A stretch of 41,444 nucleotides of DNA from a virus. Under the pieces are notes generated by a model that had not been told where the DNA came from, did not search any database, and was given only the letters and a program-made list of their open reading frames with translations. The position numbers and the translations under genes were made by a program. Shown piece by piece: positions 1-41,444 of this stretch. The first letter of the stretch is position 1, and every line of letters starts with the position of its first letter. The DNA lies in IMG/VR virus record IMGVR_UViG_3300049043_000004, positions 1 to 41,444 of that record. One strand, given 5' to 3'.

Positions 1-961
1 GCCGGTGCTGACCGGTGCTACATGGGAGAACGGACAGGAGATCGTCGCTGCTGCTGCTGGCGGGCAGACGCAAAAGCAGGTGCCATTGCTGGAAGGTACT
101 TACATGCTCAAGTTCGAGGACGACACCGGTAACCGCAGCGTCACCGCATCCGCGATCGTGGTTGACCTGCCGACACCACTGCCGCGGTTGACAGTACAGA
201 CCTATACGCACCCGCCGTTTGATGGCGCATTTGCGGATACATTTTTCTTTGAAGCGGCAACAGGTGATGGACTATCAATCGCTAACGAAACCTACGTTGA
301 CGACATGGCGCTTGACGGTGATTGGGATGCGCTGGATTCAATCGATAACATCGGCGGTGCACTTGAAACTGGTAGTTATACCTTTAACCAGACGCTAGAT
401 ATGAATCAGGTTTACGACATAAACATTCGGCGGACGATTGATTTTTATACTTTCATCGCTGGCGCGCTGTGGGATGACAAGACCGGCGACATTGATACAT
501 GGGGAACCATTGATGACCTAGGCGATCGTACCAATGCGTTGATGTATGTACGCAGCACTACGGACAACCCAGCTGGCACACCAACCTGGGGCGAATGGCG
601 TGAGTTTGCCAATGCAACAGTCCGCGGTCGTGGTTTTCAGTTCAAGGTGGTGCTCACCACCACCGATGCAACACAGGTGCCGGTCGTGACCAATGCCAGC
701 GTTGCTGTCGAACTGCAGCAACGCACTGAGGCATCAGCGGTGATCACTTCGAGCGCGGCGCTTACGACATACAGCTTTGACGTGCCGTTTTATGCACCGC
801 CAAGTGTTGGCGTTACGATGTACGATATGAACAGCAATGATGAACTGGCTATCAGCAACGTAACGCGTACCGGCTTTGACCTTGAGGTGTTCCATGGCGG
901 AACACCACAAGAACATGACTTCACCTATACCGCCGTTGGTTACGGCAAGGAGATCATCTAA
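1..961 (+). CDS. J: Tail tip/host-specificity protein J, C-terminal part (gene runs off the left edge)
   Basis: This is the C-terminal 319 residues of the tail tip protein whose N-terminal part lies at 39232-41444; the coding phase starts at base 2. Seen: no start fits a separate gene, the first residues (LTGATWENGQ, then GTYMLKF) match the distal part of J-type proteins, and the right-end fragment ends with two bases of a codon that base 1 completes. Known: J forms the central tip of siphovirus tails and binds the host receptor. The stop TAA overlaps the ATG of the next fibre gene by one base (TAATG), so the two are probably translationally coupled. The only uncertainty is whether a few bases are missing at the junction. 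Confidence 0.85.
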   Translation, partial: PVLTGATWENGQEIVAAAAGGQTQKQVPLLEGTYMLKFEDDTGNRSVTASAIVVDLPTPLPRLTVQTYTHPPFDGAFADTFFFEAATGDGLSIANETYVDDMALDGDWDALDSIDNIGGALETGSYTFNQTLDMNQVYDINIRRTIDFYTFIAGALWDDKTGDIDTWGTIDDLGDRTNALMYVRSTTDNPAGTPTWGEWREFANATVRGRGFQFKVVLTTTDATQVPVVTNASVAVELQQRTEASAVITSSAALTTYSFDVPFYAPPSVGVTMYDMNSNDELAISNVTRTGFDLEVFHGGTPQEHDFTYTAVGYGKEII

Positions 962-1731
962 TGGCACAACACGACTACAGCATTGCCAACCAGGCCGGCG
1001 CTGCATTTCGCAGTGATCTGAACGATGCACTATCTGCGATTGCTACCAAGAACAGCGGTACAACTGCACCTACTACCACTTACGCCTACGAGGAATGGCT
1101 GGATACGGATGCAACGCCACCAACGCTTTATTTGCGCGACAGTAGCTCTAGCAGCACGTGGCACACCGCAGCGCAGTACCAAACAATCGGTGCCGGTGGA
1201 ACTGGCGACCCATGGGGTTTTACAGATCGCAAATTGTTCTACAGGCTCAACACTGCATACGCTGGGTCGAATGTTAATACAGCCCAAAGCCTTTTTGGCG
1301 TAGGTGTCAGCCTTGCAGCTAGCACCATCTACGAGTTTTTAATGGTGTTCTGCTTATCTAAAGCTGCAGGTACCGCAAGCCATACTGTTGGCCTTGGCTT
1401 TGGTGGAACTGCAACAATCAATAATATTAGTTATGTTTTGACAGGTCTTCATACAGCGTCTGCATTTCCATCTGCGACTGCTCCTGATGTTTTTAACTAC
1501 TGCCAAACAACATCAAATACAGCAATGACTGGGACTGTTTCCGGCAGTTCCGCAAACAACTTTCGCGTCATTGTCAAAGGTACCGTATCCATCAACGCTG
1601 CTGGCACCTTCATCCCTCAATACACACTTAGCGCAGCACCTGGCGGCGCATATTCAACTACTGCCGGCAGTCACATCCGCATGATGCCACTAGGTGCGGC
1701 TGGCACGATCAACATTGGCAACTGGTCTTAA
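961..1731 (+). CDS. Tail fibre/distal tail protein with cyanophage-type N-terminus
   Basis: A 256-residue protein. Its first ~60 residues (MAQHDYSIANQAG, then YAYEEWLDTD and LYLRDSS) resemble the N-terminal attachment segment I know from fibre proteins of freshwater cyanophages and cyanobacterial prophages. The rest is rich in Gly, Ser, Thr and Ala with alternating hydrophobics, as expected for a beta-rich trimeric fibre. It starts on the A of the J stop codon. There is no chaperone domain or catalytic motif. The likely role is a J-attached fibre or receptor-binding accessory, an inference from position and composition. Confidence 0.7.
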   Translation: MAQHDYSIANQAGAAFRSDLNDALSAIATKNSGTTAPTTTYAYEEWLDTDATPPTLYLRDSSSSSTWHTAAQYQTIGAGGTGDPWGFTDRKLFYRLNTAYAGSNVNTAQSLFGVGVSLAASTIYEFLMVFCLSKAAGTASHTVGLGFGGTATINNISYVLTGLHTASAFPSATAPDVFNYCQTTSNTAMTGTVSGSSANNFRVIVKGTVSINAAGTFIPQYTLSAAPGGAYSTTAGSHIRMMPLGAAGTINIGNWS

Positions 1732-1756
1732 ACTGTAATCACGCACAGGATCCCTA

Positions 1757-2068
1757 ATGGCCGACCGTAAGATTTCCGACCTGACCGCGCTTACGGCGCC
1801 TGCGTCGGGTGACTACCTGCCAATCGTTGACATCAGCGAGGCATCAGCTGCCAACAAAAACAAACGCATCACCATCGAAGAGCTGCTACGCGGTGCACCC
1901 GATGGCACCGCAGCAGCACCTGGGTTTGCGTTTGAAAGCGACCCCAATACCGGCATCTACAGCCCCGGCGCAGACCAACTGGCGATCGCTACGGGTGGGT
2001 CGCCACGGGTTTATGTCGACTCCGCAGGCAACGTGGGATTGGCACTACGAGCCCTGGTGCAACTTTAG
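1757..2068 (+). CDS. N-terminal segment of the interrupted S74 tail fibre
   Basis: This is the 103-codon open segment before the first frame change. It begins MADRKISDLTALTAPASGDY, followed by PIVDIS and an ITIEELLRG motif. This is the familiar head of cyanophage and other phage fibres, in which a DLTAL-type segment attaches the fibre to the tail. The predicted true fibre sequence runs to about residue 94 (base ~2037). The last nine residues before the stop at 2066-2068 are out of frame and not fibre-like. Loss of one G in the GGG at 2035-2037 explains the switch to the frame encoding IGTTSPGATL. Confidence 0.65.
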   Translation: MADRKISDLTALTAPASGDYLPIVDISEASAANKNKRITIEELLRGAPDGTAAAPGFAFESDPNTGIYSPGADQLAIATGGSPRVYVDSAGNVGLALRALVQL

Positions 2069-2638
2069 ATACTCGTGGAAATGTGCGTCTCGGCAACCAA
2101 GGCAATGGTGATGGCACAACTACTATCAGCACGTCAAACGGCGTTTACATCGGGACAAATGATGGCACAACAACAACAACTGTTGTTCCTTTCCAAATTG
2201 GTGCTTATCCAGCAGGACCTGGGTACAGTTCAACCCCAGATCATGCCATTGTTTAGATGGTTGGTCGGGAAGCACTATCTATCACAATGCGATTGTCAAT
2301 AGAAAAGGGCGCGATTTAAGTTTCCATACAGCTATCACCGGAAACGGATTTTCTGATACAAACGAACGCGTCCGCATCGACAGCTCCGGCAGGCTGTTAG
2401 TGGGCACGTCTACGAGCATTAGCTCTGCTGTAGGCTTTACCCCGCAATCCAGACCGCTCGAGCATTACATCAAATGCTCCAAACGCAATGATAGTAGCTG
2501 CTTATGTATTTGCCAAAAGCTCGCGATGCAACTAGTTGGCGCTCAAGCCGTAATTGCAGATGGCGACAACCTTGGGCGGATTGATTGTTGGCAAGGAAGC
2601 TGACGGGAGCGCATTGCTGGACGCGGCGCATCGTATTG

Positions 2639-3223
2639 ATGGCTGTAGTTGACGGAGCTGCATCTGGTGGTGCTGCAGGTGACCTTCCAACACGCCTAGT
2701 GTTCAGCACTACGGCGGATGGGGCGTCTTCTCCGACGGAGAGGATGAGGATTGATTCAACAGGTTACTCGCGTTTTTTGGGGCAAAATGTAACCGTCGCC
2801 AGGATGCAACGGAATGGTGGTGTTGGGACAGTCATTGAGCTTGGTGTTGACGGAAATACTCCTGGCACTATTAGCTGCACGACAACCACAACTTCCTATA
2901 ACACTTCCTCCGACTATCGCCTTAAGGAAAACGTTATCCCGCTGACTGGCGCTGCTGACCGAGTTAATCAACTTCAGGTTCACCGCTTTAACTTTATTGC
3001 AAATCCTGATGCCACCGTCGATGGCTTCATCGCACACGAAGCTCAAGCCGTGGTCCCCGAGTGCGTCACTGGTGAGAAAGATGCTGTCGATGACGACGGC
3101 AACCCGATCTACCAGGGCATCGACCAATCCAAGCTGGTGCCCCTGCTGACTGCTGCGCTGCAGGAAGCGTTGGCTGAGATCACCGCGCTGAAAGATCGCG
3201 TTACCGCCCTTGAGGCACAGTAG
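2639..3223 (+). CDS. C-terminal segment of tail fibre: peptidase S74 intramolecular chaperone domain
   Basis: The last 194 residues of the interrupted fibre. It contains the fibre repeat RLVFSTTADG...TERMRID and then an S74 endosialidase-type chaperone domain. The self-cleavage motif SDYRLKENVI lies around base 2911, a GFIAHEAQAV motif around 3023, and a C-terminal coiled coil ends in ALKDRVTALEAQ. Known: S74 domains trimerise and fold the fibre, then cut themselves off before the conserved Ser of the SDxRxK motif. That Ser is present, so self-cleavage should work if the domain is made. The open frame extends upstream to 2585, but the protein before 2639 is not fibre-like. Confidence 0.8.
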   Translation: MAVVDGAASGGAAGDLPTRLVFSTTADGASSPTERMRIDSTGYSRFLGQNVTVARMQRNGGVGTVIELGVDGNTPGTISCTTTTTSYNTSSDYRLKENVIPLTGAADRVNQLQVHRFNFIANPDATVDGFIAHEAQAVVPECVTGEKDAVDDDGNPIYQGIDQSKLVPLLTAALQEALAEITALKDRVTALEAQ

Positions 3224-3261
3224 TCCTACTCACTACCCACCCACACCCAAGCTCACACACC

Positions 3262-3564
3262 ATGACCGCAACCACCTTCACCTGGCACATCGCTCAACTC
3301 GAACGCGAAACCGCTGACGGGTATGTCTTCACGGCGCACTACACCATTGACGCCAACGACGGCACCTACAAGGCTGGCGCCTATGGCTCGATCGGCTTTG
3401 AGCGCCCTGATGATCTGATCCCCTTTGCTGACCTCACCGAAGCGCAGGTGATCGACTGGGTCAAGGCGCAACTCGACGTCGACCAGATCGAAGCCGCCCT
3501 CCAGGCGCAGCTCGACGAGCAGCACAACCCAACCAAAGCGCAGGGCTTGCCCTGGGCCAACTAG
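3262..3564 (+). CDS. Small cyanophage-type hypothetical protein between fibre and lysis genes
   Basis: A 100-residue soluble, acidic protein. The N-terminal half (TFTWHIAQLERETADGYVFT and TIDANDG, then YGSIGFERPD) looks like a small beta-sandwich. The C-terminal half (LTEAQVIDWVKAQLD, then IEAALQAQLDEQHNP) is helical and ends in LPWAN. I recognise this as a short protein often found beside fibre genes in T4-like and other cyanophages (DUF7936-type), without known function. It lies 38 bases after the fibre stop and 9 bases before the next gene. A virion or fibre-accessory role is inference from position. Confidence 0.6.
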   Translation: MTATTFTWHIAQLERETADGYVFTAHYTIDANDGTYKAGAYGSIGFERPDDLIPFADLTEAQVIDWVKAQLDVDQIEAALQAQLDEQHNPTKAQGLPWAN

Positions 3565-3573
3565 ACTGATGCC

Positions 3574-3822
3574 ATGATCGAGCTGATCGCTGCTGTTGCC
3601 GGTGCATCCATCAGCGTGGCGGCTATGGGCGCCATGGGGTTCAGCCGTCGCAATGATGAAGCCCGTGATGCAGTGATCCGCTTGACCGCTGCAGTGGAGC
3701 ACATCGCCACTCAACTCGAGGTGCTCCATGTCGACATCAAGCAAGACCGCAAAGAAACATTCAACCGCTTGAACGGCGTTGAGCAACGCGTCGCTACGCT
3801 AGAAGCACGTCCGCATCGTTGA
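3574..3822 (+). CDS. Small membrane protein with coiled coil, possible holin or spanin-like partner
   Basis: An 82-residue protein. Residues 1-22 (IELIAAVAGASISVAAMGAMG) form one membrane helix. It is followed by a long charged amphipathic helix (AVEHIATQLEVLHVDIKQDR and NRLNGVEQRVATLEARPHR) with heptad character. It sits directly before another one-helix membrane protein and the endolysin, so it belongs to the lysis cassette. The layout of N-terminal membrane helix plus coiled coil fits haemolysin XhlA-like holin partners, but that assignment is inference from topology and position only. Confidence 0.6.
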   Translation: MIELIAAVAGASISVAAMGAMGFSRRNDEARDAVIRLTAAVEHIATQLEVLHVDIKQDRKETFNRLNGVEQRVATLEARPHR

Positions 3823-3824
3823 TC

Positions 3825-3965
3825 ATGGATGCCCAAACCGTTGCTGTTGTTGCCATTGTCATTGCAGCAGGTAGCGAGATCATTGCGCTGACACCGCTTA
3901 AGTCCAACAGCTGGGTGCAGCTGCTGCTGCAAGCGCTCAAATTGATGTTCCCCAAGCGTGGCTAA
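3825..3965 (+). CDS. 46-residue holin-like protein
   Basis: A very short gene directly upstream of, and overlapping by 8 bases, the endolysin start. The product begins MDAQTVAVVAIVIAAGSEII, a single membrane helix, then ALTPLKSNSWVQL and an amphipathic helix ending in LKLMFPKRG with positive charge at the C-terminus. I recall similar 45-50-residue proteins next to lysozymes in cyanobacterial phages and prophages. Known: holins are short, have one to three membrane helices and a charged C-terminus, and adjoin the endolysin gene. All of these hold here. The start is ATG, three bases after the previous stop. Confidence 0.6.
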   Translation: MDAQTVAVVAIVIAAGSEIIALTPLKSNSWVQLLLQALKLMFPKRG

Positions 3966-5028
3966 AGCACCGATCAAACCCAGTGACCTGTTCCGTTACT
4001 GGAAGGCGTTACCGCATCAGCTAGCGGCGATCGTTGAATTAGAAGCTGAACTGTTAAAGGTTGCGCCTGATCTGTTTAATAAAGACCAGCCGTGGTTTAA
4101 AACCTGGAGCCAAGGCGGCAAGGTGCATGATTATGACGCTGCTGTAAAGCTCATAAAAGAGTTTGAAGGTTGCCACTTATCGGCCTATCCAGATCCGCTC
4201 AGTGGCGGTGACCCATGGACGATTGGTTACGGCACCACCAGGTACAGTAACGGCCGTGCAGTGCAGCGTGGTGACAAGATCACCGTGATCGATGCCAACG
4301 GGTTGCTGGACCTTGAGGTAGAACGCATCGCCAGCAAGCTGCGCAGCACCGTGCCATTCTGGAATGCAATGACCGGTGATAAGCAATCAGCACTGATCAG
4401 CTTTGCGTACAACCTAGGCAGCGGCTTCTACGGTGCTAATGGGTTCGAGACGATCAGCAAGCGGCTCAAGGATAAAGACTGGGCAGCAGTACCCGATGCG
4501 TTGCTGCTGTACCGCAACCCTGGCACTAATGTCGAAGCTGGCCTCTTGCGACGACGGCAAGCAGAAGCGCGGCTGTGGGGCTTGCCAGAGGTGCAGCAGC
4601 AACCGGCAAAACTGCTGCCTAGCAGCCCATTCAGCCTGCGGATCACGCCACACATCACCCTAGGCGAGTTTGCACTAGGGCAAGAGGCTAGGCGTTTCGA
4701 TCATCAGCATCAGGTGGACACTGCTGCTGAGCTAGCGACGTTCCTCGAGCGGGTGCGGACAGCATTCGGCAGCAAACCAGTGGTGATCACCTCGGGTTAC
4801 AGACCGCCAGCGATCAACCGCAGCGTTGGCGGTGCCAGCAGCAGCGAGCACCTGTACAACGCGCCTAGCGTTGGTGCAGTTGACTTTTACGTCAGCGGTG
4901 CAGACATCCATGCAGTCCAGTCATGGTGCGATACGAACTGGCCATACAGCATCGGCTACGGTGCACCTAAAGGGTTTGTACACCTTGGCATTCGTCAAGG
5001 CCGACCGAAGGTACGGTGGGATTATTGA
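3958..5028 (+). CDS. Two-domain endolysin: T4-type lysozyme (GH24) plus M15-like peptidase
   Basis: A 356-residue cell-wall hydrolase starting with GTG inside the end of the holin-like gene. An N-terminal ~55-residue helical leader precedes a GH24 muramidase with the catalytic triad pattern: Glu70 in KEFEG, Asp79 in YPDPLSGGDP and Thr88 in WTIGYGTT. The C-terminal ~120 residues look like the Peptidase_M15_3 (D-Ala-D-Ala carboxypeptidase) fold, with SGYRPPAINRSVGGA, then SSSEH, AVDFYV and FVHLG supplying the expected His/Asp/His zinc ligands. Together it would cut both glycan and peptide parts of peptidoglycan. I see no signal peptide, so release should depend on a holin. Confidence 0.88.
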   Translation: MAKAPIKPSDLFRYWKALPHQLAAIVELEAELLKVAPDLFNKDQPWFKTWSQGGKVHDYDAAVKLIKEFEGCHLSAYPDPLSGGDPWTIGYGTTRYSNGRAVQRGDKITVIDANGLLDLEVERIASKLRSTVPFWNAMTGDKQSALISFAYNLGSGFYGANGFETISKRLKDKDWAAVPDALLLYRNPGTNVEAGLLRRRQAEARLWGLPEVQQQPAKLLPSSPFSLRITPHITLGEFALGQEARRFDHQHQVDTAAELATFLERVRTAFGSKPVVITSGYRPPAINRSVGGASSSEHLYNAPSVGAVDFYVSGADIHAVQSWCDTNWPYSIGYGAPKGFVHLGIRQGRPKVRWDY

Positions 5029-5210
5029 TGAAGCAATACGTCCTAGAGATTGAATACACCATCGTCGTTGAAAGTAACAGCGATGATCCGGAATCGGTAT
5101 CAGATGATTTTGCAGCGCGACTCACTGAGTTAGCGCCATCCAATGATCACATCCTGGGACTCAGTCTCCAGGTGCTACCTATTCCTGAACTGCGTGGATC
5201 ACTCGATTGA
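5028..5210 (+). CDS. Hypothetical protein, 60 residues
   Basis: It starts at an ATG that overlaps the endolysin stop (TGATG), indicating translational coupling. The product begins MKQYVLEIEYTIVVESNSDD and continues with a helix-like segment FAARLTELAPSND, then ILGLSLQVLPIPELRG. The pattern beta-helix-beta with an acidic surface suggests a small ferredoxin-like fold. I do not recognise a family. It overlaps the start region of the HNH gene by about 17 bases, so the three genes are probably one transcript. Confidence 0.55.
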   Translation: MKQYVLEIEYTIVVESNSDDPESVSDDFAARLTELAPSNDHILGLSLQVLPIPELRGSLD

Positions 5211-5514
5211 TGGCTCTAACCTCGTCTCTAAACGCAGCGCTAAACATCAATTCAGGCAGCAGATCTTTGACGCATGGGGTCATGAATGCGCATACTGCAA
5301 TGCAGCAGCTGACACCTTAGACCATGTCAAGCCACGCCATAAAGGTGGCGCTACGGTTACAACAAACTTGGTGCCAGCGTGTCGTAACTGCAACCGTAAA
5401 AAAGGTAGTGAAGAATGGCGTGATTGGTTCAGTCGTCAAGATTCATGGACTGTTGATCGCGTTCTAAAGATTCAGGACTGGTTGATTGATTCTGCATCTG
5501 ATGATAAAAAATAA
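5194..5514 (+). CDS. HNH endonuclease
   Basis: An HNH nuclease of about 106 residues. The zinc knuckle and active site are CAYC, LDHVKPRHKGG, NLVPACRNCNRKKG, in the order of the HNH_5 family: Cys pair, Asp-His, Asn, Cys pair. The start is uncertain. GTG at 5194 gives a product beginning (M)DHSIDGSNLVSKRSAKHQFR, which matches how I know cyanobacterial relatives to begin. The frame stays open back to 5143. It closes the rightward transcription unit. Being alone and not beside the terminase, it may be a free-standing nuclease or homing-type gene rather than a packaging partner. Confidence 0.8.
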   Translation: MDHSIDGSNLVSKRSAKHQFRQQIFDAWGHECAYCNAAADTLDHVKPRHKGGATVTTNLVPACRNCNRKKGSEEWRDWFSRQDSWTVDRVLKIQDWLIDSASDDKK

Positions 5515-5573
5515 ACGCTTGCCATTGTTGCGCATGATCACGACACATGCCATTAAGGCATACGCGCCATACA

Positions 5574-6470
5574 TCACCGTGCCGCTTGATTGTTGGCTCC
5601 AAGAGGCGTGCCTGCAAGTGGATTGCTCATCAGCATACGGATCCGGTTGATACCACGCCGGTAAAGCTCCTTCAGCCGAGTGCTGGAGATATTGTGCTCG
5701 CGTTCAAGTTGCGCCCATGTAACAACTGGATAAGACGATCGCGCTTCAATGATCGCTTTGGTTCTTGGGTCTAGGTACAGCTCAACGTACTGCAACATGA
5801 TCTGCACATCTTGATCAATGTCCACATCAACTGCATTGGGATCAGCGATCAGATCAATAATGGCGCTGCCGTCTGAATCATTGACGTGCTGATCAATGCT
5901 GGTGACTGTATACGTCTGCCGTAATAGATTAGATAGATCAGCTGCATCCATGCCGATCTCCTCTGCTACTTTTGTCATGCTTGGCTGGTGCCCAAGCTGA
6001 TGGCTAAGGTCTTGTATCGTGCGGTTGATTTTGTACAGCATTTCATGCACACCAATAGGCAGTTTGATGATGGCATCATTGCTGACTAATGCCCGAGTAA
6101 TGCCCTGGCGGATCCACCAATAGGCGTAGGTTGAAAACTTGTAGCCACGGCTTGGATCAAACAACTCAACTGCACGCGCTAAGCCGATATTACCTTCTTG
6201 GATAAGGTCCAGTAGCTCTAGTGTTTTGTTGCTGCGTTTGTCGTACTTGCGTGCTACATGTACAACCAGCTGCAGGTTGGACTGGATAAACCGTTGCCGT
6301 GCGCGTTCACCACTGCGTAATTCACGCTGTTCGGTAATGGTCAACGGTCGATCAATAGACTGCAGCTCAATTAACCGCTGCACACGACGGCCAAGTTGTA
6401 TCTCTTGCTGCGGCGTCAGCAGTGGATACTTGGCGATACTGTTGAGATAGTCCTTGATGCTGTCAACCAT
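5574..6470 (-). CDS. Sigma-70 family RNA polymerase sigma factor (cyanobacterial group 2-like)
   Basis: A 298-residue sigma factor. Region 1.2 (DSIKDYLNSIAKYPLLTPQQEI) is followed by regions 2.1-2.4 with NLQLVVHVARKY, LDLIQEGNIGLARAVE, and YKFSTYAYWWIRQGITRAL. Region 3 follows (QLGHQPSMTKVAEEIGM). Region 4 is present but diverged: the usual cyanobacterial helix-turn-helix is replaced by WAQLEREHNISSTRLKELY. Known: group 2 sigmas of cyanobacteria recognise -10/-35 promoters through regions 2.4 and 4.2. Conserved 2.4 with changed 4.2 suggests normal -10 but altered -35 recognition (inference). It is the last gene of the leftward region, 59 bases from the convergent HNH gene. Confidence 0.9.
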   Translation of the reverse strand: MVDSIKDYLNSIAKYPLLTPQQEIQLGRRVQRLIELQSIDRPLTITEQRELRSGERARQRFIQSNLQLVVHVARKYDKRSNKTLELLDLIQEGNIGLARAVELFDPSRGYKFSTYAYWWIRQGITRALVSNDAIIKLPIGVHEMLYKINRTIQDLSHQLGHQPSMTKVAEEIGMDAADLSNLLRQTYTVTSIDQHVNDSDGSAIIDLIADPNAVDVDIDQDVQIMLQYVELYLDPRTKAIIEARSSYPVVTWAQLEREHNISSTRLKELYRRGINRIRMLMSNPLAGTPLGANNQAAR

Positions 6471-6471
6471 G

Positions 6472-6714
6472 ATGAATCCATTAGTGCATACAGTGGAAGC
6501 ACAGTTTCATGGCGCAGCCAATGCTAACATGCTGCGCCAGTTACATGCCGCCAAAGATTACAACGCATTGCTTGAATATGCGTTATTGCTGGCTGAACAA
6601 GAAGCAAGCCAGCGGTCGCAGATCAAATGGCTTGTTGCCGAAGCGCTGCGGTCATGCAGCATTGAACCGTGGCATCTAGCTGCTGCTTCTGAACTGCTTG
6701 CTAGCCGCGACTAG
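6472..6714 (+). CDS. Small helical protein, inverted inside the leftward operon
   Basis: An 80-residue, largely helical protein (MNPLVHTVEAQFHGAANANM, then RQLHAAKDYNALLEYALLLAEQ and SQIKWLVAEALR). I recognise the pattern from small conserved cyanobacterial and cyanophage proteins of unknown function. It is the only rightward gene between 5.5 and 18.4 kb. Its ATG at 6472 lies one base from the sigma-factor ATG on the other strand, so both promoters must sit inside coding sequence. Its 3' end overlaps the dCTP deaminase gene on the opposite strand by 39 bases. The ATG at 6469 is an alternative start. Confidence 0.6.
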   Translation: MNPLVHTVEAQFHGAANANMLRQLHAAKDYNALLEYALLLAEQEASQRSQIKWLVAEALRSCSIEPWHLAAASELLASRD

Positions 6715-7203
6715 CTTGTCATTGTTGTAGCTACCAGTCAACGCATAGCTCAATGCTGGGCGTTGGCTCATGCGGAAGAATACCATCTGACCGATCTTCA
6801 GGCCTGGGTAGATCGGCAGCGACTGCAGCTGACGGGCATTCTTCAGTTCAAGCGTCAAACTGCTGCCATGCCACCCAGGGTCGGCATAACCAGCGTGCAG
6901 GTTTTCGTAGCCTTCCCGCGCACGGCTGGACTTGAGGAAGAACAGCCCTGCTATATCTTCTGGCATCACAAACGTCTCGATCGTTTGCGCCAGGATGAAC
7001 TGCCCTGGCACCAACTGGTACGGATGCTCTGCAGTGTAGTTGCTGATTGACAGCGGGATCATCTGATGTGATTCCACCGATTCCAGCATGATCAGGTTGC
7101 CAAGCCGTAGGTCAAGGCTGGCAGGGTTGATCAGCTCCGGCTGGTGGTGCTGCACCATGCCCTGTTGGATCAGGTCATGGATTTCGATGTCACAGAGGAT
7201 CAT
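6676..7203 (-). CDS. dcd: dCTP deaminase/dUTPase-family protein
   Basis: A 175-residue trimeric nucleotide hydrolase-fold protein. The hallmark block is SSRAREGYENLHAGYADPGW followed by HGSSLTLELKN, where the Glu of TLELKN corresponds to the catalytic Glu of dCTP deaminases. Upstream, PASLDLRLGN matches the N-terminal signature. Known: dCTP deaminase converts dCTP to dUTP, or to dUMP in bifunctional forms, feeding dTMP synthesis or shifting pools. The C-terminus is short compared with cellular enzymes but contains GSYNNDK. It overlaps by 14 bases the end of the upstream NrdR-like gene, fitting a nucleotide-metabolism pair. Confidence 0.88.
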   Translation of the reverse strand: MILCDIEIHDLIQQGMVQHHQPELINPASLDLRLGNLIMLESVESHQMIPLSISNYTAEHPYQLVPGQFILAQTIETFVMPEDIAGLFFLKSSRAREGYENLHAGYADPGWHGSSLTLELKNARQLQSLPIYPGLKIGQMVFFRMSQRPALSYALTGSYNNDKLVAASKQFRSSS

Positions 7204-7402
7204 GTCTCAGGAATGGTTTTTTGTCTGGTGTGATGATGTCATACGCTGAAACCGGTTGCTCATGCGGCTGGTGGCTATACCAGCGGTGGTCGCAACTGGC
7301 GCATCTGCGACGACGGATGATGCCTTTATCTGTGCTGTTGGTAGCGATCACATAAGTGCGAAAGCTGTTGCAACTAGGGCATTGGATTTGAATTGCGGGC
7401 AT
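7190..7402 (-). CDS. NrdR-like zinc-ribbon protein
   Basis: A 70-residue protein with a four-Cys zinc ribbon: CPSC at the start and CASC about 25 residues later, with IIRRRRCASCDHRW between. This resembles the N-terminal DNA-binding ribbon of the ribonucleotide-reductase repressor NrdR (CPxC ... IRRRRxCxxCxxRF). The ATP-cone domain of NrdR is missing; instead there is a short tail (QPVSAYDIITPDKKPFLRH). It overlaps the dCTP deaminase start. A role in controlling nucleotide-synthesis genes is tempting but inferred. A plain zinc-ribbon DNA-binding protein is the safe call. Confidence 0.65.
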   Translation of the reverse strand: MPAIQIQCPSCNSFRTYVIATNSTDKGIIRRRRCASCDHRWYSHQPHEQPVSAYDIITPDKKPFLRHDPL

Positions 7403-7610
7403 CTTCCAGCTCCTGTGCCATATGTGCCGCGCTACGCAGCATAGTGCTTAAGGTAATCGGTCGCATGTCTTTCCAACAGGCATACCGGATGGCATGACGG
7501 AAACCCATGCTGATGTTGCCATCACCTAGCTTGCGAGCGGCTTCAATCTCTTCACGACTCATGCGGATGTTGACCGTGAAGTTGCGACCTTTGTTTAACC
7601 GATCAGCCAT
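7374..7610 (-). CDS. Small ribbon-helix-helix-like protein
   Basis: A 78-residue basic protein. The N-terminal segment NFTVNIRMSREEIEAARKLG has the strand-helix pattern of ribbon-helix-helix (Arc/CopG-like) regulators, and SMGFRHAIRYAC could be the second helix. The remainder (LSTMLRSAAHMAQELEDARN) is helical. It overlaps the preceding DUF3310 gene by 16 bases and the following zinc-ribbon gene by 29, so it is part of a tightly packed operon. I infer a small DNA-binding regulator; the family is not certain. Confidence 0.6.
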   Translation of the reverse strand: MADRLNKGRNFTVNIRMSREEIEAARKLGDGNISMGFRHAIRYACWKDMRPITLSTMLRSAAHMAQELEDARNSNPMP

Positions 7611-7798
7611 TGCATGTACCAGTTTGCTTTGCGTAGTGATTCAGTGCCGCCTTTATGTTGCTCACGCCAGACATATTTGAGCACATTACCTTTGCAATAA
7701 CCGCGGAACTCTTCTGGTGTTAGCGCTGCCTGGATCGCTTCGATGCACTCAATGCCACCTTTGGTGTAGTGCTCCGGATGATTGACAGGGTCAGTCAT
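7595..7798 (-). CDS. DUF3310 (SaV-like) protein
   Basis: A 67-residue protein with the strong DUF3310 signature: NHPEHYTKGGIECIEAIQA, then EFRGYCKGNVLKYVWR and HKGG...DLRKAxWY-type end (KGGTESLRKANWYMQWL). Known: DUF3310 proteins are common in phage early regions, near nucleotide metabolism genes, and have been linked to nucleotide kinase-like roles in larger fusions; their function alone is not settled. The start ATG overlaps the preceding gene's stop by four bases (ATGA). Confidence 0.85.
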   Translation of the reverse strand: MTDPVNHPEHYTKGGIECIEAIQAALTPEEFRGYCKGNVLKYVWREQHKGGTESLRKANWYMQWLIG

Positions 7799-7998
7799 TG
7801 GCGCAGTTCGGCGGCGATGTCATAAAGCCAATCATCTGCATGATCCATAGGTTCTTCGTTTGCGTATGCTTCGCGAAGGATGTCAGCAGCAGTCTTGAAA
7901 GCGGCAGCCAGTTTGCCACCGTAGTCAACAAATATGCCTGCCTCGTATTCGTTGAACGCTTCCCAGATAGCCTGGGCTTGTGGGGATAGTTCAGTCAT
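7795..7998 (-). CDS. Hypothetical acidic protein, 67 residues
   Basis: A small acidic helical protein starting MTELSPQAQAIWEAFNEYEA, with LAAAFKTAADILREAYAN and WLYDIAAELRQ. The same kind of AFKTAADxLR...IAAEL pattern occurs in small cyanobacterial and cyanophage proteins of unknown function. The ATG at 7998 overlaps the stop of the upstream gene (7991-7993) by 8 bases and was preferred over an upstream start that would read through the neighbour. No catalytic motif is visible. Confidence 0.65.
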   Translation of the reverse strand: MTELSPQAQAIWEAFNEYEAGIFVDYGGKLAAAFKTAADILREAYANEEPMDHADDWLYDIAAELRQ

Positions 7999-8341
7999 CG
8001 AGCTGCTCCAATGCGCGGCGGACCACATCGAGATCGTCCAATTGCCAACCCTTTTCGTCGCCTTGAATCAGACTTACTAAGGCCAACGCCTGCTCCTTCA
8101 AGCTCAACGGCTTCGGACGTCTAGCGGCGCGAAGATCAGCAATGTCTGCCGTCACCTCTGCTCCAAACTTAGAAGTGAACCAGGCACAGCACGCTTCTAG
8201 TTCGGCGTCTGCACCCGCTAATGCGCCAGCGGCATAAGCATTCACCAATAAAACATCTGCATGTTCACGTTCTTCGTGCCAGTCGTCTTCCCACTGCTTG
8301 AGCAGCTCCGGCGGTGGGGTGATTGGGTGTGGGTCAGTCAT
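7991..8341 (-). CDS. Hypothetical protein, paralogue A of a tandem pair
   Basis: A 116-residue acidic protein that pairs with the gene immediately upstream. Both begin MT(D/H)PHPITP-PELL, have a middle ADxELEACxxW segment, and share the near-identical block LRAARRPKPLSLKEQ followed by IRRALEQ-type ends (VRRALEQLDD). The rest is more diverged. They clearly arose by tandem duplication. The C-terminal half is likely helical. I do not know a function. The family is one I associate with freshwater cyanobacterial phages and prophages. It overlaps both neighbours by 8 bases. Confidence 0.7.
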   Translation of the reverse strand: MTDPHPITPPPELLKQWEDDWHEEREHADVLLVNAYAAGALAGADAELEACCAWFTSKFGAEVTADIADLRAARRPKPLSLKEQALALVSLIQGDEKGWQLDDLDVVRRALEQLDD

Positions 8342-8684
8342 CGATTTGCTCTAGGGCGCGGCGGATGGTGTCCAATTCGCTAATGTCCCATGCCTCTTTT
8401 GATGATTGAATGCGGTCAATCAAGGCAATGCTCTGCTCCTTCAAGCTCAGCGGCTTCGGGCGGCGGGCAGCGCGGAGATCCTCTGTGGACCCGTCGCCGT
8501 ATTCGTACATGACTCCGTTGCTGCAAAGCCATTCACGGCACGCCTCCAGCTCCTGGTCGGCACCCCATTGGGCGGCGCGGATAGCGATGTGCGTATATGC
8601 CGAATGTACTATTTGGTCGCTTTCGTCCCACTCGTCGTGCCAATTTTTAATCAGCTCCGGCGTTGGGGTGATTGGGTGGGTCAT
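8334..8684 (-). CDS. Hypothetical protein, paralogue B of a tandem pair
   Basis: A 116-residue protein, the same length as the downstream paralogue. It begins MTHPITPTPELIKNWHDEWD, has GADQELEACREWL, then LRAARRPKPLSLKEQSIALI and ends DTIRRALEQIDD. The shared LRAARRPKPLSLKEQ block is followed in both by a helix and an RRALEQ end, so the C-terminal domain is conserved while the N-terminal middle part varies. No enzyme motif is seen. The start overlaps the previous gene's stop by four bases. Confidence 0.7.
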   Translation of the reverse strand: MTHPITPTPELIKNWHDEWDESDQIVHSAYTHIAIRAAQWGADQELEACREWLCSNGVMYEYGDGSTEDLRAARRPKPLSLKEQSIALIDRIQSSKEAWDISELDTIRRALEQIDD

Positions 8685-9004
8685 CGGGACACTCGAATGG
8701 TTGATAGTGGATGTTCAGTGCAAGCCTTGAGGTAATCACAGCAAAAGTCATACAGCCCTTCCCATGTTCCCCAGCCATTAGCAGGGCTGTCCTGCTCACA
8801 TACCTTGCGGTGCATGGCTAAGAATGCAATGCCGTTGGAGATTGGCTCAATCAACTGATGAGCAGTTGTGATGCCGATTTCTTCTGGGCGCCATAGACAT
8901 TCGTACAAGCCAGCAGTGCTAGCCATCGTGGTCAGATTGTGGGTGATGTTGCGCCAGTAAAGATCTTTGCCATCGTCGTCTTCGATGTGTACATCAAGGC
9001 TCAT
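8681..9004 (-). CDS. Hypothetical protein, 107 residues
   Basis: It begins MSLDVHIEDDDGKDLYWRNI and contains THNLTTMASTAGLYECLWRP, then a segment EPISNGIAFLAMHRKVCEQ and WGTWEGLYDFCCDYLKAC. The opening (SLDVxI ... Y.NITHNL..MA..AGLY..LWRPEE) is one I recognise from small phage proteins encoded in early regions of many phages, with no known function. The frame is open further upstream to 9091, but the ATG at 9004 overlaps the preceding gene by 11 bases as is usual here. Confidence 0.75.
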   Translation of the reverse strand: MSLDVHIEDDDGKDLYWRNITHNLTTMASTAGLYECLWRPEEIGITTAHQLIEPISNGIAFLAMHRKVCEQDSPANGWGTWEGLYDFCCDYLKACTEHPLSTIRVSR

Positions 9005-9182
9005 TGCTTGGCTCCATTGCAACGTGGATGTCACGGCCAATGCCGCAGGTGCCCCAGCGGTACAGATCGAGGTGCACATGGGCCCCAGCAAACGGGATGG
9101 CCACGCGATGGGTGGTTGATGGGTCAGAGTTGATCCACCACAGTTCGCCGATGCGGCCCTGGTCGGAGTCGATATTGATCAT
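8994..9182 (-). CDS. Hypothetical protein, 62 residues
   Basis: A small protein beginning MINIDSDQGRIGELWWINSD with a predicted strand-rich pattern, containing HRVAIPFAGAHVHLDLYRWG and ending AMEPSNEP. No family is recognised. The start overlaps the upstream gene's stop by four bases and the end overlaps the downstream start by 11, so it is in a run of coupled genes. The regular operon packing is the main support for it being real. Confidence 0.55.
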   Translation of the reverse strand: MINIDSDQGRIGELWWINSDPSTTHRVAIPFAGAHVHLDLYRWGTCGIGRDIHVAMEPSNEP

Positions 9183-9775
9183 TGCTTGGCCTCCTGCTCA
9201 AGCCAGTCGGCAGCCTTAGGTCCATGGGAGATGTCTGTGCTGCAGCGCAACCATCTCGCCACCTCACGGATCGCAGCGCGAGCTCCAGGTGCCCAGTTCA
9301 ATGCTTCGTCGTCCCAAGCTGCGGAGTCCTCGCATTGACTGATGGCAAGCGCTACCCGGCTCACCAGCGAACGCGCCTGGGCACCGGCATCACGGATCTG
9401 CTCTGGCGTGGCCTCGTGGATCAGTTTCATGCAGGCCTGGAAGCGTCGATCGTTCTCCTCTTCGCTGATCGGCTCCAGCGCCCTGATGCGCAGGTAGTTC
9501 TTGCCGACCCATTCCTTCAGCTTGTCGTGCTGCTCGTACAGGTCCAGCACGGCCTCGCGCATCGTCTCCAGCGTCTCGACCCTGGCGCGGAGTTCGTCGG
9601 TGGCTTCCGGCCACCGCCTTGCGTCCGCATTCTTTTGAAACTTGCGCAGGCGCTCGACAAACAGGCGGTGCGCTTCGCCAGCGTCCGCGATGAACTGGCC
9701 TCGGTAGTGAAAGCCTTCGCGGTCGAGGCGTATCACCTCTCCCTCTCCCATGGGGATGCAGTTGCGCTCAGTCAT
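9179..9775 (-). CDS. Hypothetical coiled-coil protein, 198 residues
   Basis: The ATG at 9775 overlaps the upstream gene's stop by four bases and gives a product beginning MTERNCIPMGEGEVIRLD. The middle is highly charged and helical (ATDELRARVETLETMREAVL and YEQHDKLKEWVGKNYLRIRA), consistent with a coiled coil. The C-terminal part (EQIRDAGAQARSLVSRVALA and ARAAIREVARWLR) is also helical. No motif is recognised. This gene is noticeably GC-richer than its downstream neighbours, which may indicate recent acquisition. Confidence 0.65.
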   Translation of the reverse strand: MTERNCIPMGEGEVIRLDREGFHYRGQFIADAGEAHRLFVERLRKFQKNADARRWPEATDELRARVETLETMREAVLDLYEQHDKLKEWVGKNYLRIRALEPISEEENDRRFQACMKLIHEATPEQIRDAGAQARSLVSRVALAISQCEDSAAWDDEALNWAPGARAAIREVARWLRCSTDISHGPKAADWLEQEAKQ

Positions 9776-10101
9776 TGGTGCGAGATGCGAACAGTTGCGA
9801 TGCCGTCGAGCGGCACACCCAAGCGATGCGCAGCGCCGGCGCTCAGGTCGATCGAGCCGCAGTCGCACCGATCAGTGATCGGCACGGTCAAGGTGCGGCC
9901 CTGGTGGCTGATGCGTACCGGTGTGCCGCACGGCAGCCATGGATGCGCAGCGCTCACGCCCCAGTGCTGGTAGGTTTGGCCGCAGTAGGTGACGCGGCCA
10001 TGAAACCAGCCGTCGTAGACCGTGGCGGTCACGGGTCTGGCATGAGCAGGCGCTGCCAGTAGCAGCGCCGCCATTGCATATTTGATCATGGTGGTGTTCA
10101 T
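9772..10101 (-). CDS. RlpA-like secreted double-psi beta-barrel protein
   Basis: A 109-residue protein with a clear signal peptide (residues 1-22: MNTTMIKYAMAALLLAAPAH ending in a cut-site-like AHA-RP). The mature part is a single double-psi beta-barrel of the RlpA type: ATVYDGWFHGRVTYCGQ, then PCGTPVRI, and VPITDRCDCGSIDLS followed by AGAAHRLG. RlpA enzymes are lytic transglycosylases acting on peptidoglycan lacking stem peptides. The Asp of TDRC and the SIDLS block are the conserved features. Finding such a secreted protein inside a recombination/replication operon is unusual. No SPOR domain is present. Confidence 0.75.
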   Translation of the reverse strand: MNTTMIKYAMAALLLAAPAHARPVTATVYDGWFHGRVTYCGQTYQHWGVSAAHPWLPCGTPVRISHQGRTLTVPITDRCDCGSIDLSAGAAHRLGVPLDGIATVRISHQ

Positions 10102-10448
10102 CAGAATGCAGGCTCCTCTTCAGCAGCCTTTGTCCGTGGTAGGTATTCAAATCGCTGCACGTTCAGCACATGCTTGCTGCGTTTGGCGCCGGTGTCTTTA
10201 TCAACCCAGTCCTGACGGCGGATTGCACCGGTCACCATGATGCTGTCACCTTTTTTGCAGGTGTCAGAAATCATCTGGCCGCCTTTACCCCAGACCTCTA
10301 CGTCAATGGCATTGTTGATGTAGTTGCCGTCTTTATCTTTGCCTTCGCTGATGCCACCACCGAAGTTGCAAACACAAGTACCAGAATCAAAGAACTTGAT
10401 CTGCGGTTCGCTAATAATACGAACGACGCCGGAAGCATAAAGGCTCAT
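10101..10448 (-). CDS. ssb: Single-stranded DNA-binding protein
   Basis: A 115-residue SSB. It has the OB-fold sequence pattern (GVVRIISEPQIKFFDSGTCV, FGGGISEGKDKDG, NAIDVEVWGKGGQ, KKGDSIMVTGAIRRQDW) and a short acidic tail ending EEEPAF, comparable to the DDDIPF-type tip that binds replication proteins. It is shorter than cellular SSB because the flexible linker is nearly absent. It lies with the exonuclease and Bet genes in the order expected for a lambda Red-like recombination set and overlaps the neighbouring start by four bases. Confidence 0.9.
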   Translation of the reverse strand: MSLYASGVVRIISEPQIKFFDSGTCVCNFGGGISEGKDKDGNYINNAIDVEVWGKGGQMISDTCKKGDSIMVTGAIRRQDWVDKDTGAKRSKHVLNVQRFEYLPRTKAAEEEPAF

Positions 10449-10648
10449 GGATTGATTGGTGTAATGGAATTGGACTCTTCAAAGGCCAGGACATCCGCTA
10501 TTGGATACCTGACCCTTGATTCACCTAAGGGCAACGCAAACCGCGGTACTGTGTAGTACGACGGTCCTTGGCCGCGCAACCGCTGGGATTTGATGCTGCT
10601 TGGCTTCAATCCCCAGCGTGCTGCTAGTTGCTCAGTCGTCAGATACAA
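10445..10648 (-). CDS. Small helix-turn-helix protein (excisionase/MerR-like)
   Basis: A 67-residue basic protein. The N-terminus YLTTEQLAARWGLKPSSIKS is the classic winged-helix start of excisionase/AlpA/MerR-like regulators, followed by RLRGQGPSYYTVPR and a wing-like VRYPIADVLAFEE. I choose the TTG start at 10648 because a perfect AAGGAGG sits six bases upstream; the only other option would overlap the Bet gene far more. The TTG lies inside the end of bet. It might be a regulator of the early operon or a directionality factor, but no integrase is present. Confidence 0.75.
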   Translation of the reverse strand: MYLTTEQLAARWGLKPSSIKSQRLRGQGPSYYTVPRFALPLGESRVRYPIADVLAFEESNSITPINP

Positions 10649-11354
10649 GTTCAGCCTCCTTCTCGAGCATTTGATGCAGCAGCTTGTCATGCTGCTCTTG
10701 CGTGATCTCACCAGCGTCAAGTCGTGCCGCCATTCGTGGTTGCAATGTGGCTAGCTCTTCTTGGCTCTTGGCCTTGGCGATCGCTGCAGCACCAGCAGTG
10801 AAGAACTTGCTGGTGTCAACCGTTACGGTCACCGGTTGCACCACATCAGCCTGCGCCATTTCGTCGGTGCTGTAGACGCCGCTTAGGTTGGCAGGGAATG
10901 CCTTACGCAGCGCTAGGGCTTCACTGCACTTGGCGATCATCGCAGCAGGCATCTTGGACCATAGGCCTTGGCCGGCGTTGTAGTCCGCAAACCGTGCCAC
11001 ACCGGTAAACGGGTGGCTGCTGCCTTTGCGCCAGATGGTGGTCTTGGCCGCGGCAGGTGGCTTAGCGCTCAGCCATACATCAGCCCACTGGCCATCATCA
11101 CCGCACCATTCCGTAGTGCTGCCGTCCAGCTCGCCAGTGCGTTCTGCAATGGCACGCAAGCCGTCAATGCCGGCTTGGATGGTCATCTTGCCGGCACGCT
11201 TTATGGCGTAGATCTGCTTGCTGAACGGATCCAGCCCGGTACGCTGGCAGGCATAAGCAAACAGTCGCAGCTCGTCATTGCTGCAGCCCGGTGCAATGGT
11301 GCTGCTGATCAGTTGCACCTGGTCTGGTGTCCAGGTGGTGATAGAGGTTGACAT
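10632..11354 (-). CDS. bet: Recombination protein Bet (RecT/Bet family single-strand annealing protein)
   Basis: A 240-residue Bet-type annealing protein. Seen: CSNDELRLFAYACQRTGLDP, then FSKQIYAIKRAGKMTIQAGI, DGLRAIAERTGELDG, HPFTGVARFADY and SKMPAAMIAKCSEALALRKA, in the order of the phage Bet family. The C-terminal part is a variable, acidic helical tail (QEQHDKLLHQMLEKEAELV). Known: Bet anneals complementary single strands made by a partner 5'-3' exonuclease. The exonuclease gene is directly upstream with one base of overlap. Function is therefore well supported. Confidence 0.92.
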   Translation of the reverse strand: MSTSITTWTPDQVQLISSTIAPGCSNDELRLFAYACQRTGLDPFSKQIYAIKRAGKMTIQAGIDGLRAIAERTGELDGSTTEWCGDDGQWADVWLSAKPPAAAKTTIWRKGSSHPFTGVARFADYNAGQGLWSKMPAAMIAKCSEALALRKAFPANLSGVYSTDEMAQADVVQPVTVTVDTSKFFTAGAAAIAKAKSQEELATLQPRMAARLDAGEITQEQHDKLLHQMLEKEAELVSDD

Positions 11355-12139
11355 CAGAAGGTTTCAGTTTGGATGGGGTTGCTTGCCCAACTGGGCAGGC
11401 TGATCGTTTGGATGAACGTGTCGCCGTAGCCAGGCCACACACCAGCGGCATGGCATCCGGCGATCACATCCAGTGCATTGTCCCGCGTGGTTCGCCCTAA
11501 TGCAAGTGCTGCAGCGTCAAGTTCATACACCGCCACAGCGTGCGGGTACGACTTCTCGACCGCAACGAACACAAACCGATCGGCGCCATGCAAGCCGGCT
11601 AGGTAATGCGCTGCCTGCACGTGATACCCAAAGGTGGCAACACTGCGCGCAAAGGCCTGCGGGCTTGCATCAGTGGTGGTTTTGATGTCCACTACGGTGC
11701 TGCCGTAGTACCAGTCCGGGCGGCACTTGCAGCGCATCCCAGTTGGCAGGTCATCCCACCAAAAGGACTGCTCGGCTTTGCCTTGATTGAGCAATGCTGC
11801 AGCAGCAGGATGGTTCCGTACTGCAGCAGCCATGCTCATGGCACTGGCCATGTCGGTGCTGGTAACAGCTTCAATGCCTTCGGCTTCCATCGCTGCAGTC
11901 TGCTCCTTGCCTGCTTTGGTATTGCGTGGCCCGCAAACGCCGTAACGCTGCAGCAGGTCATCCGGTTCGAGGATGGCGCAATGCGCCAGGCTGCCAAGCC
12001 GCATCGCAGCAGTTGGTTCAACTGTGCTGCGGTTTGGATCGATGAACCTACTCCAGTAGTGGTAAGGCGATTGCATTACCGCTTTGAGGTGACTAGCGCT
12101 GACGGCTGGGTCAGCGTGGTACTGCTCGTTGGTAGTCAT
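11354..12139 (-). CDS. PD-(D/E)XK exonuclease (RecE/exonuclease VIII-like, DUF3799)
   Basis: A 261-residue nuclease paired with Bet. The early motif SASHLKAVMQSPYHYWSRFI and RLGSLAHCAILEP is typical of the RecE C-terminal/DUF3799 family. The active site is seen in CKCRPDWYYGSTVVDIKTT, where RPDW and DIK supply the Asp and Asp-x-Lys of the PD-(D/E)XK fold, and YHVQAAHYLAG gives the conserved Gln-containing helix. Known: such enzymes resect double-stranded DNA 5'-3' to feed the annealing protein. The start overlaps the upstream stop by four bases. Confidence 0.9.
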   Translation of the reverse strand: MTTNEQYHADPAVSASHLKAVMQSPYHYWSRFIDPNRSTVEPTAAMRLGSLAHCAILEPDDLLQRYGVCGPRNTKAGKEQTAAMEAEGIEAVTSTDMASAMSMAAAVRNHPAAAALLNQGKAEQSFWWDDLPTGMRCKCRPDWYYGSTVVDIKTTTDASPQAFARSVATFGYHVQAAHYLAGLHGADRFVFVAVEKSYPHAVAVYELDAAALALGRTTRDNALDVIAGCHAAGVWPGYGDTFIQTISLPSWASNPIQTETF

Positions 12140-12333
12140 GCCGTGACGCCCTCGCGCAGTTGGCGGTGGATCAGCGTCTGCGGGCCGAAGCAGTGCTTCA
12201 GCTGCGGGAATGCCTGAAACAGTGCCTTGCGGTTGTTTGGGTCAGCCAGCAGGCCAGCATCAGCCAGGTGGGAGATGAAACTGCCGCCGTGTTGCTTGGC
12301 GGTTTGGAATGTCCAGTAGTCGTCAGATGTCAT
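12136..12333 (-). CDS. Hypothetical protein, 65 residues
   Basis: It begins MTSDDYWTFQTAKQHGGSFI, followed by SHLADAGLLADPNNRKALFQ, QAFPQLKHCFGP and ends HRQLREGVTA. The block AAKQHGGSFISxLADAGL...NxxKLFxAFPxL is one I recognise from small proteins of phage early regions (for example beside annealing proteins), with no established function. It is probably a helical protein. The ATG at 12333 was chosen since the upstream extension reads through spacer sequence. There are 53 bases between it and the next gene upstream. Confidence 0.7.
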   Translation of the reverse strand: MTSDDYWTFQTAKQHGGSFISHLADAGLLADPNNRKALFQAFPQLKHCFGPQTLIHRQLREGVTA

Positions 12334-12386
12334 TGGTAGAATGATGTCGTGAGGATTGAAGGGCGGAGACAGACCGCCCTGTTTTC

Positions 12387-12566
12387 TCATGCCAGTGCTT
12401 GCCTCACCTTGTACCGGCTGATGCCGAGGTGATCAGCAATGCGCTGCTGGCTCCAGCCGTAGCTACGCAACCTGGTGGCACGTTGCTTGGTGGATTCTGT
12501 TGCCCATAGCAGCACCAGTAATGGCAGCAGCAGCAGGGCAAGGATCAGGCTCAGTGTGGTGGTCAT
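12387..12566 (-). CDS. 59-residue membrane-anchored helix-turn-helix protein
   Basis: A short gene. Residues 4-21 are a very hydrophobic Leu-rich membrane helix (TLSLILALLLLPLLVLLW). After a short linker (ATESTKQR) comes a helix-turn-helix of the Hin/resolvase or sigma-like class (LRSYGWSQQRIADHLGISRY, then KVRQALA). So a DNA-binding domain appears tethered to a membrane by one helix. I recall related short cyanobacterial/cyanophage proteins with this combination. Codons are well used and the start ATG at 12566 is preceded by a short spacer. The role is unknown. Confidence 0.65.
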   Translation of the reverse strand: MTTTLSLILALLLLPLLVLLWATESTKQRATRLRSYGWSQQRIADHLGISRYKVRQALA

Positions 12567-12627
12567 GGTGTTAACGCGGGTGGAATGGTTGCCGGATTGG
12601 GTGCGGCTCCGGCGGGCCGCGTGGTGG

Positions 12628-12999
12628 TTAGGTCACAAGTTCAGTCAAAACACCAAGCCGCTTGGCATTGCGCCAGATTTCGCGGGCTTCATCGGCATCG
12701 GTAATGACGCGAAAGAAACTATCGCGGCCCCAGGTCTTGCAGACAAATGGAGCAACGGAGCAGGTGCTCATCTTCCAAGTCCGGCGGCGAAGTTCTGCGC
12801 CGCTAAATGTGCCATTGTTGACGTAAACCGTCAGCATTAAATCGGAGTTGTCACCAATAAATGCTTTGATGTCGCGGAGTTGACCGGTAGCACCACAGGC
12901 AAAGCAGTCGCCGTTTTGAATGTGGGAGTAATGAGGCAACTTGCCAGACCCACCGCAGAAAGGGCACGTGTAGGTGGCATTGAGGATTGCGGTGGTCAT
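12628..12999 (-). CDS. DnaJ-type zinc-finger protein, 123 residues
   Basis: Starting at the ATG at 12999, the product has CPFCGGSGKLPHYSHIQNG followed by CFACGATGQ, that is CxxCxGxG and CxxCxGxG repeats of a DnaJ-like central zinc finger. The remaining ~80 residues include LMLTVYVNNGTFSGAELRRR and FFRVITDADEAREIWRNAKR. The zinc finger is commonly found in small phage replication-associated proteins. The start overlaps the upstream gene's end by four bases. The function of the C-terminal part is unknown. Confidence 0.75.
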   Translation of the reverse strand: MTTAILNATYTCPFCGGSGKLPHYSHIQNGDCFACGATGQLRDIKAFIGDNSDLMLTVYVNNGTFSGAELRRRTWKMSTCSVAPFVCKTWGRDSFFRVITDADEAREIWRNAKRLGVLTELVT

Positions 13000-13256
13000 G
13001 GGTGGAATCCGTTGGTGTCCCCACATCCTACACCATGCTGCGCCGTGGTCAACCCTGCACGTAACAGTGCCATCCGTTGCCGGTTCTGCTCGCGTCCTGC
13101 TGGCGATCGCTTCCAGCAGCGGGAGCACAGTGGCGCCGTGCGCTTGGAGCGCACCAGGCGGCCGCACTCGGGGCACGGCTGCGGTGCGCCTGGATCAGGC
13201 AGGCCACGCAGGCGAGCGCGGTAACGGCGGGTGCGGGCGGCAGATGAATCAGTCAT
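12996..13256 (-). CDS. Small Arg-rich zinc-ribbon protein
   Basis: An 86-residue, very basic protein (MTDSSAARTRRYRARLRGLP, then PQPCPECGRLVRSKRTAPLC and SRCWKRS). Four cysteines in CPEC and CSRC give a zinc ribbon, and the Arg-rich N-terminus would bind nucleic acid. The gene is GC-rich relative to its neighbours. The ATG at 13256 is favoured; an ATG at 13385 right after the terminator would add 43 low-complexity residues. The 130-base leader before it contains several hairpins. A regulatory RNA- or DNA-binding role is inference. Confidence 0.65.
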   Translation of the reverse strand: MTDSSAARTRRYRARLRGLPDPGAPQPCPECGRLVRSKRTAPLCSRCWKRSPAGREQNRQRMALLRAGLTTAQHGVGCGDTNGFHP

Positions 13257-13278
13257 GGCGTGATGCGACGGAGTGGCG

Positions 13279-13371
13279 CACAGGAGCGCCTGTGAGGCGT
13301 CCTGCAGTGGGTGACGGTGTGACACACGGGGCGAGCCCGTGAGGGGCCTTGTAGGGGCGCGTGGGACGCGC
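13279..13371 (-). ncRNA. Structured leader with three GC-rich hairpins (possible regulatory RNA element)
   Basis: The untranslated leader between the terminator and the zinc-ribbon gene holds three perfect inverted repeats: ACGCGC/GCGCGT with a 3-base loop (13357-13371), CACGGG/CCCGTG with a 5-base loop (13325-13341) and CACAGG/CCTGTG with a 4-base loop (13279-13294). Together with the terminator hairpin upstream, four stem-loops lie within 140 bases of one transcript. Such a cluster could be an antitermination or attenuation element. A chance effect of the high GC content cannot be excluded. Confidence 0.4.
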
Positions 13372-13385
13372 TGGCGGGCAGTCAT

Positions 13386-13416
13386 GAAAAACCCCCGTGC
13401 CGTGTGGCAGCGGGGG
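13386..13416 (-). terminator. Rho-independent terminator on the leftward strand
   Basis: Read on the minus strand, a GC-rich stem CCCCCGcTGCC / GGCACGGGGG with a 4-base loop and one bulged base is followed directly by TTTTT. This has the strong stem plus U-tract of an intrinsic terminator. It lies 14 bases downstream of the stop of the 13431-13619 gene and upstream of the zinc-ribbon gene. It thus separates the first small gene from the rest of the leftward operon, a position typical of a regulated, antiterminated early terminator. Confidence 0.75.
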
Positions 13417-13430
13417 TCGGTGTGTGTGGG

Positions 13431-13619
13431 TCACGGCCGAGTGACCGTGTACCCGTGCGCCTCGAGCAGCGCGATGGCGGCGGCGATGTCGCCGGACGGG
13501 AGCGCCGGCCGTGTGGCCGGTGTGTCGGCCAGCTCGGTGGCAAGTCCGCGGTAGAGCCGCGCGTCTGACTCGGCCAGATCGCGGAGGGTGGCGCGGAGCG
13601 TGTCGGTGATGACGCCCAT
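13431..13619 (-). CDS. Small helical hypothetical protein upstream of the terminator
   Basis: From the ATG at 13619 the product is 62 residues: MGVITDTLRATLRDLAESDA, RLYRGLATELADTPATRPAL, then SGDIAAAIALLEAHGYTVTR. The frame is open to a TTG at 13673. The gene is very GC-rich and helical. The C-terminal pattern AAAIALLEAHGYTV is common in small phage proteins. No function is recognised. It is the first gene after the 13.62-14.0 kb control region and is followed by a terminator, which is where phages often put a regulator such as an antiterminator; this is inference only. Confidence 0.5.
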   Translation of the reverse strand: MGVITDTLRATLRDLAESDARLYRGLATELADTPATRPALPSGDIAAAIALLEAHGYTVTRP

Positions 13620-14000
13620 GGGGTGTGTTGCGTGGTGCCCTGTCAGTGTGCGCCAGATCGTCACCACGTTCAATCAGTACAGCAGTATCAAGACTGGCCA
13701 GACCCGTTGCGGCGCAGTTGATCTGGCTGCAGTGTGCCAGTGACGTAGTGGCACACATAAGCAGGAACTGGCACACTCCCTGCACACGGGTTGACCTCCA
13801 ACTGGCACAAGGGTCGGCTGTTTTGGTAGCGCTTTGATACCAAACACGGCCATGTAGTACGCAGCTACTGCCGCTCAAATACACTGCAGCGCAAGGGGTC
13901 TGGCGGAATGTATCCGCATGGACCTGTGGAAAACTCAGTTTCCACAGGTGTCACACTGTCTTGCGTTACATCCGTTCACAATCAAGGGTGAGCGGATGTA
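13620..14000. promoter_or_regulatory. 380-base gene-free control region with multiple inverted repeats
   Basis: No convincing gene is present. Seen: GTGTGCCA-N9-TGGCACAC (13732-13756) with two more half-sites TGGCACAC (13769) and TGGCACAA (13803); TTTGGTA-N9-TACCAAA (13822-13844), same half-site spacing; an 11-bp inverted repeat ACCTGTGGAAA-N6-TTTCCACAGGT (13922-13949), which contains TGTGGAAAA, the complement of the cyanobacterial DnaA box TTTTCCACA; and TACATCCGTTCAC-N8-GTGAGCGGATGTA (13967-14000). A TTGACC is at 13791 but no good -10 follows. The region likely holds the operator/promoter of the left half of the early region, and possibly an origin. Confidence 0.6.
13694..13723. repeat. Imperfect copy of the 3' end of the VRR-NUC gene
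   Basis: Thirty bases here match 14006-14035 with about five differences; the shared core is TGCGGCGCAGTT. The 14006 copy encodes the last residues of the VRR-NUC gene (NCAAVDLA) on the minus strand. The 13694 copy in the same strand and orientation could encode NCAATGLA but has no open gene. It therefore looks like a duplicated gene end left after recombination, with the 312-base control segment between the two copies. Confidence 0.5.
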
Positions 14001-14198
14001 CTAGCAGGCCAGATCCACTGCGGCGCAGTTCATCTCATTGATAAGTAGTGCGTTTGCTTCCTCAACGCTGCGTGCCACGCCGGCGATGCCACCTGCAGCC
14101 TGCACCACCTCGAGCCACTGCTGTTGCTCGGGCTTGACCCTGCCGGTTGGTGTCTTCACCTCAATGCTGGTGAACACCGCCACCTGAGTGCCGACCAT
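14001..14198 (-). CDS. VRR-NUC nuclease, C-terminal fragment (frame-interrupted gene)
   Basis: This fragment contains the catalytic core FTSIEVKTPTGRVKPEQQQW of the VRR-NUC fold (Glu-x-Lys of a PD-(D/E)XK nuclease), then LEVVQAAGGIAGVARSVEEA. The N-terminal part of the same protein lies in another frame at 14200-14379. The intact gene would be 14001-14379 and about 125 residues, the usual size of phage VRR-NUC proteins. The frame change is one extra base in GG around 14205-14206. Known: phage VRR-NUC nucleases pair with helicases, and a helicase gene is immediately upstream. Confidence 0.75.
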   Translation of the reverse strand: MVGTQVAVFTSIEVKTPTGRVKPEQQQWLEVVQAAGGIAGVARSVEEANALLINEMNCAAVDLAC

Positions 14199-14199
14199 C

Positions 14200-14379
14200 T
14201 CAGGCGGTGATCGTGCGCGTGGTCCAGCCGATCAGGTCAGCGCTGCCCTTGGCCAAGCCAAACGTCACCGGTCGTCCCTGGCGGTCATACAGCGTGCCGG
14301 TGTTATTGCGGAACAGACGCGTGCTGCCGGTGCTACAAGCCAGTCGGATCTGTTGCTGGATGGACTGCTCAGATGCCAT
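14200..14379 (-). CDS. VRR-NUC nuclease, N-terminal fragment
   Basis: Sixty codons starting MASEQSIQQQIRLACSTGST, then RLFRNNTGTLYDRQGRPVTF and GLAKGSADLIGW. The GxADL motif supplies the catalytic Asp of the VRR-NUC family. The frame ends at TGA (14200-14202) two residues after ITA, whereas the frame of the next fragment continues as ITPEMVGTQVAVF. Removal of one base joins them seamlessly. The ATG at 14379 overlaps the end of the helicase gene by 11 bases, like other gene pairs here. Confidence 0.7.
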   Translation of the reverse strand: MASEQSIQQQIRLACSTGSTRLFRNNTGTLYDRQGRPVTFGLAKGSADLIGWTTRTITA

Positions 14380-15631
14380 GCCGCTTAGCTAGACGGGCTT
14401 CATACACCCGCTCTGCCCATCCTCGCTTGTACCCACGTTGCTGCGCTAACTGGCGTAAGTCTTCAAGGCTCTGCGCACTGCCTTGCTCGCGTTTGCGTTG
14501 GCGGGTGGTCAGCTCCTGGAGCTCACCATCAACCACCTCCAGCTCCCTGGTTTCTTGCGGTGCAAATACATGCCCGCAATCAGGGCATACCTGAGCAGCG
14601 CTGCTAGCGGTGCTGAAGCACACCGGGCACACCTTCACCGATGGCGCCTTCTCGCGGTCGCGTTTGGCAGCACCATCTAGGTTCCAGTCACGGTCCTCGA
14701 GGTGATGCCCCAGCCGCAGCGTATTGCCCACGTGGTCGAGCACCACAGCCACCTTGTCGCCGCTTGGCCTGAGGCATCGGCCGATCATCTGCAAATGCAA
14801 CCCGACCGACTGCGTAGGCCGCAGCAGGATGCACCCGCCAACGCTTGGAACATCGACGCCCTCGCCGATCAGCGCGCAGCTGGTCAGCACCTTGATCCGG
14901 CCAGTACCAAGTGCCTGCAGCAGGTCGCGTCGCTGCTCGGTGCTCATGGTGCCGTCAATGCTGGCAGCGGCAATGCCCTGCGACACGAACAGCGCCGCCA
15001 CCGCTTCGGCATGAGCCACTGAGCAGCAGAAGGCGATCGCCGTCTGACCATGGAGGTGCTTGCGGTAATGGCTGACGCAGTCACCCATGATTGTGGTCAC
15101 ACGCTGCTCAGCTTGCTTTGGGTCAAAGTCACCCATCCGCTTACGCAACCCGCTTGCATCAAACCCTGGTGGTGCCAGCACCCGTGCGCTAGCTAGGTAG
15201 CCATTGTCTGTAAGCCATGCACCGCTTGGTCCTTGCACCATGGCCTGATACCACTCACCAAGGCCGCGGCCGTCACCACGTACCGGTGTTGCCGTAACAC
15301 CCAGCACATGCGCCTGATGGAAGTGCTGCAGTACCGTCACCCATTGCCCTGCATTGGTGTGATGCGCTTCATCGATGACCAGCAGCTGGAAGAACCCAGT
15401 CGGTAACTTATGCAGCCGCCGTGCCAGTGTTTGCACACTGGCCACCTGTACCGCATGGCTTAGGTCCATGCTGCGGTTGGCCTGGATCCTGCCGTGCTTG
15501 ACGCCCATTCTGCTAAGGCTGCTGCTGGCTTGGTCGAGCAACTCAGACCGGTGCACCAAGATGCAGACGCGGTTGCCTTTGCGTGGCAGCAGCCTGCGCG
15601 ATGTAGCTGAAGCACACGGTCTTGCCGCCAC
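14369..15631 (-). CDS. Superfamily 2 DEAD/DEAH-box helicase, main fragment
   Basis: It contains helicase motifs Ia (VCILVHRSELLDQ), II (LLVIDEAHHTNA), III (VLGVTATPVRGDG), IV-V (AIAFCCSVAHAEAVAALF, VLTSCALIGEGVDVPSVG) and VI (QMIGRCLRPSGD), followed by a C-terminal four-Cys zinc ribbon (CPVCFSTASSAAQVCPDCGH). Motif I is in the neighbouring frame at 15543-15725. The full gene would be 14369-15725, about 451 residues. The first ~13 residues of this open frame are out-of-frame sequence. Known: such RecG/UvsW/Ssl2-like helicases act in replication or recombination. Confidence 0.85.
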   Translation of the reverse strand: MAARPCASATSRRLLPRKGNRVCILVHRSELLDQASSSLSRMGVKHGRIQANRSMDLSHAVQVASVQTLARRLHKLPTGFFQLLVIDEAHHTNAGQWVTVLQHFHQAHVLGVTATPVRGDGRGLGEWYQAMVQGPSGAWLTDNGYLASARVLAPPGFDASGLRKRMGDFDPKQAEQRVTTIMGDCVSHYRKHLHGQTAIAFCCSVAHAEAVAALFVSQGIAAASIDGTMSTEQRRDLLQALGTGRIKVLTSCALIGEGVDVPSVGGCILLRPTQSVGLHLQMIGRCLRPSGDKVAVVLDHVGNTLRLGHHLEDRDWNLDGAAKRDREKAPSVKVCPVCFSTASSAAQVCPDCGHVFAPQETRELEVVDGELQELTTRQRKREQGSAQSLEDLRQLAQQRGYKRGWAERVYEARLAKRHGI

Positions 15632-15725
15632 CGGTCGGCAGCACCGCTAGGACAGCCTTGTGCCCTAGCTGGTACTGCAGGCGGATGTCAGTGATCAGCT
15701 GTTGCTGGTATGGGCGGAGGTTCAT
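15578..15725 (-). CDS. Helicase N-terminal fragment with Walker A motif
   Basis: The product begins MNLRPYQQQLITDIRLQYQL (a Q-motif-like start) and has VLAVLPTGGGKTVCFSYIAQ, the helicase motif I. It runs until the frame change at ~15578-15590, where dropping one base (for example one T of TTT at 15578-15580 on the + strand) leads into GNRVCILVHRSELL of the main fragment. The ATG overlaps the stop of the upstream gene (ATGA at 15722-15725). So this is the start of one helicase gene, not a separate protein. Confidence 0.75.
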
Positions 15726-15938
15726 AGCTTTGCCTCCTCGCGCAACAGCATTGCCAGCGCATGAACGGTCATGCCTGGGCGGCGTTCGGCCAAGGTGACC
15801 AACTCGTAGCTGAAGTGATCCAGTACCGCAGCAACACCAGCGCGTTGCGCACGGTTGGTATGTGGTGGGTAATCGACCTCTTTGCATTGCATCCTGAAAT
15901 GCCACCGTACAGCGGTCTAGCAATGTGTTGTCTTTCAT
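15722..15938 (-). pseudogene. Small hypothetical gene with a single-base frameshift
   Basis: The protein starts MKDNTLLDRCTVAFQDAMQ and, in the next frame, continues VDYPPHTNRAQRAGVAAVLD, HFSYELVTLAERRPGMTVHA and LAMLLREEAKL. The length is 72 codons plus one base. Dropping one base of the TTT run at 15881-15883 gives an uninterrupted 71-residue protein reading ...AMQEVDYPP.... Its ATG overlaps the upstream gene's stop and its stop overlaps the helicase ATG by four bases, exactly as an intact operon would have. Family unknown; it is helical and acidic. Confidence 0.65.
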
Positions 15939-16186
15939 CGCAGCACCGTCCAATGCACGCTGTAGACGCCATGGCCGCTGGTCACATCAACCAAACCAAC
16001 GGCTTGAAGGCCAGCAATCCGCCGGCTGACATTCAGCTGCGTCACCTGCCACCGCTCGATCAAGGTCTGCGTTGACACCATGCCTTCAGGGCCAGCAGTC
16101 GCCAGCTCGAGTAGGTCCAGTGCCTTCTGGTCGCCATGCAGTTGCCGCAGCTGCAGCAGCTTGCGAATGGGTAAGGTCCAGGTCAT
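15935..16186 (-). CDS. Winged-helix DNA-binding protein
   Basis: An 83-residue protein: MTWTLPIRKLLQLRQLHGDQ, then ALDLLELATAGPEGMVSTQT, LIERWQVTQLNVSRRIAGLQ and AVGLVDVTSGHGVYSVHWTV. The middle part is a helix-turn-helix and the end is a beta-hairpin wing, typical of MarR/IclR-like winged-helix proteins without other domains. The ATG at 16186 is preceded by AGGAGG seven bases upstream. It overlaps the next gene by four bases. It is probably an early regulator. Confidence 0.7.
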   Translation of the reverse strand: MTWTLPIRKLLQLRQLHGDQKALDLLELATAGPEGMVSTQTLIERWQVTQLNVSRRIAGLQAVGLVDVTSGHGVYSVHWTVLR

Positions 16187-16216
16187 CACTCCACCTCCTG
16201 CAGCAGTTGCATCCAG

Positions 16217-16489
16217 TTAGGTCCGAATTGCTGTTGCAGTTGCAGCTTGGCTTGCCGCGGCTTCGTGCTTGTCGACTTCACCGGCTGACTTTTGAATGAA
16301 CTCTCCAATCAATTGACTTGCGTGCTTGTTTTGATTGCGCGCCATTGCCTTGATGCGCTCATTTAACGCAATAGGAATGGTGCCATGCACTCGGATCAAA
16401 CCTTGCGCTTTCAAATCAAGCGACAATGACTGATCGTCATCGTCATCAAAGAATCGACGCGGAACGATTGCGCTGGTCATAGCGATCAC
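16217..16489 (-). CDS. Ribbon-helix-helix-like protein, frame-interrupted near its C-terminus
   Basis: A 90-residue open frame: MTSAIVPRRFFDDDDDQSLS, then LIRVHGTIPIALNERIKAMA and RNQNKHASQLIGEFIQKSAG. The strand-helix-helix pattern VHGTIPIALNERIK...ASQLIGEFI suggests a ribbon-helix-helix DNA-binding domain. In the adjacent frame, after the AAAS segment, the sequence continues KLQLQQQFGPNWMQLLQEVE and stops with TGA overlapping the next ATG. Removal of one C from CC (16249-16250) would join them, making a 98- or 101-residue protein ending at 16186. The native start may be the ATG at 16480. Confidence 0.65.
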   Translation of the reverse strand: MIAMTSAIVPRRFFDDDDDQSLSLDLKAQGLIRVHGTIPIALNERIKAMARNQNKHASQLIGEFIQKSAGEVDKHEAAASQAATATAIRT

Positions 16490-16767
16490 AGATCAATGGT
16501 GGCGGTGGTTGGATCAACTTCGTGTCTGCTGATGGGAGCAGGTGGCGCGTAGGGTTCAGTGATCAACTTGAAGACCGACTGACAGACCAACACTGCATCA
16601 CGCAGTTTGTTGATGTCGTCATCAACGGAATAGACTCCCATCTCCTGCCGGCGAAGTTCCTGCAGGTAGGACTCTGAACCTTCCCGCGCCAGGGTGTTCT
16701 TGATGAATGCCTCCAGCGACTCAGCCGACTGCTGCAGGTTGTTCAGCTTTAGCCGGTAGTCACGCAC
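16486..16767 (-). CDS. C-terminal fragment of the 375-residue early protein
   Basis: This fragment reads (M)RDYRLKLNNLQQSAESLEA, FIKNTLAREGSESYLQELRR and VYSVDDDINKLRDAVLVCQS, a helical, coiled-coil-like segment. Its frame is open well upstream (to about 16940), covering KEEALTVGAKPADPERQAKA and a Lys/Pro/Ala-rich linker KKPAPPKKSAEELEAERHK. That upstream part is the natural continuation of the 16883-17614 gene after one extra base at CC (16938-16939). So the real gene probably spans 16486-17614. Confidence 0.65.
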   Translation of the reverse strand: MRDYRLKLNNLQQSAESLEAFIKNTLAREGSESYLQELRRQEMGVYSVDDDINKLRDAVLVCQSVFKLITEPYAPPAPISRHEVDPTTATIDL

Positions 16768-16882
16768 GTCCTGCTGTACCTGGAACTTGTGGCGTTCAGC
16801 CTCCAGTTCCTCTGCCGACTTCTTGGGTGGTGCCGGTTTCTTGGTTGCCTTGGGAGCTGCAGCCTTGGCCTGACGCTCGGGG

Positions 16883-17614
16883 TCAGCTGGCTTGGCGCCA
16901 ACAGTAAGTGCTTCTTCCTTGGATTTGCGATCTGCGTCCTTCCCGCTCTTTCAACTGCTGCAGGCCGATCTTCTGGTTTAGGTAATGCTGCGATTCTGCT
17001 TGCGTCGGTGCGCGGTACTCACCCTTCCGTTCCCGCTTTTCAGGTGGGATTGACTCAAAGGCTTCTTGCCAAGCCTTGATGACCTCAGGCTGCTCCTCCG
17101 CAAAGGGAGGCTCCATGTCAAATGCACCTTGATGATCGCTTGGATGCGAACGATCAAATTGCGGCGGCGTCCAGTCATCAACGCGGCGCATCATCGATTG
17201 GTATGGGCGCAGCTGACTGACGCTGGTGGGTAGCGGCAATGGCATCAGCCCACGTTCAGCGCGACGCTCGTTTTCGGCAACAAACCCGGCATAAAGCACC
17301 GACCACATGATGATCGTGTTGGCGGTAATATCGGGGATTGGCTTGTCCCCGCCTTCCAAGCGAAAGTCGCGGCGCTTGAGCCACTCAGCCCAACCACGCG
17401 CCTGATCGTCTTTCGACCAGACGGAATCGCGGGTGAAGTCACCGCTCCACTTCATGCGGCTCAGTTCGGCGCCCAGCAGCAGGCGAGCCCGCCAGTCCAG
17501 GTCACAAAGCAATTCGATGTTGCTGACGCTGATCGAGCACCGTTGCTCGGGGCTCATATCGGGGCTGGTGGACTGCAGGCCCAGTGGAGAGCCAATAGAA
17601 ACAAGGTCTGTCAT
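16883..17614 (-). CDS. Large early hypothetical protein, N-terminal part (frame-interrupted)
   Basis: A 243-codon open frame. The product begins MTDLVSIGSPLGLQSTSPDM and has LDWRARLLLGAELSRMKWSG and a central helical region NTIIMWSVLYAGFVAENERR. No catalytic motif or family is recognised. The last ~19 residues are out of frame: the natural continuation is DADRKSKEEALTVGAKPADP in the next frame (see 16486-16767). The combined protein of about 375 residues would have an N-terminal folded domain, a Lys/Ala/Pro linker and a C-terminal coiled coil. It is the second gene of the leftward operon, 68 bases after the first. Confidence 0.65.
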   Translation of the reverse strand: MTDLVSIGSPLGLQSTSPDMSPEQRCSISVSNIELLCDLDWRARLLLGAELSRMKWSGDFTRDSVWSKDDQARGWAEWLKRRDFRLEGGDKPIPDITANTIIMWSVLYAGFVAENERRAERGLMPLPLPTSVSQLRPYQSMMRRVDDWTPPQFDRSHPSDHQGAFDMEPPFAEEQPEVIKAWQEAFESIPPEKRERKGEYRAPTQAESQHYLNQKIGLQQLKEREGRRSQIQGRSTYCWRQAS

Positions 17615-17682
17615 GATGGGATTGCTGTGTTGATGGCGCCAACGAAAATCAGCACTTTCGTTGGCGCCGTTTTTCCTGCTGA

Positions 17683-18237
17683 TCAGGCCGCGACCTCCTG
17701 AGCAGGTGCCAGCACCCGGCTCAGGTCAGCCAGTTTGCGACCGGCGTCGGATGCAGCCAGCAGGCCAGCGACATCGCCGCCAGTGGCGCGGTAGGCATCC
17801 ATGGTGCGGACAAACTCATCGCGCACCTTGCTGAACTTGGCGGCGAACTTCTCCGTTGCCATGAGAGCGTCGGATTCGTTGACCAAGCGCACCTTGTTGT
17901 TCTCCTTGTCAAGAGTGATGCGCAGTCCGACCAAGGCATAGAGGATGCCGTTGATCTTGCCGATGCTGGTTTGAACAGAACGCTCGGTCAGTTCGCCATC
18001 GCTGGCGGCGATGATCTCACCAACAGTGCACTGCCGGCCGAGGTACTCAAACAGTTGAAGGACGTAACCGGCGGTGTTGTAGGCCTTGCCACTGATCAGG
18101 TGATCGCGGTTGCCCTCGAGGATCAGGTCCTGAAGGCCGGTTTTGATCTGCAGGCGGGAAAGCAGATCGTCAGCCGCAAGGCAGAGAGGCTCAAGCGGGC
18201 TCTTGGCGTCTCCGTTGAAAAGGCGACGTGCAGGCAT
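17683..18237 (-). CDS. First gene of the leftward operon, unknown function
   Basis: A 184-residue protein starting MPARRLFNGDAKSPLEPLCL at the ATG at 18237. It contains LEGNRDHLISGKAYNTAGYV, LQLFEYLGRQCTVGEIIAAS, ERSVQTSIGKINGILYALVG and LVNESDALMATEKFAAKF. The VGEIIAASDGELTERSVQTSIGKI part resembles a winged-helix arrangement, so DNA binding is possible. The C-terminal half is helical. I recognise no family. As the first leftward gene next to the operator-like repeats at 18266-18298, it is a candidate early regulator; this is inference. Confidence 0.7.
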   Translation of the reverse strand: MPARRLFNGDAKSPLEPLCLAADDLLSRLQIKTGLQDLILEGNRDHLISGKAYNTAGYVLQLFEYLGRQCTVGEIIAASDGELTERSVQTSIGKINGILYALVGLRITLDKENNKVRLVNESDALMATEKFAAKFSKVRDEFVRTMDAYRATGGDVAGLLAASDAGRKLADLSRVLAPAQEVAA

Positions 18238-18265
18238 GGTGCAACCGCCGAATGGCGGGGGCTGT

Positions 18266-18362
18266 GTTGAAGCGTTGAGCGCGGTTGACGTGCTCAACGT
18301 GGAAAGCGTAGCAGGTCTGATCCGAGCGTCAACCCTTGCGACCGTAGCAGCGACGGCTACAG
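18266..18362. promoter_or_regulatory. Divergent promoter/operator region
   Basis: Leftward: TTGACG (18328-18333 on the minus strand), 16-base spacer, TACGCT -10 (18306-18311), reading toward the 18237 gene. Rightward: TTGCGA (18335-18340), 16-base spacer, TACAGT (18357-18362), 24 bases before the ATG at 18387. The two -35 boxes are nearly adjacent, so they form a back-to-back pair. Between the leftward -10 and its gene, GTTGA occurs at 18266, 18274 and 18284 and TCAAC at 18294, the last two forming GTTGA-N5-TCAAC. These look like binding sites for a regulator, plausibly the RHH protein next door. Confidence 0.5.
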
Positions 18363-18386
18363 TAGGCAAGCCCTCGGCCGTTGCAG

Positions 18387-18560
18387 ATGCGTTTAGCCCA
18401 TCCAACACCAGTGCGGCTCACCCCAGATCAGTTGCACTGGCTCGACTCCTGGCGTGGTGACCGCATGAGCAGAAGCACTGCCATCAGGTTGGTGCTACAG
18501 CAATCCATAGACCTGCAGCAACGCGGTCTGCTGCCCGCCACCGGACGCCGCGAGTCATGA
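18387..18560 (+). CDS. 57-residue ribbon-helix-helix regulator
   Basis: A short gene. The product reads MRLAHPTPVRLTPDQLHWLD, then SWRGDRMSRSTAIRLVLQQS and IDLQQRGLLP. It has the strand (PVRL) - helix (PDQLHWLDSWRG) - helix (SRSTAIRLVLQQSI) of the Arc/CopG family. The stop TGA overlaps the primase-helicase ATG (ATGA), indicating coupling. It lies directly beside the divergent promoter with GTTGA repeats. Known: small RHH proteins bind short repeated sites and repress their own promoters. That this one acts at 18266-18298 is inference. Confidence 0.7.
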   Translation: MRLAHPTPVRLTPDQLHWLDSWRGDRMSRSTAIRLVLQQSIDLQQRGLLPATGRRES

Positions 18561-21025
18561 CCATTGCAGACATCACCAATGGCAGGTGGCCCGACCTGCT
18601 GCAGCAGCTTGCTGGCTTGACGCCAGATCAACTCACCGATAAGCACCAGCCGTGTCCGCTTTGCGGTGGTACCGATCGTTACCGCTTTGATGACCAAGGC
18701 GGCACCGGCTCGTGGTACTGCAACCAATGCGGTGGCAAGGACCAACGCGGTGGTGGTGGTACAGGCATGGACCTGATCATGCGCCGCAATGGCTGGTCCT
18801 ATGCCGATGCCTGCCGGCACCTCGAGCAGCACCTGGCAGTGGTGCCGGAACCGCCGACCAAAGGCGCTGACCACACCTGGCGGTACAGCAGCACCTTCTA
18901 CGTCTGCCGGTTTCCCGGCAAAGCCATCAGACCACTCTGGTGGGATGGTGACGCCTGGCGCTGGAAGGCACCACCAGCACCGCGGCCGCTGTACTGGGCG
19001 CGGAAGCTGCCGGGTGCACCGGTGCTGGTGGTCGAAGGTGAAAAGACAGCTGATGCAGCTGCTGCACTATTCACCGGTCATGCTGTCGTCACATGGCCAT
19101 CCGGTTGCAAAGCCATTGCAAAAGCCGATTGGTCGCCACTAGCCGGTCGTCGTTGTGTGCTATGGCCTGATGCCGACATGCCAGGTCGTGACGCAATGGC
19201 CAAGCTGGCGTTGCGGTTACTTGCTGCTGGTGCTACCCAAGTGCGTATTGTCCAGCCGCCAGATGGTGTACCCGATGGCTGGGACCTGGCAGATGCTGAT
19301 TGGACACCAGCGCAAGCCGCAGCGCATCTCATGCGTAACCGCAGCGCACCGATCACCTTGCCGGAACTCGAGCCGGAACCAGTGCTCGAACCTACGATCG
19401 AACCAGACCCGTTGCCAGATGTTGACGGTTACTTTGCCTGCCTTGGTTTCGACAATGACGCCTTCTACTACCAACCCAGCAGCACCGGGCAGGTAACGCG
19501 TCTGTCACGCAGCAGCCACACTGGCACCAACCTGGTAGCGCTAGCGCCATTGGTTTACTGGGAATCGCTTTACCCATCTAAAACCGGTGTCAACTGGACC
19601 GCAGCTGCCAGCAGTTTGTTCGAGCGTCAAGCTGCAGCAGGTGTCTACAGCCCTGATCGCATCCGTGGTCGTGGTGCATGGTGGGATCAGCGCTGCAGTG
19701 TCCTGCACCTCGGCGATCGCCTTGTGGTAGACGGCGCCAACCGTGATGTCAGTACTGGCATCACCGGCAGCTCGTACCTCTACCAGCGCCTTGCGCGGTT
19801 GCATGGTCCCGGCACTGCCAAGCCGTTGGATGATGTCGAGGCTCATGTCCTATCAGAACTGGCCGAACGGTTCCGCTGGGATGTGCCTGCATCTGGCCTG
19901 CTGCTGGCCGGTTGGGTAACGCTTGCACCGATCTGCGGTGCACTCAACTGGCGGCCGCACGCATGGCTCACGGCAGGTGCCGGTTCTGGCAAGTCCGCCA
20001 TTCTGGATCGTTACATCAGCCCACTTCTGGGTGACATGGGTCTGTTCGTCGGTGGCAACACCACCGAACCGGGCATCCGCCAGGCCTTGCGCGCTGATGC
20101 GCGGCCGGTCGTATTCGATGAAGCAGAGTCCAACGAACGCAGCGATCAGCAACGGATGCAGGCGATCCTTGGCCTGGCACGAGTGGCCAGCTCGGAGTCC
20201 AAAGCCCACACCCTAAAGGGCAGTCCCGAAGGTGATACGCAGCGTTACACCATCCGGTCGATGTTCCTGATGTCGTCGATTGCTACGGCTCTGAAACAAG
20301 GTGCTGACAAATCACGCTTTGCGCAGCTCACATTGCGCAATCCCAGCGACATACCACGTGATGAACGCATCGCTCACTGGGAAGCATTAGACAAGGACCT
20401 TGACCGCTACGTAACAGAAGCCATTGGCCAGCGATTGCAGGCTAGGACCATTGCATTGATACCAACGATTCGCGCCAGTGTGCGTATCTTCACCAGGGCA
20501 GCAGCAGAAGCATTTGATAGCCAACGCCTTGGCGATCAATACGGCACGCTATTAGCCGGTGCGTGGTCTTTGCAGTCCAGTGAAGTTGCCACACCCGATC
20601 AGGCATGGCAGCTAATTGAACAAAACAACTGGGAACCGTATTCGCAAGCAGTTGAAATACCAGATGAAAAGCGCTGCCTGCAACGTATCCTGCAGTATCA
20701 AATACGCGCTGAAGGTAGTAAAACTGTCACCCGTACTGTTGGTGAACTGGTAGACGTTGCATTGCATCACAGTACCGATATAGACGTCACCGCAGACCTC
20801 GCAGCAGCAATCCTTGGCCGCAATGGCATCAAGGCTGAACAAGGCTGCATCTGCATCTCAAACACCGCTAACGCCATCGCTGGCATCCTGTCCGATACGC
20901 CATGGAGCAACTGCTGGTCCACCGTGCTGGCGCGCTTGCCAGGTGCGGAGAAGGTCGGCGTTATTTGGTTCAAAGGTTCAGGCGGTAACAGTCGAGCAAC
21001 CAAAATCCCACTCGAAGCCGCCTGA
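18557..21025 (+). CDS. Primase-helicase (zinc-ribbon, Toprim-like and AAA+/D5-type helicase domains)
   Basis: An 822-residue replication protein. Residues 31-60 form a primase zinc ribbon (QPCPLCGGTDRYRF, YCNQCGG). A Toprim-like region follows (PVLVVEGEKTADAAAALF, then VLWPDADMPGRDAMA with the acidic pair). The C-terminal half is a DUF927/D5-type helicase: AWLTAGAGSGKSAILDRY is the Walker A near residue 475, and RPVVFDEAESNE is the Walker B. The last 100 residues look like a winged-helix domain. Known: such fused proteins unwind the origin and prime synthesis in many phages and plasmids. It is followed by the repeat array. Confidence 0.9.
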   Translation: MTIADITNGRWPDLLQQLAGLTPDQLTDKHQPCPLCGGTDRYRFDDQGGTGSWYCNQCGGKDQRGGGGTGMDLIMRRNGWSYADACRHLEQHLAVVPEPPTKGADHTWRYSSTFYVCRFPGKAIRPLWWDGDAWRWKAPPAPRPLYWARKLPGAPVLVVEGEKTADAAAALFTGHAVVTWPSGCKAIAKADWSPLAGRRCVLWPDADMPGRDAMAKLALRLLAAGATQVRIVQPPDGVPDGWDLADADWTPAQAAAHLMRNRSAPITLPELEPEPVLEPTIEPDPLPDVDGYFACLGFDNDAFYYQPSSTGQVTRLSRSSHTGTNLVALAPLVYWESLYPSKTGVNWTAAASSLFERQAAAGVYSPDRIRGRGAWWDQRCSVLHLGDRLVVDGANRDVSTGITGSSYLYQRLARLHGPGTAKPLDDVEAHVLSELAERFRWDVPASGLLLAGWVTLAPICGALNWRPHAWLTAGAGSGKSAILDRYISPLLGDMGLFVGGNTTEPGIRQALRADARPVVFDEAESNERSDQQRMQAILGLARVASSESKAHTLKGSPEGDTQRYTIRSMFLMSSIATALKQGADKSRFAQLTLRNPSDIPRDERIAHWEALDKDLDRYVTEAIGQRLQARTIALIPTIRASVRIFTRAAAEAFDSQRLGDQYGTLLAGAWSLQSSEVATPDQAWQLIEQNNWEPYSQAVEIPDEKRCLQRILQYQIRAEGSKTVTRTVGELVDVALHHSTDIDVTADLAAAILGRNGIKAEQGCICISNTANAIAGILSDTPWSNCWSTVLARLPGAEKVGVIWFKGSGGNSRATKIPLEAA

Positions 21026-21273
21026 CCGTTCGGAGGCGTTCGGCTGAAAACCGTTGGTATGACTCGAAACTAACGCTCCGAACGCTCCTAACGGTTTTCA
21101 GGAAGAGCCCCCCTTATAGAGAGAGAGTATGTGTGTGTAGAGGTAAGGGGTGGATTCTCTTGTATGTATGTATCTCCTTTAGCGTTAGGAGTGTTAGGTT
21201 AGGGACTCAGGCCAATGGTGGCGGGCGATCTCGGCCGAACGCCTACCGTTAGGCGACCGTTCGGACCGTTAGG
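21026..21273. repeat. Array of CGTTMGG repeats, candidate replication origin or operator array
   Basis: The 250 bases after the primase-helicase have no gene but hold nine exact copies of the 7-mer CGTTMGG (M = A or C) in both orientations: + at 21027, 21037, 21183, 21247, 21258, 21267; - at 21078, 21087, 21235. Near copies are at 21052, 21070 and 21192. Neighbouring copies are mostly 9-11 bases apart, about one helical turn. The middle (21111-21180) is a simple-sequence stretch of GA, GT and TATG repeats, possibly easily melted. A long inverted repeat CTGAAAACCGTT (21044-21055) / AACGGTTTTCAG (21090-21101) flanks three of the sites. The last repeat merges with the RBS AGGAG of the next gene. 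Confidence 0.75.
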
Positions 21274-21278
21274 AGCTC

Positions 21279-21551
21279 ATGAAAGAAGTCAAAGTCCGGT
21301 TTGCGCCGGCTGACCTGGCAGCACTTGACCAGCAGGCAGCTACCGCAGGTGTCAGCCGCAGCGAACTGATCCGCAGCCGTGCGCTTGTTGCAAACTGTGG
21401 CGCTGGCCTTACCGTCGCTGGTTACCACCGCTTAGTGTCAGATGCGCTCGCTAGCGTCCGTGGTGACATGCCGCGACGGATGGTTGAGCAGCTCGTTGCG
21501 TTCACCGTCACATGGATCTCATCCAAATCGCAGCCAAGCAGCAACCCGTGA
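21279..21551 (+). CDS. Ribbon-helix-helix protein adjacent to the repeat array
   Basis: A 90-residue protein: MKEVKVRFAPADLAALDQQA, then ATAGVSRSELIRSRALVANC. The N-terminal strand VKVRFA, helix PADLAALDQQAATAG and helix SRSELIRSRAL are a standard ribbon-helix-helix (MetJ/Arc) DNA-binding domain. The C-terminal part (YHRLVSDALASVRGDMPRRM, VEQLVAFTVTWI) is helical and may mediate oligomer formation. Its ATG lies six bases after the last CGTTMGG repeat, so the protein is well placed to bind the array, as omega/ParG-like proteins bind 7-bp heptad repeats at their own promoter. That link is inference. Confidence 0.8.
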   Translation: MKEVKVRFAPADLAALDQQAATAGVSRSELIRSRALVANCGAGLTVAGYHRLVSDALASVRGDMPRRMVEQLVAFTVTWISSKSQPSSNP

Positions 21552-21712
21552 TCAACCGGTTGCATGACTGCATGACACAAGCTCTTGCATATGCCGCCGC
21601 AATCCGCGACAATGCCCAAGATGACCAGCAACCTATCCCGCCGGAACTGGTCGCTTCCTTTGCCGCTGATTACGAGCGGCTGGTTTCAATCCTCACCCAA
21701 GCCGCTCAATGA
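21512..21712 (+). CDS. Small helical hypothetical protein
   Basis: A 66-residue protein, MDLIQIAAKQQPVINRLHDC, MTQALAYAAAIRDNAQDDQQ, then ELVASFAADYERLVSILTQA. It overlaps the end of the RHH gene by 40 bases and the start of the clamp gene by four, so all three are in one coupled unit. No family is recognised. Helical content and small size suggest an adaptor or partner protein, but nothing in the sequence shows a specific role. Confidence 0.6.
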   Translation: MDLIQIAAKQQPVINRLHDCMTQALAYAAAIRDNAQDDQQPIPPELVASFAADYERLVSILTQAAQ

Positions 21713-22749
21713 AACTCATCACAACCCAGGCTGATCTAAGCCATGCCTTGCGCACCATTGCGCCGGCGATCAGCACCAGCAACAGCCATCCGATCCTGTC
21801 CTGTTGCCTCATCGCTGCCAGTGGCGGCACCATGACCATCACCGGTTTCAACCTCGACCTTGGCATCACGGTCACCGTGCCTGCTGCTGTAGACACCGCC
21901 GGCACCGTTGCATTGCCGTACAAGCTGCTGGCAGGCCTTGTGAGCCGCATGGATGATGGCGAGCCTGTAACGCTGTCAGATGGCGCTGTGGTCGCTTCCA
22001 GCGGCTCCTATGGCCTTGCGGTGCAGGATGCAGCGGATTATCCCGATCTGCCTGCTGTGGAGGCTCCTGGCGCTGAGCTGGACCTCACCGCTGGTGTACG
22101 TGCCTGTATGGCAGCTGTCAGCACCGATGCCAGTAAGCAGATCCTTCAAGGCATTCATCTTGGTGCTGGCTTCATGGAGTCCACCGACGGCCATCGCCTC
22201 ATGCGTGTGCCGGTTGAGCTGCCCGCAGGCATCGACCTGGTGCTGCCGGCAGCCACCATGAAGCTGCTGCAGGATCGTGTTGTTGGTATCGCAGCTGCAC
22301 GCGGTCAAGCCGTGATCGACGCAGGTGATGGCATCACCATCTACAGCCGTATCCTTGATGGCAAATACCCAGACGTGGCAGCGCTTATCCCCAGTAGCTT
22401 TGAGCACACCATCACGGTTGACCGGCATCGCTTCACTCGCGCACTAGAGCGCGTTGCCCTGATCGCAGAAGCGCACAACAACGTGGTCAAGATCATCGCC
22501 GCAGCCGGTGGTCTTGAAGTCAGCGCTGAAGCAGATGCCAACAACGGCCGCGAGCTGCTCACCTACGAAGGCGTCGCCAAAGGTACCTGGGCATTCAACG
22601 TGCATTACCTGCTCGATGGTCTCAAAGCCATGCGGTCGGCTGAAACTGTTACACTCTCAGCCAACAGCGCAACAACACCAGTGGTGTTGACGCCAGTTGA
22701 TAACAGTGCTGTAACATATCTTGTGATGCCAGTACAGGTAAGGGAATGA
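21709..22749 (+). CDS. dnaN: DNA polymerase III beta subunit (sliding clamp)
   Basis: A 346-residue clamp. Family features seen are the start LITTQADLSHALRTIAPAIS, the SNSHPILSCCLIAAS region, VALPYKLLAGLVSRM, ASKQILQGIHLGAGF with STDGHRLMRV, the third-domain part YPDVAALIPSSFEHTITVDR and the C-terminal TYLVMPVQVRE typical of beta clamps. Three ~115-residue domains are expected and the length fits. Known: the clamp tethers polymerase to DNA. A phage copy is unusual and no polymerase gene is seen in the window, so it may serve the host polymerase. Its stop overlaps the next ATG by four bases. Confidence 0.9.
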   Translation: MKLITTQADLSHALRTIAPAISTSNSHPILSCCLIAASGGTMTITGFNLDLGITVTVPAAVDTAGTVALPYKLLAGLVSRMDDGEPVTLSDGAVVASSGSYGLAVQDAADYPDLPAVEAPGAELDLTAGVRACMAAVSTDASKQILQGIHLGAGFMESTDGHRLMRVPVELPAGIDLVLPAATMKLLQDRVVGIAAARGQAVIDAGDGITIYSRILDGKYPDVAALIPSSFEHTITVDRHRFTRALERVALIAEAHNNVVKIIAAAGGLEVSAEADANNGRELLTYEGVAKGTWAFNVHYLLDGLKAMRSAETVTLSANSATTPVVLTPVDNSAVTYLVMPVQVRE

Positions 22750-23222
22750 CGATGCTCGCAAGAGCAGGTAGACGATCAAAAATAACGCCCGAACTATTAG
22801 AGCGCGTCGGGCGTTTAGCTGCACTTGGCCTTGCGCAAAAACACATTGCCGAGGCCTGTAATGTAACGCCAGAGCATTTCAGCCGCTGGGTTACAAAAGG
22901 CCGTCAAGATGATACTCAAACCAGTCTTGAGTATCAATTATGGCAAGTCTTTCATGAAGCAACCGTTCAAGGTGAGATGCGGTTGGTTCAGCGCATCGCT
23001 GAAGGTGACACAAAAGATGCGCAGTGGCTGCTGTCGCGTTCCCCGCGTTGGCGGGCGCGGTGGAGTGAAAACAGTGCCGTCACCAGGGCATTCCGCGAAG
23101 GCATATCAATGGCGATCGAAGGATTGCAAGCTGCTGGCTTGACGCCAGAACAAGAGCGCAATGCCTTGTTGTGGATTTCAGCCAAGACAGGAGAGCGGCT
23201 TGTCGAAACTGAGGCTGATTAA
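22746..23222 (+). CDS. Terminase small subunit (probable)
   Basis: A 158-residue protein with an N-terminal helix-turn-helix (ITPELLERVGRLAALGLAQK and HIAEACNVTPEHFSRWVTKG) and a helical C-terminal part. Homologous small terminases often begin in this way, and the gene overlaps directly with the large terminase gene, the usual order. Known: the small subunit recognises the packaging site on phage DNA. The RBS is weak. A second ATG at 22752 is possible. The overlap with the terminase large subunit start (23200) makes a packaging assignment likely. Confidence 0.8.
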   Translation: MTMLARAGRRSKITPELLERVGRLAALGLAQKHIAEACNVTPEHFSRWVTKGRQDDTQTSLEYQLWQVFHEATVQGEMRLVQRIAEGDTKDAQWLLSRSPRWRARWSENSAVTRAFREGISMAIEGLQAAGLTPEQERNALLWISAKTGERLVETEAD

Positions 23223-24564
23223 CCCGATCACTGCACGCCTTGCAGCGCTGCAGTTGGAACGCAATTCAGGCCGTGCAGTCTTCAATGCAGCCGAGACCTA
23301 TACCCGCATCCGCAGTGACCTGCACCCAGGGCAGCTTGAGTTTGTGGATGACACCAGCACGCAGATCATTGGTATCAGTGCTGGCTATGGCGCTGGCAAG
23401 ACCCGTGCCCTGTGCGCTAAGGCGGTGATGCTGGCCGCGGCCAATCAGGGTTTTATCGGTGCTGTCATGGAGCCGACCGGGCCACTGATCCGCGACATCT
23501 GGCAGAACGACTTTGATGATTTCCTCGATGCCTATGGCATCCCGTACACCTTCCGCGCTAGCCCGTTGCCGGAGTACATGCTGCACCTGCCTGGTGGTGA
23601 TACAAAGATCCTGTGCCGTAGCTTCGAGAACTGGTCACGCATCATCGGCTTGAACCTTGCATGGGTGTTGGCAGATGAGATCGACACCGTCACGCCAAGC
23701 ATTGCAAACAAGGCATTCCCGAAGATCCTTGGCCGCTTGCGTGCTGGCCATGTCCGCCAGTTTGGTGCAGCATCAACGCCAGAAGGGTTCCGGTGGATGT
23801 GGCACACCTTCGGCAGTGATGAAGCCAAGGCACGACCAGATCGGCATCTGATCAAGATGCGCACCAGCGACAACCCACACCTGCCGCCAGACTTCATCGA
23901 ACGGCTGGAAGCCAATTACGACCCAAGCCTGCTGCGCGCCTACCTCGACGGTGAGTTCGTCAACCTGACCACTGGGCAGGTGTATGACCGCTTCGATCGC
24001 AGCAAGCATGTGACCGCCGAGCTGCCGGATATCAGCCGCGAGCCGTTGCGCATTGGCGTTGACTTCAACATTGGCAACATGTCTGCGGTGATCGCCGTGC
24101 GGCTTGGCAATGGCCTGGTAGTCGTTGATGAGATCGCAGGTGCGCATGACACTGACGCACTGGCGCAGGAGATCCGCAGGCGGTACCAAGACCGCCGGGT
24201 GTTTGCTTACCCGGATGCCAGTGGCGGCAGCCGCAGCACCAATGCAAGCCAGACCGACATCCAGATCCTCGAGTCGTATGGCTTCAGCAACCAGTCACCA
24301 CGCAGCAACCCACCAGTCCGTGACCGGGTGGCAGCAGTGCAGGCATTGCTCGAGAACGGCAAAGGGCAGGTGCGGTTGCAGGTAGCAGCAAACTGCAAAC
24401 GGGTGATCGAGTGCCTTGAGCTGCAGTGCTACAGCGACAAGGGCGAACCGGACAAGGACGCCGGCTTTGACCACATGAACGATGCACTCGGCTACCTGGT
24501 GTGGCGTGAGTTCAACCCGCTGCACGCTGGCGCTGGTCGCGGTACCGGCATCCGGCTTTACTAG
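23200..24564 (+). CDS. terL: Terminase large subunit
   Basis: A 454-residue packaging ATPase-nuclease. Walker A is SAGYGAGKTRAL near residue 62, Walker B is LAWVLADEIDTV near 152, and the nuclease domain starts RIGVDFNIGNMSAVI near 285 with PDASGGSRSTNASQTD and DHMNDALGYLVW near the C-terminus. I chose a TTG start at 23200 because GGAGAG lies just upstream and the longer reading (from 23161) sits inside the small-subunit gene. It is the motor that packages DNA into the procapsid and cuts it. The family is Terminase_6 type. Confidence 0.92.
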   Translation: MSKLRLINPITARLAALQLERNSGRAVFNAAETYTRIRSDLHPGQLEFVDDTSTQIIGISAGYGAGKTRALCAKAVMLAAANQGFIGAVMEPTGPLIRDIWQNDFDDFLDAYGIPYTFRASPLPEYMLHLPGGDTKILCRSFENWSRIIGLNLAWVLADEIDTVTPSIANKAFPKILGRLRAGHVRQFGAASTPEGFRWMWHTFGSDEAKARPDRHLIKMRTSDNPHLPPDFIERLEANYDPSLLRAYLDGEFVNLTTGQVYDRFDRSKHVTAELPDISREPLRIGVDFNIGNMSAVIAVRLGNGLVVVDEIAGAHDTDALAQEIRRRYQDRRVFAYPDASGGSRSTNASQTDIQILESYGFSNQSPRSNPPVRDRVAAVQALLENGKGQVRLQVAANCKRVIECLELQCYSDKGEPDKDAGFDHMNDALGYLVWREFNPLHAGAGRGTGIRLY

Positions 24565-24600
24565 AGGTTGACCACGGCGGCAGACGGTGGTAGCTTGCGC

Positions 24601-24750
24601 ATGTCCAGTCACATCCCACCCATGATCAACCGCATCGCAGCCTTGACCCTTCTGTTCATGATCTACGCCGTTGGCGTCAGCGTCGGCCGTGACCAGGCCG
24701 TGCAGGCGCATAACAACCACCCTGCCTGTCACCAGAACCTGAAGCCGTAA
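24601..24750 (+). CDS. Small one-helix membrane protein
   Basis: A 49-residue protein, MSSHIPPMINRIAALTLLFM, then IYAVGVSVGRDQAVQAHNNH. Residues 8-30 form one membrane helix. The ATG at 24601 is preferred over TTG at 24568. It lies between the terminase and portal genes, 36 bases after the terminase stop and 29 bases before the portal start. The function is unknown; it is not likely to be a holin because the lysis genes are at 3.6-5.0 kb. A TTGACC-N17-TAGCTT promoter-like pair lies just upstream (24568-24596). Confidence 0.45.
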   Translation: MSSHIPPMINRIAALTLLFMIYAVGVSVGRDQAVQAHNNHPACHQNLKP

Positions 24751-24779
24751 ACTGACATCATTGTCACTAGCTAGCGGTC

Positions 24780-26225
24780 GTGTACATTGGCTTCAACGCA
24801 TACGATCGGCCGCTAGCAAAGCGCACCGTCACCAAAGTCAGTGACCCCAACACCGCGTGGTTTGCGCAAGAGCCGCATTGGATCCTGATCGAGGATCTAC
24901 TGCAAGGCACCTACGGGATGCGCAAGAAGCACCGCCGGTACTTGCCGCAAGAACCACGCGAGCAGGATGAGTCCTATGACAACCGCCTAGCGCGATCCGT
25001 GTGCCCGCCGTACTACATCCGTCTAGAGCGGATGCTGGCCGGGATGCTCACGCGTAAGCCTGTGCGGTTGGATGACACCGCTGACATCATCCGTGAGCAG
25101 CTGTTTGATGTAGACCTACAAGGCAATGACCTCAATGTTTGGACCTATGAAGCAGCGCGCAAAATGGTCCGCTATGGCCACGTTGGTACATTGGTGGATG
25201 CACCTGCTGCTGGCGGTAGACCCTATTGGGTGACCTACACACCACGGCAGATCCTTGGCTGGCGTACTGAACAGCAAGAAGGCCGGCAGGTGCTCACCCA
25301 GCTGCGGCTGGCTGAAGTGGTTGCCGTACCCGATGGTGAGTTTGGCGAGAAGGCAGTTGAGCAGATCCGAGTGCTGACGCCTGGTGAATACCGCATCCAC
25401 CGCAAAAATGACAACGGCGACTTCACCGTCGTTGATGAAGGCCGCACCAGCCTGAGCGAGATTCCATTCTCGATCGCGTACGCGCAACGCCATGGCTTCA
25501 TGGAGTCACGGCCGCCGCTAGAGGACATCGCAGAGCTGAACCTAAAGACCTACCAGGTGCAAAGTGACCTCGACAACCAGCTGCATATCAGTGCGGTGCC
25601 CATGCTGGCGTTCTACGGATTCCCGTCCAGCGCTGAGGAGGTGTCTGCAGGCCCCGGCGAGGCGATCGCATTTCCAGCTGAAGGCCGTGCCGAATACATC
25701 GAACCAGCAGGCAAGAGCTTTGAATCGCAGTTCCGTCGGCTTGAGCAGCTGGCTATGCAGATCAATGAACTAGGCCTGTCGGCAGTGTTAGGCCAGAAGC
25801 TAAGCGCAGAGACCGCCGAAGCAAAACGGATCGATCGCAGCCAAGGCGATAGCACCATGATGGTGATCGCGCAGAACATGCAGGACATGATTGATAACTG
25901 CCTGCAATGGCACGCCACCTATCTGGGTAATGCCACTGCCGCTGGCAGCAGTTACGTCAACCGTGATTTCCTCGGTGCACGGCTTGAACCGCAGGACATC
26001 AACAGCCTTAGAGAGCTGTACACCGCTGGTGTTATCAGCCAAGAAACCTTGCTGCGTGAATTAGCCGAAGGCGATGTGCTCGGCGATAACTTTGATGTGG
26101 ATGAAGAACTGGAGGCAACATCCAATGCGGGCCTTGATCTACCGTCTACTGGACCAGCTGACGGATTGGTTAGTGGACTTGATGATCTGGATGGAACCGA
26201 AGAAACCACGACGGCAAGAACTTGA
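24780..26225 (+). CDS. Portal protein (DUF4055 family)
   Basis: A 481-residue portal starting with GTG (an in-frame stop lies just upstream at 24768-24770, so the start must be here). Seen: YDNRLARSVCPPYYIRLERM, LAGMLTRKPVRLDD, EAARKMVRYGHVGTLVDAPA, and the signature LNLKTYQVQSDLDNQLHISA with PMLAFYGF. The C-terminal GQKLSAETAEAKRIDRSQGD block is common to siphovirus portals of the DUF4055 class. Known: twelve copies form the ring at the capsid vertex through which DNA enters and exits. It overlaps the next gene. Confidence 0.9.
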   Translation: MYIGFNAYDRPLAKRTVTKVSDPNTAWFAQEPHWILIEDLLQGTYGMRKKHRRYLPQEPREQDESYDNRLARSVCPPYYIRLERMLAGMLTRKPVRLDDTADIIREQLFDVDLQGNDLNVWTYEAARKMVRYGHVGTLVDAPAAGGRPYWVTYTPRQILGWRTEQQEGRQVLTQLRLAEVVAVPDGEFGEKAVEQIRVLTPGEYRIHRKNDNGDFTVVDEGRTSLSEIPFSIAYAQRHGFMESRPPLEDIAELNLKTYQVQSDLDNQLHISAVPMLAFYGFPSSAEEVSAGPGEAIAFPAEGRAEYIEPAGKSFESQFRRLEQLAMQINELGLSAVLGQKLSAETAEAKRIDRSQGDSTMMVIAQNMQDMIDNCLQWHATYLGNATAAGSSYVNRDFLGARLEPQDINSLRELYTAGVISQETLLRELAEGDVLGDNFDVDEELEATSNAGLDLPSTGPADGLVSGLDDLDGTEETTTART

Positions 26226-26445
26226 CTACACCATCTGCAAACTGCCAACTAATGTACTTGCGGTCATCCGGCTGACCTGGTACAAAAACGGCAAGGCTAA
26301 TGAGGTAGACGAATTGCGCATCATGGAAGACGGCCAGAATGGTTATGACGCATTTGCTGCAGCAGTTCAAGGTGCATTAACCCGTGGCGCTAATGTCAGC
26401 ATCAGGTCGCAGTACAAACCAGAGCAGCTAGGCATCATCCGATGA
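26125..26445 (+). CDS. Hypothetical protein overlapping the portal gene
   Basis: A 106-residue protein beginning at ATG 26125 with a clear RBS GGAGG nine bases upstream, inside the portal gene. The N-terminus (MRALIYRLLDQLTDWLVDLM) is amphipathic. It continues with YTICKLPTNVLAVIRLTWYK, a beta-rich part, and MEDGQNGYDAFAAAVQGALT. A 101-base overlap with the portal reading frame is unusual, but the downstream 220 bases are only open in this frame, so the gene is likely real. A shorter protein from ATG 26191 is possible. Its function is unknown. Confidence 0.65.
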   Translation: MRALIYRLLDQLTDWLVDLMIWMEPKKPRRQELDYTICKLPTNVLAVIRLTWYKNGKANEVDELRIMEDGQNGYDAFAAAVQGALTRGANVSIRSQYKPEQLGIIR

Positions 26446-27674
26446 GTACACCAGAAGCGCTGTACCGCAACGCGATCGACCTGAACCGTTACAGCAACAG
26501 CGTGGCGCGGCGCATCATCAATGCCTACAACGACATCATCATTGATGCAGTAAACCAACTGCGTACTATTGATGAACTAGCAGCACCGGTGAAGGCTGCC
26601 AGGTTGCGTGCGATCTTGGCGCAGCTAAAAGAAAGCCTCAGTACATGGGCAGGTGATAGCACTGAACTGACGGCACTTGAACTGCAAGGCATTGCGCAGC
26701 TGCAGTCTGAGTTTGTCACCGAACAACTGCGGCTTGCATTACCGGCTGGCGCTCGTGATGCCGTGCGCACGGTTGAGATTAGCCCGCAGTTTGCGCAAAG
26801 TGTGGTCACCACCGATCCAACGCAGATCAATGTGGTCGCGTTAAGCGATGACCTGTACAAGTCCGTCTATGGCGCTGATGCACTAGCACGGCAGGCTGGT
26901 ACCGGCACCTTCAACCTCACCGCTGCCAAAGGTGCAACGATCACGCTACCCAATGGTGAGGTGATCACTAAAGCATTCCGCGGCATCGCCGTGGATCAGG
27001 CTGAACGGTTTTCGCAGGTGGTGCGCAATGGGTTGCTGACAGGTGAACCGACACCAGCGATCGCCAAGCGGCTGATCGGTAGCCTGCAGTTCGGCGAGGA
27101 GGCAAAGACCGTCAAGCAACTGGTGGCCGCAGGTGGGCAGGCAACAGCAGTAGCAGACAACCAGATAACAGCCCTCGTTCGCACGAGCATCAACCAGGTG
27201 GCTAACACCGCCAGCCAGCAGGTGTACGAAGCCAATCCGGACATCACCAGCAAGTACCGCTACGTCGCCACACTGGACACCAGGACCAGTGCAATCTGCC
27301 GCGCGCTAGATGGCAAGCAGTTTCCATATGGCAAAGGGCCAACACCGCCCACTCATTTTCAGTGCAGGAGTACGACAGTACCGGTGATCGACTACGAAGG
27401 GCTTGGTTTTGTGCCACCGCCAGAAGGCACCCGCGCCAGCATGGGTGGCCAAGTGCCGGCTGACACCAGCTACGGCGAATGGTTGGCAAAGCAACCGCTG
27501 CCGGTCAAGGCAAAGGCTTTAGGTGCCGGCAAGGTTGTTTACTTCGACAAGCTGTCTGCAAAGTATGGCCCTAAGGCTGCCATCGCAAAGCTCGTCCGCG
27601 ACGATGGGTCAGAGCTAACCTTAGACCAGTTGCGTGCTAGGTACGGTGGCCAAAAAACCAACCAAGGCAGATAA
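26442..27674 (+). CDS. Head morphogenesis protein (Mu F/SPP1 gp7 family)
   Basis: A 410-residue minor head protein. The N-terminal half is helical (YSNSVARRIINAYNDIIIDA, VKAARLRAILAQLKESLST). The Mu F domain follows, with LLTGEPTPAIAKRLIGSLQF, ALVRTSINQVANTASQQVYE and the conserved core YVATLDTRTSAICRALDGKQ, then the PPTHFQCRSTTVPV end. Known: these proteins connect portal and scaffold and are ejected with the DNA in some phages. The start overlaps the previous gene by four bases. Confidence 0.9.
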   Translation: MSTPEALYRNAIDLNRYSNSVARRIINAYNDIIIDAVNQLRTIDELAAPVKAARLRAILAQLKESLSTWAGDSTELTALELQGIAQLQSEFVTEQLRLALPAGARDAVRTVEISPQFAQSVVTTDPTQINVVALSDDLYKSVYGADALARQAGTGTFNLTAAKGATITLPNGEVITKAFRGIAVDQAERFSQVVRNGLLTGEPTPAIAKRLIGSLQFGEEAKTVKQLVAAGGQATAVADNQITALVRTSINQVANTASQQVYEANPDITSKYRYVATLDTRTSAICRALDGKQFPYGKGPTPPTHFQCRSTTVPVIDYEGLGFVPPPEGTRASMGGQVPADTSYGEWLAKQPLPVKAKALGAGKVVYFDKLSAKYGPKAAIAKLVRDDGSELTLDQLRARYGGQKTNQGR

Positions 27675-27825
27675 AAAGGTCTCCAAGGTAATGAGCGAGT
27701 TCAAGGCTGGCACCTTGCATACCGGCAAGCCTGGTCCAGGCAAAGGTCCTACGGTCAAAAGCCGCAAGCAGGCCATCGCTATTGCATTGAGTGAAGCTGG
27801 CAAAACCCGCAAAGGTAAGAAGTGA
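27646..27825 (+). CDS. Small Lys-rich DUF6496-like protein
   Basis: A 59-residue very basic protein, MAKKPTKADKKVSKVMSEFK, AGTLHTGKPGPGKGPTVKSR and KQAIAIALSEAGKTRKGKK. The AGTLHTG...GPVVKSRKQAIAIALSEAG pattern is that of the DUF6496 family found in phage and bacterial genomes. The GTG at 27646 was chosen because it gives the family's MAKK beginning. It lies within the end of the Mu F-like gene. Lys-rich small proteins near head genes may help condense DNA or bind the capsid inside; inference only. Confidence 0.65.
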   Translation: MAKKPTKADKKVSKVMSEFKAGTLHTGKPGPGKGPTVKSRKQAIAIALSEAGKTRKGKK

Positions 27826-27986
27826 TGGCACCAAAGAAACCAGGCCTTTACGCCAACATCAATGCCAAGCGCAGGCGCATCGAGGAAGGTAGCAACGAAC
27901 GCATGGCACACAAAGGTGAAGAAGGGCGTCCTACTGCTGCTGCATTCAAGGCTGCTGCAAAGACCGCTAAGAAGAAACGCAAGTGA
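27825..27986 (+). CDS. 53-residue basic hypothetical protein
   Basis: A short gene. MAPKKPGLYANINAKRRRIE, EGSNERMAHKGEEGRPTAAA and FKAAAKTAKKKRK. The MxKKPGLYANINAKRRRI...GRPT...F..AAKTAK pattern is one I recognise from small phage and cyanobacterial proteins in head gene clusters. The start overlaps the preceding stop (TGATG) and the end overlaps the next GTG start (GTGA). Three Lys/Arg-rich mini-proteins in a row here suggest a shared role, perhaps inside the capsid (inference). Confidence 0.65.
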   Translation: MAPKKPGLYANINAKRRRIEEGSNERMAHKGEEGRPTAAAFKAAAKTAKKKRK

Positions 27987-28258
27987 GCATCACCTACCGC
28001 GGCGAGCAGTTTGATGGGTACAACAAACCCAAGCGAACACCAAACCACCCAAAAAAGTCGCACGCGGTGCTTGCCAAAGAAGGTGACACCATCAAGCTGA
28101 TCCGCTTTGGCCAGCAAGGCGTCAGCGGTAGTCCACCACGTGAAGGTGAAAGCAAGGCCGCAAAGGCTAGGCGTGCAGCATTCAAAGCGCGTCATGCAGA
28201 CAACATTGCCAAAGGCAAAATGTCTGCTGCTTACTGGGCGGATCGTGAGAAGTGGTAA
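27983..28258 (+). CDS. Basic hypothetical protein, 91 residues
   Basis: It starts with GTG overlapping the previous stop. MSITYRGEQFDGYNKPKRTP, NHPKKSHAVLAKEGDTIKLI, RFGQQGVSGSPPREGESKAA and KARRAAFKARHADNIAKGKM. The GxQxFxGxNKPKRTPxHPxKSHxV..KxGxxIKLIRFGxQGxxG pattern with the ending YWADRxKW is widely conserved in cyanophages and cyanobacterial prophages. I know no confirmed function. The Lys-rich character and place next to the head genes are consistent with a capsid-associated small protein. Confidence 0.75.
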   Translation: MSITYRGEQFDGYNKPKRTPNHPKKSHAVLAKEGDTIKLIRFGQQGVSGSPPREGESKAAKARRAAFKARHADNIAKGKMSAAYWADREKW

Positions 28259-28291
28259 CCTAAGCAGGCAATCTAACCCTGCGGGTTATTC

Positions 28292-28954
28292 ATGTCGGAC
28301 GAAACACAAACCCAGGAGCCTGCGGCGACTGAGGATTTACAACGCAGCATTGAAGCACTAGAACGCAAGAACAAAGAACTGATTGCAGAATTGCGTGCTG
28401 CAAAGAAAGCACCTGCTATCCCTGATGGTGTCAATGTTGATGAGTTGCTGGAGTTCAAACGCAATTACGAGCAGCAGCAGCTTGAATCGCAAGGCAAATA
28501 CACCGAAGCCAGACAGGCTTTGGAGCAGCAGTTCCGTGAGGCGACGGCGGAAAAAGACCAGCGCATCGCGCAGCTTGAAACCCGCGTCAAAGAGCTGGAG
28601 CTGGTCACACCAGCAGTAACGGCACTGGCCGACATCGTGCACGACCCGGACATGGTGTTAAAGACCAAGTTGAGTGCTGATCAGATCGAACGCGATCATG
28701 ATGGCACTGTTGTAGTGGTCGATGGCTACCAGCGCACACCAGTGCAGGAATGGGCTAAAACGCTACCGGCATGGATGCAGAAGCAACCGAAGCCACAAGG
28801 TGGTGGAGCGCCATCAGGTGGTATCAGCAGCAGCATCCCTGCTGGCATGACTAACCCGTTCAACCGTGATTCGTTCAACCTTACCGAACAAGCACGGCTG
28901 TTTAGGACTGATCGGGATCTATACGAACGGATGAAAGCATCTGCAAACCGCTAA
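28292..28954 (+). CDS. Scaffold-like protein
   Basis: A 220-residue acidic, coiled-coil-rich protein. It has EDLQRSIEALERKNKELIAE, then YEQQQLESQGKYTEARQALE, EQQFREATAEKDQRIAQLET. The C-terminus is Gly/Ser-rich (GGGAPSGGISSS) and ends with a basic segment LFRTDRDLYERMKASANR, as scaffold C-termini that bind capsid protein commonly do. The gene lies directly upstream of the major capsid gene, the usual position. Known: scaffold proteins guide procapsid assembly. A 6-bp hairpin (28274-28288) lies right before the start. Confidence 0.75.
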   Translation: MSDETQTQEPAATEDLQRSIEALERKNKELIAELRAAKKAPAIPDGVNVDELLEFKRNYEQQQLESQGKYTEARQALEQQFREATAEKDQRIAQLETRVKELELVTPAVTALADIVHDPDMVLKTKLSADQIERDHDGTVVVVDGYQRTPVQEWAKTLPAWMQKQPKPQGGGAPSGGISSSIPAGMTNPFNRDSFNLTEQARLFRTDRDLYERMKASANR

Positions 28955-29024
28955 GATGCAACTAACCGGCTGCGCTGGTGATACGGGCTGCGCCCACACC
29001 GTAAACCATTTCTGGTGATTCATC

Positions 29025-30035
29025 ATGGCGACTCTTCGCTCTGACATCATCATCCCAGAAGTGTTCACTCCTTATGTCATTGAGCAGACCACCCAGCGTG
29101 ATGCCTTCCTGGCATCCGGTGTGGTCCAGCCCATGGCTGAGCTGAACGCTGCAGAGGGTGGTGACTACATCAACGTCCCATTCTGGAAGGCTAACCTTTC
29201 GGGTGATTTTGAGGTGCTGTCCGATAGCACCAGCCTGACGCCTAGCAAGATCACTGCTGACAAGCAAGTCGGTGTGGTCCTGCATCGTGGCCGTGCATGG
29301 GAAGCACGCGACCTGGCTGCCTTGGCAGCTGGCGCTGATCCCATGGCAGCTATTGGCGCCAAGGTGGCTGATTATGTCGCCAACCAGCGGCAGAAGGACC
29401 TGATCAAGTGCCTCGATGGTGTATTCGGCAGCTTGTCTGCTAACACCAGCAGCTCGGCATTCTTTGACCTTGCTGTTGACTCCGCATCGGGTGACACCCG
29501 CACCACCCTGAGCCCCCGTACGGTCGGCAAAGCACGTGCCAAACTGGGTGATCAAGGTGACAAGCTGGTTGCCGTTGCAATGCACTCGGCGATCTACTTC
29601 GACTTGGTCGAACGCAAGGCGATCGATTATGTTGCCACCAGTGATGCACGTGGCACCACTACCACCCAATCCGGTGGTTCGATGGTTGCTGCTTATGGTG
29701 ATGTAAGCGTTCCCACGTATATGGGGTTGCGTTGCATTATCTCGGACGACCTAGCACCTACCAGCACCAACTACCCGGTGTATTTCTTCACCGCAGGCGC
29801 TATCGCCAGTGGTGAGCAGTTGGCAATGCAGACCGAAACTGATCGTGACATCCTCGCCAAGAGCGATGCCATGTCAATCGACCTGCACTACTGCTATCAC
29901 CCGGTTGGTGCTAAGTGGGCTGTTGGCACCGTCAACCCGACCCAGGCGCAACTGGCAACGGTTGGTAACTGGACGAAGGTCTATGAGACCAAAAACATCG
30001 GCATCGTCCGTGCCACTGTCACCTCCAACTACTGA
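29025..30035 (+). CDS. Major capsid protein
   Basis: A 336-residue protein beginning MATLRSDIIIPEVFTPYVIE, with QRDAFLASGVVQPMAELNAA, GGDYINVPFWKAN, VVLHRGRAWEARDLAALAAG and DPMAAIGAKVADYVANQRQK. These match the phage coat-protein family of P22-like/siphovirus major capsid proteins. The late part is a beta-rich HK97-type fold (VAVMHS-like VAVAMHSAIYFDL and GLRCIISDDLAPT). Its composition and high codon order fit a highly expressed gene. It stands between scaffold and decoration-type genes. Confidence 0.85.
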   Translation: MATLRSDIIIPEVFTPYVIEQTTQRDAFLASGVVQPMAELNAAEGGDYINVPFWKANLSGDFEVLSDSTSLTPSKITADKQVGVVLHRGRAWEARDLAALAAGADPMAAIGAKVADYVANQRQKDLIKCLDGVFGSLSANTSSSAFFDLAVDSASGDTRTTLSPRTVGKARAKLGDQGDKLVAVAMHSAIYFDLVERKAIDYVATSDARGTTTTQSGGSMVAAYGDVSVPTYMGLRCIISDDLAPTSTNYPVYFFTAGAIASGEQLAMQTETDRDILAKSDAMSIDLHYCYHPVGAKWAVGTVNPTQAQLATVGNWTKVYETKNIGIVRATVTSNY

Positions 30036-30046
30036 GGTACCTAGTC

Positions 30047-30454
30047 ATGCCTTCTTCGATCTTTGAACTGACCTCGACTGTGGCGGTGGCTCCGGTCTCT
30101 GCCAAGAGTCGCCCGGTCAAGGCTGCTGCTGATGAGGCAACCACGCTGACTGCTGCCGAGTGCGTGCAGGGTATCGTCACCATGACCCCTACCACAGGTC
30201 GTGCGCTGACCACTCCTACAGGCGCTGTACTCAAAACGTTCTTTGATGGACGCCTTGAGATCGGTACCAGCTTTGAGCTGACTGTGGTCAACGTTGCCGC
30301 TAGCACCCATGCCATTACGCTGACCGCTGCTGCCTCTGGCATCACGCTTGGCGGTGTGGCTGGTATGGCCACTGTGGCCGCTGCATCAAGCGCTACCTAT
30401 GTATTTGTGTGCACTGCCGTTGGCACCCCAGCCTTCACTGTGTACCGCAAGTAA
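30047..30454 (+). CDS. Capsid decoration-like or head fibre protein
   Basis: A 135-residue Ala/Thr/Val-rich protein. It begins MPSSIFELTSTVAVAPVSAK and the second half has IGTSFELTVVNVAASTHAIT, TLTAAASGITLGGVAGMATV and ASSATYVFVCTAVGTPAFTV. The repeated short strands suggest a beta-sandwich like those of capsid surface proteins. It lies right after the major capsid gene, where head decoration proteins usually sit. The assignment is from position and fold pattern; no specific family is recognised. Confidence 0.6.
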   Translation: MPSSIFELTSTVAVAPVSAKSRPVKAAADEATTLTAAECVQGIVTMTPTTGRALTTPTGAVLKTFFDGRLEIGTSFELTVVNVAASTHAITLTAAASGITLGGVAGMATVAAASSATYVFVCTAVGTPAFTVYRK

Positions 30455-30642
30455 TGGGTCTGTTCGCCTTCCGGCGACTGCGTGAACGGGAGGCTGCCTC
30501 TATGGAGGTGGCCTCTTCTTCTATGGCAGAGCCTACACTGACACCAGAGGTACAAGCTGATGGCAATCACGATCGTGGCCACGCCAGGCGCGGCAGACGC
30601 AAACAGTTACCTGACGCTGGCAGCAGCGCAAGCGATCGTTGA
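30454..30642 (+). CDS. Small Arg-rich hypothetical protein
   Basis: A 62-residue protein starting at ATG 30454, which overlaps the preceding stop TAA by one base. It begins MGLFAFRRLREREAASMEVA, then SSSMAEPTLTPEVQADGN and a basic tail HARRGRRKQ. The FRRLREREAA...VASS...EPTPT pattern occurs in short proteins at this spot in related phages. Its end overlaps the next gene by 83 bases, so the last 27 codons could be out of true use. Function unknown. Confidence 0.5.
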   Translation: MGLFAFRRLREREAASMEVASSSMAEPTLTPEVQADGNHDRGHARRGRRKQLPDAGSSASDR

Positions 30643-31123
30643 TGGTTTCGTTGAAGATGATGACGTTACTGCATGGTCAGCAGCAACGACTGACCAAAAG
30701 AACCGTGCGCTGTTTACTGCAACGCAACGGCTGGATCGTGAGCGGTTTCTAGGTGCACGTAGCACTGATACGCAAGCGCTGCAGTGGCCGCGTACTGGTG
30801 TGCGGCGACCTGATACCTACATCAACACATATGCGGTAGGGTTTCCGTTTCGGATCACGACGGACTATTTCGACGACACCGAGATCCCAACCCAGGTGCA
30901 GTACGCACAAGTGGTGCTGGCGATCTATTTGCACAACAACCCAGACGGGCTTGGCTTGAGCGGCCTCGAGGACTACAAGAACGTAAAGATCGGTAGCATT
31001 GATGTCACACCAAGCAGCGGCTTTGGTGCGGTCGGTGCTGATAAGGTGCCACCGTTGATGGAACGGTACCTGACTGGTCTTAGAATTAGTGGACCTGGCA
31101 ACATTGCAATCAGACGGTCATGA
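30560..31123 (+). CDS. Head-tail connector protein (DnaT-like/gp6-type)
   Basis: A 187-residue protein. The start ITIVATPGAADANSYLTLAA and the helical region VTAWSAATTDQKNRALFTAT, QRLDRERFLGARSTDTQALQ with the WPRTGV motif are typical of the putative DnaT-like domain (DnaT_2) seen in phage head-tail adaptor genes. The position between capsid and tail genes supports a connector role. C-terminal residues (VGADKVPPLMERYLTGLRIS) form the standard end. Known: such adaptors form a ring below the portal. Confidence 0.8.
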   Translation: MAITIVATPGAADANSYLTLAAAQAIVDGFVEDDDVTAWSAATTDQKNRALFTATQRLDRERFLGARSTDTQALQWPRTGVRRPDTYINTYAVGFPFRITTDYFDDTEIPTQVQYAQVVLAIYLHNNPDGLGLSGLEDYKNVKIGSIDVTPSSGFGAVGADKVPPLMERYLTGLRISGPGNIAIRRS

Positions 31124-31326
31124 GCTATTTCCTTGGCGGTGGTGATGCGGTGATGCGTGCAGGGCTTGAGATCCCTACGCATGACTACATCAGCAACACC
31201 TACGACGGCAGCGGCAACCTGACAACTGTGGTGTACAAACGCGGTGGTGCAAGCGGCAATACCGTTGCCACGCTGACGATGACCTATGACGCTAACGACA
31301 ACCTGCTGACCGTTACCAGGAGCTGA
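31120..31326 (+). CDS. Small beta-rich hypothetical protein
   Basis: A 68-residue protein, MSYFLGGGDAVMRAGLEIPT, HDYISNTYDGSGNLTTVVYK, RGGASGNTVATLTMTYDAND. The repeated YDGSGNL..V..K and TYDANDNLLTVTRS units form beta-hairpins; such patterns are frequent in small phage virion proteins. It overlaps the connector stop by four bases. Function unknown; probably a minor head-tail or surface protein. Confidence 0.6.
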   Translation: MSYFLGGGDAVMRAGLEIPTHDYISNTYDGSGNLTTVVYKRGGASGNTVATLTMTYDANDNLLTVTRS

Positions 31327-31328
31327 TC

Positions 31329-31538
31329 ATGACGCGCCTAGATGTTGCTACTGGTCAGATCCTGCAAGGCATCGACCTGTTGCAGATCTATGGCAATGAC
31401 ACCTTTGTCATCGGTCTGGACGGTGAACTGAAGCTAGCGCCAACGATCGGTACGCAGGTGCTTGAGTTCATCGCTACAGAGGACCTCGATCGGTTGCTGT
31501 ACGAAGACGGCGACAAGATGCAACTGGAGGCTGCATGA
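31329..31538 (+). CDS. Small hypothetical protein in the connector region
   Basis: A 69-residue acidic protein: MTRLDVATGQILQGIDLLQI, YGNDTFVIGLDGELKLAPTI, FIATEDLDRLLYEDGDKMQL. No family is recognised. The end (LLYEDGDxMxLE) resembles a loop repeated in tail protein L in this same genome (DSDLLLFENGDMIAQE), hinting at a short motif shared by tail-associated proteins. It overlaps the next gene by four bases. Confidence 0.6.
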   Translation: MTRLDVATGQILQGIDLLQIYGNDTFVIGLDGELKLAPTIGTQVLEFIATEDLDRLLYEDGDKMQLEAA

Positions 31539-31891
31539 CCCTTGCGAAACCGCTGCGGAAAGTTGCCAGCAAGCTGATGGCAAAGCTAGGTGGTGCCGTA
31601 ACGATCCGTACGGTCACCGCTGGGGCGTACAACACCACGACAGGAGCGATCACCGAGACCACCAGCGATGTGGCGGTGCAAGGCGTCCTTGATGGCGTCA
31701 ATGCCCGTGAAGTGAACGAACTGGTACAGGCCGGCGACAAAAAGCTGATCGTTGCTGCAGCAGACCTAGCCGCAGCACCAACGACAGTTGATAAGGTGCT
31801 GATCAGTAACGTGGTGCATCAGGTGATCCGGGTGATCACGATCGAGCAGGACAATACCGCGATCACGTATGAACTGATCCTGAGAGCATGA
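31535..31891 (+). CDS. Head closure/head-tail joining protein
   Basis: A 118-residue protein. The pattern LGGAVTIRTVTAGAYNTTTG, VQGVLDGVNAREVNELVQAG and KKLIVAAADLAAAPTTVDKV, then VHQVIRVITIEQDNTAITYE is characteristic of Hc-type head-tail connectors (FII/gp16 class) with a beta-barrel. It stands in the expected position, after the adaptor and before the tail completion genes. Known: closes the head after packaging and provides the attachment surface for the tail. Confidence 0.7.
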   Translation: MTLAKPLRKVASKLMAKLGGAVTIRTVTAGAYNTTTGAITETTSDVAVQGVLDGVNAREVNELVQAGDKKLIVAAADLAAAPTTVDKVLISNVVHQVIRVITIEQDNTAITYELILRA

Positions 31892-32292
31892 GCAACTTAC
31901 CCATCCGCGACATCGGTAATTACATGGGCGATCAGCTCGAGAAGTTGCTGCGGGTGACGGTGCTTGAAACTGACAGCAGGTTGAAACTGCAAAGCCCGGT
32001 TGATACGGGGCGGTTTCGCGTCAGCTGGCAGATTGGCGAGAACTCCGCAACCAGTACGCCAATGCCTGAAGGAAGCTACGGCGTTGGCATCACACCACCA
32101 ACTGGCACCAACTACCAGACTGGTCAAGAAAGGCTAGGCAACTATTACAGCATCCATAACAACCTGCCATATGCTGAGCCATTGGCACAAGGCCACAGCA
32201 AGCAGGCACCTGCAGGCTGGGTGGATCGTACAGCCCGTGAGATGCAGGCTTTTGTTAATACCAACTGGGAACGTATCAAGAGGCAAGTCTGA
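31888..32292 (+). CDS. Tail completion protein (HK97 gp10-like)
   Basis: A 134-residue protein. It has an N-terminal helix (YMGDQLEKLLRVTVLETDSR), then the core LQSPVDTGRFRVSWQIGENS and, near the end, YYSIHNNLPYAEPLAQGHSK with APAGWVDRTAREMQAFVNTN. The PVDTGRFRxSW...NxxPYAxxLxxGxSxQAPxGxV motif is that of the HK97-gp10/tail completion family. The genes here follow the order closure, completion, terminator, tube. It overlaps both neighbours by 1-4 bases. Confidence 0.82.
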   Translation: MSNLPIRDIGNYMGDQLEKLLRVTVLETDSRLKLQSPVDTGRFRVSWQIGENSATSTPMPEGSYGVGITPPTGTNYQTGQERLGNYYSIHNNLPYAEPLAQGHSKQAPAGWVDRTAREMQAFVNTNWERIKRQV

Positions 32293-32717
32293 TGGCTGCT
32301 GCAAACCTAAATACCATCCGCTCTACCATTGAGGCGCGGCTTGCTACGGAACTGGCATTGGCACCAGCTATCCCGGTGGTGTTTCACAACCAGCCGTATG
32401 TGCCAACACCTAATAGCAGCTGGGTGCAATGCCTGGTCAGTTTTGGTGCTAATGAGTTCCTCACCATGGGCGGCACTACCGGCAGCAGCAACAGCGTGAT
32501 CGGTGTGATCGCCATCAACATCTACACCCCAAAAGGTGCAGGCCCTGGCGCTAACCTGACGATCGGTAAACGCATCCGGGATCTGTACAATAGGGTGATA
32601 GTCAGCGGCGTTCATTTTGACCCGCCGATCGGACCCGAGGTAGTGGCTGCGCCATCTCCAGAGGGTTTCTTCCAGACACAGGTCAGATTGACCTTTGAAA
32701 CCTTCGAGGATCTCTAG
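32292..32717 (+). CDS. Tail terminator protein
   Basis: A 141-residue protein, AAANLNTIRSTIEARLATEL, PVVFHNQPYVPTPNSSWVQC, GVIAINIYTPKGAGPGANLT, IGKRIRDLYNRVIVSGVHFD and ending VRLTFETFEDL. The phage tail terminator/DUF4128 pattern is clear: an N-terminal helix, a short PVxxxNxPFxPP-like stretch, GxIxIxIFxPxG and a final helix-strand. Known: forms the ring that ends tube growth and joins the tail to the head. It starts on the last base of the previous gene. Confidence 0.8.
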   Translation: MAAANLNTIRSTIEARLATELALAPAIPVVFHNQPYVPTPNSSWVQCLVSFGANEFLTMGGTTGSSNSVIGVIAINIYTPKGAGPGANLTIGKRIRDLYNRVIVSGVHFDPPIGPEVVAAPSPEGFFQTQVRLTFETFEDL

Positions 32718-32719
32718 CT

Positions 32720-33136
32720 ATGGCTTTCTATCGAGGACAGCAAGGCAGCGTCAAGTTTGACGATGCAGGCGCTACTGGCGTCACGATCGCCAGCACCCGG
32801 TCGTGGTCGATGACCGTTGAAAAGGAATCGCTCGACACCACTGCGCTAGGTGCTACCTATCGCGCCAATGTGGGCGGCTTGATCAGCGGCAGCGGCACCT
32901 GCGAGCTGATGTACACCGCTAGCAGCGCTGATGAAACCAATACGTTCATCGAGCACGTCAACACCGCATCCGATGAAGGTGGTGCATTGTTTGAGTTGTT
33001 CCTTGATACCAGCGGCACCAAGAAGATCAGCTTCAATGGTGTGATCACCTCAGCTGAGTACTCTGCAACTGTTGGTGAGATCGAAGTGATTACGGTCAGC
33101 TTCGTTTCTAACGGCACCATTACCCTTGGCATCTGA
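32720..33136 (+). CDS. Major tail tube protein, copy 1
   Basis: A 138-residue tail tube protein. It begins MAFYRGQQGSVKFDDAG and has RSWSMTVEKESLDTTALGAT, YRANVGGLISGSGTCELMYT and a C-terminal beta region ISFNGVITSAEYSATVGEIE with VITVSFVSNGTITLGI. These are shared almost segment by segment with the next gene. The pattern is that of the phage tail tube family (lambda V/TP901 type). Known: hexameric rings stack to form the tail tube. The closely related paralogue directly downstream is unusual. Confidence 0.82.
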   Translation: MAFYRGQQGSVKFDDAGATGVTIASTRSWSMTVEKESLDTTALGATYRANVGGLISGSGTCELMYTASSADETNTFIEHVNTASDEGGALFELFLDTSGTKKISFNGVITSAEYSATVGEIEVITVSFVSNGTITLGI

Positions 33137-33138
33137 TC

Positions 33139-33558
33139 ATGGCTTTTTATCGCGGGCAACAGGGCACAGTCTTCTTTGACAAAGCTGGCAGCGGCGGTCT
33201 GTCTGAGATCGCTGCAGTGCGGTCATGGTCGATGACTGTTGAAAAGGAGTCGTATGACGCCACCACCCATGGCGCTACCTACCGCGCCAACATCGGCGGA
33301 CTGATTAGCGGCTCTGGCACCATCGAGGTGATGTACGACGCACCTAGCGCTGGTGACAAGCTGGACCTGATCAAAGATGCCAACCAGGCTACTGATGAAG
33401 CTGATGCAGCCGTTGAGTTGTACCTTGATGAAACCGGCGGTAAAAAAATCACCGGTACAATCGTCGTGACAAGTACCGAGTATTCGGCTACTGTTGGCGA
33501 GATCGAGATCATCACGATCAGTTTCGTCTCTAGCGGTACCCTCACGCTTAGCATCTGA
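33139..33558 (+). CDS. Major tail tube protein, copy 2 (paralogue)
   Basis: A 139-residue paralogue of the preceding gene, starting MAFYRGQQGTVFFDKAG. The two share MAFYRGQQG, RSWSMTVEKES, GATYRAN-GGLISGSGT and EYSATVGEIE-IT-SFVS. They differ most in the middle (SAGDKLDLIKDANQATDEAD here). The start codon is two bases after copy 1's stop. Both copies have intact frames and consistent third-position changes in the nucleotide sequence, so both are likely in use. Which is the main tube subunit cannot be told from sequence. Confidence 0.8.
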   Translation: MAFYRGQQGTVFFDKAGSGGLSEIAAVRSWSMTVEKESYDATTHGATYRANIGGLISGSGTIEVMYDAPSAGDKLDLIKDANQATDEADAAVELYLDETGGKKITGTIVVTSTEYSATVGEIEIITISFVSSGTLTLSI

Positions 33559-33917
33559 TGCCTGCTGCCACGCAACGCCCGGTTGATCTACTTGCCGGTG
33601 CATTTGACCTAAACCAGCGCCGTAAGTTCAGCATCAAGAATGATGCTGGTGATACGGTGCTGGATCTTTATTTCAAACCGATCACCCGCGCTGATCGCAA
33701 ACGTGCCACAACACTGGCAGGTAGTGAAGAGGCGCTGGATGTCAGCACGCAGATGCTATGCCAGATCGCTGAACTGGAGAATGGCACAAAAGCATTTGCA
33801 CCAGCTGATGCAGCCAAGCTGCAACGCGAACTGCCGGAACGTGTGCTGAACGAACTGGAACTGTTCCTGTTTGGCCTTGGTGATGCTGGTGATGTAGAGG
33901 AAGCAAAAAAAGACTAA
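33558..33917 (+). CDS. G: Tail assembly chaperone G (unshifted product)
   Basis: A 119-residue protein. RRKFSIKNDAGDTVLDLYFK, PITRADRKRATTLAGSEEAL, DVSTQMLCQIAELENGTKAF and LQRELPERVLNELELFLFGL. Position directly before the tape measure gene and its length fit the lambda G class. The 3' end has the heptamer A AAA AAA (33905-33911) in the zero frame followed by GAC TAA. A -1 slip gives a longer G-T fusion. Known: G and the G-T fusion help fold the tape measure protein and drive tail assembly. Confidence 0.82.
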   Translation: MPAATQRPVDLLAGAFDLNQRRKFSIKNDAGDTVLDLYFKPITRADRKRATTLAGSEEALDVSTQMLCQIAELENGTKAFAPADAAKLQRELPERVLNELELFLFGLGDAGDVEEAKKD

Positions 33918-34087
33918 GCCAGGATAGCTGGCTCTTTTTTGAGTTCTTCCTGGCAACTGAACTAGGCATGACGGTCAGCCGGTTACGTACTGAGCTGACT
34001 GATGCTGAGTTCATGCACTTTGCGGCTTACTACGAGCTGAAAGCTGAACACGAGAAGGAAGCAATGGACAAGGCGCGGCGGCGGTAA
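33558..34087 (+). CDS. GT: Tail assembly chaperone G-T fusion made by -1 frameshift
   Basis: After the slippery site at 33905-33911 (A AAA AAA), the -1 frame reads through the G stop for 57 more residues: RLSQDSWLFFEFFLATELGM, then TVSRLRTELTDAEFMHFAAY and YELKAEHEKEAMDKARRR, ending at TAA 34085-34087. This extension has no start codon of its own suited for translation and its sequence matches the T-domain type of other siphoviruses. The tape measure gene begins eight bases later. The fused protein would be about 176 residues. Expected fraction of shifting is a few per cent by analogy with lambda. Confidence 0.78.
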
Positions 34088-34095
34088 ACTAGGGT

Positions 34096-36315
34096 ATGCC
34101 AGTCTCCAACGTCGAGCTAAGGGTTGACTCGCGGCAGGCGGTAACCGCACTGCAGCAGGTCAACCGTGCAAGCGGACAGCTTGATAATGCTATCGGTCAA
34201 CTGCAACGGGCGCTAGGTGGTTTAACAGCATCGTTTGCTGGTGGTTTTGCTATCAGCAAGATTATTCAAGATTTTGCTGAGTTAGATAAAAACATTCGCA
34301 GGCTTGGTACTGCTGGCGGGGATGTTAAAGCATTAGATGAAGGACTTGGAAACTTAAGCACTAGGCTTGATGGAGTTGCAAGCAAAGCTGAATTAGCAGC
34401 TGCAAGTTATCAAGCGCTGTCGGCCGGCTTTAGTGATACAGAAGGAAACATAAAGCTAGTTGAAGCCGCAACTAAGGCTGCTGTTGGTGGACTTGCCGAT
34501 ACAACGCAAGTAACGGAAGTGCTAACCAAAACGCTTAATGCTTATAACATGAGCGGCAGCCAAGCAATAAAGGTGACTGATAGCATCAGCAAAGCGATTG
34601 AATATGGCCAGGTTGAATGGTCTGATTACACAAGTCAACTTGGCCGCGTTGCATCCATCGCCGCATTGGCTGGTGTCAGCCTAGATGAAGTCAATGCGTT
34701 CATTGCGGCTGCAACAAAAAATGGTGCGACGGCTGAAGTTGCTTTTACTGGATTGAGCGCTGCTTTAACGCAGATCCTGCAACCTACAAAAGAGTCACAA
34801 GATGCAGCCAAGTTGTTAGGCATTCAATGGAACCTTGCCGGCATTCAAGGTAAAGGATTCACTGGTTTGATGGCTGAACTTGCAAAAGCTCAAAACATAA
34901 ACAAAGAAGCTGCAGCGCGATTGGTTGGGTCACAGGAAGGCATGAGAGGAGTCTTTGCTGCTAATGCAAAAGCTGGTAAAGATTATCAAATGATCCTACA
35001 AGGATTGCAAGAAGCAGCAGGGAAAACAGATAGCGACTTTAGCAAGATGAAAGAAAGTTTAGAAAATCAACTAAAAGCTTTAGATACAGCGTTCAAAAAC
35101 TTAAGTAATGAAGTAGCTGCAACTTTTGCCCCTGTTGTTGGTGCAGCACTTAAAACGGTAATAGATAAACTTAATGAAGCTGCTACTATAATGCGCGACT
35201 TTAGGGTTGGCGTTGAAGTATTAGCCGGTGCATTTGGAGGATTGGCAAGCGCAATCGCTTCGCTTGATGGCCCATTATTGCGATCAATCGCTAGATTCAA
35301 TGAACTTGGTCGCAATGCAGGCTTTAGGCTAATGGCCGGCATCTTCACGGCAGGAAGTACTGAGCTGCTGTTAGGTGTTGCAGGATTTGGAGCAGCAAAA
35401 CGCAAGCGTGATGCCAAGAATCAACCAATCGGTCCTGAAATGCCGGACCGATTACGCAATGCTGCTGTTGCCAGGGCTCCTATCAATATCATCGGCGGTG
35501 GTGCTGGTGGTGGCGATGGATCAAGCGGCGCGGCCAACGCTGCTGAACGCGCTGCTAAGGCCGCTGCAGATGAGCAGGCACGGGTTGCAGAGGTGATCCG
35601 CAGCAGGCTTGCTGAAGGTCAGATCACACGATTGAACTCTGAACTGAAAGATAAGATCGCCGCTGCTGAAGCTAGTGGCGACAAGATGCTGGCAGCAAGG
35701 CTGCAAGGGCAGCAGAAGGAACTTGACATCCAATACCGCTACGCGCAAGAACTGGCCAAGGAGACTAACGCCCGCGCGCAAGAAGCAATCATCTCTGCTG
35801 GTTTGACAGAACTGAAAGCTAATCAGCGCGACGTTGAACGCGAGATGAGCACCATTGACCAACAACGCGTTAAAGATGGCGCGCAACTGCTAATTGACAA
35901 GCAAAATGAATTGAACTTACTCAATCAGATAGATCCGCTTAAGCGTGACCTGTTGCAGATTGAGCAGTACCTGAACTCAGAAGAGATCCAACGGCTGCAA
36001 TTGACACAAGACCAGCTTGATAAACTGCGTAAGATTCTCACCACAACAGCACAAATCAAAAATGCAAGCAGTGGACTAAAGGATCTTTACACTGACATCG
36101 GCATGTCGTTAAAGTCTGGCATTGTTGATGCCATTCAAGGTGCCATTGATGGTACAAAATCCTTGGGTGATGTGGCGTCGCAGGTGTTGCGTAACATCGC
36201 TAACAAACTGCTAGACGTTGCTATCAACATGGCACTGTTTGGTGAGATGTCCGGCACCGGCACCGGTGGTGGGTTGCTTGGTGCATTTGTTCAAGAAGCG
36301 TGCCACCGGTGGTAG
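34096..36315 (+). CDS. Tape measure protein (main part of a frame-interrupted gene)
   Basis: A 739-codon open frame. The N-terminus (ELRVDSRQAVTALQQVNRAS) and a TP901-type core (VEAATKAAVGGLADTTQVTE, LTKTLNAYNMSGSQAIKVTD, QVEWSDYTSQLGRVASIAAL) are characteristic of tape measures. A hydrophobic part around residues 380-430 may be a membrane-active segment. A charged coiled coil follows (residues ~480-660). Its C-terminal continuation is in another frame (36289-36559). Dropping one T of TTT at 36286-36288 gives ...GALFKKRATGG and a single gene of 820 residues. It sets tail length and is the largest virion gene. Confidence 0.88.
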   Translation: MPVSNVELRVDSRQAVTALQQVNRASGQLDNAIGQLQRALGGLTASFAGGFAISKIIQDFAELDKNIRRLGTAGGDVKALDEGLGNLSTRLDGVASKAELAAASYQALSAGFSDTEGNIKLVEAATKAAVGGLADTTQVTEVLTKTLNAYNMSGSQAIKVTDSISKAIEYGQVEWSDYTSQLGRVASIAALAGVSLDEVNAFIAAATKNGATAEVAFTGLSAALTQILQPTKESQDAAKLLGIQWNLAGIQGKGFTGLMAELAKAQNINKEAAARLVGSQEGMRGVFAANAKAGKDYQMILQGLQEAAGKTDSDFSKMKESLENQLKALDTAFKNLSNEVAATFAPVVGAALKTVIDKLNEAATIMRDFRVGVEVLAGAFGGLASAIASLDGPLLRSIARFNELGRNAGFRLMAGIFTAGSTELLLGVAGFGAAKRKRDAKNQPIGPEMPDRLRNAAVARAPINIIGGGAGGGDGSSGAANAAERAAKAAADEQARVAEVIRSRLAEGQITRLNSELKDKIAAAEASGDKMLAARLQGQQKELDIQYRYAQELAKETNARAQEAIISAGLTELKANQRDVEREMSTIDQQRVKDGAQLLIDKQNELNLLNQIDPLKRDLLQIEQYLNSEEIQRLQLTQDQLDKLRKILTTTAQIKNASSGLKDLYTDIGMSLKSGIVDAIQGAIDGTKSLGDVASQVLRNIANKLLDVAINMALFGEMSGTGTGGGLLGAFVQEACHRW

Positions 36316-36559
36316 CGTTACCGGCAACCGGCCGTACCTAGTCGGCGAGCGTGGCCCTGAACTGTTCATGCCAGGTCGCAGCGGTGGCATTGCGCCATCT
36401 GGTACCTTTGGCGGTGGCGTTAACATCGTCGTTAATGTAGACGCAACCGGTAGCAGCGTCCAAGGTGATGACCAGCGGGCCAAACAGCTCGGGCAGGTCG
36501 TCGCTGTTGCCGTACGGCAAGAGATCATCAAACAGAAGCGCCCCGGAGGATTGCTCTAA
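36289..36559 (+). CDS. Tape measure protein, C-terminal fragment
   Basis: In the +1 frame relative to the main part, the sequence reads FKKRATGGSVTGNRPYLVGE, RGPELFMPGRSGGIAPSGTF and VVNVDATGSSVQGDDQRAKQ, ending GGLL. The segment (K/R)RATGG.V..G.PYLVGERGPELF.PG..G.I is the C-terminal motif of lambda-like tape measure proteins and belongs directly after the LLGAL part at the end of the main frame. The stop overlaps the start of the M-like gene by one base. It has no independent start. Confidence 0.8.
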
Positions 36560-36903
36560 TGGCTACCTTCCCAGCGATCACGCCAGCCTATGGCGCCGAA
36601 AAGCGCAGTGCACCGCGGCAGCGTATCGTTCAGTTTGGTGATGGCTATGAGCACCGGCTAACGTTCGGCTTGAACCAAAGCCCAAAGGAATGGTCACTTA
36701 CATGGAACAACATCACTGAAGCCAATGCCGATACGATTGAAGCCTTCCTTGATGCTCGCGCTGCTGATGGCGCTTCCTTTGACTGGACGCCGTTGGACGA
36801 GTCAACCGCGTACAAATGGGTATGTGACTCATGGAACAAGTCGATCCCATACACCGGCCGTGCGGTGATCACTGCAACATTCCGGCAGGTATTTGAACCC
36901 TGA
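36559..36903 (+). CDS. M: Minor tail protein M-like
   Basis: A 114-residue protein. The strands FPAITPAYGAEKRSAPRQRI, VQFGDGYEHRLTFGLNQSPK, EWSLTWNNITEANADTIEAF and FDWTPLDESTAYKWVCDSWN are the lambda M class (phage minor tail family). The position, following the tape measure and before L, is as in lambda. Known: M forms the top ring of the distal tail. The start overlaps the tape measure stop. Confidence 0.85.
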   Translation: MATFPAITPAYGAEKRSAPRQRIVQFGDGYEHRLTFGLNQSPKEWSLTWNNITEANADTIEAFLDARAADGASFDWTPLDESTAYKWVCDSWNKSIPYTGRAVITATFRQVFEP

Positions 36904-38387
36904 TGGCAGTACCGGTCTCAGCGCTGCAGGAGATTAACCCTGGCGCCGTCATTGAACTATTCGAACTGGAGCTGAACACCACGCAGCATGGTGTTGCAGA
37001 TGTCTATCGGTTCCATTCAGGTATCAACCTGCAAGCCGGTGGCCTGCTAATCGCAGAAGACAGTGACCTGCTGCTTTTTGAGAATGGCGACATGATCGCC
37101 CAAGAGATTGGCGGCTTGCTTTGGAATGGCAGCACCTACTCATGGTTTCCGATCCAAGCTGATGGCTTTGAACTGACTGGCAACGGTCAACTGCCGCGGC
37201 CAACGCTGCGGATGAGCAACCTGCTCGGTACGATCACCGGTCTGATCCTGTCCCTACCACGTGGCATCGAAGGCGCCAAGGTGACGCGTATCCGTACGCT
37301 GGGACGTTACCTAGATGCAGGCAACTTCCCTGGTGGCATCAGTCCATACAGCCCCGACCCGACGGCAGAGTTTCCGCGGCAGGTATTTTACATTGATCGC
37401 AAAGCAGCTGAGACTAGGGATGTCGTTGAGTTTGAGCTAGCCAGTGCGTTTGACCTGTTTGGTGTGCGCGGACCAAAGCGGCAATGCCTTAGTGCGTTCT
37501 GCCAATGGGAATACCGCTCGACAGAATGCGGCTATAGCGGTGATCTGTATTTTGATGAAGATGACACATCGGTTGCCACGCTGGCAGAGGACGTTTGCGG
37601 CAAACGGCTGAGCAGTTGTGAACGGCGGTTTGCGCAGATCATCGGCACCGGCACTGTCACCAACGGCAGCAACCAGCTGGTCCTTGAATCGGCGGTCAAT
37701 GTGACGGCTGGAATGCCAATCAAGGGCTTTGGTGTACCAAACGGCACTACCGTATCCAGCGTTGCAGGTGCCACCATCACGATGAGTGCCAATGCAACAG
37801 CGACGACCACCATCAGCAAGACCGGCACATTAAGTACCAACCGCACCACCATCACTGGCATCAATACCAGCGGTCTGGCGGCTGGAATGACCATCACCGG
37901 CGGCGGCATCCCGGCAGGTGAGTCAGTGACGGTTGAGTCTGTTGGCGCTACCACTGTCACGTTAAGCCAGCAACTGCCATGGCTGAATGTGGCAACATTG
38001 ATCACGACCAAGGCCAGCAGCTACCTGAAGCAGCAAGCATTTGGCTACGCTGCCAACCCACGTGATCCAGATCCTGTCGGCAATGTGATCGTGGTACCTG
38101 ATACGACAAGCGTTGCATTGGGTCAGTACGTCATCGGTCCTACCGTTGCAGAATCCGACACTGCAACAGTGTCAGGCATTCTTGGCAACAGTGGCACCGT
38201 TAAGCGCCTGCTGCTATCGTTCAATGCCAAAATTGCTAACAGTACAGGTAGCTATAGTTTCTACGAAGTGCAAACTCAGCCATCTGCAACTTATACATTC
38301 ACAGCACCTGACCGGATCTATGTATTCCGCACAGATGGCATTCTGAACTTTGGGTCATTCCCTGGTGTAAGCAGTTATGTGGCGTGA
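36903..38387 (+). CDS. L: Minor tail protein L-like with an unusual inserted beta domain
   Basis: A 494-residue protein, roughly double lambda L. Residues 1-245 are the standard L protein. Four cysteines at 200, 209, 232 and 239 (spacing 9, 23, 7) match the iron-sulphur ligands of lambda L as I recall them. The end of the canonical protein (LNFGSFPGV) is near the C-terminus. Between them about 235 residues are inserted: repeated units GTGTVTNGSNQLVLESAVNV, AGMPIKGFGVPNGTTVSSVA and TTITGINTSGLAAGMTITGG, then a domain ending YTFTAPDRIYVFRTDG. The insertion is probably beta-sandwich, surface-exposed. Confidence 0.85.
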   Translation: MAVPVSALQEINPGAVIELFELELNTTQHGVADVYRFHSGINLQAGGLLIAEDSDLLLFENGDMIAQEIGGLLWNGSTYSWFPIQADGFELTGNGQLPRPTLRMSNLLGTITGLILSLPRGIEGAKVTRIRTLGRYLDAGNFPGGISPYSPDPTAEFPRQVFYIDRKAAETRDVVEFELASAFDLFGVRGPKRQCLSAFCQWEYRSTECGYSGDLYFDEDDTSVATLAEDVCGKRLSSCERRFAQIIGTGTVTNGSNQLVLESAVNVTAGMPIKGFGVPNGTTVSSVAGATITMSANATATTTISKTGTLSTNRTTITGINTSGLAAGMTITGGGIPAGESVTVESVGATTVTLSQQLPWLNVATLITTKASSYLKQQAFGYAANPRDPDPVGNVIVVPDTTSVALGQYVIGPTVAESDTATVSGILGNSGTVKRLLLSFNAKIANSTGSYSFYEVQTQPSATYTFTAPDRIYVFRTDGILNFGSFPGVSSYVA

Positions 38388-38718
38388 TCAAGCTATGCTG
38401 CACGCCAAGCAGCAGGATCCAAAGGAATCATGTGGTTTGCTCGTTCAATTGAATCCAGATGATCAATTGACCTATTGGCCCTGTATAAACCTAGCCAACA
38501 GCGGCCAGGAGTTTGTGCTAAACCCACTCGACTATGCAGCAGCAGAAGATGCTGGCGTGGTGCTGGCCGTCATCCACAGCCACCCAGCTGGGTCGTTGCA
38601 GCCGTCTAGAATGGACATCAGAGGCATCAAATTGAGCGGCCTTAGCTGGTTTATCATTGATCCACGCACCGAGCAATGGTCTGATGAATACCATCCGAGT
38701 GTATGGGCCACTAGCTGA
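38377..38718 (+). CDS. K: K-like protein: JAB/MPN-domain peptidase without the NlpC domain
   Basis: A 113-residue protein. The first Glu in QDPKESCGLL and the metal motif HSHPAGSLQPSRMD give a complete JAMM site (Glu, His-x-His-Pro, Ser-x2-Asp). In lambda and relatives, K is a JAB domain fused to an NlpC/P60 peptidase. Here the protein ends after the JAB domain and no NlpC/P60 Cys is seen in the window. Its start overlaps the L gene by 11 bases and the I gene starts inside it. Known: K takes part in tail tip maturation. Confidence 0.85.
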   Translation: MWRDQAMLHAKQQDPKESCGLLVQLNPDDQLTYWPCINLANSGQEFVLNPLDYAAAEDAGVVLAVIHSHPAGSLQPSRMDIRGIKLSGLSWFIIDPRTEQWSDEYHPSVWATS

Positions 38719-39235
38719 GTTCCTTGGTCATCGTGTCTTTGAGGCTGCTGTTGATACTGCCTTTGAAGCACTGCGGTTCCTTCATGCCAACTTTCCTGGA
38801 TTGCGCCAACACCTAGCAAACCAGCGATACTGCATTGCAGTTGGCGATCACCTGCTATCTGCCGATGAGCTAAGCCATCCGATTGGCTGCCAAGAGCTGC
38901 GGATCATCCCTGCATTCAGTGGTGAGATATTTGATGCCATTGCTGCTGTCGCTAGTGCTGCGGTCAGTGCAGTAACAGCAGTAGCACCAACGGTGCTGGC
39001 CATTGGTGTTTCTGTCGGTCTTCAGTACCTGTCAAACCAGCTGCAAAGCAAAACACCGCAAGTTGGTGTGTCCGCGTCGTCCAGTGCACAAAATGATCCA
39101 CGGCTGAACTTTAGTTTCAACGGCGTGCAAAATACAGCAAGAGCTGGCGTGCCAGTGCCGATCGTCTACGGCGAGGTGATTACCGGTTCAGTTGTAGTCA
39201 GCGCTGGCATCGATACTGTGCAGGTGAAAGCATGA
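38684..39235 (+). CDS. I: Tail assembly protein I-like
   Basis: A 183-residue protein from ATG 38684, inside the end of K (35-base overlap). The N-terminal domain MNTIRVYGPLAEFLGHRVFE is ubiquitin-like (beta-grasp), with FEALRFLHANFPGLRQHL. Then comes RIIPAFSGE, a hydrophobic segment (AAVASAAVSAVTAVAPTVLA) and a C-terminal part FNGVQNTARAGVPVPIVYGE that is typical of lambda I. An upstream ATG at 38657 is possible but sits further into K. It precedes J by four bases of overlap (ATGA). Confidence 0.85.
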   Translation: MNTIRVYGPLAEFLGHRVFEAAVDTAFEALRFLHANFPGLRQHLANQRYCIAVGDHLLSADELSHPIGCQELRIIPAFSGEIFDAIAAVASAAVSAVTAVAPTVLAIGVSVGLQYLSNQLQSKTPQVGVSASSSAQNDPRLNFSFNGVQNTARAGVPVPIVYGEVITGSVVVSAGIDTVQVKA

Positions 39236-41444
39236 CACTGCAATCGACGCAATATACACAAATCGTTGATCTGATCAGCGAAGGCGAGATTGACGGACTC
39301 GTTAATGGCGAACAGTCTATCTTCCTTGACAATACACCACTGCGAGACGCAAGCAATCGCCTTAATTTCCAAGGCGTTGAAGTAGACGCAAGCTGCAAAG
39401 GTACGCAAGCTCAGTCACCGCTGAAGTACGGCGACACCATCTCAGAAGAACGAACAGTTGGCGTTACTGTTGATCAAACCAATCCAGTCGTGCGCACCAT
39501 TGCAGATAACAACGTAGACGCGGTGCGGATTACGTTACAGTTTCCAGTTCTGTATAGCGATAATGGCAACAAGGGCACAAAGGTGCAAATCCAAATCTCA
39601 AGGCGCTATAGCGGTGGTTCATACGAAGTCATTCACAGCGACACTGTTGATGGCAAATCACTGGATCCATACAACCGCGACTATCAAGTCAATCTAGACG
39701 GCGCGTTTCCAGTTGACATCAAAGTAACCCGCGTTACAGCAGATTCAACCAATGCAAAGGTGCAAGACAGGTTCAACTGGGCATCATACACAAAGATTAT
39801 CTATGGCCGGTTGCGTTACCCAAATAGTGCTGTTGTTGGTTTGCGATTAGATGCAAAACAGATCGGCAGTATCCCCAAACGCAGCTACCGCATCCGTGGC
39901 ATCAAAGTAGCAATCCCTGCAGGCACTACCGTCGACTCAGGCACCGGAAGAGTTGTCTACCCAGCAGGTTTTGTATGGAGCGGCAATTTCAGCGCTACAA
40001 AGCAATGGACCAATGATCCGGCCTGGGTGCTGTGGGATTTGCTGGTTAATACCCGATACGGGTTTGGTGATCACATCCAACCATCACAACTGGACAAGTG
40101 GTCATTTTTTACCGCATCGCAGTATTGCAGCGCATTAGTGCCAGATGGCTTTGGTGGCACTGAACCGCGCTTCAGTTGTAACGTCAACATTCAATCAGCA
40201 GATGACGCTTACAAGTTGATCAGTGATATGTGTTCTGTATTTCGGGCCATGCCGTACTGGTCCGAAGGTGTGCTCAGCATTGCGCAGGATGCACCAGATT
40301 CCGTTGCACACCTGTTCACGGTGGCTAATGTTACGCAGGATGGGTTCTCCTATCAAGGCAGCAGCCTGAAAGGTAGGCCAACTGTTGCGATCGTGTCCTA
40401 TTTTGACATGAACACCCGCGACATTGCGCAAGAGGTGATTGAGGACCAGGATGGCATTCAGCGCTATGGCATCCAAACGGCTGAGATCCAAGCATTTGCC
40501 TGCACCAGTCGTGGGCAAGCGCATCGACTAGGCGAATGGCTGTTGTATTCCAATCGATACGAGACAGAAGTCATCACGTTTAGCGCATCGCTTGATGCTG
40601 GTGTGGTACTAGCACCTGGGCAAATCATTGAGGTGTCTGATCCGACCAGAAGCGGCCAACGTCGCGGCGGACGGATCACAACCGCAACAACAACCGCCGT
40701 CACTGTGGACACCGCCACCGGCTTGGTGCTTGGTACCAGTCCAACGCTGTCAGTGATCCTGCCAGACGGCACAGTGGAATCCAAGACCGTGTCATCAATT
40801 GTCGGCAATGTGATCACGGTCAGCAGTGCATACTCTGCTGCGCCCAACCCGAACAGCGTTTGGGTATATCAAACCCAAGATCTAGAGGCATCAACTTGGC
40901 GAGTTGTCAGCATTGCCGAGTCAGAGCAGGCTGTTTATACGATCAGCGCAGTTGCTTACAACAGCAGCAAGTATGACTACATCGAACGTGATGTACCACT
41001 GCAGTTTAGGGACATCACCAATTTGAACGAAGTGCCATCTGCTCCCAACGGGTTGACGCTGCAAGAACGCGTATTTGAAAGCAATGGCATCGTCTTGGCT
41101 CAACTGCAAGTGTCATGGGCAGCAGTGACTGGCATTGACATCTACCGCGTACGCTGGCGTGTTGACGATGGCAACTGGGTTGAGACAGATCAAGAGACCG
41201 TTGCATACGAAATCGACATTGCTGTTGCCGGCCTGTATCAAGTCGAAGTTTACAGCGTTGATCCGGTAAACCGGCGGCTTTCGGCAACAGCAGCAACTGG
41301 ATCAGTTGAAGCAGTTGGTAAAACCGCAGCACCGGCATCACCGACTGGCTTGAGCCTGGTGGCGATCGATGAGGCATCAGCGGTCATTAGCTGGGACCGC
41401 AGCCAAGAGCTGGACGTGATCCTGAACGGCAAGGTGCTTATTCG
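39232..41444 (+). CDS. J: Tail tip/host-specificity protein J, N-terminal and middle part (runs off the right edge)
   Basis: The first 737 residues of J. It starts MTLQSTQYTQIVDLISEGEI, DGLVNGEQSIFLDNTPLRDA, then VRRLNFQGVEV-like and the domain II/III patterns TVGVTVDQTNPVVRTIADNN, DAVRITLQFPVLYSDNG, KRSYRIRGIKVAIPAGTTVD, AWVLWDLLVNTRYGFGDHIQ, YKLISDMCSVFRAMPYWSEG and GQAHRLGEWLLYSNRYETEV. After residue ~590 fibronectin type III-like domains begin. The gene ends two bases into a codon at the window end and the remaining 319 residues are at 1-961. The whole protein would be about 1057 residues. Confidence 0.9.
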   Translation, partial: MTLQSTQYTQIVDLISEGEIDGLVNGEQSIFLDNTPLRDASNRLNFQGVEVDASCKGTQAQSPLKYGDTISEERTVGVTVDQTNPVVRTIADNNVDAVRITLQFPVLYSDNGNKGTKVQIQISRRYSGGSYEVIHSDTVDGKSLDPYNRDYQVNLDGAFPVDIKVTRVTADSTNAKVQDRFNWASYTKIIYGRLRYPNSAVVGLRLDAKQIGSIPKRSYRIRGIKVAIPAGTTVDSGTGRVVYPAGFVWSGNFSATKQWTNDPAWVLWDLLVNTRYGFGDHIQPSQLDKWSFFTASQYCSALVPDGFGGTEPRFSCNVNIQSADDAYKLISDMCSVFRAMPYWSEGVLSIAQDAPDSVAHLFTVANVTQDGFSYQGSSLKGRPTVAIVSYFDMNTRDIAQEVIEDQDGIQRYGIQTAEIQAFACTSRGQAHRLGEWLLYSNRYETEVITFSASLDAGVVLAPGQIIEVSDPTRSGQRRGGRITTATTTAVTVDTATGLVLGTSPTLSVILPDGTVESKTVSSIVGNVITVSSAYSAAPNPNSVWVYQTQDLEASTWRVVSIAESEQAVYTISAVAYNSSKYDYIERDVPLQFRDITNLNEVPSAPNGLTLQERVFESNGIVLAQLQVSWAAVTGIDIYRVRWRVDDGNWVETDQETVAYEIDIAVAGLYQVEVYSVDPVNRRLSATAATGSVEAVGKTAAPASPTGLSLVAIDEASAVISWDRSQELDVILNGKVLI

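Follow-up and report, generated by a model that had tools for sequence, protein, structure and literature searches.

Analysis of the window, which makes up a complete virus record (41,444 bases) and has Synechococcus phage S-H1 as its nearest deposited relative, confirmed an array of CGTTMGG heptamers that is very probably the replication origin of the phage, in which the heptamers would act as iterons read by the C-terminal domain of the primase-helicase encoded upstream. Observed directly were the array and its conserved geometry, its linkage to one primase family, exchanges of domain and array together, a correlation between residues and bases, and a similarity of fold. The features of the region are as follows.

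18557-21025, plus strand: primase-helicase and presumed initiator, 822 amino acids, with zinc ribbon, TOPRIM primase, AAA+ (SF3-like) helicase and putative C-terminal DNA-reading domain
20753-21022, plus strand: C-terminal specificity domain, residues 733-822, which holds every fixed difference that separates the CGTMAGA sister group from the CGTAACA one
20948-21010, plus strand: putative specificity beta-hairpin, residues 798-818, including W804 (strands E798-804 and E811-818 in the model)
21027-21093, both strands: left iteron cluster, with exact sites at 21027+, 21037+, 21078- and 21087- and a one-mismatch site at 21069-; its geometry is conserved across heptamer classes
21044-21067, plus strand: dyad element 1 (CTGAAAACCGTTGGTATGACTCGA), a motif shared after masking, located by profile
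21105-21182: simple-sequence core (CTTATAGAGAGAG...TTGTATGTATGTATCT), candidate unwinding region
21183-21273, both strands: right iteron cluster, with exact sites at 21183+, 21235-, 21247+, 21258+ and 21267+ and a one-mismatch site at 21192+
21211-21234, minus strand: dyad element 2 (CCGAGATCGCCCGCCACCATTGGC on that strand), shared and located in the same way
21279-21551, plus strand: NikA-like/CopG RHH protein, 90 amino acids (Pfam PF21983, 4.9e-7; PF01402, 1.5e-4)
21709-22749, plus strand: DNA polymerase III beta clamp (Pfam DNA_pol3_beta domains), the next gene of the replication module

Heptamer array, core and conserved geometry

The array lies between the primase-helicase and RHH genes, which are followed by the beta clamp and terminase genes, and it starts at the primase stop codon (21027). 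Nine exact copies of CGTTMGG, on both strands, were located within 21027-21273, where about 0.04 sites would be expected by chance in the 253 bp of the array, while the full 41.4 kb window holds 12 copies against the 6.05 expected from dinucleotide shuffles. These counts confirm the nine heptamers and the rarity claimed in the original prediction, which had also counted three near-exact sites; such sites do exist, and the number was slightly low, as four with one mismatch were found (21069-, CGTTAGT; 21192+, TGTTAGG; 21197+, GGTTAGG; 21242-, CGGTAGG). Inside the sub-clusters the sites start 9-12 bp from one another, and the clusters surround a simple-sequence core, as had been described. That the array is an artefact of chance or composition, or a known RNA element, has a negligible probability, given the excess of nine sites over expectation, its conservation in dozens of relatives and the lack of any match in an Rfam scan of the region. 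The last heptamer of the window runs into the AGGAG ribosome-binding site of the RHH gene; this merging, noted earlier, holds for the window and is peculiar to close relatives, the two being 10-50 bp apart in L001, L053, L061 and others. GC skew gave no clear independent origin signal at the array and is uninformative in this respect because the gene strand changes nearby.

A first collection, with the primase and the RHH protein as queries, yielded about 160 loci, and in 64/64 loci having both genes in order the intergenic region measured 239-329 bp. Arrays of the same design were present with a heptamer specific to each lineage (CGTTMGG, CGTAACA, CGTMAGA, CGTGAGA, CGTYACA and others), of which the following are examples.

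CGTTMGG: window, S-H1, L017, L027, L061
CGTAACA: L018, L030, L034, L063
CGTMAGA: L035, L044
CGTGAGA: L050
CGTTACA: L059

The exact heptamer is thus absent from many syntenic relatives, and the scan of relatives that had been proposed gave a divided answer: the array is kept, with a different heptamer. Site positions and orientations agree within 1-2 bp between heptamer classes, as seen in the distances from the primase stop (> and < give orientation, the bar marks the core).

Window (CGTTMGG): 2> 12> 44< 53< 62< | 158> 167> 210< 222> 233> 242>
L017 (CGTTMGG): 1> 11> 43< 52< 61< | 157> 166> 209< 221> 232> 241>
L035 (CGTMAGA): 2> 12> 45< 54< 63< | 159> 168> 212< 224> 234> 243>

The spacings are near multiples of the helical turn, and in L018 the outer left pair of sites is inverted. 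A heptamer that changes on a constant scaffold is as expected if one protein assembly reads the sites.

Among family members with enough downstream sequence, at least three CGTNNNN copies occur within 330 bp of the primase stop in nearly all full-length members, down to 43% identity. The isolated phage S-H1 of WH7803 (MK105819) carries the same module with a CGTTMGG array and a primase 69% identical to that of the window; its array is unannotated, and its RHH protein is only 49% identical. In the Bdellovibrio phage phi1422 (L167:4054-4390), whose primase is 34.6% identical and has R at position 804, eleven copies of GGTAACA stand directly 3' of the primase gene, in two sets separated by a core of 86% AT; by eye, the small ORF that comes next (MLKITKSIGIDYNLAMAV...) resembles an RHH gene. 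No comparable array was found directly 3' of the primase in the distant phages ZRG1, Bordetella PBb002, Serratia MQ-4, Jeremy, Acjo_20 and Microcystis JY13, and Rheinheimera KLER1 has a weaker GCTTACA set of five, not above shuffles. With the primases of L080 and phi1422 as queries, nothing beyond the queries themselves was recovered.

Primase relatives with CGTYACA, CGTTCCA or CGTCCCA arrays were also seen in genomes of Cyanobium, freshwater Synechococcus and Vulcanococcus (L220-L256), several of which carry two or more copies, e.g., Synechococcus sp. HJ21-Hayes, and this multiplicity suggests prophages or satellites. One locus, L056 (around 7691-7975), has a mixed array, the left half being CGTGAGA as in L055 and the right half CGTTACA with an RHH gene as in L059, while its Y804 fits the left half; it is either a recombinant inside the array or an assembly chimera.

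The core may be the region that is opened. It contains 55% AT, against 47% and 39% on its sides, and the maximum AT content over 50 bp in relatives is 58-86%. After masking of iterons, a pyrimidine/TATG core was common to 13 diverse regions with three initiator types (21.8 bits vs 14.9-15.5 in shuffles). Among the points that weigh against an origin are the core of only 55% AT in the window and the several distant phages that have this primase type without an obvious array downstream. It is improbable that the array serves the initiator in cis without being the firing origin, for example as a copy-control or incompatibility site or as an operator through which the primase regulates transcription of the RHH-clamp operon. 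The array does sit in the leader of the RHH gene, and in P4 and iteron plasmids the repeats bound by the initiator also serve control functions. Against this, promoter and terminator scans of the array region gave no promoter-like or terminator-like site, no second array comparable to 21027-21273 exists in the window, and the two clusters with their conserved core share the layout of replication-competent PICI origins (PMC6092414).

Primase-helicase C-terminal domain and heptamer class

The primase-helicase matched Pfam PF08273 (Zn_Ribbon_Prim), weakly Toprim_3, and the PHROG family DNA primase. Foldseek analysis of a full-length model of mediocre quality (pTM 0.43) gave as best PDB match the SaPIbov1 Rep helicase (8tch_B; E 6e-5, probability 1.00), followed by SaPI5 PriRep1 with dsDNA (7pds; E 2e-4) and T7 primase (1nui). 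The protein is thus a fusion of a zinc-ribbon TOPRIM primase with a SaPI-Rep-like helicase. Residues 690-822 were predicted with higher confidence by AlphaFold2 (pLDDT 91, pTM 0.84), and in this model as well as in the full-length one a winged-helix-like fold is followed by a beta-hairpin at the C-terminus, made of residues 798-818. With the C-terminal domain alone as query, no PDB match reached significance, the best relevant one being 7pds (E 0.74).

Whole-protein similarity of the primase was tried as a predictor of the heptamer and rejected, as L018 is 78% identical to the window yet has CGTAACA, while L001 is 69% identical and has CGTTMGG; this failure directed attention to the C-terminal domain. 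The primases of L044 (CGTMAGA) and L063 (CGTAACA) are 94% identical overall, with 8 differences in residues 1-732 versus 38 in residues 733-822; the fixed differences between the two groups are confined to residues 733-821. At the nucleotide level, identity is 91-99% over the first 2100 nt of the gene, 45-73% in the C-terminal domain and array, and 95-98% once the RHH gene begins. Copies of the two heptamers number 10 and 0 in L044 versus 0 and 8 in L063, so that neither array retains the heptamer of the other. Judged by these identities, the pair is a natural swap of domain plus array. More generally, ten changes of heptamer class were counted on the tree of residues 1-720 versus six on that of residues 733-822, and CGTMAGA and CGTAACA types are interleaved in one tight clade (L043/L045, L034, L063). 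Because domain and array abut, we propose that one recombination event may exchange both and change the specificity of the origin. Among the PrimPol-VapE relatives divergence is not clearly concentrated in the C-terminus, and therefore the claim of co-variation is limited to the TOPRIM family.

The association was resolved to single residues with 38 representatives. The eight of 819 primase columns with the highest mutual information with heptamer class were 804, 803, 816, 808, 802, 792, 811 and 810, all within residues 792-816 and mostly in the predicted beta-hairpin. Residue 804 was W in 20/20 CGTTMGG members, R in 26/26 CGTAACA and CGTYACA members, and Y (15) or H (1) in CGTMAGA and CGTGAGA members. 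In the relatives of L076, which was misaligned at 804 in the set of 38, a later alignment placed R804 with CGTGACA.

The rule was then applied to held-out relatives, fetched after it had been made, at loci with at least three heptamer copies. These comprised R with CA (27) or CG (2), Y with GA (5), W with GG (2), and H with GA (11) or with TG, TA or TT (8). After removal of near-copies, 22 of 28 representatives were correct, while none of 20,000 shuffles did as well, and R804 occurred with C at heptamer base 6 in 14/14. A telling pair is L185 (Y, CGTATGA) versus L204 (W, CGTATGG). H804 is ambiguous, going with GA in 6 representatives and with TN in 4, and it gives no unique reading because a class with H804 and CGTAATG exists. 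This separate class (L181-L187 and L200) has the hairpin PTHFAGIGAKRSTVIP. Tree-independent pairs numbered 6/0 for R804 with CA (p 0.03), 5/0 for GA and 2/0 for GG; being so few, they indicate that the association of columns with heptamer is partly one of shared ancestry.

These data agree with a mechanism in which the winged-helix-like C-terminal domain and the beta-hairpin of the primase-helicase would bind the heptamers. The conserved bases CGT would be read by invariant features of the domain and the variable last bases mainly by the hairpin, residue 804 setting the final two (W for GG, R for CA, Y for GA). The 10-11 phased iterons, in two clusters on one helix face, would load the initiator on either side of the GA/GT/TATG core, where the AAA+ helicase ring would assemble and open the core. 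The fused TOPRIM primase would prime the opened core, and the phage beta clamp, encoded two genes on, would support elongation by the host polymerase. Recombination would swap the domain and the array together while the rest of the module stays. Physical binding, melting, the role of the core and the firing of the origin are what we infer in this scheme. The claim of an iteron-like origin opened by the phage initiator is strongly supported, since the array accompanies the primase-helicase family even between distant members, with a heptamer that varies along with the C-terminal domain of the primase.

RHH protein and dyad elements

The RHH gene is conserved downstream of three unrelated initiator types, found upstream in 45 (TOPRIM), 35 (PrimPol-VapE) and 9 (D5) distinct loci, and the clamp follows it in 92/96 distinct loci. 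Examples of the same slot with other initiators, and with the same RHH and beta clamp genes, are L085:2332-4701, L097:2683-4722 and L114:2633-4711, where D5/DUF5906 and PrimPol-PriCT_2-VapE initiators each have their own array, of the GGCGGACGCAA and of the CCCCACCT or CCTACCT types.

The original prediction had offered, as an alternative or in addition, an operator array for the RHH protein. In such a reading, this omega/ParG/CopG-like protein would control its own gene through the heptamers, with a possible effect on copy number or partition. RHH proteins bind short heptads, and in the window the gene starts right past the array, with the last site over its ribosome-binding site. This reading is nonetheless highly improbable. 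RHH proteins 76-87% identical to that of the window, with the same N-terminal strand, follow CGTTMGG arrays or, when the initiator is of the D5 or PrimPol-PriCT-VapE type, GGCGGACGCAA or CCYACCT arrays, which means that the array changes with the initiator. Swaps of the L044/L063 type alter the array while the RHH region is still 95-98% identical, and conversely subfamilies with the N-termini MKEVKVRF and MPEIKFRI both accompany CGTTMGG. As a reader of the heptamers the RHH protein was rejected, the same DNA-reading strand MKEVKVRF being found with several unrelated repeats that fail to track it. Distant array-bearing relatives had no convincing RHH gene within 1 kb, many of them without a clear one nearby, and for this reason the RHH protein is regarded as an accessory of the nearer phages. 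The partition role found no support either, as no ParA-type ATPase was detected among the ORFs tested, the neighbors being the beta clamp, TerS and TerL.

A different role for the RHH protein is suggested by a 24 bp element, CYGAGATCSCYTGCnnnGCAnTGG, which the original prediction had not noted and which was recovered after masking of iterons and core, with 18.9 bits where shuffles gave 12.0-12.7. Its consensus columns are symmetric, and nearly always two good sites occur per region, one per iteron cluster. These dyads are a candidate RHH operator or hairpin. Since the element persists in regions with three unrelated initiators that share the same RHH family, the RHH protein would be the leading candidate to bind it. 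It may be, although we rate it somewhat below even, that there are two readers, the initiator C-terminal domain on the heptamers and the RHH protein on the dyads of about 24 bp, the latter regulating initiation or the RHH-clamp operon. The sharing of the element across initiators, its symmetry and its paired occurrence favor this arrangement, which is compatible with, and additional to, an origin read by the C-terminal domain. On the other hand, the dyad is degenerate and lies inside the block exchanged in L044/L063, and its similarity could partly reflect common ancestry of the flanks.

Relation to known systems

In PICI origins, which support replication, an AT-rich region always lies between two sets of iterons, and this arrangement directly follows the 3' end of the initiator gene (PMC6092414). 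The C-terminal domain of SaPI/PICI Rep recognizes the iterons (PMC7581432); the candidate counterpart of this recognition in the TOPRIM family is a very strong genetic co-variation of C-terminal domain and heptamer. The present system resembles SaPI/PICI Rep (Pri-Rep) and its ori, including SCCmec Cch2, in its self-loading primase-helicase, in the position of the putative origin immediately 3' of the initiator gene, in having short iterons in two sets, one on each side of a core (PMC6092414), and, with modest model confidence, in the AAA+ helicase fold matched to 8tch and 7pds. It differs in its carriers, which are complete tailed cyanophages and picocyanobacterial genomes instead of satellites; the window itself encodes terminase, head, tape measure and tail proteins and is thus not a PICI satellite. 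In addition, a TOPRIM/zinc-ribbon primase is fused in here, unlike the AEP-family primases of SaPIbov1 and SaPI5 (PMC7581432), RHH and beta-clamp genes follow, and heptamer diversity with a single-residue correlation is documented.

Other systems share fewer of these traits. The alpha protein of P4 is likewise a primase-helicase initiator that binds short repeats via its C-terminal part; in P4, the origin lies apart from crr and neither adjoins the gene end, unlike the single region directly downstream found here. Iteron plasmid origins of the RepA/RepE type use a winged-helix Rep without helicase, in contrast to the primase-helicase of the window. Lambda O is not known to have a helicase or primase domain. 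Lambdoid O and its origin are similar as a phage initiator with type-specific iterons, but the lambda origin lies inside gene O (PMC6022878). In the Vibrio PLE, the origin varies in concert with the DNA-binding domain of the RepA_N initiator and is exchanged along with it, a joint exchange favored by an origin-targeting nuclease (PMC8263062); that initiator, unlike the one studied here, is without helicase or primase, has an N-terminal reader and uses semi-palindromic iterons of about 30 bp.

By comparison with these systems, the putative origin is of a known general kind, SaPI/PICI-like, and the earlier suggestion of an undescribed system stands for the variant and not for the kind. New are its occurrence in complete tailed picocyanobacterial phages, the fused TOPRIM primase, the recurrent domain-plus-array swapping, the use of three alternative initiators in one slot and the near single-residue specificity correlation. 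In the literature searched, no description of an iteron origin in a cyanophage was found. In a widespread group of picocyanobacterial phages, and at related loci in picocyanobacterial genomes, the sequence by itself is enough to point out a putative origin and its presumed reader. The SaPI/PICI-style anatomy would be placed in autonomous tailed phages, although it was stated in 2018 to occur in no other replicon.

The natural swaps and the correlation at residue 804 provide a ready series on how protein-DNA specificity evolves across ten or more sites together, and they suggest selection on origin identity, as has been shown for PLE and Odn. By analogy, the selection behind the swapping may resemble the PLE case with its origin-targeting nuclease. 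A tentative and rather doubtful extension is that in picocyanobacterial phages a slot between structural and early genes has its initiator, or only the reading domain, repeatedly exchanged with a private origin, the RHH protein and dyads being an initiator-independent adapter. If this were true, origin type would be under diversifying selection, with a near one-residue code (W/R/Y at 804) and fixed geometry, and the causes could be escape from origin-targeting nucleases or satellites, or from competition with co-infecting relatives. Elsewhere in the window, the minus strand encodes a sigma-70 factor (5574-6470), a dCTP deaminase-like protein (6676-7203) and a RecT and exonuclease VIII pair (10632-12139).
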